Positions 1 to 50,929 of a stretch of 50,929 bases of DNA are shown piece after piece. A program made the position numbers and the translations under genes. The DNA is from Chloroflexota bacterium (GTDB taxonomy: Bacteria > Chloroflexota > Anaerolineae > UBA1429): contig JAJFUJ010000050.1 in the NCBI GenBank assembly GCA_021372475.1, forward strand, positions 1 through 50,929, read 5' to 3'. The notes below the pieces were generated by a model. It saw only the letters and a list, made by a program, of their open reading frames with translations, was not told where the DNA came from and ran no database searches. The stretch's first letter is position 1. Each line of letters opens with the position of its first letter.

Positions 1-68
1 TGATGCACAATATCAATTTCGAAAAGAGCCTGCAAGGCTGTGATGCGCGCTTGCCGCCTGACCTTCAA
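1..68 (-). CDS. nusB: NusB transcription antitermination factor, N-terminal fragment
   Basis: The minus strand from 68 to the window edge reads without a stop and encodes MKVRRQARITALQALFEIDI. The RRxAR...ALQALFxxD pattern is the N-terminus of NusB, which binds boxA RNA with NusE (S10) during rRNA antitermination. Only about 22 codons are visible; the rest lies outside. The likely start is TTG at 68-66, preceded at a good distance by a G-rich CGGGG ribosome binding site; no ATG or GTG is available in this frame. It follows the Asp23 gene by 17 bp on the same strand, and an asp23-nusB pair is common in Firmicutes and related phyla, which supports the call. Confidence 0.8.
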   Translation of the reverse strand, partial: MKVRRQARITALQALFEIDIVH

Positions 69-85
69 GTTACACCCCGTTCCGC

Positions 86-478
86 CTACTCTTCAGCAGC
101 GGATGATTCGATCTCTTCGATATGAACGTCTACCGAGATAACTGGCATACCAACCATCTCAGTAATCGCCCGCGAGACATCAGTCTGTATTCGACGGCCA
201 AGGTCATATAAATTAGTGCGAGGCTTGGCGACTACTGCGATATCCACAGAGACTGCGTTATCTACTACCTCAATCCGCACGCCATCAGTGGCCACTTTCC
301 CCTTGAAAAAGCGGTTTACATCGCTAGATATATCACGATACATTCGAGAGACACCCACGACAGAGAGCGTGGTAAGCCTGGCGATAGTTGCCAACACTTG
401 AGGCGAGATCCGTACAGCGCCCATCCGTTCCTCGGTTTCTACTGGCTCCTGATGCGGCTCGGATTCTGTCGTTGACAT
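86..478 (-). CDS. Asp23/Gls24 family envelope stress protein
   Basis: This 130-residue protein belongs to the Asp23/Gls24 (DUF322, YqhY-like) family. Residues about 17-120 carry the family core: an opening block GAVRISPQVLATIARLT, a central V-rich segment (VRIEVVDNAVSVDIAVVAK), and an ending VISVDVHIEEIE. Such proteins are small, cytosolic or membrane-associated, and in Firmicutes YqhY is linked to control of acetyl-CoA carboxylase; that role is not shown here. It sits between rpmF and nusB on one strand and is probably co-transcribed with them. The acidic N-terminus (residues 1-18, Glu-rich) is poorly conserved in the family. The start is ATG with a good GGAGGTGAG-type site just upstream (plus-strand 486-494). 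Confidence 0.85.
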   Translation of the reverse strand: MSTTESEPHQEPVETEERMGAVRISPQVLATIARLTTLSVVGVSRMYRDISSDVNRFFKGKVATDGVRIEVVDNAVSVDIAVVAKPRTNLYDLGRRIQTDVSRAITEMVGMPVISVDVHIEEIESSAAEE

Positions 479-524
479 GATACTCTCACCTCCTGCCTAT
501 ATCGTCAGGCATTCTAAAACGCAA

Positions 525-713
525 CTAGCTCTCACTTTCGACGGTTATCACCTGGCGCCCGTCATAATTCCCGCAATTTGGGCATACACGATGCGATAGC
601 CGCATCTGCCTGCACGATGGGCAGCGCACGATTTTCACGGCCGTCAATGCATCGTGTGCTCGGCGCAGGTGGGTCCGGCTCTTGGAGTGTTTACGCTTTG
701 GATGAGGAGTCAT
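525..713 (-). CDS. rpmF: 50S ribosomal protein L32
   Basis: The 62-residue basic protein starts with the L32 signature (PKRKHSKSRTHLRRAH) and carries a four-cysteine zinc ribbon, C31-x2-C34 and C44-x2-C47, so this is the zinc-binding C+ form. L32 is a late-assembling large-subunit protein. It follows the DUF177/YceD gene by 23 bp on the same strand; yceD-rpmF is a near-universal pair in bacteria. Downstream comes Asp23, then nusB. Confidence 0.95.
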   Translation of the reverse strand: MTPHPKRKHSKSRTHLRRAHDALTAVKIVRCPSCRQMRLSHRVCPNCGNYDGRQVITVESES

Positions 714-736
714 CGTGAAACTTCCTTTCGGTATGT

Positions 737-1267
737 TTATTCTTTGTGGGCTAATAACTGGGTCAACACTGACAGTCTTGGGTCAGTAAATGTGCTTTTG
801 CACGAGCATGTACCCTGGTTCAAGTTTTGACCGCATTCCGGGCATAATCCCTTGCAGCCGGATTGACAGAGGCTCCCTCCTGCAACTTCGACCAGGGCAT
901 ACTGGCGCAGGAGCTCGCTGATATCAATAATGTGATGCTCATCGATTAGCAAAACAGGGTCAGCATCTTTATCGAGCTTGATTTTAAGCCCCGTTTCGAT
1001 ATCGATGGTTGGCAGATACTCTTCATCAAAATGCAGCTTAAACATCCTGCGGGTCGGTTCAAGACAGCGCCGGCACACTTGGTTGGCCTCAAACTGCGCA
1101 TCAACGGTGGCCAGCACACCTAATGCGCTACGCATAAGCACTACCTTGCCTTGGAACCGAACAGGAGATGGATTATTCTCATCCAGTTCTGCCAACTGCC
1201 CATCGAGATTATAATGGCGGGTAGCTCCAATGCTTTCTTTAATTAGCTGGGCAACATTGTACAACAT
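737..1267 (-). CDS. yceD: YceD family (DUF177) protein
   Basis: At 176 residues this matches the usual DUF177 length. The C-terminal half has the family cysteines: CRRCLEP near residues 65-71, and a second cluster CQSGCKGLCPECGQN followed by CSC near residues 133-155. DUF177 proteins lie upstream of rpmF and are implicated in 23S rRNA processing and accumulation in plants and E. coli; the biochemical activity is not settled. It is the first gene of the operon, behind a consensus sigma-70 promoter at 1297-1325. The start at 1267 leaves a leader of about 25-30 nt. Confidence 0.9.
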   Translation of the reverse strand: MLYNVAQLIKESIGATRHYNLDGQLAELDENNPSPVRFQGKVVLMRSALGVLATVDAQFEANQVCRRCLEPTRRMFKLHFDEEYLPTIDIETGLKIKLDKDADPVLLIDEHHIIDISELLRQYALVEVAGGSLCQSGCKGLCPECGQNLNQGTCSCKSTFTDPRLSVLTQLLAHKE

Positions 1268-1296
1268 ACTAGCTTATACCCTTAACCCAAGTTGCC

Positions 1297-1325
1297 ATTA
1301 TACCCCCGCGATATGATGGTGTCAA
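1297..1325 (-). promoter_or_regulatory. Sigma-70 promoter of the yceD-rpmF-asp23-nusB operon
   Basis: On the minus strand TTGACA (1325-1320), a 17-bp spacer, then TATAAT (1302-1297). Both hexamers are full consensus. The expected transcription start is about 23 bp upstream of the yceD start codon. Confidence 0.75.
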
Positions 1326-1337
1326 AAGTTATCTCGA

Positions 1338-1366
1338 TTGACCGAGTTGGACTATGCCTCTATGAT
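1338..1366 (+). promoter_or_regulatory. Putative promoter of the GH1 gene
   Basis: TTGACC (1338-1343), 17-bp spacer, TATGAT (1361-1366). It fires away from the yceD promoter, so 1297-1366 is a divergent promoter region. Confidence 0.55.
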
Positions 1367-1401
1367 ACTTGTACAAACACTAGGCTATAGGAGTCTTATA
1401 C

Positions 1402-2739
1402 ATGAGCCGTTTACAATTTCCATCCAGTTTTATCTGGGGCACCGCGACGGCATCTTTTCAGATTGAAGGCGGCCGAGATGACCGTGGTGACTGCATTTGG
1501 GATGATTTCTGCGCCTGGCCCGGCAAGGTAGTTAACGGCGATAACGGCGACACAGCGGATGACCATTACCACCTCTATAAGCAGGATATTGGGCTGATTA
1601 GGTCACTAGGTTGCCAAGCATATCGGTTTTCGATATCCTGGCCACGTATCCTTCCTGAAGGTGCCGGCGAGGTTAACCCAAAAGGGCTGGATTTCTATGA
1701 CAAGCTGGTCGATGCGGTGTTGCAGGCTAACATCACACCTTTTGTAACGCTTTATCACTGGGATCTGCCGAGTGCATTACAGCGCTTGGGCGGCTGGGCA
1801 GCTCGCGATACCGCCTACCGATTCGCTGATTATTGCCATATTGTCTCTGAGCGCCTTGGGGACCGGGTTACGCACTGGATTACCCATAATGAGCCCTGGG
1901 TGACGGCATTTCTCGGGCACGGCTCCGCGGTTCATGCTCCTGGTTGGGCTGACCATTCCCAGGCTCTACAGGTTGCCCATCATCTGTTGCTGTCGCACGG
2001 CCTGGCGGTGCCGATTCTGCGCCAGACCAGCCAGCCTGGCACAAAAGTCGGCATAACTCTCAATTTATCACCTGTTTATGCTGCCAGCGATGATGAACTC
2101 GATGTAAAAGCCGCTACGAGGCATGATGGCTATGCCAACCGCTGGTTTATTGATCCGGTATTATTAGGCAGTTACCCTCAAGATATATGGAAGTATTACG
2201 ATTGGCAGGTTCCGCGGGTAGCGCCTGAGGATATGGATATCATCGGCACGCCAATCGACTTTCTGGGCATCAACAACTATACTCGTGCGGTCATCGCTCA
2301 TAGTGACACCGGCTTTTTGCAGGCGCGCAGCGTCAGACCCGAGGGTGAATATACTGCAATGGATTGGGAAGTCTATCCACAAGGATTGTGTGATCTGCTC
2401 CTACGTATAACCCATGATTATGGTAATCTGGATTTGTACATCACCGAGAACGGCTGCTCGTATGATGACCGTCTCGAAGCAGACGGCACTGTGCATGATA
2501 ATAAGCGGATAGCTTTTCTCAACAAATATCTGGCGGCCGCCCACGACGCTATCCAGCACGGCGCCCCATTGCGGGGATACTTTGTCTGGTCGCTGATGGA
2601 TAATTTTGAGTGGGCGTTCGGGTATACCCGGCGTTTTGGCATCACCTATGTTGATTACCAAACCCAGAAACGCTATCTAAAAGACAGCGGATTGTTTTTC
2701 CGCCAGGTTGTAACACATAACGGCCTGGAGACAGGATAG
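1402..2739 (+). CDS. GH1 family beta-glucosidase
   Basis: This 445-residue enzyme is full length for glycoside hydrolase family 1 and starts with the typical FPSSFIWGTATASFQIEG. The acid/base glutamate is E164 in THNEPW and the nucleophile is E349 in YITENG. Near the C-terminus GYFVWSLMDNFEW is the conserved aglycone/glycone-site segment. There is no signal peptide, so it acts in the cytoplasm on imported oligosaccharides by the retaining mechanism. Family members cleave beta-glucosides, galactosides or fucosides; the sequence does not decide between these. The M20 hydrolase gene follows by 24 bp and is probably co-transcribed. A promoter is visible at 1338-1366. Confidence 0.92.
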   Translation: MSRLQFPSSFIWGTATASFQIEGGRDDRGDCIWDDFCAWPGKVVNGDNGDTADDHYHLYKQDIGLIRSLGCQAYRFSISWPRILPEGAGEVNPKGLDFYDKLVDAVLQANITPFVTLYHWDLPSALQRLGGWAARDTAYRFADYCHIVSERLGDRVTHWITHNEPWVTAFLGHGSAVHAPGWADHSQALQVAHHLLLSHGLAVPILRQTSQPGTKVGITLNLSPVYAASDDELDVKAATRHDGYANRWFIDPVLLGSYPQDIWKYYDWQVPRVAPEDMDIIGTPIDFLGINNYTRAVIAHSDTGFLQARSVRPEGEYTAMDWEVYPQGLCDLLLRITHDYGNLDLYITENGCSYDDRLEADGTVHDNKRIAFLNKYLAAAHDAIQHGAPLRGYFVWSLMDNFEWAFGYTRRFGITYVDYQTQKRYLKDSGLFFRQVVTHNGLETG

Positions 2740-2763
2740 CGAACTACGACCCTGGAGCGTATT

Positions 2764-4104
2764 ATGACCGACATACAAATACTCAAAGATCAGGCCTGCG
2801 CAGCTATCGATAAGCACAGAGCTGATATCATCGCGCTTGGTGAGGATATTCGCGTTCACCCTGAACTAGGGTTTAAGGAATTCCGCACCGCAGGCCTGGT
2901 GGCCGAACACTTCAGAAGCTTGAAAATCCCGCATCAAACCGGCCTGGCGGTTACGGGAGTCAAGGGAATTCTGTCAGGCAGGAGCAATCTCGCGTCTGTC
3001 GCCTATGTTGGAGAGCTGGATTCCGTCCTCGTCAGAGACCATCCGGATGCAGATCCTCTCACAGGGGCTGCGCACGCCTGCGGCCACAATGCCCAGATTG
3101 CCAATCTCATTGGGGTGGCTTACGGGCTCGTGGAAAGTGGCGTGCTGGATAGCCTGGATGGCAGCGTTATCCTGCTGGCCGCGCCTGCCGAAGAATACGT
3201 CGAACTCGAATATCGCCTCGAACTGCGAGAACAGGGCATAATCGAGTTCCTGAGCGGTAAACAGGAACTCCTCCGCATGGGAGCTTTTAGCGACGTGCAG
3301 ATGGTGCTGGCGACGCACCAGGGGAGCCGCAAAGAACCCGGGATTATTTCTGACGGCGGTCCATCCAACGGATGCGTCGCCAAACAAGTGCGATTCATAG
3401 GGCGCGCTGCGCATGCCGGAGGCGCTCCACATGACGGCATCAATGCGCTGCAGGCAGCCCATGTCGCGCTCGCAGCCATCAACGCCATCCGAGACACGCT
3501 CAAGGATAGCGATCACATCCGTGTGCATCCCATCATCACCAAAGGCGGCGATCTAGTGAATGTCGTGCCTGCCGATGTGCGCCTGGAGATGTATGTGCGC
3601 GGCGCCGCTACCGATGCGATCCGGATAGCCAGCCAGGCTGTCGATCGTTGTCTACAGGCCGGCGCGCTGGCCATCGGCGCGGAAGTGCAAATCACGACAC
3701 TATCAGGCTATATGCCTAAGATAACGACGCAGCCGTTGAGCCAGCTCTACAAAACAAACGCCCTCGCGCTTCTGGGCGAAGCTGCCTGGTTCGCCAGCGA
3801 ATTTGGCGGAGGGTCTACCGATATTGGCGACGTCTCGCAGGTGATGCCCGCCATCGAGGCGGTAAGTGTCGGCTGCACTGGCGCAGGCCACGGTGCAGAT
3901 TTCCGTATCCTTGATAATGACCTGGCGTATATCGTGCCCGCCAAACTTGCGATAATGACGATTATTGATCTATTGGTCGACCAAGCAACGCAGGCCAAGT
4001 CCATACTATCTTCCTACCAGCCGGCGATGACCTTGACGCAATACCTTGATTTTATGCGTTCGCTCAATCAAAACACGCGCTGCGATTATCGCCCTGAAGA
4101 GTAA
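2764..4104 (+). CDS. M20 family amidohydrolase/peptidase
   Basis: The 446-residue protein has the M20 metallohydrolase layout: an N-terminal catalytic part beginning HPELGFKE, the dimetal motif HACGHN (H104 to H108), the EE pair at 143-144, a dimerisation insert from about 190 to 300, and the late ligand in GAGHGADF. Relatives (M20D group) deacylate N-acyl amino acids or aminobenzoyl-glutamate, or cleave small peptides; the natural substrate cannot be told. It is cytosolic. A GGAG site lies seven bases before the ATG and the gene is 24 bp behind the GH1 gene, so the two may share a transcript. An amide hydrolase next to a glycosidase could act on N-acylated sugars or conjugates, which is only inference. 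Confidence 0.85.
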   Translation: MTDIQILKDQACAAIDKHRADIIALGEDIRVHPELGFKEFRTAGLVAEHFRSLKIPHQTGLAVTGVKGILSGRSNLASVAYVGELDSVLVRDHPDADPLTGAAHACGHNAQIANLIGVAYGLVESGVLDSLDGSVILLAAPAEEYVELEYRLELREQGIIEFLSGKQELLRMGAFSDVQMVLATHQGSRKEPGIISDGGPSNGCVAKQVRFIGRAAHAGGAPHDGINALQAAHVALAAINAIRDTLKDSDHIRVHPIITKGGDLVNVVPADVRLEMYVRGAATDAIRIASQAVDRCLQAGALAIGAEVQITTLSGYMPKITTQPLSQLYKTNALALLGEAAWFASEFGGGSTDIGDVSQVMPAIEAVSVGCTGAGHGADFRILDNDLAYIVPAKLAIMTIIDLLVDQATQAKSILSSYQPAMTLTQYLDFMRSLNQNTRCDYRPEE

Positions 4105-4350
4105 ACAGTAAGCTCCTTGGGCTGTCAGACAGCTACGTTTATAAAGGATGAAGGCTCGCGTATTCGGTTCAGTCGCTGCACATACGGGTAACCCAGTTTC
4201 TACCAGGCGGTTGTTCAGCGAAAAACCGGTAGTTCATGTTAATGCTGCTCTCGGTGGCAGTTTACGGCATTCATCGAGTCTCCTGACTAGGGTAACTGGC
4301 CAACAAATTACTTATAAACTGCATAAATGGCATTGCGCGTGGAGGTTAGT

Positions 4351-5694
4351 ATGACAAGCTTCATTCGCCCGAACCGTTTCGGTAACGGATTTCTGGATAG
4401 TTCCAGCGGTGCGCCGTTTGTCCCAATGGGCGCCAACTACTTTGACCCTAAAACCGGCTGGGCGCCCAAAATATGGGCCGAGTATGACCACGAGCGAGTG
4501 GCGCGCCAACTCGGCCAGATGAGCGCCGCCGGGCTGAACTCGATTCGCGTCTTCCTGGATGTGATGACGCTCAATCCCAAAAAGGGGCAATATAGCGAGA
4601 TTGGTTTTATCAAGGTCGATGATATGGTTCGTATTGCCAGCCAAAACGGCATTCGCATTATTTTCAGCGGACCGAATTTCTGGCACGGCTTGCCAGAGCA
4701 CCGCCGTGGTGATATGTACGCCGACCCGGCTCAGACTGACCAAATTTGTGCTCTGTGGCAAGTATTGGCAGCCCGCTACGGGCACGAACCCACTATAATG
4801 ACGTGGGATTTGTTCAACGAGCCGATGGTGGGATGGCCGAGGCAGAGAGACGCTTCATTTAGCCAGGCACGCCTTGCCAAGTGGCAGCAGTATGCCCGCG
4901 CTGCTGGTTTTACGCCCGGCGATGACCTATTGGCGATCGAACCTGCCGCTGATAAGGATATCTGGTGCGAGTATGTGCGCTTCCAGGAATCATTGGCTGA
5001 GGATTGGACAAAGATCCAGTGTGAGGCGCTGCGCAGCGCCGGCGCTCGGCAGATGATTAGCGTAGGGCTCATCCAATGGTCCATACCGATTCTACTTCCG
5101 GCCAACCTCGGTTACGGCGGCTTCCGACCGCAGAAGATTAGCAAGTATTTGGATTATATGTCGATCCATTTTTACCCAATCCTGATGAACAACCAAGCTG
5201 GCATCGCCCCGGAGCTGCAAGTGCAGCGCGCTTACCTACAGGTGGTTACCCGAGCAGCATATATTCAGGGCAAACCGCTGGTATTGGAAGAGTTCGGTTG
5301 GAAAGGCGGCAAGGCGGTGCCTGGTGAGACGCGCGTTTGGCCGCAGGAGCATCAAACGATGTGGGGCAGCACGTTAATCGATGCGACCAGGGATGTCTGC
5401 TGCGGATGGTTGAACTGGGGCTATGCCGATGCGGCTGACCCGCACGCCGATATTTCGGCCGCCAGCGGTCTGTGGACAGAGGATGAGCAGCTCAAGCATT
5501 GGGGCAAACGCTTCAGCCAATATGCCCGCCAGTTCACTGCCGAGCCGCCAACCTATGCGCCGGCTCGCACCCACTGGGAGGTAAACCGCTTTGATTTTCT
5601 TTACGGACACCAAGGGCATCCCGCGCTGGATTGGCTGGCAGGAAAACTAAACACCGAGCCGTCGGATAGCGTTGAGGTAGTTTTCACGGATTAA
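4351..5694 (+). CDS. GH5-like (cellulase/mannanase superfamily) glycoside hydrolase
   Basis: The product of about 447 residues is a clan GH-A TIM barrel: the acid/base is E157 in DLFNEP and the likely nucleophile is E314 in VLEEFGW. The N-terminal block (PMGANYFDPKTGWAPKIW...) resembles GH5/DUF4434-like cytosolic hydrolases of environmental bacteria. There is no signal peptide. The start at 4351 is chosen because GGAGG lies five bases upstream; an in-frame ATG at 4327 lacks a site. The family cleaves beta-linked mannans, glucans or glycosides, so the exact substrate is open. The 246 bp before it (4105-4350) carry no convincing gene or promoter. Confidence 0.8.
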   Translation: MTSFIRPNRFGNGFLDSSSGAPFVPMGANYFDPKTGWAPKIWAEYDHERVARQLGQMSAAGLNSIRVFLDVMTLNPKKGQYSEIGFIKVDDMVRIASQNGIRIIFSGPNFWHGLPEHRRGDMYADPAQTDQICALWQVLAARYGHEPTIMTWDLFNEPMVGWPRQRDASFSQARLAKWQQYARAAGFTPGDDLLAIEPAADKDIWCEYVRFQESLAEDWTKIQCEALRSAGARQMISVGLIQWSIPILLPANLGYGGFRPQKISKYLDYMSIHFYPILMNNQAGIAPELQVQRAYLQVVTRAAYIQGKPLVLEEFGWKGGKAVPGETRVWPQEHQTMWGSTLIDATRDVCCGWLNWGYADAADPHADISAASGLWTEDEQLKHWGKRFSQYARQFTAEPPTYAPARTHWEVNRFDFLYGHQGHPALDWLAGKLNTEPSDSVEVVFTD

Positions 5695-5742
5695 GAAATC
5701 CGGTATGATTGGGCATCCATCCTACCAAGAACAAGAGGACCA

Positions 5743-6780
5743 ATGCTTAGGTTTCATCCCCTTCTACAGGACCAACACGCTGTCGCTATCCTGCGCTTTG
5801 CCGTACCAGAAACGCCACAGCAAATTGACTTCTACAACGCCGCCCAACGGGCAGCCGGCTTATTGCAGTTAAAGGCAGATTGTGATGTAACCATCAAGCC
5901 CAATGCGACGGCGGCAGAGCGCTTTTTGATGCCGGAATCCGGGATAGGCACCCATCCGGCCTTTATCTGGGGATTGGCGGATTATCTGCGGACGAACGGC
6001 CTGGATAAGCGGGAGCTGGTAATCGTCGAAGATCCGCTCAACGTCGATTTCGGCTCTGCCCCAACCTGGCAGGGCACAGGCTACCTTGAACTAGCGGCAG
6101 TCACCGGCGCTGTATTGCACTCCCCTACCCTGGCCACCTGCGTCGAGCGGCCGGTACGCAATCCGCATACTGCCCCGTATCGGCGCGTCAGCCAGTATGC
6201 CGTCGACCCCCAAAGAGCGCTGCTCAATGTGCCTAAGCTCAAAACCCATAATCTGGGGATTACGACCATATGCCTCAAGAACCTGATGGGCTTGAATTAC
6301 GGCCCCGAGCGCCACTTTTGCTCCCAAGCGATGGCTGAAATGCCGGCGGGTTGCCAGAATACGGCGCACGCGCGCACCGAGTGGATGGATGAGGCTTTGC
6401 ACGAATGCTGGCAGCAGGGGTTGGCGCGCCGCCTAGCCGATTTGGCCCAGGTTATCACCCCGCAGCTCAATATCGTGGAGGGTATCGTCGGCCGCGACGG
6501 CACAGGTTTTCAAAATGGTAATAATATCACCCTCGGGTTGGTCATCGCCGGGATTAATATGGTCGCTGTCGACAGCGTGACCAGCTATCTGATGGGCTTT
6601 GACCCCGAGCAGCTCATTTATCTGCAAGCCGCCTCCTCAGTCGGCCTGGGCAGCAACCGCTTGCAGGACCTGCACTGCTACGAATTGCGGGATAATGAGC
6701 TGGCACCATGCGCATCACTCGAGACCTTCAAGGCTCAACCGCCTTTTGAGGCTAACCGGATGCTCAAATCAGCTCCATAA
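5743..6780 (+). CDS. DUF362 domain-containing protein
   Basis: This 345-residue soluble protein matches DUF362: a central VTIKPNATAAE stretch, then LNVPKLKTHNLGITTICLKNLMGLNYG (written here in two parts: LNVPKLKTHN and LGITTICLKNLMG), and VEGIVGRDGTGFQNG before a GLVIAGINMVAVDSV segment. The KxKTH...LKNLMG block is the family hallmark. No cluster of iron-sulfur cysteines of the ferredoxin type is present, unlike some family members. The biochemical role of DUF362 is unknown. It follows the GH5-like gene by 48 bp, with an AGAGGA site five bases before the ATG. Downstream it faces arfB on the other strand. Confidence 0.75.
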   Translation: MLRFHPLLQDQHAVAILRFAVPETPQQIDFYNAAQRAAGLLQLKADCDVTIKPNATAAERFLMPESGIGTHPAFIWGLADYLRTNGLDKRELVIVEDPLNVDFGSAPTWQGTGYLELAAVTGAVLHSPTLATCVERPVRNPHTAPYRRVSQYAVDPQRALLNVPKLKTHNLGITTICLKNLMGLNYGPERHFCSQAMAEMPAGCQNTAHARTEWMDEALHECWQQGLARRLADLAQVITPQLNIVEGIVGRDGTGFQNGNNITLGLVIAGINMVAVDSVTSYLMGFDPEQLIYLQAASSVGLGSNRLQDLHCYELRDNELAPCASLETFKAQPPFEANRMLKSAP

Positions 6781-6803
6781 GCTGCTTTTATCAAGCGTTG
6801 GGT

Positions 6804-7229
6804 TTACGCATCGTGGGGAACCTGCCGCCTACTCCGCCTGAGTTTGGCATAACGCTTCGCCTGCAGCCTGTGTTCACGGCTGGCATGCGGGATTCGTGTG
6901 GCAAAGCGTGTTTTGCGTTCAATGAACGCCCCTCGCAGCACCGTGCTTAACTTCAGCAATGCTATCTGCCGATTGCGCCATTGGCTGCGCTCGGTTTGCA
7001 CACTGATACGCAGCACCCCCTCATCCAACAGGGGCGCTAAGCACTCCAGCAGCATCTGGCGCTGCTGCTCGTTCAAGCTCGGGGAGTTGGCAACATCAAA
7101 TGATAACTCAACCCGCGTGGAGACGCGGTTCACATTTTGGCCGCCTGGCCCGGCAGCCCGAGAAAACCGCCAGCCCAGTTCCCTGGTGGGGATACTGAGC
7201 TGGCGGTTAATAAAGACAACTTCATCCAT
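6804..7229 (-). CDS. arfB: Alternative ribosome-rescue peptidyl-tRNA hydrolase ArfB
   Basis: The 141-residue protein has the release-factor catalytic motif GGQ at residues 29-31 inside AAGPGGQNVNRVSTRVEL, and ends with a strongly basic tail (KRYAKLRRSRRQ). That tail inserts into the empty mRNA channel of stalled ribosomes, after which the GGQ loop hydrolyses peptidyl-tRNA. The length is typical of ArfB/YaeJ and too short for a decoding release factor. It begins two bases after the stop codon of the inositol-phosphate synthase gene on the same strand, so it is probably translated from that transcript. Confidence 0.9.
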   Translation of the reverse strand: MDEVVFINRQLSIPTRELGWRFSRAAGPGGQNVNRVSTRVELSFDVANSPSLNEQQRQMLLECLAPLLDEGVLRISVQTERSQWRNRQIALLKLSTVLRGAFIERKTRFATRIPHASREHRLQAKRYAKLRRSRRQVPHDA

Positions 7230-7231
7230 TC

Positions 7232-8308
7232 CTAGCTGCCAGCGATAAATTCCTCAACCAGTCGGCGGCATTCGTCGTCATCGAACTGCTGCGGAGGCGA
7301 CTTCATAAAGTATGACGAAGGCCCAACCAGAGCGCCACTCATACCGCGGTCCAGCGCGATTTTGCAGCAGCGCAAGGCATCGATGACCACACCGGCAGAG
7401 TTGGGCGAATCCCACACCTCGAGCTTGCATTCCAGTTTGAGAGGCACCTCCCCAAAAGTAGTGCCTTCCATCTGGATATAGCAAAACTTGCGGTCGGTAA
7501 GCCAGGGAACATAGTCGCTGGGGCCAACATGCACATCGCCCGGATCCATCGTATAGTCCAACTGGCTGGTAACGGCATTCGTCTTGCTGATCTTTTTGGA
7601 TTCCAACCGTTCGCGTTCGAGCATATTATAGAAATCAGTATTACCGCCAAAGTTCAATTGGTAAGTGTGGTCCAGCCTGACACCGCGAGTGCGGAACAAG
7701 TGCGTCAGCACCCGATGGGTAATGGTGGCGCCGACTTGGCTCTTGATGTCATCGCCCACGATCGGCAAGCCACGGTCGCGGAAACGCTGCTGCCAATAGT
7801 CTTCCCTGGCGATAAACACCGGGATACAGTTGACCATGCCGCAGCCGGCATCGAGGATCTGCTGCACATACCACTTTGTAGCCATCTCTGAACCCACCGG
7901 CAGGTAGTTGATCACTACATCGGTGTGGGTATCCTTTAGGATGCTGACAATATCCGCGGTAGGTCCGGGCGCCTTGACGATTTTTTCCTTCAGGTACTTG
8001 CCGAGGCCGTCGTGGGTCATCCCGCGCGAAACGGTTACTCCCAGGTTGGGAACATCTGCGAATTTGATGGTATTGTTTGGCCCAGCCCAGATAGCCTCAG
8101 AAAGATCCTTGCCCACTTTCTCGGCGTCGATATCGAATGCAGCCGTGAACTCGATATCCCCGATATGGTAATCCCCCAGGCGGGCGTGCATCAAACCCGG
8201 AATGAACTGGTCATCGGGAGCGTTGCGGTAGAACTGAACCCCCTGCACGAGCGCCGATGCGCAGTTACCAACCCCAATAACTGCAACTCTTACTTGTTTC
8301 GATCCCAT
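7232..8308 (-). CDS. ino1: Inositol-3-phosphate synthase family protein
   Basis: This 358-residue enzyme has the Rossmann NAD motif [14 protein letters not shown] near the N-terminus, a conserved [14 protein letters not shown] segment, and the catalytic block with [11 protein letters not shown], then [11 protein letters not shown] and the [19 protein letters not shown] region. This is the actinobacterial/archaeal short form of myo-inositol-1-phosphate synthase, which cyclises glucose-6-phosphate in an NAD-dependent reaction. The start at 8308 has GGGGA six bases upstream; a longer in-frame start at 8344 lacks a site. The DegT aminotransferase gene lies 48 bp upstream on the same strand. Product use could be inositol lipids, osmolytes or an amino-cyclitol. 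Confidence 0.85.
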
Positions 8309-8356
8309 TCTTTCCCCTTCTGTGTAGTGTTGTTGTGATGTCAAACGAAACGGGCT

Positions 8357-9568
8357 TTACGAGGCCCAGACACGCTGTATCTTGACCGCTGCGGCAGCGA
8401 TATCATCCATATCATGCGTCGAACCAAGCAGCACTGCCTGATGCAGCCAGAGCCCGCGTTTGCCAATCTCGGTGGTGACTGGGCAAGGCGGTTGTGCCGG
8501 TACAGCCAGACCCAGCTTGCGGCACATCACCGCAATACGGTTTACGATAACCGGGCTCTCCGAAAGCGGTTCAGGATAACCCATCGTAATGGGAATCCCC
8601 TCAGCGTTCATCGCTTTGACAAATTCTGGCGTCGGCCTACCGCCAAATGCATCGGGATTATACCACAGACGAAATAAATGATTGGCACCGCGGGTGACGC
8701 GCGGGTCGGGGCGGGTGGGCGTGAGTCCCGCCACTTGCGAGAGCGCTTCGGCCAGGTAGGCGGCGTTCGCGCTGCGGCGCGCTGTTTGTTCCTCGATGCG
8801 GGTCAACTGCACACGCAAAATAGCGCCCTGCCATTCTGCAAGACGGTAATTGCTCGCCAGCACCGGGTGAAAATACCAGGCTTTGCCGCGCTGGCGCCCC
8901 ACATTCTGCACCGACCAGCAGCGGTCAGCCCAAGCTTCGTCATTCGAGACAATCATCCCGCCTTCGCCGCCGGTGATGTTCTTGGACGCCTGGAAGCTAA
9001 AGCATCCCATATCGCCTATCGCCCCGACCTTCCGCCCGTTCCAGATGGCCCCGTGCGCCTGGCAGGCGTCTTCGATGACGAGCAAGTTGTGCTTACGAGC
9101 GATAGTGCAAATCGCATCCAGGTCTGCCGGTTCGCCCGCAATATGCACGGGCATAATGGCCTTGGTGCGGGGTGTGATGAGCGCCTCGATTTGCTCGGGA
9201 TTCATATTCCAGGTTTCAGGGAGGACATCAGTAAAACGCGGCACCGTGCCAACCAGCAGGCAGGAATTGGCCGTGGCGATAAAGGTATAAGGTGTGGTAA
9301 TGACCTCATCCCCCCAATCGATGCCGGCTGCCCGCAAACATACCTCCAGCGCGGCGGAACCGTTGGTGACTGCCACCCCATACCGAGCATCCTGGTAAGC
9401 AGCAAATTCCTCTTCAAAGGAATGCACCTGGCTGCCGCCCGGCGCCCACCAACCTCCGGAATGCAGGGTTGTGAGCAAGGCCTGTTCCTCATGCTCATCC
9501 CACTGCGGCCAGGAAGGAAAGGGCAGACTACGTTGGGGAGCACCACCATCTATAGCTAATTTGCTCAT
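8357..9568 (-). CDS. DegT/DnrJ/EryC1/StrS family PLP aminotransferase
   Basis: The 403-residue protein is a full-length sugar/cyclitol aminotransferase of the DegT-StrS family. The PLP lysine is K196 in FQASKNITGGEGG, and the PLP ring-stacking segment VIEDACQAHGA is present. The N-terminus (PFPSWPQWDEHEEQALL) and the WWAPGG segment resemble the StsC/RifK branch (scyllo-inosose aminotransferase and AHBA synthase), from memory rather than from a search. It lies directly upstream of ino1 on the same strand, which makes an amino-cyclitol product an attractive but unproved idea. Its promoter may be 9596-9624. Confidence 0.85.
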   Translation of the reverse strand: MSKLAIDGGAPQRSLPFPSWPQWDEHEEQALLTTLHSGGWWAPGGSQVHSFEEEFAAYQDARYGVAVTNGSAALEVCLRAAGIDWGDEVITTPYTFIATANSCLLVGTVPRFTDVLPETWNMNPEQIEALITPRTKAIMPVHIAGEPADLDAICTIARKHNLLVIEDACQAHGAIWNGRKVGAIGDMGCFSFQASKNITGGEGGMIVSNDEAWADRCWSVQNVGRQRGKAWYFHPVLASNYRLAEWQGAILRVQLTRIEEQTARRSANAAYLAEALSQVAGLTPTRPDPRVTRGANHLFRLWYNPDAFGGRPTPEFVKAMNAEGIPITMGYPEPLSESPVIVNRIAVMCRKLGLAVPAQPPCPVTTEIGKRGLWLHQAVLLGSTHDMDDIAAAAVKIQRVWAS

Positions 9569-9595
9569 ATATACCCCCTGAAAGATGCTCCAATA

Positions 9596-9624
9596 ACTCT
9601 ATCCTTTTCATGTCGCGCTGTCAA
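9596..9624 (-). promoter_or_regulatory. Putative promoter of the DegT-ino1-arfB transcript
   Basis: Minus strand: TTGACA (9624-9619), 17-bp spacer, TAGAGT (9601-9596). The -35 is consensus and the -10 matches four of six. Confidence 0.45.
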
Positions 9625-9631
9625 TGTGTGT

Positions 9632-9660
9632 TTGCGCAGTAGTTGGCTCCCGCCTATTAT
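9632..9660 (+). promoter_or_regulatory. Putative promoter of the GNAT-epimerase-UroD run
   Basis: TTGCGC (9632-9637), 17-bp spacer, TATTAT (9655-9660), about 24 bp before a strong GAGGAGG site and the ATG at 9691. Confidence 0.4.
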
Positions 9661-9690
9661 TAACCACAGACTGCTTGAGGAGGATGCATT

Positions 9691-10257
9691 ATGGATGAAC
9701 TGCAAGGTTCCATTACCCTGCGAGATGGACGCACAGCTGTTGTCAGGCCGCTCGAGGCCGGCGACAGCGAGCCGTTAACGGCATTTTTCCTCGGCCTCTC
9801 TGAGCGCACCAAGAGCCGTTACGGTCCGCACCCTTTTGACCGCGAGACTGCCGAAAAGCTATGCTCCAGCATCGACAATAGTCATACTATCCGTTTTGTT
9901 GCAGCTCTGGACGCGGTTTCCACCCAATTCATCGGCTATATCATCCTCAGCCGAGAGATATGGAGCGGCGACCGTGAGCGCTACAGTTTCCTTGGCTCAT
10001 TCGATGATACTGCCTGTTTCGCCCCGGTGATAGGGGATGCTTTCCAAAACCAGGGAATAGGTTACCAAATGGGGAGCCATGTGCTGGCTTGCGCTCGCAA
10101 GATAGGGCTGAAACGGGTGATACTGATGGGCGGTGTTATGGCTGAGAACGATATAGCGCGTCGCGTCTATACCAAACTCGGGTTTCGTCAGTTGGGCGAA
10201 TTCATCACCCACCAACACGGCGATGTCCTGAATTACGACATGATGATTGAGTTCTAG
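9691..10257 (+). CDS. GNAT family N-acetyltransferase
   Basis: The 188-residue protein has the GNAT fold pattern: an N-terminal RDGRTAVVRPLEAGD block, a central strand GYIILSRE, the acetyl-CoA loop around GDAFQNQGIGYQMGSHVL (Q/RxxGxG/A type) and a C-terminal ARRVYTKLGFRQLGEF. It transfers acetyl from acetyl-CoA to an amine; the acceptor is unknown. It has no signal peptide. It heads a plus-strand run with 14 bp to the epimerase gene. Acetylation of an amino sugar or an amino acid would both fit; the context of sugar-modifying genes slightly favours the former. Confidence 0.8.
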   Translation: MDELQGSITLRDGRTAVVRPLEAGDSEPLTAFFLGLSERTKSRYGPHPFDRETAEKLCSSIDNSHTIRFVAALDAVSTQFIGYIILSREIWSGDRERYSFLGSFDDTACFAPVIGDAFQNQGIGYQMGSHVLACARKIGLKRVILMGGVMAENDIARRVYTKLGFRQLGEFITHQHGDVLNYDMMIEF

Positions 10258-10271
10258 AGGCGATATTAATC

Positions 10272-11267
10272 ATGAAAATACTTGTTACCGGCGGAACCGG
10301 CAGCGTTGGACAGGAGACTGTCAGGGAACTCGTTCAGCTTGGCCACGAGGTGCGTGTAATCGGTAGGCGCGCCGACCAAGCGGTTTCCGGAGCTGCTTAC
10401 CGCCCATGCGATATCACGGATTTTACTGCGCTCAAGGAACAGATGCGAGACATTGAATCCGTCATCCACTTGGCAGCCATTCCCCACCCTGGTATGGGCA
10501 CCGGCCAGGAGATATTCCGCATCAACTGCTCCGGCACTTTTAACGTGTATCAGGCGGCGGCAGAAACAGGCATCAAGCGCGTCGTTACCGCCAGCTCCAT
10601 CAATGCCTTTGGCTATAACTTTGGCGTCAAGGATTTCGACATCCAATACCTGCCCATCGATGAATCCCATCCTACCTGTACCAGCGACCCCTATTCGTTT
10701 TCCAAGCATGTGACGGAGGATATCGCCGACTATTTCTGGCGCAGAGAAGGGATCTCGGGCGTCTGCTTGCGCTTGCCCGCAGTGATCAACCTCAGCAGCG
10801 GCCATTCGGATTGGCGCACCGGCGCACGTACAGAGACGCTGGCGTTGTTTGCCGAGCTGCATCAGCATCCTGAGGCGGGCCACGAGCGCGTCGAACGGGT
10901 ACGGCAGCAGCTACATCAAATTCGTATGGAGCGCACGCATGAACAAGGCTCCTGGCGCAACAGGCAGGTGCCGCCTGATATGCTCATTATTACCGGATGG
11001 ACCAACTTTTGGACCGGGCTTGACACGCGCGACACTGCTCAGGCATTGATCAAAGGGATATTCGCGTGCTACGAAGGCAGCCATCCGCTGTTTGTCAACG
11101 ATAGCCGGAATGTTGTCGGCGTCCCGTCTTTCGAGCTCGCCGCAACATTCTTCCCGCAAGTATCGGCTTACAAAATCCCCTTCGCAGGGCAGGAGGCTTT
11201 GGTAAGTATCGAGCGCGCCCACAAGCTGCTTGGTTTTGAACCCGAATATCATCTGGCAGATTTGTAG
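10272..11267 (+). CDS. NAD-dependent epimerase/dehydratase (extended SDR)
   Basis: This 331-residue extended short-chain dehydrogenase has the N-terminal dinucleotide motif GGTGSVGQE and the catalytic pair Y141/K145 in YSFSK, with an upstream serine block (VTASSINAFGY). Family members epimerise or dehydrate NDP-sugars, or act on free sugars such as uronates. The C-terminal substrate domain (about 180-331) contains an unusual RTETLALF...HERVERVRQQLHQIRMERTHEQ stretch (given in part) that looks charged and helical. It is 14 bp after the GNAT gene and 16 bp before the UroD-like gene, so it is very probably part of one operon. Confidence 0.85.
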   Translation: MKILVTGGTGSVGQETVRELVQLGHEVRVIGRRADQAVSGAAYRPCDITDFTALKEQMRDIESVIHLAAIPHPGMGTGQEIFRINCSGTFNVYQAAAETGIKRVVTASSINAFGYNFGVKDFDIQYLPIDESHPTCTSDPYSFSKHVTEDIADYFWRREGISGVCLRLPAVINLSSGHSDWRTGARTETLALFAELHQHPEAGHERVERVRQQLHQIRMERTHEQGSWRNRQVPPDMLIITGWTNFWTGLDTRDTAQALIKGIFACYEGSHPLFVNDSRNVVGVPSFELAATFFPQVSAYKIPFAGQEALVSIERAHKLLGFEPEYHLADL

Positions 11268-11283
11268 CAAAGGAGCCGATTCG

Positions 11284-12339
11284 ATGGCTGTGATGAGCAA
11301 GCGTGAGCGTGTGCTCCGCACACTGGCATTTCAGGAGACCGACCGTGTGCCTGTCTATGACATCCTGCAAAATGATGGGTTGATCGAATACCTGACAGGC
11401 GAAGAGCTCACGGTCGCCAACGGTGATCGGGTGAAAGGCGCCGCTATCGGACGCTGCCTGGATATGACAAGGATGCCAACCGGTCCTCAGGAGCCGCGTA
11501 TCATCCCGGGTGAGGACGGACTCGTTATCCAGGTAGAGCGCTGGACAAGCTGGTATATCGAAAGACCGTGGCATTCCCAGCATGAGCTTGTCACCTGGAT
11601 CAACAAACAGATTGATAAGGAAAACGCGCGCGTTTTCGACGCTGTTTATCGTGATGCCTTTGTACGTCAGGTACAGCACTTTCAAAGCTTGTTCGGCGAT
11701 GATACCGTGCAGATTATCGAGTCGGGCGCCGGTTTGACCGAGATGTACTCACCGATGGGCTGGGAGACGTTCTCTTACCTGTTGGTTGATGAACCCGAAC
11801 TCATCGATGCCTGGCTCGAGGCTCGTAATCAGGCAGAATTGCGTCGCGTGGCCTGTATTGCCGATCCAGAGCTGGTGCCGGTGGCGCTTACCTATGATGA
11901 TATTGCCTATAAGACGAGCACCCATACATCGCCGGACTGGCTGCGGCGTTACTGGTTCCCGCGGCTAAAAAGACTCAACGCTGCCTGGCATGAGCGCGAG
12001 ACGCGCTGCATCTTTCATTCGGACGGCCGGCTCTGGGGTGTGCTCGATGATCTGGTCGAGGCGGGCATAGACGGCATCAATCCAATCGAGGTGCAAGCCG
12101 GTATGACGGTGCGCGAGCTCAGAGCTAAATACCCCCGATTGGTCTTAACAGGCGGAATAGATGTCTCAGAGCTCCTTCCTTATGGCACCCCCGAGCAAGT
12201 GCGCGCTGCCGCTCTCGAAAATATCGCAGCCACGGACGGACTTGGCTATTTCCTGGGATCGTCTACCGAACTGCATTGGGAGATACCCACTGAAAACATT
12301 ATGGCTATGTTTAATGCAGCCTGGCATTCAAAGAATTAA
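11284..12339 (+). CDS. Uroporphyrinogen decarboxylase-superfamily protein 1
   Basis: The 351-residue TIM-barrel protein belongs to the UroD/MtaA superfamily. It opens with SKRERVLRTLAFQETDRVPVYD (family start, given as SKRERVLRTL and DRVP), and has HSDG at 245-248 and TGGID near 300. It lacks the RQAGR substrate-binding block of true HemE, so heme synthesis is unlikely. Characterised non-heme relatives are methyl-cobamide or O-demethylase methyltransferases, but no corrinoid protein is encoded nearby. The start at 11284 has AGGAG eight bases upstream; the longer in-frame start at 11230 overlaps the epimerase gene. It is one of three such paralogues in the window. Confidence 0.75.
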   Translation: MAVMSKRERVLRTLAFQETDRVPVYDILQNDGLIEYLTGEELTVANGDRVKGAAIGRCLDMTRMPTGPQEPRIIPGEDGLVIQVERWTSWYIERPWHSQHELVTWINKQIDKENARVFDAVYRDAFVRQVQHFQSLFGDDTVQIIESGAGLTEMYSPMGWETFSYLLVDEPELIDAWLEARNQAELRRVACIADPELVPVALTYDDIAYKTSTHTSPDWLRRYWFPRLKRLNAAWHERETRCIFHSDGRLWGVLDDLVEAGIDGINPIEVQAGMTVRELRAKYPRLVLTGGIDVSELLPYGTPEQVRAAALENIAATDGLGYFLGSSTELHWEIPTENIMAMFNAAWHSKN

Positions 12340-12418
12340 ACCGTTGTATTAGTGTGCATCTAGTACCCAACGGCAGGGTTATAAGTACAAACATCCTTGC
12401 TTATATGGAAGCGCCGTG

Positions 12419-13702
12419 ATGAAAACTATACGACACCGGTATCAGCTTTTCTTTATAAATGCATACAGTTTCGGCATCTCGTTTATGTGGAATGCCATCC
12501 ATCCTGTATTGCTGCCATTGCTCATCCTGCAAATCGTCCCGGATGCCCAAAAGAACACTGGATTAGGGTTGCTGACCTCGACCGGTTTAGTCGTTGCTCT
12601 CATCGTTCAACCGATTAGCGGGGCTATGAGCGACGCCACGAGACATCGCTGGGGACGCAGGCGACCGTGGCTGTTTTACGGCACACTCGGCGACCTGGTT
12701 TTTCTTACTGTATTGGCATTAGCCAAAGATTACTGGGCATTGGCAATCGGTTACATCGGCTTGCAGTTCACTTCGAATCTCGCCCATGGCGCTAACCAAG
12801 GACTCATTCCTGACTTGGTCCCCGTGCAAAAACGCGGGGAAGCTGCGGGTATCAAAAGTGCCGTGGAAATTGTAGCCCTGGTAGCGGCATCTGTTATCAT
12901 TGCGCGCATGAATCGCAACGCCGTGCCTCAGCAAGTCACTTCGCTTCTGGTAGTGGCGATGATGCTTGGCTTTTCGCTGTTAGTCACCTGGTTGGGGGTA
13001 CAGGAGGACAAAAGCGCCAGCGCGAAGCAGCCATCGATACAGAAATTGTCGCTGCGAGAGTCCATGCACATCGACCTGAAAAGCAATCGAGATTATGTCA
13101 AATTAATGGCAGTGCGTTTCCTATTATTTTTCGGAGTGTACGCCGTACAAGCTTTTGCCCTGTACTATTTCCAGGACGTCCTGCAGATAGCAGATCCAGC
13201 GCGGCTGGCCAGCAAGGTGCTAGGCGTCGTGGGAGTTGGCGTACTCGTGATTGCCTATCCATCCGGCATACTGCTTGAGAAATTGGGACGTAAATCAATC
13301 AGTATGATCGCCTCTGCGCTATGTGCGTTCGGCATAGCCCTTTTGCTATTCGTTCGCGGTTCAATTGGCGTGTTAATTGCCGGTGGTGCGTTGGGGACAG
13401 GACTGGGCATCTTTTACACAGTTAACTGGGCATGGGCCACCAGCCTGGTACCTGCAGCGGAAGCCGGCAAGTACCTTGGGTTATCCAACTTGGCTACCGC
13501 TGGCTCAGGCGCTATTGCGCGAGCCTTGGGCCCGATTGTCGATCTAGGGAATCGTGCTGCCCACAACGTCGGTTACTATAGCTTATTCCTGACCGCATTG
13601 ATTGCTGTGTTGGGCTCTTTGTGGCTGACCGCGCGGATGCCAGAAACGCGGACTAAATCCGAAGACCCTTTTCCAGTCAGGAATGTATTTATCGCCCAAT
13701 AA
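12419..13702 (+). CDS. MFS transporter, SLC45/GPH-like sugar carrier
   Basis: The 427-residue protein has about 12 hydrophobic segments and the family motif between helices 2 and 3, SDATRHRWGRRRPW, which is typical of SLC45/glycoside-pentoside-hexuronide type cation symporters. It probably imports a sugar or glycoside across the cytoplasmic membrane. GGAAG lies seven bases before ATG 12419; a GTG at 12416 is a possible alternative. It follows the UroD-like gene by 79 bp and precedes the HEPN-tailed gene by 16 bp. Confidence 0.82.
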   Translation: MKTIRHRYQLFFINAYSFGISFMWNAIHPVLLPLLILQIVPDAQKNTGLGLLTSTGLVVALIVQPISGAMSDATRHRWGRRRPWLFYGTLGDLVFLTVLALAKDYWALAIGYIGLQFTSNLAHGANQGLIPDLVPVQKRGEAAGIKSAVEIVALVAASVIIARMNRNAVPQQVTSLLVVAMMLGFSLLVTWLGVQEDKSASAKQPSIQKLSLRESMHIDLKSNRDYVKLMAVRFLLFFGVYAVQAFALYYFQDVLQIADPARLASKVLGVVGVGVLVIAYPSGILLEKLGRKSISMIASALCAFGIALLLFVRGSIGVLIAGGALGTGLGIFYTVNWAWATSLVPAAEAGKYLGLSNLATAGSGAIARALGPIVDLGNRAAHNVGYYSLFLTALIAVLGSLWLTARMPETRTKSEDPFPVRNVFIAQ

Positions 13703-13718
13703 CAACTGGGGGATGCCG

Positions 13719-14750
13719 ATGCCACTCAATAATCTGGTTGCATTTACAAGTTTGCCGTTTGGGATACGCGGCGGCAACTATGAGCTGACTACACCGAGTG
13801 GTCAGGTTACTATTATTATTACAGATCTCACTTTTAACCCGTTTGTCACTCTGGCATCGCGGCCGTTTCGCGCAGGCGCGCTACCCCAGAACGGTCACGG
13901 AGAAGGGTTTATCAGCTACACCTGGTACGATCACCCATTCGTCCTACGAGTAACCTTCGGTCATGGCCTTGCTTCGCTGGGATCCATCAATTCACTGGGG
14001 ACGATCGTTCAGCACTTACCAGAGTCTTTCGACCTTAACGATGTACAGGCGACTTCAGCTCTGCGCGAAGCATTCACCAATTCAAGCCTGGAAGCTTTCA
14101 ACCAATTAATTGCCGTGATGCGGCGTCAAGCTCGCTTATACCACTTGCATGACCTCACGCGAGCGGACATTCAGATAACTGTCCGTAACGAGAACGGCCA
14201 GGTCGTAGCGGATGACCCGCTAGAAGGTCAGCTCGCTCACGATGAAGAACAGCCGACCTCCAGCCTCGACCTGATGGACCGCGACGAGACCTGGTACCAG
14301 GACCTGCGCCAAGAACTGTTAACCAACGAGCCGATCGATTTGGCTGATGATTTGCTGATGGAAGCGGAGCGCGCTCTATCAGAACGCTTCCCGCGCCAAG
14401 CGTTGGCAACCTGCCATACAGTCCTGGAGACAGCCGTTTCGAGCCTGCTCACAGTTGGCATGACAAAACGAGGGTTGCCGAGTGCCGCTATTGACGATTT
14501 GCTCCTGAACAGAAGCCTGGCAGCCAAGTTGGACTCGCTGCTCGAAACCTATACCAGTTATAGCCTCAAACGGCACAACCGCCCGCTGTGGCTCCTGTTC
14601 AACCAGCTCTCTGACCTGCGTAACGATGCTGTTCACCGCGGGCACAATACAACGCGTTCAGAGGCAGAGTTTGCGCTGCAAGTGACACGTGATATCCTCG
14701 CCTGGTTAGCTTTCGTTCGGTCGCGCCTCAAGGGACAGAACCCCAAGTAG
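13719..14750 (+). CDS. Unknown protein with HEPN-like C-terminal domain
   Basis: I do not recognise the whole protein (343 residues). The N-terminal half (1-150) is beta-rich and soluble. The linker around 165-200 is acidic. The C-terminal part (about 220-335) is all-helical and contains LRNDAVHRG, giving an R301-x4-H306 motif as in HEPN domains, followed by a helix FALQVTRDILAWL. This resembles the tails of DUF4145/HEPN proteins, many of which are RNases or defence proteins, but others are inert. The start at 13719 is chosen because GGGGG ends six bases upstream; ATGs at 13683 and 13713 are less well placed. It lies 16 bp behind the MFS gene on the same strand. Confidence 0.6.
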   Translation: MPLNNLVAFTSLPFGIRGGNYELTTPSGQVTIIITDLTFNPFVTLASRPFRAGALPQNGHGEGFISYTWYDHPFVLRVTFGHGLASLGSINSLGTIVQHLPESFDLNDVQATSALREAFTNSSLEAFNQLIAVMRRQARLYHLHDLTRADIQITVRNENGQVVADDPLEGQLAHDEEQPTSSLDLMDRDETWYQDLRQELLTNEPIDLADDLLMEAERALSERFPRQALATCHTVLETAVSSLLTVGMTKRGLPSAAIDDLLLNRSLAAKLDSLLETYTSYSLKRHNRPLWLLFNQLSDLRNDAVHRGHNTTRSEAEFALQVTRDILAWLAFVRSRLKGQNPK

Positions 14751-14801
14751 ATTCCTCATATGCTAAAGGAAACACCCACACTTCATTGGACTGACCAGAA
14801 T

Positions 14802-15611
14802 CTAGATGGTTCGCAGCCTGGGTCTTAATAGCCTGAGCGCCGTTTCACGCAGTATTTTACGCCTGGCTTGCTCAGTGATATGCGCAAAGACAATACAGCC
14901 GATGGCATAGTGCGGGTCAAACCAGGGCAGGTCGCAGCCGAAGACGATTTTGTCTTCGCCGGCTTGCTCTACCACCCTTTCGATTAATCCGTTAACGGCA
15001 TAGGCAGCGGTTAATTCCAGATAGACATTTGGCATACGAGCAGCCAGGGCAATGCCTGCGTCCCAGTTGCCGTAAAACGAATGCCCGCAAAGGATATCGA
15101 TCTCTGGGTACTGCTCGGCAATCTGTGCCACCTTGGGCACATCGTCATATGCCGACCCGCCCCAAGTATGAGACAACAGCAGCAGATGTCGTTCGGCCGC
15201 GAATTCGAGGGCCGGCTTATAACGCTCGCCGTTGATCGGGTATTGGTGGAAAGATGGGTGGAACTTTATCCCTACCAAAGTCTTGCGCTCGTCATATAAA
15301 TCCAATTCATGAGCGGCTTCCTCTGGATAATTTGGATTGAAAACCAAGTAACCATTCCAGCGTCCAGGGAAAGCAGCAGTAACCTCCGCTATTTCCTGGT
15401 TGCCACGTACCATATCGGCCAAGGCAGTATGTCCGCTCGAGACTATCCGCTCCACCCCACATCGGTCCAGGGTTGCAATCATTTGCTGGGAATCGTGGTT
15501 GGGCATATAGATTCCACTAAAATGGCCGTAATGACCGTGCAAGTCGATAATCGGGCAGCTTGTGCAGCAGCCAGTCGCCAGGAACTCTTGAGCAATCTGT
15601 GAATCGTTCAT
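14802..15611 (-). CDS. Amidohydrolase family 2 protein (metal site intact)
   Basis: The 269-residue TIM-barrel hydrolase has the metal motif H25-x-H27 in DLHGHYG, further histidines in LLLLSHTWGG and DILCGHSFYG, and the late aspartate in VFGCDLPWFDP. This is the amidohydrolase_2 (ACMSD/PDC-like) pattern used for decarboxylation or hydrolysis of small cyclic acids and lactones. The substrate is unknown. A cysteine-rich start (CCTSCP at 15-20) is unusual. Its ATG overlaps the stop codon of the upstream amidohydrolase gene (ATGA), so the two are translationally coupled. Confidence 0.8.
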   Translation of the reverse strand: MNDSQIAQEFLATGCCTSCPIIDLHGHYGHFSGIYMPNHDSQQMIATLDRCGVERIVSSGHTALADMVRGNQEIAEVTAAFPGRWNGYLVFNPNYPEEAAHELDLYDERKTLVGIKFHPSFHQYPINGERYKPALEFAAERHLLLLSHTWGGSAYDDVPKVAQIAEQYPEIDILCGHSFYGNWDAGIALAARMPNVYLELTAAYAVNGLIERVVEQAGEDKIVFGCDLPWFDPHYAIGCIVFAHITEQARRKILRETALRLLRPRLRTI

Positions 15612-16363
15612 GATAAATCGGCCTTTCCCAGCATACGGGTCAAGTTACCGCCTGCGATGGCTGCGCGCGCCTGTTCGCTGATAGCACAGCGTGCGAGCAT
15701 CAAACGCACGCCTCCCATTGGGGCATATGGGAAATTGCTGCCCAGCAATAAACGCTTGTAGCCGTAGCTTGCTACCAAATCAGCTATACCGCAATCCAGC
15801 TCGTAGCGCGAGATATCCAGGTACAGGTTGGTATAATGCTCCAGAAGCGGCCGGAACAAGCGGTCTTCTCCCCACGGCCCATGCCCGGTTACAATCAGCG
15901 TGAGGCTGGGATACTGCTCCATCAATCGGTACACGGCCGGCCAGCCTATTGACCGCTTGACAAAGAGCGGTATTCGACGCAGCGCTACTTCATCCAGAAA
16001 CTTGCCGAATACCAGGCGCTCCAGGATATAGCGATGCTCTTCCGGGAATGCCCATAAACCGCGGATGTTGCTCTGTGCCATCTCACGGAAAAATACCGAG
16101 CTCTCCGCCAACTCGCGGGTTTGAGGCGGAAGAATCGCCCACGTGCCGATAAGCCTTGGCTGCCCGGCCAGCTCTTCCGAAAGGGCAGCATTGCCAACCA
16201 CCGGCGATTGATCAACCATCAGTGCATGGTGTACTACTGCGGCGGAAATCCCATGCCAATCCATTTCCGCCAACAGCTCAGATGTAGAGATACAGGGTTT
16301 GACAAGCCCGGCGGTCGGCCTGCCAAAAGCGGCGTTGCAGTCCCAGTATGTTATATCTTCCAC
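15608..16363 (-). CDS. Amidohydrolase-like protein with degenerate metal site
   Basis: The 251-residue protein matches the amidohydrolase_2 fold over its whole length and is related to its downstream partner. The HxH motif is replaced by N10-A-A12 in DCNAAFG, the next histidine region reads PLFVKRSIGWP, and the late aspartate is asparagine in LLLGSNFPYAP. Only the LIVTGHGPWGED histidine remains clear. It is therefore probably catalytically altered or a non-catalytic partner. It overlaps the map gene by 13 bp upstream and its partner by 4 bp downstream, so all three are probably co-transcribed. Confidence 0.72.
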   Translation of the reverse strand: MEDITYWDCNAAFGRPTAGLVKPCISTSELLAEMDWHGISAAVVHHALMVDQSPVVGNAALSEELAGQPRLIGTWAILPPQTRELAESSVFFREMAQSNIRGLWAFPEEHRYILERLVFGKFLDEVALRRIPLFVKRSIGWPAVYRLMEQYPSLTLIVTGHGPWGEDRLFRPLLEHYTNLYLDISRYELDCGIADLVASYGYKRLLLGSNFPYAPMGGVRLMLARCAISEQARAAIAGGNLTRMLGKADLS

Positions 16364-17139
16364 TCATCCTCCCAGCGTGTGAGAATAAACGGACCGTTCT
16401 CGGTGACCGCGATGGTATGCTCAAAATGAGCGCACAGTTGGCCGTCAACCGTCGCGACTGTCCAATGGTTGTTTTTGATATAGAGTTCTTCGGAGCCGAC
16501 CATCACCATAGGTTCCAGCGCAAACGTCATCCCCGGCTTGAGCAGGGGGCCGCGATCTGGGTGCCCCCAGTTGGGCACATCAGGTTCTTCGTGCATCTCG
16601 CGCCCTACACCGTGGCCGGTGTATTCGCGCGCGACACGGTAACCTTTGCCCTCCACAAATGATTGGATGGCAAAAGACACATCCCCCATATGTGTTCCCG
16701 CCCGGCAGGCAGCAACTCCGATACGCAGAGCTTCAGAAGTTACCCCCAGCAACTGCCTGGCCTGCGCCGATATACGCCCGACCGGCAGCGTGATGGCAGA
16801 GTCGCCGACAAAGCCCCGATATATCGTGCCGCAATCCAGGCTGATGATATCCCCTTCTCTCAAGCGGCGTTTACCAGGGATCCCATGAACTAGTTCCGCA
16901 TTAATGCTAGCATTAATGACGGCCGGGTATGGTTTTTCCGGGAATTCACGGTTAGGATAGTTCAGAAACGCCGGTGTAGCGCCGTGTTTGCGCAGCACTT
17001 CCGCAGCAATGCAATCAAGCTCGTGGGTAGTAACACCCGGCCGAACCGCTTTGGCCATCTCCCACAAAGCCAGTGCGTTGATACGACCTGCCTCGCGCAT
17101 CAACTCAATCTCGGCAGGTGATTTGAGTATTATGCCCAT
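16351..17139 (-). CDS. map: Methionine aminopeptidase, type I
   Basis: At 262 residues this is a typical type Ia MetAP. The five metal ligands are visible: D in ISLDCGT, D in FVGDSAI, H in YTGHGVGREMHEEP, E in FALEPM and E in AHFEHT. It removes the initiator methionine from nascent proteins in the cytosol. There is no N-terminal zinc finger. In most bacteria map sits in the ribosomal protein operon (adk-map-infA); here it instead heads a run with two amidohydrolase genes, which overlap it. A promoter is likely at 17174-17203. Confidence 0.93.
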   Translation of the reverse strand: MGIILKSPAEIELMREAGRINALALWEMAKAVRPGVTTHELDCIAAEVLRKHGATPAFLNYPNREFPEKPYPAVINASINAELVHGIPGKRRLREGDIISLDCGTIYRGFVGDSAITLPVGRISAQARQLLGVTSEALRIGVAACRAGTHMGDVSFAIQSFVEGKGYRVAREYTGHGVGREMHEEPDVPNWGHPDRGPLLKPGMTFALEPMVMVGSEELYIKNNHWTVATVDGQLCAHFEHTIAVTENGPFILTRWEDEWKI

Positions 17140-17166
17140 AACAGCCTCTAGAATTATTCAGAATCG

Positions 17167-17203
17167 GTATACCAGTATACTCTCTCTGTACATCCCTAGA
17201 CAA
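17167..17203 (-). promoter_or_regulatory. Putative map promoter with GTATAC repeat
   Basis: Minus strand: TTGTCT (17203-17198), 18-bp spacer, TATACT (17179-17174). The -10 lies in a pair of GTATAC palindromes (17167-17172 and 17175-17180) that could serve as an operator, though this may be chance in AT-rich promoter DNA. Confidence 0.4.
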
Positions 17204-17225
17204 GCTAATAGGATTGGGCTATAGT
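17197..17225 (+). promoter_or_regulatory. Putative promoter of the SDR-UroD2 operon
   Basis: TAGACA (17197-17202), 17-bp spacer, TATAGT (17220-17225). Its -35 overlaps the -35 of the opposing map promoter, so the two may compete. Confidence 0.4.
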
Positions 17226-17251
17226 ACGCGCAAAATCCGGGGTTAATACAC

Positions 17252-18022
17252 GTGCAAGACAGCGACTACCGTCTCGAAGGACAGGTAGGGATCGTTACAG
17301 GCGCAGCCAATGGCATCGGGCAGGCGCTGGCTATTGGGTTGGCTCAGGCTGGAGCGGATATCGTTATCTGCGATTTGCCCGCACAGCATCAACAGGCGGA
17401 GCAGACGGCTCAGGCGGTGACAGCAGTAGGCTGTAAAGCCCTGGTGCTAGAGTTGGATGTCCGCAGTGCTGCATCCATTGAAACGGCCGTATCCAGCGCC
17501 TGCAACTCGTTCGGACGACTGGATTTCCTCGTCAATAATGCCGGGGTCAATATCCGTAGACCTTTTCTGGAGTATAGCGAGGCGGAATGGGATGCCATCA
17601 GCTCCGTCAATCTCAAAGGCGTTTTCTTTATGAGCCAGGCTGCCGCCAGGCAAATGGTACGGCAGCAGCACGGCAAGATCGTCAGCATCGCCTCGCAGCT
17701 TGCGGCGGTGGCGATGCAGAATCGTTCGATATATGCGGTCACCAAAGCCGGCGTCGCTCATATGATGAAAGCGCTGGCCGTCGAGCTGGGGCCGTACGGC
17801 ATAACTGCCAATGCGGTCGGCCCCACCTTTGTGGCGACGCAGCTCTCAGAATCGATGTTCAAGGACCCCGCGTTTATCGCCGAGAACCTGCCGCGTATTC
17901 CAGCAGGCCGATTCGGTTCGCCCGGCGATGTGTTGGGGGCGGTGCGCTTCCTACTTTCGCCTGCTGCTGATTTAGTGAACGGGCATCTGCTGCTAGTTGA
18001 CGGCGGATACACGTGTTGGTAG
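17252..18022 (+). CDS. SDR family oxidoreductase
   Basis: This 256-residue classical short-chain dehydrogenase shows the NAD(P) motif TGAANGIGQ, the structural NNAG, a catalytic serine in SIASQ and Y161-x3-K165 (YAVTKAG), and ends with LLVDGGYT. It resembles gluconate 5-dehydrogenase/2-deoxy-gluconate dehydrogenase and FabG-like enzymes; the substrate is probably a sugar acid or polyol. The start is GTG at 17252. The next gene, a UroD-like protein, begins 8 bp after the stop, so they form an operon. Confidence 0.85.
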   Translation: MQDSDYRLEGQVGIVTGAANGIGQALAIGLAQAGADIVICDLPAQHQQAEQTAQAVTAVGCKALVLELDVRSAASIETAVSSACNSFGRLDFLVNNAGVNIRRPFLEYSEAEWDAISSVNLKGVFFMSQAAARQMVRQQHGKIVSIASQLAAVAMQNRSIYAVTKAGVAHMMKALAVELGPYGITANAVGPTFVATQLSESMFKDPAFIAENLPRIPAGRFGSPGDVLGAVRFLLSPAADLVNGHLLLVDGGYTCW

Positions 18023-18030
18023 GAGCTGAG

Positions 18031-19122
18031 ATGAACCATTTTTCCCATATCCCGCTGCTCAGAGCTAAACCGGATAGGGAGCGCTTTACCGCGGCAATGA
18101 TGGGTCGGGCACGCCCCAAGGCGCCGCCGTTGGTCGAATACCTGATCGATGATACCTTGCGCAAACCGATTGTAACCGACCTGCTTGGCGAGCAGTGGGT
18201 CGATGTTCAAGCCGGTGACCGTGCCAGCCTCGAGGCGTATCTGACTAATTTCATTGCTGTCTGGTGGCAGTTGGGGTACGATTTCGTGCGCTACGAGCAG
18301 TCTTTGCCCCTCTCAGAGCTGCATATCGAGGGTAACGATCCCTCGCACGCCAGCGGCTCGCGCGCCTGGAACGACATGCATCACGGAACAATTGCCACCT
18401 GGGCCGATTTCGAAGCGTTCGCCTGGCCGCAGGTTACGCCAGCCTTTTTTGCCAATTATGAGTTCCTGGCCAGCCATCTGCCTGAAGGGATGGGGCTGAT
18501 CGTCAGCCACGGCGGCGGCATCTATGAGCATCTGGCAGCGATTTTCTCATACGAAGGACTCTGTTTTGCCATCTATGACCAGCCCGACCTGGTAGCGGCC
18601 GTAGTGGAGAAACTCGGCAGTTTGATGCTCGATGTCTACCGACAGCTCGTTCAGCTTGATAATGTCATCGCCATTTTCCCCGGCGATGATATGGGCTTTC
18701 GCTCCGCCACATTGCTGCCGCCCGATGTTCTGCGCCGCTACACATTGCCCTGGCATGCCCGTTTTGCGGCGGTAACGCACGAGGCTGGACTGCCTTATTT
18801 CCTGCATTCGTGCGGCAACTTGCGCCAGATAATGCCCGACCTCATTAATGCTGTCGGCATCGATGCCAAACACTCCTATGAGAACGCCATCCTGCCGGTT
18901 GACCAGTTCCAGGCTGAATATGGCAGGCGCATCGGTGTTCTGGGCGGAGTGGATATCGATATTCTGGGCCGCGGGACACCGGAGCAAGTGCGTGCGGAAA
19001 CCCGCCGGATTATCGATATCTGCACCCCGCGCGGGCGTTTTGCCATAGGTTCAGGGAACTCGATTCCCAGTTATATCCCGCTCGAAAACTTTCTTACCAT
19101 GCTCGATGAAGCGCAGCGATAA
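18031..19122 (+). CDS. Uroporphyrinogen decarboxylase-superfamily protein 2
   Basis: The product of 363 residues has the superfamily C-terminal half: HSCG at 259-262 followed by LINAVGIDAKHSYE, VLGGVDIDILG and IGSGNSIPSYIPLENF. HSCG is the His-x-Cys of the zinc site seen in methylcobamide:CoM methyltransferases; the second cysteine usually found late is replaced (GSGNS). No HemE RQAGR block is present. The start at 18031 has AGGAG five bases upstream. It lies between an SDR gene (8 bp) and a nucleotidyltransferase gene (11 bp). A methyl-transfer or decarboxylation role on a small molecule is inferred from the family only. Confidence 0.75.
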   Translation: MNHFSHIPLLRAKPDRERFTAAMMGRARPKAPPLVEYLIDDTLRKPIVTDLLGEQWVDVQAGDRASLEAYLTNFIAVWWQLGYDFVRYEQSLPLSELHIEGNDPSHASGSRAWNDMHHGTIATWADFEAFAWPQVTPAFFANYEFLASHLPEGMGLIVSHGGGIYEHLAAIFSYEGLCFAIYDQPDLVAAVVEKLGSLMLDVYRQLVQLDNVIAIFPGDDMGFRSATLLPPDVLRRYTLPWHARFAAVTHEAGLPYFLHSCGNLRQIMPDLINAVGIDAKHSYENAILPVDQFQAEYGRRIGVLGGVDIDILGRGTPEQVRAETRRIIDICTPRGRFAIGSGNSIPSYIPLENFLTMLDEAQR

Positions 19123-19133
19123 AGGAGTACACA

Positions 19134-19874
19134 ATGAAAGGAATCATACTCGCCGGAGGGTTAGGCACGCGTCTTTACCCTCTGACTTTTGCTACAAACA
19201 AGCATCTGTTGCCCGTCTATGATAAACCCATGGTCTATTACCCAATCCACACTCTGGTTAGGGCCGGTATCACCGAGGTGATCGTTGTTACCGGAGGACC
19301 GCATGCCGGCGACTTTATCCGTGTCTTGAAAAACGGCAAGGAGTGGGGCTTAACCCACCTCGAGTATGCCTATCAGGAGAACGAAGGCGGTATCGCCCAG
19401 GCGTTAAGCCTGTGCGAAGACTTTGCCGATGGCGGTTCGATTGCGGTCATCCTGGGCGATAACACCACCGATGCCGATATATCGCAGCCAGTTGGCGATT
19501 TCGAACAGGGCGCAATGGTTTTTCTGCGTTCCGTGTCAGACCCCCATCGATTTGGTGTGCCGGTCTTCGCTGCTGGCGACCCGTCGCGCATCATCGCCAT
19601 CGAGGAGAAACCAGCGCAGCCCAAAAGCCAGTATGCAGTTACCGGCCTTTATCTTTACGACAGCCGTGTTTTTGAATATATCCGGCGCACCAAACCATCC
19701 GGCCGCGGCGAGCTGGAAATCACCGATGTAAACAATATGTATATCGAGGCCGGCCAACTACATTGGGCAAAGCTGGAAGGCTTCTGGTCGGACGCGGGTA
19801 CCTTTGAAAGCCTGTTCCGCTCAGGGCTGTATTGGGCGCAAAAGGCGGGCTGGCGCGATAACATAGAGTCATGA
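19134..19874 (+). CDS. Sugar nucleotidyltransferase, short RmlA-like (glucose-1-phosphate thymidylyltransferase type)
   Basis: The 246-residue protein begins MKGIILAGGLGTRLYPLT, with the GGxGTRL nucleotide motif and the KHLLPVYDKPMVYYP block of RmlA enzymes. LGDN (ILGDNTTDADI) is the metal/sugar-site motif, and EEKP and GRGELEITDVN follow. It joins a sugar-1-phosphate to dTTP or UTP. Full-length RmlA is about 290 residues; the short form without the C-terminal tetramerisation part is common in Archaea and Chloroflexota. It is in an operon with the SDR and UroD-like genes, so it probably makes an activated sugar for that pathway or for the cell surface. Confidence 0.85.
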   Translation: MKGIILAGGLGTRLYPLTFATNKHLLPVYDKPMVYYPIHTLVRAGITEVIVVTGGPHAGDFIRVLKNGKEWGLTHLEYAYQENEGGIAQALSLCEDFADGGSIAVILGDNTTDADISQPVGDFEQGAMVFLRSVSDPHRFGVPVFAAGDPSRIIAIEEKPAQPKSQYAVTGLYLYDSRVFEYIRRTKPSGRGELEITDVNNMYIEAGQLHWAKLEGFWSDAGTFESLFRSGLYWAQKAGWRDNIES

Positions 19875-19935
19875 CGCGCTGGAAGCTGTATTAGCAGCGT
19901 CGAATAAATACTATGACTAAAACGAGGAGGATCCC

Positions 19936-20772
19936 ATGTATCGTGCTTTGTCAACCGGCGCAATCGGTGTAGCTGTTTCCTTCGAGGAAAAGGTGCGTTT
20001 GGCAGCGGCATACGGTTTTCGAGGGGTGGACGTCGGCATGCCCGAGATCGAGCGCCTTGGATTGAAGGGTGTGCGCAGCCTGCTGGCGCAAAACCATATC
20101 CTCCCTGCAGTAACCGGCCTCCCCGTGAACTTTCGCGAGGATGACGCGTCATTTGAGCGCGATATGGAAAAGCTCCCCGAATTTGTGCGCACGCTGACTG
20201 ACCTGGGCTGCACCCGTTCCGCCACCTGGATTATGCCCACGCTCAAAGAGGGCACATTCGCTGCCGCCTTTGAGCAGCTACGCTCGCGCACTGCGCGTAT
20301 TTGTGAGGTGATGGCGCCCTTTGGCATGCGCTACGGCCTCGAATTCGTGGGACCCCAAACGCTGCGAGCGGGCAAACCTGAGTTTATCTATGACCAAAAA
20401 GGCATGCTCGAGTTGATCAAGGCTACCGGCGCTAAGAACCTCGGGCTGCTGCTCGATTGCTTCCATTGGTACACATCCCACGGCACCGCGCAGGAACTGG
20501 CTCAGCTAACCGATGACTTGATTATCCTGGTACATGTCAACGACGCGTTCGCCGGTCGGGCGCCAGATGAACAAATTGATAGCCAGCGCGCTTTGCCCGG
20601 CGAGACAGGCGTCATTGATATGGCTGTATTCATGGGCGCCTTGAACAAAATGGCCTACAGCGGACCTGTGATAGTAGAGCCGTTCAGCCCATGGCTCAGC
20701 AAACTGACCCCGGATGAAGCTGTTAAAAAGGTTCAGGAGTCGCTGGACAAAATCTGGACCGCAGCAAATTAG
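19936..20772 (+). CDS. TIM-barrel sugar isomerase/epimerase family protein
   Basis: The 278-residue protein is of the xylose isomerase-like TIM-barrel (AP endonuclease 2) superfamily. Conserved features include RGVDVGMPE near the N-terminus, LEFVGP with the first metal glutamate, LLLDCFHWY with the next metal ligands, HVNDA and VIVEPFSPW with the last glutamate. Relatives are hydroxypyruvate isomerase, IolE/IolI (inositol catabolism) and ketose epimerases. The exact reaction is not decided. GAGGAGG precedes the ATG, and the gene is 61 bp after the nucleotidyltransferase. A 12-bp hairpin follows at 20785. Confidence 0.78.
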   Translation: MYRALSTGAIGVAVSFEEKVRLAAAYGFRGVDVGMPEIERLGLKGVRSLLAQNHILPAVTGLPVNFREDDASFERDMEKLPEFVRTLTDLGCTRSATWIMPTLKEGTFAAAFEQLRSRTARICEVMAPFGMRYGLEFVGPQTLRAGKPEFIYDQKGMLELIKATGAKNLGLLLDCFHWYTSHGTAQELAQLTDDLIILVHVNDAFAGRAPDEQIDSQRALPGETGVIDMAVFMGALNKMAYSGPVIVEPFSPWLSKLTPDEAVKKVQESLDKIWTAAN

Positions 20773-20784
20773 TGGATAGCGCAC

Positions 20785-20821
20785 TTAATACGGCTCACTA
20801 CTGGGCAGCGAGCCGTATTAA
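20785..20821. terminator. Perfect 12-bp hairpin between convergent genes
   Basis: TTAATACGGCTC (20785-20796) and GAGCCGTATTAA (20810-20821) are exact inverted copies with a 13-nt loop. It fills the space between the stop codons of the TIM-barrel gene and UroD-like gene 3. No strong T-run follows on either strand, so it is a bidirectional termination or mRNA-end candidate rather than a classical terminator. Confidence 0.5.
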
Positions 20822-21955
20822 TTAACCTGGATAGCCCGTCAGCCGTTTACGTTGTTCGAGGTAATACAGATAATGCGCATACGGCACATCATCGGGCACA
20901 CCGTGGTCAACCAGCGGGATAAAACCGCCCCTGGCGACTGCCGGCTTTAGGCGGGCAATTTCTGTATCGATAGCGCCTTTGCCAGCAATGAGCATGCGTT
21001 TATCGACGTTGCCCCAGGTCAGTATCTGCTGGCCGTACTGCGCCTGCAATTTATTGATATCCATATCAGAGGCAACCTCCAACGGATAAAAGCCGCGCAC
21101 ACCGCCTTCCAACCAGAGCGGAATCAACGCCTCGATATTGCCGTCACAATCCACCCAGGAAAGCTTAACGCCATGGTTGACCAGAAATGCAGTCACCTTT
21201 TTGTAGCCCGGTAGGAAGTACTCTCGGAACATATTCGGCGATACCAACGGGCCAGCCTTGTAGCACATGTCCTCCCAGAACATAGCAAAATCGATTTCAA
21301 CCTCATCCAGAGCGCGGTGTAGCACACGGATGTAGAACTCGGCGAGATAATCGACTATCTCGTGAATGAGCGCGGGGTCATCGAACAGCATCATGCTGGC
21401 GCCTTCTACGCCCACCCAGTCGCGGATGAACCCGTAAAAACTGCCGCCGTCGATGCTGATGACATAGTCGCGGTTCGCCCACTGCTGCTTGAGCGCTGAC
21501 CATGCTGCTTCATCAGGATACCGTCCCGCGTCATCCGGGTTGAGCTGGCTGTCGCGGTACGCCTCCCAGTCCATCCTGGACTCGATTGGATATTTGAGCC
21601 ACTGGGTGCTGTGCAGTGAACCGTGCTCATCCTTGAACTGCTTAACCACAGCTCCGTTGCCGGAAAGGTAGACAATGTGGCTGGCTGTTTCCTCGTAAAC
21701 GACCGGTTTGAAGCCAGGGAACGCGCTGATATTGACGGGCACGCGCTGCTCGCCCCAGAATGCAGAAAAAATACCCTCAAAGCCGAAATAATCGATGAAC
21801 CACCGCCGTTGGTTGCCTTCCGGCAACTCGGGAGGGATCGGGCAGCCTTCACACCGCCAGCGCTCCGCAGGCCCCACCCAATCGCCCCAGTAAGGCAGAT
21901 AATCAATCGGCTCATAGTTGGCGAACTTCCAAAAGCGTTCGCGAGCGTTTAGCAT
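20822..21955 (-). CDS. Uroporphyrinogen decarboxylase-superfamily protein 3
   Basis: The 377-residue protein opens NARERFWKFANYEPIDYLPYWGDW, a typical superfamily start, given here to mark the R...P block. The C-terminal half has D269-C-D271-G-N (WVDCDGNIEALIPLW) and TWGNVDKRML, then PLVDHGVPDDV. The DCDGN motif replaces the HSCG of paralogue 2 and the HSDG of paralogue 1. These features suit the group of UroD-like proteins found in catabolic clusters of Chloroflexota and Firmicutes whose function is unproved; HemE activity is unlikely. It is transcribed away from the MFS gene at 22026. AGAGGAGA lies upstream of its ATG. Confidence 0.75.
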   Translation of the reverse strand: MLNARERFWKFANYEPIDYLPYWGDWVGPAERWRCEGCPIPPELPEGNQRRWFIDYFGFEGIFSAFWGEQRVPVNISAFPGFKPVVYEETASHIVYLSGNGAVVKQFKDEHGSLHSTQWLKYPIESRMDWEAYRDSQLNPDDAGRYPDEAAWSALKQQWANRDYVISIDGGSFYGFIRDWVGVEGASMMLFDDPALIHEIVDYLAEFYIRVLHRALDEVEIDFAMFWEDMCYKAGPLVSPNMFREYFLPGYKKVTAFLVNHGVKLSWVDCDGNIEALIPLWLEGGVRGFYPLEVASDMDINKLQAQYGQQILTWGNVDKRMLIAGKGAIDTEIARLKPAVARGGFIPLVDHGVPDDVPYAHYLYYLEQRKRLTGYPG

Positions 21956-22025
21956 CGTTCTCCTCTTCCTTTTCTCATTGACTGAAATGCCTACAATCTA
22001 GTCTTAGCCTCAGCGGGAGCAGTAC

Positions 22026-23213
22026 ATGCGCAAGTTCGATAAACACGGTCTGTTGATTCGCCCAAAAGCATTTTACTTTTTTTACTATGCAGCACTAGCT
22101 GCCATCAGCCCTTACCTGGCTCTATATTATCGCTCTGTTGGCCTGGGCGGACGCGAGATTGGCATCCTGAGCGCACTTCCCCCACTTGTTACGATGATTT
22201 GCGGCCCCCTATGGTCTGCTGCGGCCGACCAGCACGGTGCGCACCGCGTGATCTTGATGCTAACCTCAGTCGGGGCGCTAGTATTTGGATACATCCTTTC
22301 ACGCGTCGGCAGCCTTCCGACTCTCACTGCTATCGTCATATTATATGCCATTTTTAGGTCACCTATCGTCGCTTTGGCCGACAGCTCTGTCCTCAAGCTG
22401 TTAGGCGCTCATAAAGAGCGTTACGGCAGCCAACGCTTGTGGGGCGCAATAGGCTGGGGTTTGGCTGCGCCGCTAGTAGGCGAGTTGACCGAGCACCTGG
22501 GTATGCAATATGCGTTCAATACCTACGCTATGCTCAGTGTCGGCAGCCTCATATGCGCCCTTCTGTTACCCACAGGTCAGCCAAGTGAGCGCACGGCCAT
22601 CTTCCATGGCATAAAGCATTTGTTTCGCCAGTCGACCTGGATTGTATTTTTGGTAACAATGTTTCTTGCTGGAATGGGTGCGGCAGTGAATTCGAATTAT
22701 CTTTTCCTCCGTATGGAAGACCAAGGCGCCAGCCGTTCACTGATGGGCATTGCACTAACAGTAAGTTCTGTATCAGAGATTATAGTTTTTACGTTTGTCG
22801 GTCGGGCTCTTCAGCGTTGGGGAGCATACCGGCTGCTACTTGCTGCGCTGGCAGCCTCGAGCATACGCTTGTTTCTCTACTCTATCGTCCAGTCGCCTAT
22901 CCTGGTATTGCCCGTCCAACTATTCCATGGGCTCGCCTTTTCGCTGCTGTGGTCGGCAGGCGTATCTTTTGCCGATTCGTTGGCGCCTTCAGGTCTCAGC
23001 GCTACCGCCCAGGCAGTATTTGGTGCCGTTGAAGCAGGTTTGGCTACCGCCTGTGGGAGCTTGTTGGCCGGCCTTGTATATGATAGCGCCGGTTCGACGG
23101 CAGCTTTCCGTTTAGCAAGCCTTCTAGTAGCCGTTGGTTTTGTTATTTTCCTTGTATTTAGTGTTACGGTTAGAAAAACAGGCTCTGTGAATGATTCGCT
23201 CACTTCCAGGTGA
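22026..23213 (+). CDS. MFS transporter, MFS_1-like (LacY/3-phenylpropionate permease type)
   Basis: The 395-residue protein has about 12 membrane segments and an N-terminus (FYFFYYAALAAISPYLALYYRSVGL) of the MFS_1_like family, which includes sugar and phenylpropionate symporters (HcaT/LacY/NucP). The loop 2-3 region has GPLWSAAADQHGAHR. Substrate unknown. It is divergent from UroD-like gene 3, with only 70 bp between their starts, and may serve that pathway. Its last 14 bases overlap the end of the VOC gene on the other strand. Confidence 0.78.
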   Translation: MRKFDKHGLLIRPKAFYFFYYAALAAISPYLALYYRSVGLGGREIGILSALPPLVTMICGPLWSAAADQHGAHRVILMLTSVGALVFGYILSRVGSLPTLTAIVILYAIFRSPIVALADSSVLKLLGAHKERYGSQRLWGAIGWGLAAPLVGELTEHLGMQYAFNTYAMLSVGSLICALLLPTGQPSERTAIFHGIKHLFRQSTWIVFLVTMFLAGMGAAVNSNYLFLRMEDQGASRSLMGIALTVSSVSEIIVFTFVGRALQRWGAYRLLLAALAASSIRLFLYSIVQSPILVLPVQLFHGLAFSLLWSAGVSFADSLAPSGLSATAQAVFGAVEAGLATACGSLLAGLVYDSAGSTAAFRLASLLVAVGFVIFLVFSVTVRKTGSVNDSLTSR

Positions 23214-23577
23214 GTGTCGGGCTCTTGAAGATTTCCAATTCGACATCATCTGGACCGCGGAAAAATGCCAGCCTGATATCGCCAACACTTTTTGGCGTAA
23301 CATGAAAGCGGACGCCTTTGGCAACGAGCGCAGCATAGGCTGCGTCCACATCGTCGACCTCAAAAGCCAGGTGGACAATGCCGGTACCGCCAGCCTCAGC
23401 GCCATTCGGTGCACCCTCCATGAGTTCGATGGTGGTGCCGCCTATTTTGATGAAAACGATGGTACTGCCCGGTATGCTGCCTACAATTGGGAATCCTAAC
23501 GTCTCCGTATAAAAGGCTTTAGCTTGCGCCAGGTTGGATGCTTTGATGGCGATGTGATGGATGGCTCCGATGGGCAT
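23200..23577 (-). CDS. VOC family protein (glyoxalase/methylmalonyl-CoA epimerase-like)
   Basis: At 125 residues this is a single two-module vicinal oxygen chelate protein. Metal-ligand positions are visible as H in AIHHIAI, E in TTIELMEG, H in GIVHLAFEVDD and E in DVELEIFK. This suits lactoylglutathione lyase-like or methylmalonyl-CoA epimerase-like folds; the length and the sequence HHIAIxxxxL...FYxxxLGF suit the latter group slightly better. No partner mutase is nearby, so a role in methylmalonyl-CoA turnover is not supported. A promoter may lie at 23651-23680. Confidence 0.75.
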   Translation of the reverse strand: MPIGAIHHIAIKASNLAQAKAFYTETLGFPIVGSIPGSTIVFIKIGGTTIELMEGAPNGAEAGGTGIVHLAFEVDDVDAAYAALVAKGVRFHVTPKSVGDIRLAFFRGPDDVELEIFKSPTLTWK

Positions 23578-23650
23578 TTTGCTCCTTTCCGGATACAGAA
23601 GGTAACGATTCCGATGCCAAGACTTATTTATGCAACGGATAACTCTGCCT

Positions 23651-23680
23651 AGTATAGAGCGAATGCAATAAGGATTTCAA
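23651..23680 (-). promoter_or_regulatory. Putative promoter of the VOC gene
   Basis: Minus strand: TTGAAA (23680-23675), 18-bp spacer, TATACT (23656-23651). It sits in the 305-bp space 23578-23882 that separates the VOC gene from the BMP importer. Confidence 0.4.
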
Positions 23681-23732
23681 CAAGTTTTTACTGGTAATAT
23701 TGTTGGCAGCGAAATGCTGGGTCAGTTGCCAC

Positions 23733-23761
23733 TCGACAATGTTGTGAACCTGTGGTACAAT
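23733..23761 (+). promoter_or_regulatory. Putative promoter of the BMP importer operon
   Basis: TCGACA (23733-23738), 17-bp spacer, TACAAT (23756-23761). The leader to the ATG at 23883 would be about 115 nt. I see no purine riboswitch or other known aptamer in it. Confidence 0.45.
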
Positions 23762-23882
23762 CGCGCAGTGTCAATCAAGGCAGCCTCTCGCATTACTTTC
23801 ACAGTATGCCCTTTCAACGGGGTGTAAACCTAGTATTGCAGTAGCTGCGTTCGCCAAGCAAGTGTATCAGGAGGAGAAAAGG

Positions 23883-25067
23883 ATGTTCAAAAACAGGGCC
23901 GCAATCGTTCTCGCTTTGCTGCTTGTAGGTGCAGTCGTTCTCACCGGCTGTAAGACGAGCCAATCCACAGAAGCTTTAAAGTTCGGTGTCGTTTTGGTCG
24001 GCCCTTATAACGACCACGGGTGGAGCCAGGCTCATTATGAAGGTGCTCAGTACGCCGAGACAAAGGTAAGTGGCGCTTCGATGATTTATCTCGACAAGCT
24101 AAACTCTTCAGACCGCCAGGGAACCACGCTTGAGCAGGTGGTCGAGGATATGGTGGCCCAGGGCGCCAAGATCATATTTACAACCTCGGATGACTTCCAG
24201 GCTGATACGGATACGGTCGCCGCCAAGTATCCTGACATCAAGTTCGTGATGGTTTCCGGCGACCATGCCAAGACCGGCGTGGCCCCATCCAACGTCACCA
24301 ACGTGATGGGCAAAATGGAGTATATGAAAGCCGTCGCAGGGTGCGCGGCCGCCCTCAAGACCGAGTCCAAGTCGATCGCTTATCTTGGGCCTCTCATCAA
24401 TAGCGAGACACGTCGTTTGGCATCCTCCGCCTATCTAGGTGCTCGTGATTGCTACGAACAATACCGCGGCGGCGACCCGAACGAACTGAAATTCACGGTG
24501 AACTGGATCGGTTTCTGGTTCAACATCCCGGGCGTGACGCTTGATCCGACTCAGGTATCAAACGACCTCTTCAACCAGGGCGCCGATGTCATCCTCTCAG
24601 GCATCGATACTACCGAAGCCATCGTTGTCGCCGGCCAACGCGCCGATAAAGGTGAAAAGGTGTGGGCTATCCCGTATGACTATGTGGGCGCCTGCGACCT
24701 CAAACCCGAGATTTGCCTGGGAACGCCGTACTTTAACTGGGGACCCACCTATGTCAAGTACCTAGAAGCTTATAAAAACGGAAGCTTTAAGCAAGATTTC
24801 GTCTGGAACGATCCGGACTGGAAGAATATCAACGACCGCGATACTAGCGCCGTTGGTTATGCGATGGGCGATGGTTTATCCGATGCCGACAAAAAGAACC
24901 TGGAGGACTATATCTCCAAGCTTGCCAGTGGCGAGATCAAGCTCTTTACAGGCCCGATCAACCTACAGGATGGCACTGTATATGTAGCGGATGGCCAGGT
25001 AGCCACCGATGACCAGATTTGGAATCTGCCGCAACTACTCGAAGGTATGCAAGGCGCCAGCCAGTAA
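23883..25067 (+). CDS. BMP family ABC transporter substrate-binding lipoprotein
   Basis: The 394-residue product has a lipoprotein signal: MFKNR, a hydrophobic stretch, and the lipobox LTGC with the lipidated cysteine near residue 23. The mature part begins FGVVLVGPYNDHGWSQAHYEG, the first lobe of the BMP/PnrA (Med) family, which binds nucleosides or related ligands; D in NDHGW and the later GDHAKTG and ILSGIDTTEA segments fit. It is the ligand-binding part of the importer encoded downstream. The start at 23883 follows AGGAGGAG by eight bases; an upstream in-frame start (23862) would precede the signal peptide and lacks a site. A hairpin at 25078-25103 separates it from the ATPase gene. Confidence 0.88.
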   Translation: MFKNRAAIVLALLLVGAVVLTGCKTSQSTEALKFGVVLVGPYNDHGWSQAHYEGAQYAETKVSGASMIYLDKLNSSDRQGTTLEQVVEDMVAQGAKIIFTTSDDFQADTDTVAAKYPDIKFVMVSGDHAKTGVAPSNVTNVMGKMEYMKAVAGCAAALKTESKSIAYLGPLINSETRRLASSAYLGARDCYEQYRGGDPNELKFTVNWIGFWFNIPGVTLDPTQVSNDLFNQGADVILSGIDTTEAIVVAGQRADKGEKVWAIPYDYVGACDLKPEICLGTPYFNWGPTYVKYLEAYKNGSFKQDFVWNDPDWKNINDRDTSAVGYAMGDGLSDADKKNLEDYISKLASGEIKLFTGPINLQDGTVYVADGQVATDDQIWNLPQLLEGMQGASQ

Positions 25068-25077
25068 TGGCTTCGTC

Positions 25078-25103
25078 AAGGGGCAGGCCTAGACCTGCCC
25101 CTT
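25078..25103 (+). terminator. Intercistronic hairpin after the BMP lipoprotein gene
   Basis: AAGGGGCAGG (25078-25087) and CCTGCCCCTT (25094-25103) form a perfect 10-bp stem with a 6-nt loop, followed by ATTTCTTT. It lies between the lipoprotein gene and the ATPase gene. Such partial terminators commonly let the binding protein outnumber the membrane parts. Confidence 0.65.
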
Positions 25104-25126
25104 ATTTCTTTATACGGGTTTTCTAA

Positions 25127-26587
25127 ATGCATATCGAGCTGCAGAATATTCATAAATCGTTCGGCACCGTCCACGCCAATGCCGGCATCTCGCTCGAGAT
25201 ACGGGAAGGAACAATCCAGGGATTACTCGGTGAAAACGGCGCCGGCAAGACCACCCTGGCTAAAATCCTATCCGGATATCAACGTATGGATTCTGGGAAC
25301 ATCTTGATCGACCATAAGCCAGTCAGCTTTGGCTCCCCTGCAGAAGCGATCCGAGCGGGTATCGGTATGCTGCATCAGGACGCGTTGGATATTCCGGCGC
25401 TGGATGTGCTGGACAATTTTATGCTCGGCTCCGATACTTCACTATTCCTCTCACCCCGCCAGGCCAAACTCAAGCTGCTGGATTTATGCCAGCGATTTGG
25501 TTTTGCCCTGGATCCAAACACCAGCGTGAACAAGCTGACTGTAGGCGAGCGTCAGCAACTGGAAATAGTTCGCCTGCTGGCCCTTGGTGTTAGGGTAATG
25601 ATACTGGATGAGCCAACTACCGGGATATCATCACCACAAAAAGTGCTCTTGTTTCGTACACTGCACAGGCTGGCCAGCGAAGGGATATCGATCATCTTTG
25701 TCTCGCATAAGCTGGATGAAATCGAACAACTGTGTTCTGAAGTGACCGTCCTCAGGCAAGGAACAGTTGCTGGCAGCGTACAATCTCCTTTCTCTACCAG
25801 TGAGTTGGTGATGCTAATGTTTGGGCAGCAGTTCTCGGTTTCACCGCGCCCCGGTATCACCCTGGGGGAGCCGTTGCTGGAGCTGGATGATGCCGCCGTA
25901 AGCAGCTACCGGCTAAACGTCGCGCATATGAACCTGAGCGTGCGCGCCGGTGAAGTAATCGGGCTGGCGGGGCTCGAAGGCAGCGGTCAGCAGATGCTGA
26001 TGCGCGCTTGTGCGGGCATAACGCCTTTAGCTCATGGAAAGATAAGCATACATAACCATGATCTGACCAACCGCCCTTATCAAGAGTTTTTACAACTCGG
26101 GGTAAGCTTTGTCCCGGCTGCACGTTTGGAAGAGGGGCTGCTGCCGGGGATGACCCTCAAAGAGCATTTTGCCTTGCTTAACGGTTCAGAGTTTGTGATT
26201 AACTGGCGGCAAGCTGAGGAAATCGCCCAGCGGCAGATCTCTGAATACAATGTGGTCGGCACGCCTGATACGCTAGTGCAGTCCCTTTCCGGCGGTAACC
26301 AACAGCGCGCTTTGTTAGCGATGCTCAGGCCCGAGCTGCGCTTGCTGATTCTTGAGCATCCCACCCGCGGGCTTGATATTGGCTCAAGCCGTTGGATTTG
26401 GGAGCATCTGCTCAAACGGCGCGAGCAGGGCACCGCGATTTTGTTTACCTCGACTGATTTGGATGAACTCGTTGAATACAGCGACCGCATCGTTGTATTT
26501 TCAAGTGGGATAATGTCCGCTCCCGTCGATGCCCGCCAGGTTAGCAGCGAAAGCCTGGGGTATATGATCGGGGGGAAAAGCACATGA
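25127..26587 (+). CDS. ABC transporter ATP-binding protein, two-domain (BMP/sugar type)
   Basis: The 486-residue protein has two nucleotide-binding domains in tandem. The first has Walker A GENGAGKTT (near 38-46), signature TVGERQQLEI and Walker B MILDEPTTG. The second starts near 255, has a degenerate Walker A (GLEGSGQQML, no lysine), signature LSGGNQQRA and Walker B LLILEHPTRGLD. This arrangement, with a weak second site, is usual in the RbsA/YufO-like ATPases of sugar and nucleoside importers. Its stop overlaps the permease start (ATGA), so translation is coupled. Confidence 0.92.
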   Translation: MHIELQNIHKSFGTVHANAGISLEIREGTIQGLLGENGAGKTTLAKILSGYQRMDSGNILIDHKPVSFGSPAEAIRAGIGMLHQDALDIPALDVLDNFMLGSDTSLFLSPRQAKLKLLDLCQRFGFALDPNTSVNKLTVGERQQLEIVRLLALGVRVMILDEPTTGISSPQKVLLFRTLHRLASEGISIIFVSHKLDEIEQLCSEVTVLRQGTVAGSVQSPFSTSELVMLMFGQQFSVSPRPGITLGEPLLELDDAAVSSYRLNVAHMNLSVRAGEVIGLAGLEGSGQQMLMRACAGITPLAHGKISIHNHDLTNRPYQEFLQLGVSFVPAARLEEGLLPGMTLKEHFALLNGSEFVINWRQAEEIAQRQISEYNVVGTPDTLVQSLSGGNQQRALLAMLRPELRLLILEHPTRGLDIGSSRWIWEHLLKRREQGTAILFTSTDLDELVEYSDRIVVFSSGIMSAPVDARQVSSESLGYMIGGKST

Positions 26588-27630
26588 AGTTGCGAGAGCG
26601 CCTTTCAGCATGTGCCTTATCTGCCGCACCGTTTGTGCTCACTTTTGTTTTCTGTTCATTGATTCTACTTTTAGCAGGCGCCAACCCGTTTGCCGCCTTT
26701 AGCCAGATAATCAGCGGAGCGTTCGAGAATTACCGCAAAATCGCGGATGTGATTGTCGCTATGGTGCCGCTTCTGCTGTGCGCTTCCGGTATGCTGATAA
26801 CCTTCGCGGCCGGCTTATGGAATATCGGCGTAGAAGGGCAGATGATTGCGGGCGCTATTGCGACAACCGCCGTCGTCAGACTCCTACCGCTGCCGGCAGG
26901 CTGGATGCTGCCCTTGACTGTTCTGGCAGGGATGCTCGGAGGAGCCGTCTGGGGCTTGCTGGCTGGGCTGATGCGCACGTATGGGAAGGTCAACGAGATA
27001 TTCGGCGGACTCGGCCTAAACTATATAGCGACTGCCTTGACGAACTATCTCATCTTTGGCCCGTGGAAACCGGCAGATGGCGCCACGATGTCAGGGACTG
27101 ATCCCTTCCCCGCCAATGCCTGGATGCCCGTTATTGGTGATACCAGAGCCAGCCTGCCCCCGATCATTATGGCCGTGCTGGCAGTCCTCTGCGTGTACCT
27201 CTTACTGCGCAATACGCGCTGGGGATTGCGCCTCAAGGCCATCGGCATGAACCGCCTGGCTGCTGAGCGTATGGGGATTAACACAAAGGCGAATATGCTC
27301 CTGGCGTTTGCAGCATGCGGCGCTTTGGCCGGCCTGGCCGGCTCACTGCAGGCCACGGCAGTATATTACCGGTTGATACCATCGATCTCTGGTGGGTATG
27401 GCTATCTTGCACAGTTGATCGTGCTGCTCTCGCTGCTGCGGGCAGAATGGGTACCCTTTATCGTATTCTTTTTCGCGGTTATTCATGTCGGCAGCCCGCG
27501 TCTCGAGCTGCGTCTGCAATTGGATTCGTCACTCGGAGGTATATTACAGGGCACGATAGTGCTCTTTTTCTTGCTGATGCGTGGTATTCGTGAGGTTGTC
27601 AAACGGCGCCAGGAGCGAATAAATGGCTGA
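26584..27630 (+). CDS. BMP-type ABC transporter permease 1
   Basis: The 348-residue membrane protein has about 8-10 hydrophobic segments and the BPD_transp_2 family pattern, with the FAAGLWNIGVEGQMIAGA motif near 85-102 and GLRLKAIGMNRLAAERMGIN near 220-240, a coupling-helix region. This is the larger of the two permeases of BMP-type importers (YufP-like). It overlaps the ATPase gene by 4 bp and the second permease gene by 8 bp, so all are one operon. Confidence 0.9.
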   Translation: MKLRERLSACALSAAPFVLTFVFCSLILLLAGANPFAAFSQIISGAFENYRKIADVIVAMVPLLLCASGMLITFAAGLWNIGVEGQMIAGAIATTAVVRLLPLPAGWMLPLTVLAGMLGGAVWGLLAGLMRTYGKVNEIFGGLGLNYIATALTNYLIFGPWKPADGATMSGTDPFPANAWMPVIGDTRASLPPIIMAVLAVLCVYLLLRNTRWGLRLKAIGMNRLAAERMGINTKANMLLAFAACGALAGLAGSLQATAVYYRLIPSISGGYGYLAQLIVLLSLLRAEWVPFIVFFFAVIHVGSPRLELRLQLDSSLGGILQGTIVLFFLLMRGIREVVKRRQERING

Positions 27631-28594
27631 ATCACTTGTAGTCCAAACTCTGGCTTCAGTGGTAGCTGCATCTTCACCGTTGGTATTTGCCGGAATTGGC
27701 GAAACCATCAGCGAAAAGGTAGGCGTAACTAACCTATCACTTGACGGCAGCATTATGCTGGCAGCCATGACCGGTTTTGCGCTCGCTTCGCTTAGCGGTA
27801 GTGTTTGGGTGGGCATTGTAGGCGCGATGGTCGTCGGGGCACTGATTGCGCTGATTATCGCGGTTAGCAATATCAGTCTGCGTCAGGACCAAGTGGCTGT
27901 TGGTTTTGTGCTGACCCTGCTGTGCGCCGACCTGAGTTCATTCATCGGTAAACCGTTTGTACGTATCCCCGGCCCAAGCATGGCTCACATGCCGATCCCC
28001 GGGCTGGTGCAGATCCCAATCCTTGGTCCAATTTTCTTCAACCATGACATGCTGGTATATCTCAGCTATGTGGCGATCGCGCTGACCTCTATCTTGTTTA
28101 AACACACGCAGCCCGGTCTCAAGCTAAGGGCAGTGGGTGAGCGTCCTGAAGCGGCATTCGCGCGCGGGATAAATGTCAATCGGTGCCGCTACTTGTACAC
28201 AATGCTGGGCGGCGCCTTGGTCGGCCTGGCCGGGGCAACCTATTCACTCAGCGTAAAGCTGGGTTGGAGTTACCGGCATACGGCTGGATTTGGCTGGATT
28301 GCGCTGGCTATTGTCATTTTCGGCGGTTGGAACCCGCTGCGTGTGGCTTTCGGGGCATACCTTTTCGGCGCATTGGGTTCGCTGGCGAGCATCCTGCAGC
28401 CATCGTTCCCCAATGTTCCGACGCAAGTGTTCCAGGCCGCGCCCTTTGCTTTGATGATCCTAACGCTGCTGTTGGTCAATGCAGAGTTCATCGAAAGGCT
28501 ACCGCTCTATATGCCCAAGTTCGGGAACGCTCTACAGCGCATACTGCAAGGCAAACCCCCAGCCGGGCTGGGCAAACGGTTTGAATCCGATTGA
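27623..28594 (+). CDS. BMP-type ABC transporter permease 2
   Basis: The 323-residue membrane protein has about 8-9 hydrophobic segments and the family blocks ETISEKVGVTNLSLDGSIML (near 28-47) and GLKLRAVGERPEAAFARGINV, which are characteristic of the YufQ-like second permease. It pairs with permease 1 to form the channel. Its end lies three bases from the stop codon of a convergent AEC carrier gene. Confidence 0.9.
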   Translation: MAESLVVQTLASVVAASSPLVFAGIGETISEKVGVTNLSLDGSIMLAAMTGFALASLSGSVWVGIVGAMVVGALIALIIAVSNISLRQDQVAVGFVLTLLCADLSSFIGKPFVRIPGPSMAHMPIPGLVQIPILGPIFFNHDMLVYLSYVAIALTSILFKHTQPGLKLRAVGERPEAAFARGINVNRCRYLYTMLGGALVGLAGATYSLSVKLGWSYRHTAGFGWIALAIVIFGGWNPLRVAFGAYLFGALGSLASILQPSFPNVPTQVFQAAPFALMILTLLLVNAEFIERLPLYMPKFGNALQRILQGKPPAGLGKRFESD

Positions 28595-28597
28595 CCT

Positions 28598-29506
28598 CTA
28601 GCCCAGATACCACAGCACACAGGTTAAGGTCAATGCGCTGAACAGGGTCGAGAAAAAGATAACGCCCGTCACGTATTCGGCGTCCCCCTCGAATTCGATG
28701 GCCATCAAGGCTGAGGTTACCGCTGTCGGTGTCGAGGCTTCCGCTACGGCCACATTGCGCGCCAGGCCGCTCAGCCCTAATACTGGCGCCAACCCGAGCG
28801 CCAGCAGTGCGCCGACCACCAGACGCAGGAAAACACCGATGGCTATCTGTCCGTAGCGTTTACCAATCTGCGTCTGAGATAGCTGGATACCGAGCAGCAG
28901 CAGCATTACCGGCACGGAACCACGCCCGATCAAGCTCACCGCACTATGAATGGGCGCGGGCAGCTTGAGCTGCAAGGCCCTCAGCAATATCGCCAGACCG
29001 AACGCGTATAATCCGGGCAGTTTGAACACCTGCAGGAAAGCCTTCCGTCCGCCCGCCTTGCTGCGCGCTGCAAAGAAAGCGGAAACTGTGTTGCCAACCA
29101 GGTTCGAGGCGACAAAAAAGACTGTGGCCAACTGCAACCCCTCTTCGCCATACGCCAGCAGAATCATCGAAAGCCCAAAGTTGCCCGCATTCACAAAGGC
29201 AACGCTCAGAATTAGCGCGTCAATGGAACGCGGCGACCAGCGCAGGGCTTTGCCAACTCCCCAGGCTAGCAGGCAGAGCAAGCCTGTTAGTACAATGGTA
29301 TACACGAACATGCGGCCAAAGGTATCGGCGGTGATGGCCGTTTCCATTATTGACGAGAGAATGAGGCACGGCGTAAGGACATAAATGGCCATCCTGGAAA
29401 TACTTTTCTTTTCGACACGAAGCCACTTACCCAGAATGACGCCTGCGCCAATCACCAGGAAAGCAGGCAGAATATTATTCAGAAAAATCGGTGCAAACGT
29501 CGACAT
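28598..29506 (-). CDS. AEC family (auxin efflux carrier) transporter
   Basis: The 302-residue membrane protein has ten predicted hydrophobic segments in two halves of five, beginning FLNNILPAFLVIGAGVILGKWL, and the half-way VNAGNFGLSMILLAYGEEG block typical of AEC carriers; the second half carries ARNVAVAEASTPTAVTS. AEC proteins move organic acids such as malate or malonate, or auxin in plants. The substrate here is unknown. It is convergent with the permease gene by three bases and 17 bp from the TauE-like gene on the same strand. Confidence 0.82.
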   Translation of the reverse strand: MSTFAPIFLNNILPAFLVIGAGVILGKWLRVEKKSISRMAIYVLTPCLILSSIMETAITADTFGRMFVYTIVLTGLLCLLAWGVGKALRWSPRSIDALILSVAFVNAGNFGLSMILLAYGEEGLQLATVFFVASNLVGNTVSAFFAARSKAGGRKAFLQVFKLPGLYAFGLAILLRALQLKLPAPIHSAVSLIGRGSVPVMLLLLGIQLSQTQIGKRYGQIAIGVFLRLVVGALLALGLAPVLGLSGLARNVAVAEASTPTAVTSALMAIEFEGDAEYVTGVIFFSTLFSALTLTCVLWYLG

Positions 29507-29523
29507 ATCTTATCTATCTTTGC

Positions 29524-30273
29524 CTATTGAACTATCAGGTTAACCGCCATCGCCACGAGCAGGATTATAGTCGCGTAACGAAAGATAGTCGTGCTCATAC
29601 GCCGAAAGACGAGGGTGCCCAGATAACATACGAGCATTGCGGGAACCATCATGATGAGCCCCATGCGCACTACCGGCCAGGTCGCAATGTGGTTTAGGAT
29701 AAGCTGCAGCAGCCGCCATATAGTGGTACAGGCAAAATATACCGATAGTATTGCCTTAACCTGTGTTTTGTTCCAACCGCGCAGCAGGCAATACAAAACT
29801 ACCGGCGGGCCTCCTGCCGCCACCGCGCCGCCGATGAATCCCCCCAATAAACCGGCCAGGCACGCCCAGGGATACGCCTGGTGTATCAGGGCGCGCTTGG
29901 GTGCCCAGAGCGCGACAACGCAGCCCAGCAACGTCGTAGCAGCCAGGATAATACGCAACAGTTCCGTATTGGAATGCGCAAGCATTATTGTGCCCAACGC
30001 TGAGGCCGGCAGTGAGGTGAGCAACAACGGCCAAATTTCACGCCAGGGAATGGCGATCCGTACAGTCAGCGCATTTTGTACCATAAGCGGTAAGGACGTG
30101 ATAGTGACCAGCACAACCGCCTCGCTGAGCGGCATCAGGTTGGCATACAGGGGGGTCGCAATCAAGCCATATCCAAAGCCTGTGACTCCCACCACAAGGC
30201 TGGCTACGACGGTTATCAGCAGGGCAATGAGTGCTTGGACGGTAGGCATTTGACCATATCGCTTTCGAGTCAT
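29524..30273 (-). CDS. TauE/SafE family sulfite/organosulfonate exporter-like permease
   Basis: The 249-residue membrane protein has about eight hydrophobic segments with the internal repeat of the TauE/SafE family: GVTGFGYGLIATPLY near the N-terminus and GGFIGGAVAAGGPPVVLYCLLRGW in the middle (given in part: GGAVAAGGPPVVLY). Members move sulfite, sulfoacetate or other anions. The start at 30273 or the in-frame ATG at 30252 is possible; neither has a clear ribosome site. The tyrS promoter lies within the first codons of this gene on the opposite strand. Confidence 0.8.
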   Translation of the reverse strand: MTRKRYGQMPTVQALIALLITVVASLVVGVTGFGYGLIATPLYANLMPLSEAVVLVTITSLPLMVQNALTVRIAIPWREIWPLLLTSLPASALGTIMLAHSNTELLRIILAATTLLGCVVALWAPKRALIHQAYPWACLAGLLGGFIGGAVAAGGPPVVLYCLLRGWNKTQVKAILSVYFACTTIWRLLQLILNHIATWPVVRMGLIMMVPAMLVCYLGTLVFRRMSTTIFRYATIILLVAMAVNLIVQ

Positions 30274-30278
30274 ACAAT
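30250..30278 (+). promoter_or_regulatory. Putative tyrS promoter
   Basis: TTGACC (30250-30255), 17-bp spacer, TACAAT (30273-30278). It overlaps the beginning of the divergent TauE/SafE gene. The resulting leader is about 45 nt, too short for a T-box. Confidence 0.55.
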
Positions 30279-30331
30279 CGAGTGACCAATCCTACGCGGG
30301 CTTGCATCGCGCGTCAAATAAGGGAGAAAAA

Positions 30332-31558
30332 ATGGGCGGCGTATTGGACACGCTGGAAGAGCGGGGATTCGTTGAGCAGGTTTCGGATAAAGCCGGACTT
30401 GTGCGTGCCTTGGAGCAGCCCATCACCTTCTATAACGGTTATGACCCGAGCGCCAAGAGTTTCCATGTTGGCAATCTACTTACCATTATGGCGTTGGCTC
30501 ACCTGCAGCGCGCCGGGCATCGCCCGATTACCCTGGTGGGCGGCGGCACCGGGATGGTAGGCGATCCCTCCGGACGTTCTGAAATGCGCAAGCTGCTCGA
30601 AGTTGAACAGATCCAGGCGAACGTCGATAAGCTGAAGGCGCAACTGCAGAGATTCCTGGATTTTGGCTCGGGCAAAGCCATGATGCTTAATAACGCAGAG
30701 TGGCTCTGCAAGCTGAATTATGTTGATTTTTTGCGCGATGTTGGCCGCCATTTTTCGGTGAACAGGATGCTGGCAGCCGAGACCTACAAAGTGCGTTATG
30801 AGAAAGACTCATTGTCATTCCTTGAATTCAACTACCAACTGCTGCAGGCTTATGACTATCTGCACCTTTACCGTACGCTGGGCTGCAAGCTGCAAACCGG
30901 TGGAAACGACCAATGGGGCAATATCCTGGCTGGAGTTGACTTGATCAGGCGTGTGGAAGGCGCCGAGGTATATGCGCTGACCTTTCCACTGCTCACGACC
31001 ACGTCAGGCGCCAAGATGGGTAAGACAGCCAAGGGCGCCGTATGGCTGGATGCGGAAATGCTGCCGCCATACGAGTTCTACCAATACTGGATCAACACCG
31101 AAGACGCTGATGTCGTCAAGATGCTCAAGATATACACCTTCCTGCCTATGGCAGAAATTCAGCAGCTCGGGCAACTGCAGGGTGCAGAGATTCGCCAGGC
31201 TAAGGAATGCCTCGCTTATGAGGTTACCAGCCTGGTGCACGGCAAAGCCGAGGCCGAAAAAGCGCGCGAGGCCTCGCGCGCCTTATTCGGCGGCGCAGGC
31301 GAGAGCGAAGCGGTGCCCTTCACGGAGATTGATATCGCTGAAGTGCAAGAAGGGCTGCAGCTCACCAAACTGCTGCAGCGCGTCGGGCTTGCCAAGACGA
31401 CCAGCGAGGCGCGGCGTTTGATCGAACAAGGCGGCGCCTACCTGAACGAGCAGCCCGTAACATCTATCGATGCCATACTCACTGCGCAAGATCTCAAAGA
31501 GGGGTCAGCTTTGCTCCGAGCAGGGAAAAAACGTTATCATCGCGTAACGTTCAGGTAA
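30332..31558 (+). CDS. tyrS: Tyrosyl-tRNA synthetase
   Basis: The 408-residue class I synthetase has the HIGH-like motif at H45 (FHVGN), the tyrosine-recognition loop with NAEWL and YQLLQAYDYLHL, GGNDQWGNI, and the KMSKS equivalent at 228-232 (KMGKT). An S4-type RNA-binding domain ends the protein (KTTSEARRLIEQGGAYLNEQPV). It charges tRNA-Tyr. The start at 30332 has GGGAG five bases upstream; the longer in-frame start at 30302 is not favoured. The last 8 bp overlap the nuclease gene on the other strand. Confidence 0.95.
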   Translation: MGGVLDTLEERGFVEQVSDKAGLVRALEQPITFYNGYDPSAKSFHVGNLLTIMALAHLQRAGHRPITLVGGGTGMVGDPSGRSEMRKLLEVEQIQANVDKLKAQLQRFLDFGSGKAMMLNNAEWLCKLNYVDFLRDVGRHFSVNRMLAAETYKVRYEKDSLSFLEFNYQLLQAYDYLHLYRTLGCKLQTGGNDQWGNILAGVDLIRRVEGAEVYALTFPLLTTTSGAKMGKTAKGAVWLDAEMLPPYEFYQYWINTEDADVVKMLKIYTFLPMAEIQQLGQLQGAEIRQAKECLAYEVTSLVHGKAEAEKAREASRALFGGAGESEAVPFTEIDIAEVQEGLQLTKLLQRVGLAKTTSEARRLIEQGGAYLNEQPVTSIDAILTAQDLKEGSALLRAGKKRYHRVTFR

Positions 31559-32552
31559 TGAGGGTTAAGGGCCAATCCGACTCCGGAGGGATGCCAAAGC
31601 ACAGCACGCGGAAAGCACAGTGTGCACAGACTGAATCCCCCGGAGCCGTTTCCATTCTCCTGGGGAAGTTTGCGCGTATAGTTTGGTTACGGGCAGCATC
31701 CGTTAACGACCGCTGCATTTCTGCAATACTGCTCGTAGCGTCCCCCTCCACCTTCTCGATATCTGCTGTTTGAACGCGCCAGCGTCTGCCGGCGCCGGCA
31801 GTCACCTCGGCTATTTCACAATTAATTAGCTCAGGGGAAACTGCCTCTGAACGCACGAGGTATAAAGCATACAAGTTGAGCTGCTCTATCGCCTGGTCGA
31901 GATGGCTGCCGAGCGCGGATGAAGTCTTCCAGTCGATCAGCCGATAACGGCCTGACTCCCTGAGGAGCACATCAGGCACAGCGAATACGGTAACATCGGC
32001 CACCGTGAATCTGCGCACTTCATCCAGCAACAGGAGCTCACCGTCACTTGCCAGTACCTGGCGATAAGCCGGGTGTTCAAGCAGAGCGTGCATCAGGAAA
32101 TCGAGCCGGTTGAGTAAGGTTGCCTCATCCAGCCGATGACCAAAATAGTGATCCTGAAGTATGCTCTGTTTGGGGTTGATCCTGCCTTTTTGGCAGGCAT
32201 TTTCCGACCGGTGCAGCGTTTGCTGCAGCAATACCCTGGCGGCAGTGCTGCTGGTTGCGCTCTCCCACATACGGCCGCTACGCCGGGCATGCAAGCTATC
32301 GCGGGCTATCCGATGCACAATACTGCCCACCAGGGCGGCAGCGCCGGTTAATCGTCCCAGCGCCAGGATGTGCGCGCGGTCGCCTTCTTCATCCGGGGCA
32401 TTGCCGCCATACGGCGCATAATATTTATAATAGTAACGCCGTCTACACTGCCTGATCACCTGGCCCCGCGTAAAACTCCACGAGAACGGGAGCCGATAAG
32501 TCACCAGCCAGTGTATGTTCCCAGTAATTTGCATTGACGTTCTAGATTCCAT
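31551..32552 (-). CDS. RecB/Cas4-like PD-(D/E)XK nuclease with Fe-S cysteines
   Basis: The 333-residue protein has the RecB-family motifs: an N-terminal QCRRRYYYKYYAP with the first cluster cysteine, a GSIVHRIARD histidine motif, AVPDVLLRESGRYRLIDWKTSS (PD...DWK), QLNLYALYL (QxxxY), and CAHCAFRVLC near the end with three further cysteines. One plus three cysteines is the AddB/Cas4 [4Fe-4S] arrangement. It is a stand-alone nuclease without a helicase partner in the window; no cas genes are present. It is divergent from a small membrane protein gene 39 bp away. The start could be 32552 or 32534. Confidence 0.8.
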   Translation of the reverse strand: MESRTSMQITGNIHWLVTYRLPFSWSFTRGQVIRQCRRRYYYKYYAPYGGNAPDEEGDRAHILALGRLTGAAALVGSIVHRIARDSLHARRSGRMWESATSSTAARVLLQQTLHRSENACQKGRINPKQSILQDHYFGHRLDEATLLNRLDFLMHALLEHPAYRQVLASDGELLLLDEVRRFTVADVTVFAVPDVLLRESGRYRLIDWKTSSALGSHLDQAIEQLNLYALYLVRSEAVSPELINCEIAEVTAGAGRRWRVQTADIEKVEGDATSSIAEMQRSLTDAARNQTIRANFPRRMETAPGDSVCAHCAFRVLCFGIPPESDWPLTLIT

Positions 32553-32562
32553 CCCTTATAAT
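32534..32562 (+). promoter_or_regulatory. Promoter of the 32592 membrane protein gene
   Basis: TTGACG (32534-32539), 17-bp spacer, TATAAT (32557-32562), close to consensus. It runs through the first codons of the divergent nuclease gene. Confidence 0.6.
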
Positions 32563-32591
32563 GCCTATAGAACCAGTGGACGGAGGTTGTG

Positions 32592-33278
32592 ATGGGCCCA
32601 GACTCTGAATCAAAGGTATATAAACAAGCAGTGCCGTCAGATCAGGAAGTACAACCCATTCCAGAACCAGCTCCTGCGCCAGAACCGGATACTGAACCAG
32701 CTCAAACGATCGATGTTCCCGAGAACACCAAGCATCTCATCTCACTCGCATTCACAATTCTGGCAGTGTTACTATATGGGGCAATCCTCGGGGGCGCGGT
32801 TATCAAAAGCCTGATCGATAGTACGTCCGTATTTACCCCCGGTGCACTGCGCGCCACGCAGATACTCAGCGGATTGGTCGGTACGGTAGTTACCGCCGGG
32901 TTCGCACGTCCGAAGAGCTCAAACACAAGTGTAACGCCACAAGCCAAGGAATCCAAGCTGCTGCCCAAACGGTTCGTACAAAGTAAACTGCTTGGGCTGG
33001 CAGATACCTTAGGATTGAATCTGCGTGGGTTGACGGGCAGCAACGATATGACCCTTCTGGAAGATGAAACGGTGCGGGCTGCTAAAATAAACACCGCCAC
33101 GTGGGTGGCTATACTCTATTTTGTTATATATTTTCTGGTAGGCGCCGGGGCGTTTGTCATTACTGTGCTGCGCGCGCAAGTCCCAGAAATCATTTCCAGC
33201 AACGCCTGGGTATGGCTGGGCACCCTGATTTCGAGCAGCTATTCCTTTTTTTCTCTGGGCGAAGAGAGCAGTTCCTAG
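32592..33278 (+). CDS. Unknown membrane protein with proline/glutamate-rich N-terminus
   Basis: I do not recognise this 228-residue protein. Residues about 18-40 are a Pro/Glu repeat (PEPAPAPEPDTEP). Hydrophobic segments are near 50-75 (LISLAFTILAVLLYGAILGGAV), near 90-105, near 173-195 (WVAILYFVIYFLVGAGAFVITVL) and near 208-222. The middle (about 105-165) is soluble and basic, so this looks like a polytopic protein with an N-terminal cytoplasmic tail. GGAGG lies five bases before ATG 32592. It is convergent with the P-type ATPase gene six bases away. No function is assigned. Confidence 0.6.
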   Translation: MGPDSESKVYKQAVPSDQEVQPIPEPAPAPEPDTEPAQTIDVPENTKHLISLAFTILAVLLYGAILGGAVIKSLIDSTSVFTPGALRATQILSGLVGTVVTAGFARPKSSNTSVTPQAKESKLLPKRFVQSKLLGLADTLGLNLRGLTGSNDMTLLEDETVRAAKINTATWVAILYFVIYFLVGAGAFVITVLRAQVPEIISSNAWVWLGTLISSSYSFFSLGEESSS

Positions 33279-33284
33279 TGCTGG

Positions 33285-35432
33285 TTATAATTCGCGAAAC
33301 CTGAGCGCTCGTAAGCCGTTGGCTGTTACCAGGAGCGATGAGCCTGTGTCGGCCAATACTGCCATCCACAACGTTGTCAGGCCAAAAATCGCCAATACCA
33401 AAAACACAGCTTTAATTGCCAGTGCCAGGATGACATTCAGCTTGACTAGACGCATAGTGTGCTTCGCAAGGCTAATTGCCCAGGGCAGTCGGCGCAAATC
33501 ATCAGAGAGTAAAGAGACATCAGCAGTCTCGACAGCTACATCGGTGCCCGTCATGCCCATAGCCACACCGACATAGGACGCTGCCAGCGCCGGCGCATCG
33601 TTGATGCCATCCCCTATCATAGCCACTGCTTGATACTGCGCAACAAGCTTCTCAACAGCGCTCACTTTCTCCTCAGGCAGCAGCTCTGCGTGCACCTCGT
33701 CTATGCCTGCCTCCTGAGCAATGCGGTCAGATACCTTTTGGTTATCGCCTGTGAGCATAATCGTCCGCTCTATCCCAAGCTCCTCGAGAGCTTGGACTGT
33801 CTGCTGCGCTTCAGGGCGTAGTTCGTCGGCGACTGTCAGATAGCAGCTCTCGAAGCAGCACGCATCCTGGATCACTAGTACGGTATTGCCGGCTCCTTGC
33901 GCCTGCTGGGCTTTGGCCAGTATCGCACTGTCAGATGCAATTTGGACACTGCCCACCGCCACGCGATGGCCGTTAACTTGTCCCGTGATCCCCTTGCCCG
34001 GCAGCGCCTGCACAGCTTCCGCAGCCGGATAACGCTCAGCTACTCCGCGAGTGGAGGCTTCCGCTGTCACAGCCTTGCCCAATACATGTTCTGAGCGGTT
34101 TTCTACTGAGGCGGCCTTGGCAATCAGGTCAAGACAATGTTCACAATTCACCTCAACGTGGTCAGGCGAGCATTCACCGCCGATGACTTGCGGTTTGCCG
34201 ACGGTGAGTGTCCCTGTTTTATCAAAGGCGATAGCGCGCAATGTGGCCAGACGCTCCAGATACACACCACCCTTGATGATGACGCCGGACTTGGCCGCTC
34301 TGGCTAAACCGCTCACCATCGTAACCGGCGTTGAAAGCACCAGAGCGCATGGGCAGGCAACTACCAGGGGGACAAGCGCCCGGTAAAGCCAGATACGCCA
34401 GGAGCCATCCCCCAAGAGCGGCGGTACGACGGCGATTAAGACAGCTATTATAACGACAATCGGCGTATAAACAGCCGCGAAGCGGTCGATAAATCGCTCT
34501 GAAGCAGATTGCCTAGATTGTGCCTGTTCGACAAGCTTGATGATGCGGTTCAGGGTGCTGTCAGATGCCAGGCTGGTTACGCGCACGGTCAGTGCGCCCT
34601 GGCCGTTGATACTGCCGGCAAAGACATCCGCACCGACCGTCTTCTCTACCGGCAGCGATTCGCCAGTAATGGCCGCCTCTTCGATAAAAGACTGGCCCTC
34701 AACAATCGTACCATCCATCGGCAGCCGCTCTCCCGGACGGATGCTTATCAAGTCGCCTATCTTGAGCTGTGAGGTAGGCACCTCAAGCTGACCTTCTCCA
34801 CTCATCAGCAGCGCTTCAGAAGGGGCAATGGTCATGATTCCGCTGATAGCCTTGCGGGCGCGGTCTGCTGCCAGGTCTTCCAAAAGCTCGCCGATAGTCA
34901 GCAGCAGCAGCGTTGCTGCGCCTTCGGCATATTCGCCCAGCGCGGCTGCCCCGATGACCGCGATCATCATCAATACGTTCATATCGATTTTGCGCGCCTT
35001 GAAAAGCGATAGGTATGTCAAACGCAACAGCGGGATACCTCCCAGCAAGATGGCCGCCAGAAAGAGGATATTGGCCGCTTGCTCAGCCCGCAGCAGCCAC
35101 TGTGCCATAAAACCCGCCGCAATCAACACGGCCATAGCAGCAACCTTGATGGTCACAGAGCGGGCACGCAGCCAGTTCAGCGCCGACGTTTTTTCGCGGG
35201 CAGGTTGGCTGGACTGCAGCTCAAAGCCAAACTCGCGGGTCACTTCATGGATGCGTTTATCGAGCGCGTCCGTCATCTCCGCCTCAATGGTCAAGCGTGC
35301 GGCGGTGTAGATAATACGAGCCGCGTGAACCCCGGGCAAGCGCCTCAGCGCTTCCTCCAGCGTATGGGCACAATCGGGGCAATCCAGCCCCTTAACGGTA
35401 TATTCGGTATGTACTGTGACGATTTTGCTCAT
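33285..35432 (-). CDS. zntA: Zinc/cadmium/lead-translocating P1B-type ATPase
   Basis: The 715-residue pump has an N-terminal heavy-metal domain with C18-x2-C21 (GLDCPDC), the membrane motif C360-P-C362, the phosphorylation site D404 in DKTGT, and the hinge GDGINDAPAL. The last membrane pair carries IKAVFLVL and LADTGSS, the lysine and aspartate typical of the P1B-2 zinc, cadmium and lead group. It exports these ions from the cytoplasm. It follows the ArsR-type repressor gene by 17 bp and shares its operator-controlled promoter. Extra cysteines in DACCFESCY (P domain) and VNCEHCLDL are unusual. Confidence 0.93.
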   Translation of the reverse strand: MSKIVTVHTEYTVKGLDCPDCAHTLEEALRRLPGVHAARIIYTAARLTIEAEMTDALDKRIHEVTREFGFELQSSQPAREKTSALNWLRARSVTIKVAAMAVLIAAGFMAQWLLRAEQAANILFLAAILLGGIPLLRLTYLSLFKARKIDMNVLMMIAVIGAAALGEYAEGAATLLLLTIGELLEDLAADRARKAISGIMTIAPSEALLMSGEGQLEVPTSQLKIGDLISIRPGERLPMDGTIVEGQSFIEEAAITGESLPVEKTVGADVFAGSINGQGALTVRVTSLASDSTLNRIIKLVEQAQSRQSASERFIDRFAAVYTPIVVIIAVLIAVVPPLLGDGSWRIWLYRALVPLVVACPCALVLSTPVTMVSGLARAAKSGVIIKGGVYLERLATLRAIAFDKTGTLTVGKPQVIGGECSPDHVEVNCEHCLDLIAKAASVENRSEHVLGKAVTAEASTRGVAERYPAAEAVQALPGKGITGQVNGHRVAVGSVQIASDSAILAKAQQAQGAGNTVLVIQDACCFESCYLTVADELRPEAQQTVQALEELGIERTIMLTGDNQKVSDRIAQEAGIDEVHAELLPEEKVSAVEKLVAQYQAVAMIGDGINDAPALAASYVGVAMGMTGTDVAVETADVSLLSDDLRRLPWAISLAKHTMRLVKLNVILALAIKAVFLVLAIFGLTTLWMAVLADTGSSLLVTANGLRALRFREL

Positions 35433-35449
35433 GGTTACCTCAGGCCAGT

Positions 35450-35764
35450 TCAGGAATGTTTGATGTGGTCAACGCTCTGCCGGAACATCATCTCGACGTG
35501 TTCGTCATCCAGGCGGTAGAGCACCTGACGTCCCTCACGACGGCTGGCTACAACTCGGAGTAAACGCAGCAAGTTCAACTGATGCGAGATGGCTGAAACA
35601 CTCATGTCCAGCCGGGCAGCGATGTCGCTTACGGCAACCTCCGTGCCAACCAAAAGAGATATGATGCGCACGCGTGTCGGGTCGGCCAAAGCACGGAAAA
35701 GCTCCGCCAGGTTATCGGCCGTCGCCATATCCAGAGGAGCTCGTACAGCTTGTATCACTTCCAT
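35450..35764 (-). CDS. ArsR/SmtB family zinc-type repressor
   Basis: The 104-residue protein is a winged-helix ArsR/SmtB regulator: FRALADPTRVRIISLL, then the recognition helix SVSAISHQLNLLRLLRVV and the wing SRREGRQVLYRL. The C-terminal helix has D87-x-H89-x10-H100-x2-H103, the exact alpha-5 zinc/cobalt-sensing pattern of CzrA/SmtB, and the alpha-3 cysteine motif of cadmium/lead sensors is absent. It should release DNA when zinc binds and so derepress the exporter. The start at 35764 has AAGGAT about seven bases upstream; the longer ORF start at 35899 would run through the promoter. Confidence 0.9.
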   Translation of the reverse strand: MEVIQAVRAPLDMATADNLAELFRALADPTRVRIISLLVGTEVAVSDIAARLDMSVSAISHQLNLLRLLRVVASRREGRQVLYRLDDEHVEMMFRQSVDHIKHS

Positions 35765-35783
35765 CTCTATATCCTTAAAACAG

Positions 35784-35826
35784 TTGAACACTTGCTCAAT
35801 TATACAATATTTGTAATCGTTGTCAA
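35784..35826 (-). promoter_or_regulatory. Promoter and putative zinc-repressor operators of arsR-zntA
   Basis: Minus strand: TTGACA (35826-35821), 16-bp spacer, TATAAT (35804-35799). Just downstream, and overlapping the -10 by one base, is the imperfect dyad TTGAGCAAGTGTTCAA (35799-35784), a likely ArsR-type operator at the transcription start. A second dyad with arms TACAA and TTGTA (35803-35815) lies in the promoter spacer. Confidence 0.65.
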
Positions 35827-36159
35827 GATCACAGACTGGATTCTGTGTGTTAGCGACACAAATAAACTGAGGCACCTTTGAATAAATGCTCCAAAGCACA
35901 ATACAGCTCCTCGGCAGTAGATAGGGCTTGGTTAGCGCGCAGTTCGCGATGTCACCGAATCAGGTTTGCATAACAGTTTTCTCTATATTGGTTGAAACGG
36001 GATACATGAGGCCGCCAATCTGCAGTCCTTTCCTGTACACGCGGTGCATATTCCCACCTCCGGAACACCTAGAACACTGTTTTTGTCCATCTATACTATA
36101 ATGGTTTGATTTAGGGCAATCTGCGGATAGCAATACCAGACACTCTGAATTGTAGGTAT
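35827..36159. other. Intergenic region between arsR promoter and dus gene
   Basis: I see no convincing gene in these 333 bp. A TATACTATAAT stretch near 36094-36104 could be a -10 region for the dus gene, but no matching -35 is clear. Confidence 0.4.
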
Positions 36160-37140
36160 ATGATAGGCACGTACATGAACTCAAATAAAGGCAGTGAGAC
36201 CACTGCGTGGATCGGCCGGGTTCCATTGCACGGCGATTTAATTCTGGCGCCGATGGCCGGCTACTCAGACTTGCCTTTTCGCGTCATCTGCCGCGAACTT
36301 GGCTCCGCGGCCAGCATCATTCCCTGCATCCTGGACGATGGCTTGCTTTACGATTCGAAACGAACGGATGAGCTGCTGCGCGCAGCGCCTGAAGAACGCC
36401 CTCTTGCTATCCAGGTCCTGAGCAAAGATGAAGGCAGGCTGAGACGGGCTGCGCAGAAGCTCATCGCTTTGCAGCCCGATTGGGTGGATTTTAACCTGGG
36501 CTGCCCGGCCAAACACATCGCCGGGCGCGGACGCGGCGCTGCCTTATTGTGCCAGCCTCCGTTACTGGAAGCCCTTGCCCGCTGCCTAGTCAGCGAATTG
36601 CCTTGCCCGGTAACGGCCAAGATACGCCTGGGCTGGGATGAGAGCAACCGCAACTATCGTGAGGTTGCACTACGCCTACAAGATGCCGGCGTATCCGCCC
36701 TGGCCGTGCACGGGCGCACCGCCAAACAGGGGTATAGCGGTGCGGCGGATTGGAATGCTATCGCCGAGATTCGGGAGATGCTCTCTATCCCCGTGCTGGC
36801 AAACGGCGATGTGCGTGAACCTGCGGATATCGAGGCGATCAAAAAGGTTACCGGCTGTGATATCGTGCTAATCGGTCGGGGAGCTATCGGCAATCCCTGG
36901 CTGTTCAGCCGGCTGGAGTCGGGCACTATCCCCTGGCAAACGCGCATCGCGATGATTCAGCGTCATCTGCTGCTGATGACCGAACACTATGGAGTGAAGA
37001 ACGGCGTGCGCCTCTTTCGCAAGCATCTGATACATTATGTTCAAGGGTTTCACGGCGCAGGGGCGTTGCGGCCGCAACTGGTGGCCGCAGAAACGCCTGA
37101 TCAGGTGATGGACGTGTTATATGCATGGCAGATGCGTTAA
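36160..37140 (+). CDS. dus: tRNA-dihydrouridine synthase (DusB-like)
   Basis: The 326-residue flavoenzyme begins its barrel with LILAPMAGYSDLPFR and has the catalytic cysteine in NLGCPAKHIAGRGRGAALL, then AVHGRTAKQGYSG and NGDVREPADIEA, with GRGAIGNPWLF as the FMN phosphate site. It reduces uridines in the tRNA D-loop. The C-terminal helical domain binds tRNA. The start is either ATG 36160 or ATG 36175; AGG lies close upstream of the first. It converges with the mannose-6-phosphate isomerase gene 9 bp away. Confidence 0.92.
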   Translation: MIGTYMNSNKGSETTAWIGRVPLHGDLILAPMAGYSDLPFRVICRELGSAASIIPCILDDGLLYDSKRTDELLRAAPEERPLAIQVLSKDEGRLRRAAQKLIALQPDWVDFNLGCPAKHIAGRGRGAALLCQPPLLEALARCLVSELPCPVTAKIRLGWDESNRNYREVALRLQDAGVSALAVHGRTAKQGYSGAADWNAIAEIREMLSIPVLANGDVREPADIEAIKKVTGCDIVLIGRGAIGNPWLFSRLESGTIPWQTRIAMIQRHLLLMTEHYGVKNGVRLFRKHLIHYVQGFHGAGALRPQLVAAETPDQVMDVLYAWQMR

Positions 37141-37149
37141 ACCGTTTGC

Positions 37150-38151
37150 CTAATGAATATAGGCGCGCAGCCACACACTCTCGGTAGTTGATTGGATGCG
37201 GTAATCCCCCATGATGGCGGGCAACAGCGCAAAGCGCACCGCTTGGAGCGCCAGAGGCGCCCCCGACCATGCTAGCTTGCCCGCCCCAACAATGCAGCCG
37301 ATTATCTGGAAGGTAGTGCCATCGCATTTATTCTGGTAAGCAGCATCAGGAGCCAGCGAGATGCGTTCAACCGTAAACAAGGGCGAATCGACCAGAAGCT
37401 CTTGTGTACACCCCTGCGCTTCAGCGACAAGCTGAGGCGATACCGGGCGCGCCTGCGGGGCGTCCCAAGCGATGACGTCCAGCGCCTTGGCGATGTGCAG
37501 CGGCCGCGGCTGACCGTCGGCGCCCAGGCGGCCCCAGTCGTAAACGCGGTAAGTAGTATCTGAATTCTGTTGAATCTCGGCGACCACCACACCGGCCAGC
37601 AGCGCATGAATGGTGCCGGCCGGAATATTGAGCACATCGCCGGCGTGCACAGGAATACGCTGCAACTGCTCCGCCAGTCCTCCGTTTTTGAGTGCTGCTT
37701 CAAAGCCGGCACGGGTTACGCCAGGTGCGAGGCCGAGGATTAGTTCGGCGCCTGGTTGGGCGTGCAGCACATACCACATCTCTGACTTGCCCAGGGCGCC
37801 GTCCTCATGCTTTGCAGCATAAGCGTCATCAGGATGCACCTGCACGGAGAGGTCGCGTTGCGCGTCCAGCAGCTTGACCAGCAGCGGGAAGCGAATCCCC
37901 GAGCGCTCCCGCACAGCCGTGCCCAGCAAGTGTCCGCCCAAATCACCAGCGACGTCCTCCAAGGTACGCCACTTCCAATAGCCCATATCTACACGAGTCG
38001 TTGCACCTGGAAAGGCGGAGATATCCCAGCTTTCAGCCACGATACCTTCCGGCAGTTTACGCCCATAGAGTGTTTCGAGGTTTCGCCCACCCCAAATATA
38101 TCCTTTGAAGACGGGTTCAAAGGTCATCGGGTAGATCTCTATCATCGGCAT
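37150..38151 (-). CDS. manA: Mannose-6-phosphate isomerase, type I
   Basis: The 333-residue cupin enzyme has the N-terminal FKGYIWGGRNLE and YGRKLPEG blocks, zinc-site residues in LSVQVHPDDAYA, then KSEMWYVL and NIPAGTIHALLAG and EIQQNSDTTYRVYDWGR. It interconverts mannose-6-phosphate and fructose-6-phosphate with zinc. The length is between short bacterial (about 315) and longer forms. AAGGAG six bases before ATG 38151 fixes the start rather than the longer ORF start at 38172. It is 24 bp behind a large GT-C-like membrane protein gene, suggesting that mannose is made for polymer or lipid-linked sugar synthesis, or that mannose from beta-mannoside cleavage is used. Confidence 0.9.
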   Translation of the reverse strand: MPMIEIYPMTFEPVFKGYIWGGRNLETLYGRKLPEGIVAESWDISAFPGATTRVDMGYWKWRTLEDVAGDLGGHLLGTAVRERSGIRFPLLVKLLDAQRDLSVQVHPDDAYAAKHEDGALGKSEMWYVLHAQPGAELILGLAPGVTRAGFEAALKNGGLAEQLQRIPVHAGDVLNIPAGTIHALLAGVVVAEIQQNSDTTYRVYDWGRLGADGQPRPLHIAKALDVIAWDAPQARPVSPQLVAEAQGCTQELLVDSPLFTVERISLAPDAAYQNKCDGTTFQIIGCIVGAGKLAWSGAPLALQAVRFALLPAIMGDYRIQSTTESVWLRAYIH

Positions 38152-38175
38152 AGGAATCTCCTTAACGCGCACATT

Positions 38176-40689
38176 TTACGGTCCCACCGTTAGCGCCTGT
38201 TCCAGGCGTATGACATCGCCGGTTGGCTGCCCATCGACTTGCGCTGACAGCCGTTCCAGCGACGGCCAACTGTACATGCCAATCACGAGTCGGTATGTGC
38301 CCTTCGGCAGGTCAGCGGGAAGCTGCAGGACGTGTTCATCACGGATAACTTGTCCCGCTAACCAACTGGATGTTGGATACTGGCCGTTATTCGGTTCGCT
38401 GTCGTGCTGGGCTAACGGTGTGCCGTCGGCCCCTACAAGATGCACAAACACTGTATAATTGTCAGCTAACGCCTGTTCCGGCTGCCAGTAGAGCGTAACA
38501 GTTATGCTCGTGCCGGGGTTCAGCAGTTTCGCGGGTAAATCATAGCCGAGTAACTGCACCTGGCCGCCCAAAATAGCGTCAGTTGGATACGACGGAGCCA
38601 GGATTGTTGGGTCAATAGCACTTACGCGGCCTACCAGGAAATCGGTCACTACAGGCTCATTTACCAGTGTATGCCCCTGAGAATCTTGGATCGTATACAA
38701 ACCTAAATTATCCTGTCTGAACGATATGCGCAAGCTGCCAAGGCCCAGGCTGGCGTTTTCCGGCAGTGCGAATGTTATCCGCGATGCATAGACTTGTTGG
38801 CTTGCCCAATCCCCAGGAGCCATCCCGCTGACTGGGTGAAAACTACGCTCCACCAGTACACCGCCGAAACGGTCCTGCAGGCGCAAGGTCACGCTGGGAT
38901 TGCTGGCTGGGTTCGCACCCTGCCGCCAGTACAACGTCACGTCCACTATCTCACCGGGTAAGGCCGCAGCCGGCTCACAGCGGTATCCCACCAATTCGAT
39001 ATCCTCCCCGATGCGCCAACCGATTGGGCTGCTGTACGCCAGTTCGTCCTCAGAAGCAAATTCCGGCGGATTGAGCAACGGGCTGGCAAATCGAGAATCC
39101 GTTTCCTCACCTTCCTGTGCCTGCACTGCTTGATTTAAGGAGACAAACTCCCCGCGTGGCAAATCGAGCACATACACCTGGGCAGTTTCGAGGAGTTTAC
39201 GCAAGCCACTAGCGGAGATGTCGGCGCCTGTCGTCGCCCAGCCTGGCTCATACCCGGCATACTGGTATTCATCGACAGCGCGCTCGGGCCCATCATTTGC
39301 CCAGACGATGCTGCCGGCGCTGCTGTATGCCGGGATGACGATATTGGCCAGGCGGAACCATGGGTATGGATTGGCGTTCGGTTCCTCGGTAATAGATTCA
39401 TCCACCCAATAATACGGCAGATTGACAAAAGCAAGGCGCTGCTCGGAAGGCGTCTGGCGAGCGATTGCCGACATCGCCTGAACAATGCGAGTGGTTAAGG
39501 CGTAATCATGCATAGTGCGTGAGATAAACGGTAGCGCGGTGAACAAGATCAAGGCACAAACGGATGCTGCGCCCGCCCGAGCAAGCCACTTACGCCATCC
39601 GTGTTCGGCTAACTGCCATATTGCGCAGATAGTGGCTGCCCAGAAAAACGATATACCTAAGGAAGCGCAATAGCCCAAATACAGTGAGTGCTGAATATAT
39701 GCGGAGGGCAACATTACGACGCTGGGAGCTAGAGAAACCAGGAACCAGCCTAATCCCCACAGCCATCCTCTTTGCCATGGTGTGCGTCTCACAAGATAGA
39801 AAGATAAGCTCAACACAGTGCCAGTTAAGGTGATGAGCATCCAAGTTTGGGGGTTGGCTGGTGCAATGAGTGGCACGAAAGGATATACCAAATACTGTAA
39901 AACGGCCAATAAATTGTCAAATAGCGTGTTCGGAGCGTTACCCCCGAGCGTCTTTGGGACCAGAAACCACCAAACCAACATATATATGGCAGGCATAACC
40001 CAAAATTGCAGCACGCGGAGCCAATCACGCTTACGCCATTGGCGTAGGGGATGACCCAGTATCTCGAGCGCAAGCACCATGAAGGGAAGGACGATCCCGC
40101 TCTCATGAGACAATATCGCTAGTAGCAGCATCAGATGGGCAAGTGCCCAGTATATCCATCCCGAGCTGCGCTTTGCTTTAAGGTACGTCAATAAAAACAA
40201 TAGTGAAAAAAACAGCAACAAAGCATGAAATACAGAGGCAAAATAAGCCGCCACTTCTACGCTAAAGGGGAAGAAAATAAAGATGCCCGCAGCCGCGCCG
40301 GCAAAAAAGCGTGAGTCTGTCATGCGATAAGCTATGAGAAATAACAAACCTGCATTGGCAGCATTGAGAATGATAGACACTGCGTGAAAGACCGGCCCTT
40401 TGAAGCCGCCTGCCAATGTATAGAGCAACTTCATGAGCAAAAGGCCAATAGGGCGGTAATGATCCCAGTTTGCCAAGGGAAGTGTTAGCTGCGTAAAGCT
40501 ATTGTAGGTTGCAGATTGAAAGTTAAGCCCGGCGTCATCGTACCAAAAACCAAAGCCAAATGCCTGCCGGTAGAGCACCAGTCCTGCCAAGATGCAGATA
40601 AGTGCTCCCAACCAGATGGGCAAAATGAATCGCTGCTGCCTTTGAACGCCGGATGGGTGATCAACTTGGGTCATTGTGCAATCAGTCAC
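38176..40689 (-). CDS. GT-C-like membrane protein with extracytoplasmic C-terminal domains
   Basis: The 837-residue protein has an N-terminal half (about 20-405) of 10-12 hydrophobic segments with an acidic pair in the first outer loop, FWYDDAGLNF, and HYRPIG further on; this is the GT-C glycosyltransferase pattern (lipid-linked sugar donor). The C-terminal half (about 410-837) has no membrane segments and contains two beta-rich repeats with similar phrases: VDVTLYWRQGA and ITVTLYWQPEQAL, RLQDRFGGVL and VHLVGADGTPL. These resemble sandwich domains seen in Chloroflexota membrane glycosyltransferases. The start could be 40689 or 40674. It precedes manA on the same strand. Acceptor and donor are unknown. 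Confidence 0.6.
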   Translation of the reverse strand: MTDCTMTQVDHPSGVQRQQRFILPIWLGALICILAGLVLYRQAFGFGFWYDDAGLNFQSATYNSFTQLTLPLANWDHYRPIGLLLMKLLYTLAGGFKGPVFHAVSIILNAANAGLLFLIAYRMTDSRFFAGAAAGIFIFFPFSVEVAAYFASVFHALLLFFSLLFLLTYLKAKRSSGWIYWALAHLMLLLAILSHESGIVLPFMVLALEILGHPLRQWRKRDWLRVLQFWVMPAIYMLVWWFLVPKTLGGNAPNTLFDNLLAVLQYLVYPFVPLIAPANPQTWMLITLTGTVLSLSFYLVRRTPWQRGWLWGLGWFLVSLAPSVVMLPSAYIQHSLYLGYCASLGISFFWAATICAIWQLAEHGWRKWLARAGAASVCALILFTALPFISRTMHDYALTTRIVQAMSAIARQTPSEQRLAFVNLPYYWVDESITEEPNANPYPWFRLANIVIPAYSSAGSIVWANDGPERAVDEYQYAGYEPGWATTGADISASGLRKLLETAQVYVLDLPRGEFVSLNQAVQAQEGEETDSRFASPLLNPPEFASEDELAYSSPIGWRIGEDIELVGYRCEPAAALPGEIVDVTLYWRQGANPASNPSVTLRLQDRFGGVLVERSFHPVSGMAPGDWASQQVYASRITFALPENASLGLGSLRISFRQDNLGLYTIQDSQGHTLVNEPVVTDFLVGRVSAIDPTILAPSYPTDAILGGQVQLLGYDLPAKLLNPGTSITVTLYWQPEQALADNYTVFVHLVGADGTPLAQHDSEPNNGQYPTSSWLAGQVIRDEHVLQLPADLPKGTYRLVIGMYSWPSLERLSAQVDGQPTGDVIRLEQALTVGP

Positions 40690-40816
40690 TTCATTTCGTC
40701 GAGATGCGCTAGTGCCGACATTCTAACCAAGAATGTACTATCTGCCAATGCGCTTTGTCTTGCTTGCGAATCCAGTAACTTGCATAATGGCTGCATACTT
40801 GCTACAGGGGTACAGC

Positions 40817-43309
40817 ATGAAGGGAATACTAGATCTGGGTGGAGCCTGGAAAATCAAGGGGATTGACGGCCGGCGGGGAGCACCAGAGAGCTATTGCGCT
40901 GAATCGATCGATGAACGCACCTTTATCTCCGCCTGGGTGCCGGGCGAGGTGCACCTGGATTTGCAGCGCCAAGGCATCATCGATGACCCGCGCCTGGGCA
41001 CCAACGCCTTGAATGGCCGCTGGATCGAAGAGCAATACTGGATATACCGCAAGGGGTTCAGTGCGCCGGCAGAGGCTGTGAGCGCCCAGGCGGCGTGGCT
41101 GATATTCGAGGGGCTGGACCTAGATGCCGATATCTACCTCAACGGCCGCCTGATCGGCAGCCACCACAACGCCTTTCGTCCCTGCAAGGTCGATGTTACC
41201 GGTATGCTGCGCGCGGGGGTTAATGTCCTGGCGGTGTTGTTGGACGCCGGATTGCACGGCGCGGGCGAACGTTCAGCCAGCGAATACTTGCCAGGCAAGG
41301 ATGACGCTCCCCTGCACAAGCGCATGTGGCTGCGCAAACCGCAGTATCAATTCGCCTGGGATTGGAATCCACGTCTGGTCAATGTTGGCATCTTCAGGCC
41401 CGTTCGTCTGGAGTGGGGACCGGCCAGAATTGACCAGGTTACGATATACCCGGAGCTGACGGCAGACCATACGCAAGCTACGTTGCAGGTACGGGCTCAT
41501 CTTGAAAACACCAGCAAAATAGATCGCCGAGCTGCTCTGCGCGTTTCCGTCGGCGAGGTCGAGGGCTGTGTCTGCTCTCAGGATATAATCCTGTTCGCGG
41601 GAGAGAGCGCTATCGAGGCCAGCCTGATAGTGTCCAATCCCAAACTGTGGTGGCCGCGCCCGCACGGCGCACAACATCTATATACTGTCAAGGTAGAACT
41701 GCTCGTCGAGGGTACTTTGGTAGACCAGGCGGAGCGGCGCACCGGCATCCGCAGTGTCCGTATCCAGCGCGATCGCCATCCCCTGGAAGGAGAGTGCTTT
41801 ACCATCGTCGTCAACGACGTCCCTGTCTTTTGTAAAGGCGGCAACTGGGTGCCCCCCGATATGATCTATGCCAGCATAGACGCGAGCCGATACCGCGCTC
41901 TTATCGCTGAGGCGGCAAACGAGAATATGAACACCCTGCGCGTCTGGGGCGGCGGGCTATATATGGACCACGACTTTCTGGACGTCTGCGACGAGGCCGG
42001 AATCATGGTCTGGCACGATTGTATCTTTGCCTGCAGCAAGTATCCAGCGGGCGACCCCGCGTTTCTGGATGAAGTGCGGCGTGAGATAACGTATGTATCG
42101 CGCGAGTTGTCCCCGCACCCAAGTTTATTGGTTTGGTGCGGCAACAACGAACTGGAGTGGGGCGCCTGGGAATGGGGTTACGACCGCGGCCGGGCGCACC
42201 CCGACCACGCGTTATTTCATCTGGAGATACCCCGTATCTTGCAGCGTGAGGATCCCTCGCGCCCATACTGGCCCAGTTCGCCATATTCACCGGATTACCA
42301 ACTGCCAAACTCACCCACCATCGGCGACCAGCATCCCTGGCATGTCAGCCTTGGGGTGGACCGCGAGGACTTCTATGCCTATCGCCAGGATGTGAGCCGC
42401 TTCCCGAATGAAGGCGGCGCTTTGGGCTGCTCCAGCCCGGCGACACTGCGGCAGTTCCTGCCGGAAGGCGAGTGTTATTATCTCTCGCCGAGTTGGGAAT
42501 ATCACGACAATGAAATCGCCTGGCGCGCCAACAGCTTAATGAACGAAGAGTGGTTCGCCGCTTGGTTGGGGTTACAGCCGCAGGGGCTGTCTCTCGAAGA
42601 TTACGCCTTTTATTCCGGGGCGCTGCAGGCCGAGGCGCTGCTTGAGTATATCAACAACTTTCGTCGGCGCATGTGGAGCACATCCTCGGCGATATTCTGG
42701 ATGTTCAATGATTCCTGGCCAGTAACGCATGGTTGGACTACAGTAGACTATTACCTGCGTCATAAACTGGCCTACCATGTCGTCCGGCGCGCTTTCGAGC
42801 CGATTCAGGTTATCCCCGTGCTTGAAGGAAAACGGATATGCATCTACGGCGTCAACGACACACTTAACGTCTGGCACGGCGAGGTGCGCTACGGGCTGAC
42901 AAGATACGACGGCGCGGACAAGCTGGAAGTTGCAGCCAATGCGGTGCTCAATTCCAATTCCGCCACGCTGCTGGCGGAAATGCCTCTAGCGCAAAACGCT
43001 ACGTTCGCTGCCACACAAGCCCTGGCATATGCGACTTTGTGGCAAGATGGCCAGCCCATCCGCCAAAACAGGGCTATGTTTTGCCAGCACAAACAGGTCG
43101 CCTGGAGCAAGCCGCAAATCAGCATCACGCGCGGTGAAGGTGCCTGTGTGTTCACCAGTCCGGTTTATGTTTGGGCGGTCTGCCTCGACCCAAACGGTGA
43201 TACCGGCGTCGCTGACGATATGTTCGACCTGCTGCCGGGTATCCCGTACCGCATACCCTGGTCTCAGGATAAAGAACTGCCGCAGATAGTGCGCTGCGGG
43301 AACCTCTAG
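40817..43309 (+). CDS. GH2 family beta-mannosidase
   Basis: The product of about 830 residues has the N-terminal jelly-roll of GH2 (LGGAWKIKG, WVPGEVHLDLQ, WIYRKGF), an immunoglobulin-like domain, and the catalytic barrel with WVPPDMIYA, LRVWGGGLY, the mannosidase-type HDCIFACSKYP, acid/base E445 (WCGNNELEW) and the likely nucleophile E532 (FPNEGG, where SEFG is usual). The final region has further beta domains. No signal peptide, so it is probably cytosolic and releases mannose from beta-mannosides. The start at 40817 has AGGGG seven bases upstream; the longer ORF start at 40733 is not favoured. ManA nearby would use the mannose. Confidence 0.88.
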   Translation: MKGILDLGGAWKIKGIDGRRGAPESYCAESIDERTFISAWVPGEVHLDLQRQGIIDDPRLGTNALNGRWIEEQYWIYRKGFSAPAEAVSAQAAWLIFEGLDLDADIYLNGRLIGSHHNAFRPCKVDVTGMLRAGVNVLAVLLDAGLHGAGERSASEYLPGKDDAPLHKRMWLRKPQYQFAWDWNPRLVNVGIFRPVRLEWGPARIDQVTIYPELTADHTQATLQVRAHLENTSKIDRRAALRVSVGEVEGCVCSQDIILFAGESAIEASLIVSNPKLWWPRPHGAQHLYTVKVELLVEGTLVDQAERRTGIRSVRIQRDRHPLEGECFTIVVNDVPVFCKGGNWVPPDMIYASIDASRYRALIAEAANENMNTLRVWGGGLYMDHDFLDVCDEAGIMVWHDCIFACSKYPAGDPAFLDEVRREITYVSRELSPHPSLLVWCGNNELEWGAWEWGYDRGRAHPDHALFHLEIPRILQREDPSRPYWPSSPYSPDYQLPNSPTIGDQHPWHVSLGVDREDFYAYRQDVSRFPNEGGALGCSSPATLRQFLPEGECYYLSPSWEYHDNEIAWRANSLMNEEWFAAWLGLQPQGLSLEDYAFYSGALQAEALLEYINNFRRRMWSTSSAIFWMFNDSWPVTHGWTTVDYYLRHKLAYHVVRRAFEPIQVIPVLEGKRICIYGVNDTLNVWHGEVRYGLTRYDGADKLEVAANAVLNSNSATLLAEMPLAQNATFAATQALAYATLWQDGQPIRQNRAMFCQHKQVAWSKPQISITRGEGACVFTSPVYVWAVCLDPNGDTGVADDMFDLLPGIPYRIPWSQDKELPQIVRCGNL

Positions 43310-43318
43310 ATAAAGAAA

Positions 43319-43342
43319 CACGCCGGGTTAAAATCCGGCGTG
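43319..43342. terminator. Hairpin between GH2 and DegT genes
   Basis: CACGCCGG (43319-43326) and CCGGCGTG (43335-43342) form a perfect 8-bp GC-rich stem around an 8-nt loop, ten bases after the GH2 stop and before the convergent DegT stop. Neither side has a long T-run; it is probably a bidirectional terminator or mRNA end. Confidence 0.5.
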
Positions 43343-43358
43343 CTATGTTACTACTGCG

Positions 43359-44645
43359 TTAGAGCAGCTTATCGGCCTGCGAAGCGACCTTGTGGAATGC
43401 GGCCGCAAACAGCTCGATTTCAGGCATATCGCGCCTGAAATATGGCACACCGGCCACCAACTCCGCCACCCTTTCGGTGACGGGCAGTTCGCCGATGCCC
43501 TGACGTAAATCCCGCTCGGTGAATGCCAGACGGGTGGGCTTGCCGTCGTGATATATATCGGCCTGGTTGAATACTGGGTGTAGATGCAGTTGGAAATTCA
43601 AGGCAGGGCCAGTGCGGCCGCCTTCTGCATTCACAGCCTCGATAAAGCGTTGCGCCGGCAATCCGCCCAAATGCTCAGGGGCATAGTGCGCAATGGGCAT
43701 ATACCAGGCGCCCATCGTGCTGCCAGACTCCAGGGGCGGCATGTGCACGCGTAAACCAGGCGTCTCAGCTAGATAACCCCAAAAACGCTTGAGCGCGGAA
43801 TCGATCTCCTGCAGCCGTTCAGGATAATGTCTGAGCTGCACCCGCGCCATAGCCGATACCGTCTGGTTCATACGGTGCTTGACGCCTCCCAACGGCAAAC
43901 CCGCCAGCGCCTTGAGATCCGGCAGGGTGAGGCTATCGCCATGGCGCTCATAGTGCCCGAAAGCGATTGCCCGTTCATAGATGCACTGGTCATCGGTACA
44001 CAGGATCCCCCCTTCGCCGGCAGCCAGGCTCTTTTGCGACATCAGTGAGGCTGCGGAGACATCCCCAATAGCACCGACCATCCGGCCTTTGTAGAGGGTG
44101 CCGTGCGCATGGGATACATCCTCGATAACCTTGAGATGATGGCGGCGGGCAATATCCATAATCGGGTCCATGTCGGCCGGATAGGCATGGTAATGCACAA
44201 CCATAATGGCCTTGGTGCGCGGGGTAATACGGCGTTCGATATCGGCCGGATCGATGCAGAGCGATACGGGGTCTATATCGGCGAACACCACCGTTGCCCC
44301 CAGTGAAAACGCCTGCAGCGCACTGGCCCAATAAGTGCGGCTGGGAGCGATGAGCTCATCGCCGCGGCCTAGGCCGACACCGTACATAGCGCCGAGTAAG
44401 GAGGCCGTGCCGTTACAATATCCGAGCGCGTACCGAGTGCCTTGCCAGGCAGAATACTCGGCCTCAAGCTGGCGCGTAATATCGGTGCCCGACATACTGC
44501 CTGCTCTGAGCACCTCGACTACAGCCCACTCGTCTTCCTCAGTCACAATCGGCCAGTGGAACAACGCGTCGGGGATATCATTAGGCACCGCTTTAGGCCC
44601 GCCCAACACAGCAAGTTGCTGGCTGACTACTCTATCCCAATCCAT
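43359..44645 (-). CDS. DegT/StrS family aminotransferase, tandem copy A
   Basis: The 428-residue PLP enzyme has the N-terminal MDWDRVV...LAVLGGPKAVP block, a VIEDVSHAHGT cofactor-stacking segment, and the PLP lysine K205 in SLMSQKSLAAGEGG. It is very similar along its length to the gene immediately upstream (44656-45945), and the two are separated by 10 bp. AAGGAG precedes the ATG. Members transfer an amino group to keto-sugars or cyclitols; the substrate is unknown. It is probably co-transcribed with its partner. Confidence 0.85.
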   Translation of the reverse strand: MDWDRVVSQQLAVLGGPKAVPNDIPDALFHWPIVTEEDEWAVVEVLRAGSMSGTDITRQLEAEYSAWQGTRYALGYCNGTASLLGAMYGVGLGRGDELIAPSRTYWASALQAFSLGATVVFADIDPVSLCIDPADIERRITPRTKAIMVVHYHAYPADMDPIMDIARRHHLKVIEDVSHAHGTLYKGRMVGAIGDVSAASLMSQKSLAAGEGGILCTDDQCIYERAIAFGHYERHGDSLTLPDLKALAGLPLGGVKHRMNQTVSAMARVQLRHYPERLQEIDSALKRFWGYLAETPGLRVHMPPLESGSTMGAWYMPIAHYAPEHLGGLPAQRFIEAVNAEGGRTGPALNFQLHLHPVFNQADIYHDGKPTRLAFTERDLRQGIGELPVTERVAELVAGVPYFRRDMPEIELFAAAFHKVASQADKLL

Positions 44646-44655
44646 AAAACGCTCC

Positions 44656-45945
44656 TTAGCGCAATTTGTCCGCTTGCAGGGCTACTTTACGGAAAGCCGC
44701 CGCATACGGTTCTATATATTCAGGCTCATCATGCTTGAACCAGGGGACGCCAAAGGCGCGGTCGCCGACGGCTTCGCTGACAGGCAGAGACCCGCGCGGT
44801 TGGCGTAAGTCGCGATCGCTGAAGACATTGCGGGTAGGCATGCCGTCGTTGTAGATATCCGCCTCATTGAAAACGGGATGCAAGTGCAACGGAGCATTCA
44901 CCCCACGCGCCGTCCGTCCACCCTCGGCGTTAACTGCCTCGATAAACCTGCCGATGGGCAGCCCGCCCAATTCCTCAGGGAGGTAGCGCCCCACCGGATT
45001 GTACCAGCCGCCCATCGTGCTGCCGGAGCCCTTTGGCGGGCGGTGCGCGCGAATTCCAGGCGTACCTTCCAGCAGATCCCAGAAGCGGTTGAGGGCTGCT
45101 TGAATCTCTGCCATACGCTCATCATAATACCTGAGTTGCACCCGTCCCATCGCAGAGGCCGTCTGCACGATGCGGTGCTTGACACCGCCCAGCGGCAGGC
45201 CGCGCAGCGCCACAAGCTCAGGGATCGTCAGGCTATCGCCATGGCGCTCGTAATGCCCAAAGGCGATGGCGCGCTCATAGATGAGGCGGTCATTGGTGCA
45301 AAGCATACCGGCCTCGCCGGCAGCCAGGCTTTTGCCCGACATCATCGACATCGCCGACACATCGCCGATCTTGCCGACTTGGCATCCTTTGTAGCGCGTC
45401 CCGTGCGCGTGCGAGACGTCCTCGATGACTCTGAGATTGTGCCGATGGGCTATGTCCATAATAGGATCCATATCGCATGGATACCCGCAGTAGTGCACAA
45501 CCATAATCGCCTTGGTGTGGCGGGTGATACGATGCTCGATATCACACGGGTCGATGCAGATCGTATCCGGCAGGATATCTGCAAAAACCACACTCGCCCC
45601 AAGTGAAAAAGTTTGCAGGGCGCTGGCCCAATAGGTCAGGCTGGGGGCAATCAACTCGTCGCCGCGGCCAAGGCCGACACCAAACATAGCTCCTTGCAGG
45701 GCAGCGGTGCCATTGCAATAAGCCAAAGCAAATTCCGTGCCCTGCCAGGCGGCATATTCGCTTTCAAACTGCTTGGTAATGTCAGTGCCTGACATGCTGC
45801 CTGCCCGCAACACCTCTATCACTGCCCACTCATCCTCTTCGGTGACGATTGGCCAGTGAAACAGGTCGTCAGGAGGTGTAACGGTAACGGCCTTCGGCCC
45901 CCCCAGGATAGCTAAGGGTTGATGCACTACAGTATCGAAATCCAT
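44656..45945 (-). CDS. DegT/StrS family aminotransferase, tandem copy B
   Basis: The 429-residue protein mirrors copy A: MDFDTVV...LAILGGPKAV, VIEDVSHAHGT, and K205 in SMMSGKSLAAGEAG at the same position. The start at 45945 (with GGAGGAG just upstream) is chosen over a GTG four codons earlier because it gives the same length and lysine position as copy A. Differences between the copies lie mostly in the last third. Copy B is first in the transcript. The 359 bp before the next gene (45946-46304) hold no further gene. Confidence 0.85.
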   Translation of the reverse strand: MDFDTVVHQPLAILGGPKAVTVTPPDDLFHWPIVTEEDEWAVIEVLRAGSMSGTDITKQFESEYAAWQGTEFALAYCNGTAALQGAMFGVGLGRGDELIAPSLTYWASALQTFSLGASVVFADILPDTICIDPCDIEHRITRHTKAIMVVHYCGYPCDMDPIMDIAHRHNLRVIEDVSHAHGTRYKGCQVGKIGDVSAMSMMSGKSLAAGEAGMLCTNDRLIYERAIAFGHYERHGDSLTIPELVALRGLPLGGVKHRIVQTASAMGRVQLRYYDERMAEIQAALNRFWDLLEGTPGIRAHRPPKGSGSTMGGWYNPVGRYLPEELGGLPIGRFIEAVNAEGGRTARGVNAPLHLHPVFNEADIYNDGMPTRNVFSDRDLRQPRGSLPVSEAVGDRAFGVPWFKHDEPEYIEPYAAAFRKVALQADKLR

Positions 45946-46304
45946 AGCTCCTCCCACAAGATAGCTTGTTGAGTTTATGCGGAGTTACATAGCATCAAAG
46001 AGCAGGTTGCTCCAATATCGTCTGCCAATGAACCGGACAGCTAATTGGTCAGAAGAAAATGCATTTAGAAAATAACTGTTGAGGTGCATTATCGCCAGCA
46101 GACAGCGCAACTGAAAGTGCTGGACTCAACCGATTTCTTGCAGGGGATCTAGGTACAAAGCAGCCTACAGTATCCCCTTGCTCCTTCAACATTGCCAGAT
46201 AGTGTATAACAGTTCATTTACCAGTGCAAGCAGATTGCGGTATTCCATTGCGCTATATATTATAGCTCATATACTTGTTTGAGCAGTTGTTTTCGGGAGG
46301 AGCT
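45946..46304. other. Intergenic region between DegT copy B and the channel gene
   Basis: These 359 bp separate two divergent genes. I see no gene. It is AT-rich near 46250-46280 and holds the putative channel promoter (46235-46263). Confidence 0.5.
46235..46263 (+). promoter_or_regulatory. Putative promoter of the channel gene
   Basis: TTGCGG (46235-46240), 17-bp spacer, TATTAT (46258-46263). The AT-rich run TATATATTATA offers other -10 registers. Confidence 0.35.
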
Positions 46305-48200
46305 ATGACCAGATTGCGTGAACGCTTGTGGTACTGGTTCGATAGTATTATCTCTAAAGGTACAGGCGCAATGGTCACTTTACTGGCACTGGCTTCGTGT
46401 ATCATTATAGTATTTGCTGGGGCAGCGGTCGCACTGACTGGTGTACATCCCGCTGACTCTGAACCTATTGGTTTTGTTGAGGGAAGTTGGCAGGCGCTTA
46501 TGCGCACCCTGGATGCCGGCACTATGGGCGGAGATACTGGCTGGGGATTCCGCATTATTATGTTCATTACTACTATTGGAGGTGTGCTCATTATCAGCAC
46601 GCTGATAGGTGTGCTGACAAACGGAGTTCAGGCAAAAACAGAGGATTTGCGTCGTGGAAAATCCAGAGTTATCGAACATGGGCATACTGTTATCCTGGGG
46701 TGGACCGAACAGATCTTTAGTATTATTCCAGAATTAATCGAAGCCAACTCCAATCAGAAACAGGCTTGTATCGTCGTCATACTGGGCAACCAGGATAAGG
46801 TGATGATGGAGGGACAGATACGCCAGCGTAGCGGCAATACCAAGCAGACCAGAATTGTCTGCCGCACTGGTGATCCCCTGGAGATCTCTGACCTCGAGGT
46901 TGTAAACCTGAATGAGTCGAAATCCATTATTATCCTCCCTCCAGAGAACGGCGAGCAGGATTGTGAAACTATCAAAACTGCTTTAGCGATTCTCAATTCA
47001 CCTAAAAGACGCTCTGCACCATATCATATTGTTGCAGAATTGAGAGATGCGAGAACATTGCAGGCAGCGCGGGTGGTGGGCGGCAACGAAGTAGAGTGGG
47101 TCGTAACCAGTGACTTTGTGGCCAGGATAATCGCTCAAACCTGCCGTCAGTCTGGGTTATCCGTCATCTATTCGGATTTACTCGATTTCGAAGGGGATGA
47201 AATATATCTCTTCCAGGCGCCTGCTCTCATCGGCTGTACATACCAACAAACGCTGCTCGCATTTGAGAAAAACAGCGTGTTAGGCATATGCCGCGGTAAC
47301 ACAGAGTGCTGCCTGAATCCGCCCATGCAGCAAGTGCTCGACGCAGATGACAAACTCATTGTTATCGCGCAGGATGACGATCAGATCCATTTGGATAGCA
47401 ACAGTCTTCATCGCCAGATCGAAACAAGCAACTTTTCTGATACTCAAAAAGAGATTGAGACAGCGGAGAAACTACTCATCCTGGGATGGAACGCACTTGG
47501 ACCTCTGATTATCAATGAACTTGCATACTATATACCGGCTGGCAGCACAGTTCGTGTTATTTCAGCCAACCTCCCAGCTTATAATGTCAAAAAGGCTTCA
47601 GATGGGCACAGTACCTGGCCTCTCGTAGAGTTCCAGCAGGCAGATACTACCGACAGGCATATGCTAGATGCGCTTGATCTTGGGCAATATCAGCATATCG
47701 TTGTGTTGTGCTACGACGACTCGGACTATCAAAAGGCTGATGCCAGGACATTGATGACGCTGCTGCATCTGCGGGACATAGCTAACCAAAACGGGTTTCA
47801 CTACTCTATTGTGAGCCAGATGCTGGATGTCCGTAACCGCAATCTTGCTGCAACAACCAAAGCGGATGACTTTATTGTAAGCGACCGGCTTATCAGCTTG
47901 ATGATGGCTCAAATCTCTGAGAATAAGGCTCTACATGCGGTGTTTGCCGACTTGTTCGATGCCGCGGGATCCGAAATATACCTGAAGCCTGCCAGCAACT
48001 ACGTTTCGCTTGATAAAAATATCGATTTCTACGTTGTTGTCGAAGCTGCAGCGCGCAAAGGTGAAACAGCTATCGGCTACCGGCTAACGGCACAGGCAGC
48101 CGATGTATCACATACATACGGGATTTACCTGAATCCGTGTAAATCCGAGCCGATAGTATTTACCCAGAGCGACAAAGTCATCGTCCTAGCAGAGTCGTGA
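46305..48200 (+). CDS. CASTOR/POLLUX-type ion channel with RCK-like domains
   Basis: The 631-residue protein has two membrane helices (about 22-46 and 81-104) around a pore loop, MRTLDAGTMGGDTGW at about 65-80, with no TVGYG potassium filter. Then RRGKSRVIEHGHTVILGWTEQ marks the CASTOR/POLLUX-type NAD-binding/RCK region, with a second similar domain starting LLILGWNALGP near 388. In plants these channels conduct calcium or other cations; bacterial versions are poorly studied. Each channel likely has four subunits with a cytosolic gating ring. GGGAGGAG ends four bases before ATG 46305; the longer start at 46275 is not favoured. It is monocistronic. Confidence 0.82.
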   Translation: MTRLRERLWYWFDSIISKGTGAMVTLLALASCIIIVFAGAAVALTGVHPADSEPIGFVEGSWQALMRTLDAGTMGGDTGWGFRIIMFITTIGGVLIISTLIGVLTNGVQAKTEDLRRGKSRVIEHGHTVILGWTEQIFSIIPELIEANSNQKQACIVVILGNQDKVMMEGQIRQRSGNTKQTRIVCRTGDPLEISDLEVVNLNESKSIIILPPENGEQDCETIKTALAILNSPKRRSAPYHIVAELRDARTLQAARVVGGNEVEWVVTSDFVARIIAQTCRQSGLSVIYSDLLDFEGDEIYLFQAPALIGCTYQQTLLAFEKNSVLGICRGNTECCLNPPMQQVLDADDKLIVIAQDDDQIHLDSNSLHRQIETSNFSDTQKEIETAEKLLILGWNALGPLIINELAYYIPAGSTVRVISANLPAYNVKKASDGHSTWPLVEFQQADTTDRHMLDALDLGQYQHIVVLCYDDSDYQKADARTLMTLLHLRDIANQNGFHYSIVSQMLDVRNRNLAATTKADDFIVSDRLISLMMAQISENKALHAVFADLFDAAGSEIYLKPASNYVSLDKNIDFYVVVEAAARKGETAIGYRLTAQAADVSHTYGIYLNPCKSEPIVFTQSDKVIVLAES

Positions 48201-48217
48201 TTTTATGGCAGATACAA

Positions 48218-48473
48218 GTATTTCCGAGGGTGTTGAAAAAGAGGTTCTTTCCTTATACTTGCCCACTGGGAAACAGGAAGCGTCATTCCGACGCAGGCCG
48301 GAATCCAGTATTGATCTGATATATAGTGTAATATATCATATCATAACAAGCATAAAAGCAAGACTCGGATGGGTTCCTGCTTGCGCGGGGAATGATCTGC
48401 GAGTTCGCAACCCTGTCTTTCAGACACTACGGTGTCTCCAGTTGGATACTTTTTCAACACCCTCGTATTTCCG
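48218..48473. mobile_element. MITE-like element with 15-bp inverted ends and 9-bp target duplication
   Basis: The 238-bp element (48227-48464) starts AGGGTGTTGAAAAAG (48227-48241) and ends with its exact inverse CTTTTTCAACACCCT (48449-48463) plus one C. It is flanked by the exact direct repeat GTATTTCCG (48218-48226 and 48465-48473), a target-site duplication. It encodes no transposase. Inside, near 48276-48298 and 48368-48400, are two imperfect palindromes of the ATTCC...GGAAT type that are widespread in bacterial genomes. The right end is five bases from the -35 of the rplU promoter. Confidence 0.85.
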
Positions 48474-48477
48474 GCTT

Positions 48478-48507
48478 TTGACAAATCTTCTTGACATCGG
48501 GTATAAT
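48478..48507 (+). promoter_or_regulatory. rplU operon promoter
   Basis: TTGACA (48478-48483), 18-bp spacer, TATAAT (48502-48507), both consensus. A second TTGACA at 48491-48496 is too near the -10 to serve. The leader to the rplU ATG is about 70 nt. Confidence 0.7.
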
Positions 48508-48584
48508 TACCCCTTGGCAAAGCCGAATTCTTGCATTTGAGCGAGAGCCAGTTGTATCAGCCCAGGTTTCCGGAGGATAAAGAG

Positions 48585-48896
48585 ATGTATGCTGTTATAG
48601 AGACCGGCGGAAAACAATATAAAGTCTCAGTCGGCGACCATGTCGATGTTGAGTTGCTGGAAGCTAATGCGGGCGACCTGGTCGAGCTCCCGCGCGTGCT
48701 GATGATTGCTGACGGCGATCAAGTGCAGGTGGGTAAGCCCGTTCTCGAACAAGCCAAGGTGACGGCTCGCGTACTAGGCACCATGCGCGCTCCGAAGGTC
48801 ATTATATTCAAGTACCGCGCAAAAGAGCACTACCGCCGCAAGACCGGCCACCGGCAGGATCTTACTCAGCTACGCATCGAGTCCATTCAGGCTTAG
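48585..48896 (+). CDS. rplU: 50S ribosomal protein L21
   Basis: The 103-residue product begins [18 protein letters not shown], the L21 N-terminus, and ends with the RNA-binding block [21 protein letters not shown] (typical KxK...YRRKxGHRQ). GGAGG precedes ATG 48585; an upstream in-frame start at 48531 would extend the leader and is not favoured. It heads rplU-rpmA-rpmE. L21 contacts 23S rRNA early in assembly. Confidence 0.97.
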
Positions 48897-48919
48897 GGCT
48901 GAAAGAGGGAGAACAAGCT

Positions 48920-49189
48920 ATGGCACATAAAAAAGGTAGCGGCTCGAGCGTCAACAACCGTGACAGCCGTTCAAAGAGGTTAGGCGTGAAGCGATTCGAT
49001 GGCCAACTCGTCAGCGGCGGAACCATTATCGTCCGTCAACGCGGGTCGCGAATCGAGCCAGGATTGAACGTTGGCATTGGCAGCGATGACACGCTTTATG
49101 CCAAGATGGATGGCTTCGTTAAGTTTGAGTTTGCCAAACAGGGCAAGAAGCGCGTCTCGGTATATGCCGAAAAAGTAGAGGTCTCATGA
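48920..49189 (+). CDS. rpmA: 50S ribosomal protein L27
   Basis: The 89-residue protein begins [16 protein letters not shown] and has the [11 protein letters not shown] block of L27, whose N-terminal tail reaches the peptidyl-transferase centre. There is no cleavable N-terminal extension as in Firmicutes. It lies 23 bp after rplU and its stop overlaps the rpmE start (ATGA). Confidence 0.97.
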
Positions 49190-49518
49190 AAGATAAAATC
49201 CATCCCAAGTATTACCCGAATGCCAAGGTAATATGCTCGTGCGGTAATTCCTGGGAGACAGGATCTACCAAGCCGGAGCTGCATACTGATATCTGCAGCA
49301 ACTGCCACCCGTTTTTTACAGGCCAACAGCGTATCGTCGATACCGGCGGCAAGGTAGAGCGCTTTACGAACAAGTTTGAACGCGCTTCTCAGCTCAAAAA
49401 GGAAGTCGAGGAGCGTTCAGCCGCACGTGAGGAACGCCGCCGCGCTAGGGCGCTGGTTGAGATTGTGGATACCGACGAATCTGTAGAGCCCATCGAGGGT
49501 CTTGCAGAAAACAAGTAA
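49186..49518 (+). CDS. rpmE: 50S ribosomal protein L31, zinc form with C-terminal extension
   Basis: The first 70 residues are L31 of the zinc-binding type: C17-S-C19 and C37-x2-C40 ([11 protein letters not shown]), then DTGGKVERF. At 110 residues it is longer than the usual 65-75, with an acidic/arginine-rich tail (about 71-110: [18 protein letters not shown]... then an acidic end). The start overlaps rpmA by 4 bp. A terminator follows 27 bp after the stop. Confidence 0.93.
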
Positions 49519-49545
49519 CGGTCTCTCGGCAAATATAAAGAAATC

Positions 49546-49578
49546 AAGGCAGAGTGGCAACCGGCTCTGCCTTTTTTT
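49546..49578 (+). terminator. Rho-independent terminator of rplU-rpmA-rpmE
   Basis: AAGGCAGAG (49546-49554) pairs with CTCTGCCTT (49565-49573) over a 10-nt loop, and seven T bases run from 49572 to 49578. Confidence 0.85.
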
Positions 49579-49604
49579 CACCTACACCTATTGCGAGGCG
49601 TTCA

Positions 49605-50531
49605 TTGAAACGTTTTGATTACGGCGGGCAGGCGGTTCTAGAAGGCGTGATGATGCGCGGCGAAAATACCTGCGCCGTTGCCGTACGTAAACCTGACGGG
49701 CAAATCAGTATCCGCCAGGAACCGTTGAATCCAACTATCTATCAGAGCCGTATTCTTAAATTACCTGTGTTGCGCGGCCTCAGGATGTTGGCAGATTCGC
49801 TGGGTATCGGTATGCGCGCGCTGTTCTGGTCAGCCGATGTTGCAGTGGGCGAGGAGCAGCCCGGCGCCAAGTTTTCGGGTCCCGTAGCCTGGGGTACAGT
49901 CGCGCTGTCGCTGGCGTTTGGAGTCGGCTTGTTCTTCTTACTGCCAGCTTTTATCACCGGGTTAATTGACCGCGCCATCACTTCGGCCTTTCTCAGCAAT
50001 TTGCTGGAAGGCCTGATTCGCCTTGCGATAGTTATCGGTTACCTGGCATTAACCGGTTTGATGCCAGATATGAGGCATGTTTATGCATACCACGGCGCGG
50101 AGCACAAGACCATTAATGCTTATGAGGCGGGGGCTGAACTAACGCCTGACAGCGTTGCTCGATATTCAACCGCGCATACCCGCTGCGGCACCGGCTTTTT
50201 ACTCGTCGTGCTCGTCATATTCATCATCCTGAGCACATTTTTCGGCCGTCCCGCTTTGCCACTGCGCTTGCTAACCAGGCTACTGCTTATCCCCCTGGTG
50301 GCCGGCATCGCCTACGAATGGGTTAAATTCAGCGCACATCACTATCAATCCAGTAAGCTTATCCGTATTCTGGCAGCGCCGGGGCTGGCACTACAAAAAC
50401 TCACCACGCGCCAGCCTGAACCTGCGATGCTGGAGGTTTCCATTGCAGCGCTGCAGACGGTGCTGGCATCTCAAGTAGCGGCAACTGCGGCGCCGGAATC
50501 CATATCAGTAATTGAACCAACTGAGGAGTAA
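49605..50531 (+). CDS. DUF1385 family membrane protein
   Basis: The product of about 308 residues begins LKRFDYGGQAVLEGVMMRG, the DUF1385 hallmark, and has hydrophobic segments near 100-130, 150-170 and 210-250, with the conserved MRHVYAYHGAEHKTINAYE motif between (near 165-185). The family (YqhQ-like) is of unknown function and follows rpmE in many Firmicutes and Chloroflexota. The start is TTG 49605 with GAGG six bases upstream; a GTG start at 49554 would lie inside the terminator. Confidence 0.85.
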   Translation: MKRFDYGGQAVLEGVMMRGENTCAVAVRKPDGQISIRQEPLNPTIYQSRILKLPVLRGLRMLADSLGIGMRALFWSADVAVGEEQPGAKFSGPVAWGTVALSLAFGVGLFFLLPAFITGLIDRAITSAFLSNLLEGLIRLAIVIGYLALTGLMPDMRHVYAYHGAEHKTINAYEAGAELTPDSVARYSTAHTRCGTGFLLVVLVIFIILSTFFGRPALPLRLLTRLLLIPLVAGIAYEWVKFSAHHYQSSKLIRILAAPGLALQKLTTRQPEPAMLEVSIAALQTVLASQVAATAAPESISVIEPTEE

Positions 50532-50536
50532 ATATT

Positions 50537-50929
50537 ATGTCTACCAATGAGGAACGGCTTGCAAAAGCCAACCAGCCATCGGCCGAAGCGATGCGCCTGC
50601 ATCCTTTCTATCGCGGGAAAATACAAACTACAGCAAAATGCGCCATTCGCGGCTTGGATGACTTTTCCATCTGGTATACCCCGGGCGTAGCGGCTCCCTG
50701 CAAGGCCATCGAGGCGAATCCGGAACTGGTCTTTGAATACACGAACAGGGCCAACTCGGTAGCCATCGTTACAGATTGCACCCGCGTGCTGGGACTGGGC
50801 GATATTGGCCCCAAGGCGGGCATGCCGGTAATGGAAGGTAAAGCGCTTATATTCAAGTACCTTGGCGGTGTGGATGCTATCCCGCTTTGCCTGAACACCA
50901 AGTCGGCAGACGATATCATCAATACCGTC
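50537..50929 (+). CDS. Malic enzyme (NAD(P)-dependent), N-terminal fragment
   Basis: The reading frame from ATG 50537 stays open to the window edge (131 codons). Visible motifs are YTPGVAAPC, the conserved [36 protein letters not shown] (key parts [17 protein letters not shown]) and NTKSADDII. This is the N-terminal malic domain of the bacterial/archaeal decarboxylating type, which makes pyruvate from malate. GAGGAG ends eight bases before the ATG, and the DUF1385 stop is 5 bp upstream. A cysteine stands where VTDGT is usual. Confidence 0.88.

Follow-up and report, generated by a model that had tools for sequence, protein, structure and literature searches.

What places a short, repeated piece of DNA immediately upstream of the promoter of a ribosomal protein gene, and is its position there an accident or a rule? 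The window in which this question arose, the whole stretch of 50,929 nucleotides that was analysed, is one contig (C38 of genome G000) of a 3.26-Mb draft genome of an Anaerolineae bacterium (Chloroflexota), assembled in 250 contigs and 98% complete. It carries, upstream of rplU, what the original prediction described as a MITE-like insertion. Very probably, the element is a non-autonomous miniature transposon for which a promoter-choosing DDE transposase of the IS5/IS1182 (DDE_Tnp_1) type acts in trans, joining it to the chromosome 5 bp upstream of a -35 box.

The inverted ends and the direct repeat GTATTTCCG on both sides of the element were found at the positions originally given, and only their lengths had to be revised. 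Copies of the element were gathered by search and by region and aligned, and their duplications were scored in order to set the ends. The direct repeat at rplU is indeed perfect, but comparison of the copies gives a duplication of 8 bp (8/8 in 12 copies and 7/8 in 7 copies), and the 9-bp length was therefore dropped. The ninth base, a G, is an element base on the left side but a host base on the right side, and is thus identical by chance. The inverted ends match perfectly (16/16), within a 17-nt inverted pair at 48225-48241/48449-48465 returned by an inverted-repeat search of the segment. With ends of 16 bp (GAGGGTGTTGAAAAAG) and a duplication of 8 bp, the element thus occupies 48226-48464, i.e. 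239 bp, replacing the 15-bp ends and the 238-bp body first proposed (Table 1). With the duplication taken as 8 bp, the statement that its right copy stops five bases before the TTGACA holds. The element is non-coding, the sole ORF across it (111 aa) being a mechanical one. Two palindromic stretches of the body, CATTCC...GGAATC at 48270-48310 and 48365-48400 of the window, presumably resemble the dRS3-type repeats of other bacteria.

Table 1. Features of the element and of the promoter and gene next to it (positions in the window)
Feature	Coordinates	Strand	Basis or remark
MITE, 239 bp	48226..48464	.	Genome-wide DNA matches; ends set by comparing 19 copies whose duplications match at 7/8 or 8/8
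Left terminal inverted repeat GAGGGTGTTGAAAAAG	48226..48241	+	The autonomous element L106 has an identical left end
Right terminal inverted repeat, exact complement of the left	48449..48464	-	
Target-site duplication, left copy GTATTTCC	48218..48225	.	8/8
Target-site duplication, right copy GTATTTCC	48465..48472	.	8/8
5-bp gap from duplication to -35 box	48473..48477	+	Constant in the family
Targeted rplU promoter: -35 TTGACA 48478-48483, 18-bp spacer, -10 TATAAT 48502-48507	48478..48507	+	12/12 consensus matches
rplU, encoding ribosomal protein L21, the gene behind the targeted promoter	48585..48896	+	PF00829, E 9e-39

The element at rplU belongs to a miniature transposon family present in many copies. 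A 291-bp query gave 43 DNA matches genome-wide, and about 40 further copies are present in the same genome, with identities of 79-96%. The 15-bp end, allowing at most one mismatch, occurs at 91 sites in the 3.26 Mb, as opposed to none for the reversed control. Duplications are intact in the 19 copies mentioned above, and their sequences differ between sites. The family is thus short, multi-copy, bounded by inverted ends, devoid of a transposase gene and flanked by duplications at different sites, as MITEs are, and an autonomous partner with the same ends exists in a genome of the same family (L106 in G006), outside the own assembly. The suggested search for further copies of the ends and of the whole element therefore came out in favour of an insertion. 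It was also fair to call the event recent, with perfect duplication and ends and with the closest sister copies 96% identical.

Other repeats share this genome with the rplU-type copies. The loci L062, L064, L066 and L080 (contigs C185, C209, C245 and C36) contain a second repeat with ends GGGGCTGTCC(A/G)AAAAGTAACAATTTTCC... and TTTTTGGACAGCCCCT, which is another miniature element nested in the rplU-type element. At L063 (position 2097), L075 and L087 (contigs C196, C175 and C2), the same ends as those of the rplU family enclose a different body (GAGTCG(T)AGAGATTCCGCCCGCTC...), and one of these elements is nested or in tandem with the main type. Several bodies thus use one set of ends.

A comparison of the rplU upstream region with relatives, also suggested at the outset, revealed an empty site. 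In G008, the homologous end of the upstream gene is followed by 24 bp, then by TTGACA-18-TATAAT and rplU, without any insert; the equivalent interval of the window measures 30 bp after removal of the element and of one copy of the duplication. A like promoter is found upstream of rplU in three relatives (G008, G011 and G014). The original prediction had named the outcome that would tell against it, namely no other copies anywhere and relatives carrying the same body without a boundary. Neither was observed. An insertion of MITE type is supported by the numerous copies, the inverted ends, the target duplications, the empty orthologous site and the same-ended autonomous element in relatives.

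The proximity of the element to the rplU promoter is real, but it is not incidental, since it corresponds to the insertion rule of the whole family. The first sign of this rule was the presence of TTGAC from position 13 outward at a large share of the element ends. Among the 19 intact copies, the best-scoring predicted sigma70-type promoter on either side has its -35 box starting exactly 13 bp outside one end in 18, and 12 bp outside in the other one; the offset of 13 is the sum of the 8-bp duplication and 5 bp. By chance, a promoter scoring this well would be met at a given offset with a frequency of about 0.0008 per side. When all 97 distinct flanks are considered, a promoter (at most 3 mismatches, two-box score) is found in 52, as compared with 4.6 after shuffling, and in 34 of the 52 it stands at offset 13. 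For two-ended elements, an offset of 13 with a score of at least 8 was obtained in 24/37, and any other offset from 5 to 25 in at most 3. The promoters are predicted ones, scored with a matrix built from the general sigma70 consensus, and the raw counts of TTGAC are independent of this matrix.

The profile of the 37 distinct flanks details the preferred site. The duplicated bases exhibit no preference and the gap has a weak GGC tendency, then TTGACA is near-invariant from position 13 and a TATAAT-like -10 box follows at 36-41, with a 17-bp spacer in 27 of the flanks. The two types of end are next to the promoter about equally often (16 and 15 times). Genes behind targeted promoters include, besides rplU, ones whose products match LexA, Fur, an S4 domain, HSP70 and ABC transporters. 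Some copies have no promoter at 13, and in most of them the duplication is not intact either. In nearly every case, members of the family insert exactly 5 bp upstream of the -35 box in a predicted promoter.

The same rule is encountered in other Anaerolineae. An end-sequence search that was blind to promoters, run over 396 genomes of the class, returned 70 to 129 ends each in G092, G088, G117 and G075, and a few in several further genomes. These four genomes belong to other families, their end counts are about equal to or above that of the window's genome, and many of their elements measure 80-200 bp. The promoter offset peaks at 12 in G092, at 11 in G075 and at 13 in G088, and duplications are mostly of 6 bp in G075 and of 8 bp in G088, while most elements of G117 and several of G092 have 7 bp. 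Within G092, individual elements with duplications of 6, 7 and 8 bp show offsets of 11, 12 and 13, respectively, and some elements of this genome have other promoters or no recognizable one. As the offset follows the length of the duplication (11, 12 and 13 for 6, 7 and 8), the constant is the 5 bp that separate the promoter-proximal edge of the duplication from the -35 box. In G006, the exact ends are followed by TTGAC or TTGAA at 13 in 5/5 cases. A second end type, GAGGGTGTTGAGAAACCCGGCACA, was found in G006 at L121, L123, L125 and L127, at contig ends in 4/4 and with TTGAC at offset 13, using a pattern that included TTGAC; it probably corresponds to another full-length multi-copy element collapsed in the assembly.

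What does the transposase recognize at such sites? Guidance by promoter-bound RNA polymerase or sigma, rather than by bare TTGACA, would account for the fixed offset, the absence of preference among the duplicated bases and the larger share of -10 boxes at targeted TTGAC, and promoter recognition is favoured on these grounds. An unlikely alternative is that the transposase reads the bare -35 motif (TTGAC) as its target, the -10 box being present because surviving insertions sit in intergenic promoters. The hexamer is indeed the most conserved part of the targets, and 42% of the intergenic TTGAC away from elements also have a -10 box. Such boxes are nevertheless commoner at targeted sites, both in the window's genome (26/29 versus 14/33 other intergenic TTGAC, p = 1.4e-4, with small numbers) and in the other genomes (29/32 versus 2/14, p = 9e-7). 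Furthermore, several intact insertions face a poor -35 box accompanied by a good, well-spaced -10 box (TAGCCA-TACAAT, TTATCA-TATAAT and TTGCCA-TATAAT).

Which enzyme moved these copies? The parent transposase was said to be missing from the window, which is right, and a protein search detected none in the whole draft assembly either. Draft assemblies often lose multi-copy full-length elements, and several contigs of this genome break inside these repeats. The tie to the candidate parent L106 is therefore made by the ends, the duplication length and the target rule. This element is 1472 bp long, with ends matching at 16/16 and 15/16; it is flanked by the duplication CGCTGAGC and faces TTGACG-17-TATACT at 13. 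Its 385-aa transposase harbors two domains, PF05598 (68.1 bits, cut-off 23.1) and PF01609 (75.1 bits, cut-off 23), and scores 151.9 with the IS5_4 model NF033581, above the cut-off of 140. The IS1182 model NF033551 gives the best E-value, yet its score of 213.2 falls below the cut-off of 270, and membership of the IS1182 family in the strict sense was thus rejected. Residues D153, D257, R311, E315 and K322 fit a DDE / R-x3-E-x6-K arrangement and are conserved in three homologues, as read from the alignment. Among solved structures, no match to the transposase was obtained at E <= 0.01, and an AlphaFold model based on three sequences was unusable (mean pLDDT 40). The L106 transposase would be of the kind that moved the copies of the window's genome.

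The two nearest full-length elements lie in Anaerolineae records of the same family (UBA6128 and CSSed162cmA_203). Protein searches identified homologues in G003, G066, G227, G075, G117 and G031, with GAGGGTGTTGAAAAA-like ends, and the loci found by the transposase protein have TTGAC, TTGAA or a spaced -35/-10 pair at 12-13 in 8/8; L156 has TTGAA without a clear -10 box. A scan of contigs with two N-terminal transposase motifs recovered two already known loci and nothing more. A search of the phylum added three homologues, L270, L271 and L272: no clear ends were seen for L270, while in L272, and by the same locus L271, a degenerate end is followed by TTGACA (at offset 13 in L272). In a plasmid collection, all homologues were below 60% identity, those listed being 26-30% identical and annotated as IS5 family. 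In G051, distant homologues (about 28-30% identity) are bounded by CAGGCTGCTGAA-type ends, and in the two cases that could be delimited no promoter was found at the fixed offset.

That a Mutator-type transposase of the ISKra4 or ISLre2 kind was the mover, the identity of ends with an IS5/IS1182-type element being a coincidence, is very improbable. ISKra4 elements, which are known from Chloroflexi, do have near-perfect ends and lie at 13-17 bp from sigmaA promoters, on both sides (Guerillot et al. 2014, PMC3942029), and ISKra4 homologues are found in the class. However, the ISKra4 model NF033572 has no match in the window's genome, and those ISKra4-type elements of the class whose ends could be located have different ones, e.g. 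GGGTGTGACTAAATCTGG or GGTGCATGCACGATTTG. By contrast, in several genomes GAGGGTGTTGAAAAAG-type ends enclose full-length elements that code for DDE_Tnp_1 transposases. For PF06782 (UPF0236/ISLre2-type) no match was found in the own genome either, in a search that was also silent in every control. ISKra4 was rejected as the mover on these grounds, and ISLre2 is an improbable one, the L106 transposase matching DDE_Tnp_1 instead.

It is equally doubtful that the rplU copy was co-opted as a regulator and kept for that purpose, either through UP-element-like ends or through a hairpin. The original prediction had raised such effects on rplU and nothing positive emerged for them: the whole element is predicted to fold as a strong hairpin (-96.6 kcal/mol, z -7.8), but the duplication keeps the promoter and the 13 bp upstream of it intact. 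The end has its T-run some 25 bp upstream of the -35 box, away from where UP elements usually sit, the rplU copy is not special among the copies, G008 has the same promoter without the element, and an Rfam search gave no match. A terminator-like site within the element reads on the minus strand and is close to what shuffled sequences yield. Finally, random insertion followed by selective retention of promoter-side copies, because they do little harm or raise expression, is extremely improbable, for although the targets are within or close to intergenic DNA, in which an insertion is least likely to destroy a function, retention would permit a range of distances, whereas the offset is fixed to one base (24/37 at 13) and tracks the duplication length across lineages.

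In the preferred reading, the element is thus non-autonomous and a DDE transposase from the IS5/IS1182 (DDE_Tnp_1) lineage moves it in trans; this enzyme would pick sigma70-type promoters and make its promoter-proximal cut 5 bp upstream of the -35 hexamer. With a stagger of 8 bp, the duplicated bases lie at about -48 to -41 (in standard promoter numbering, with a 17-bp spacer), i.e. on the face used by the alpha C-terminal domains of RNA polymerase. The core promoter and 13 bp upstream are kept, and the promoter from -48 on survives. Because of this, the element can land beside essential genes such as rplU and leave gene and promoter unbroken. It is also reasonably probable that this IS5/IS1182-type clade, unrelated to the Mutator-type families, independently evolved holoenzyme-guided insertion with a 5-bp anchor, that its stagger drifted between 6, 7 and 8, and that its miniatures spread through many Anaerolineae promoters.

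For the two Mutator-type lineages in which promoter-aimed insertion is documented, a contact between the transposase and the RNA polymerase initiation complex has been proposed, but not shown (Guerillot et al. 2014, PMC3942029). A second, unrelated class of transposases with a one-base-precise ruler would provide an independent system in which to address this proposal, and the covariation of stagger and offset tells which of the two cuts is anchored. In addition, the copies are natural marks of about forty sigma-type promoters in organisms for which few start sites have been mapped, and promoter tagging is a possible use of the transposase.

How does this family compare with known systems? The L106 transposase shares its domain content (PF05598 and PF01609) and its scores with the IS5 and IS1182 families (NF033581 and NF033551). 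No description of promoter-fixed insertion by their transposases was found in the literature covered, ISfinder and most subscription journals being outside its scope, and it can be claimed with moderate confidence that promoter-aiming is newly seen in this lineage. The family does behave as a promoter-targeting transposon, at a fixed distance from a predicted sigma70-type -35 box, a resemblance of behaviour and not of descent. TnGBS/ISLre2 elements (p-MULT 3) likewise insert at a fixed short distance from a sigmaA -35 box (15-17 bp upstream, with a peak at 16) and generate duplications of 8-9 bp (Guerillot et al. 2014, PMC3942029). They rely on a Mutator-type transposase, insert in an oriented manner, with the right end by the promoter, and are found mainly in Firmicutes, whereas the rplU family would rely on a DDE_Tnp_1/IS5-IS1182-type transposase, has both orientations, offsets of 11-13 and duplications of 6-8 bp, and resides in Anaerolineae. 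The ISKra4 elements (p-MULT 4) resemble the rplU family in their near-perfect inverted ends, promoters on either side, a distance of 13-17 bp and members in Chloroflexi (PMC3942029); they differ by their Mutator-type transposase (NF033572) and other terminal sequences, while the rplU family combines a putative IS5/IS1182-type transposase with an invariant 5-bp gap and a duplication of variable length. An ISKra4-type element was seen at L133 (G045, about 1297-2825); its duplication is 9 bp long and TTGACG stands about 16 bp beyond its right end, and it fits the published ISKra4/ISLre2 rule and not that of the rplU family. Bacterial MITEs in general are likewise short, non-coding and multi-copy, with inverted ends and duplications and without a transposase of their own; what sets the rplU-type element apart from them is its single-base precision relative to promoters.
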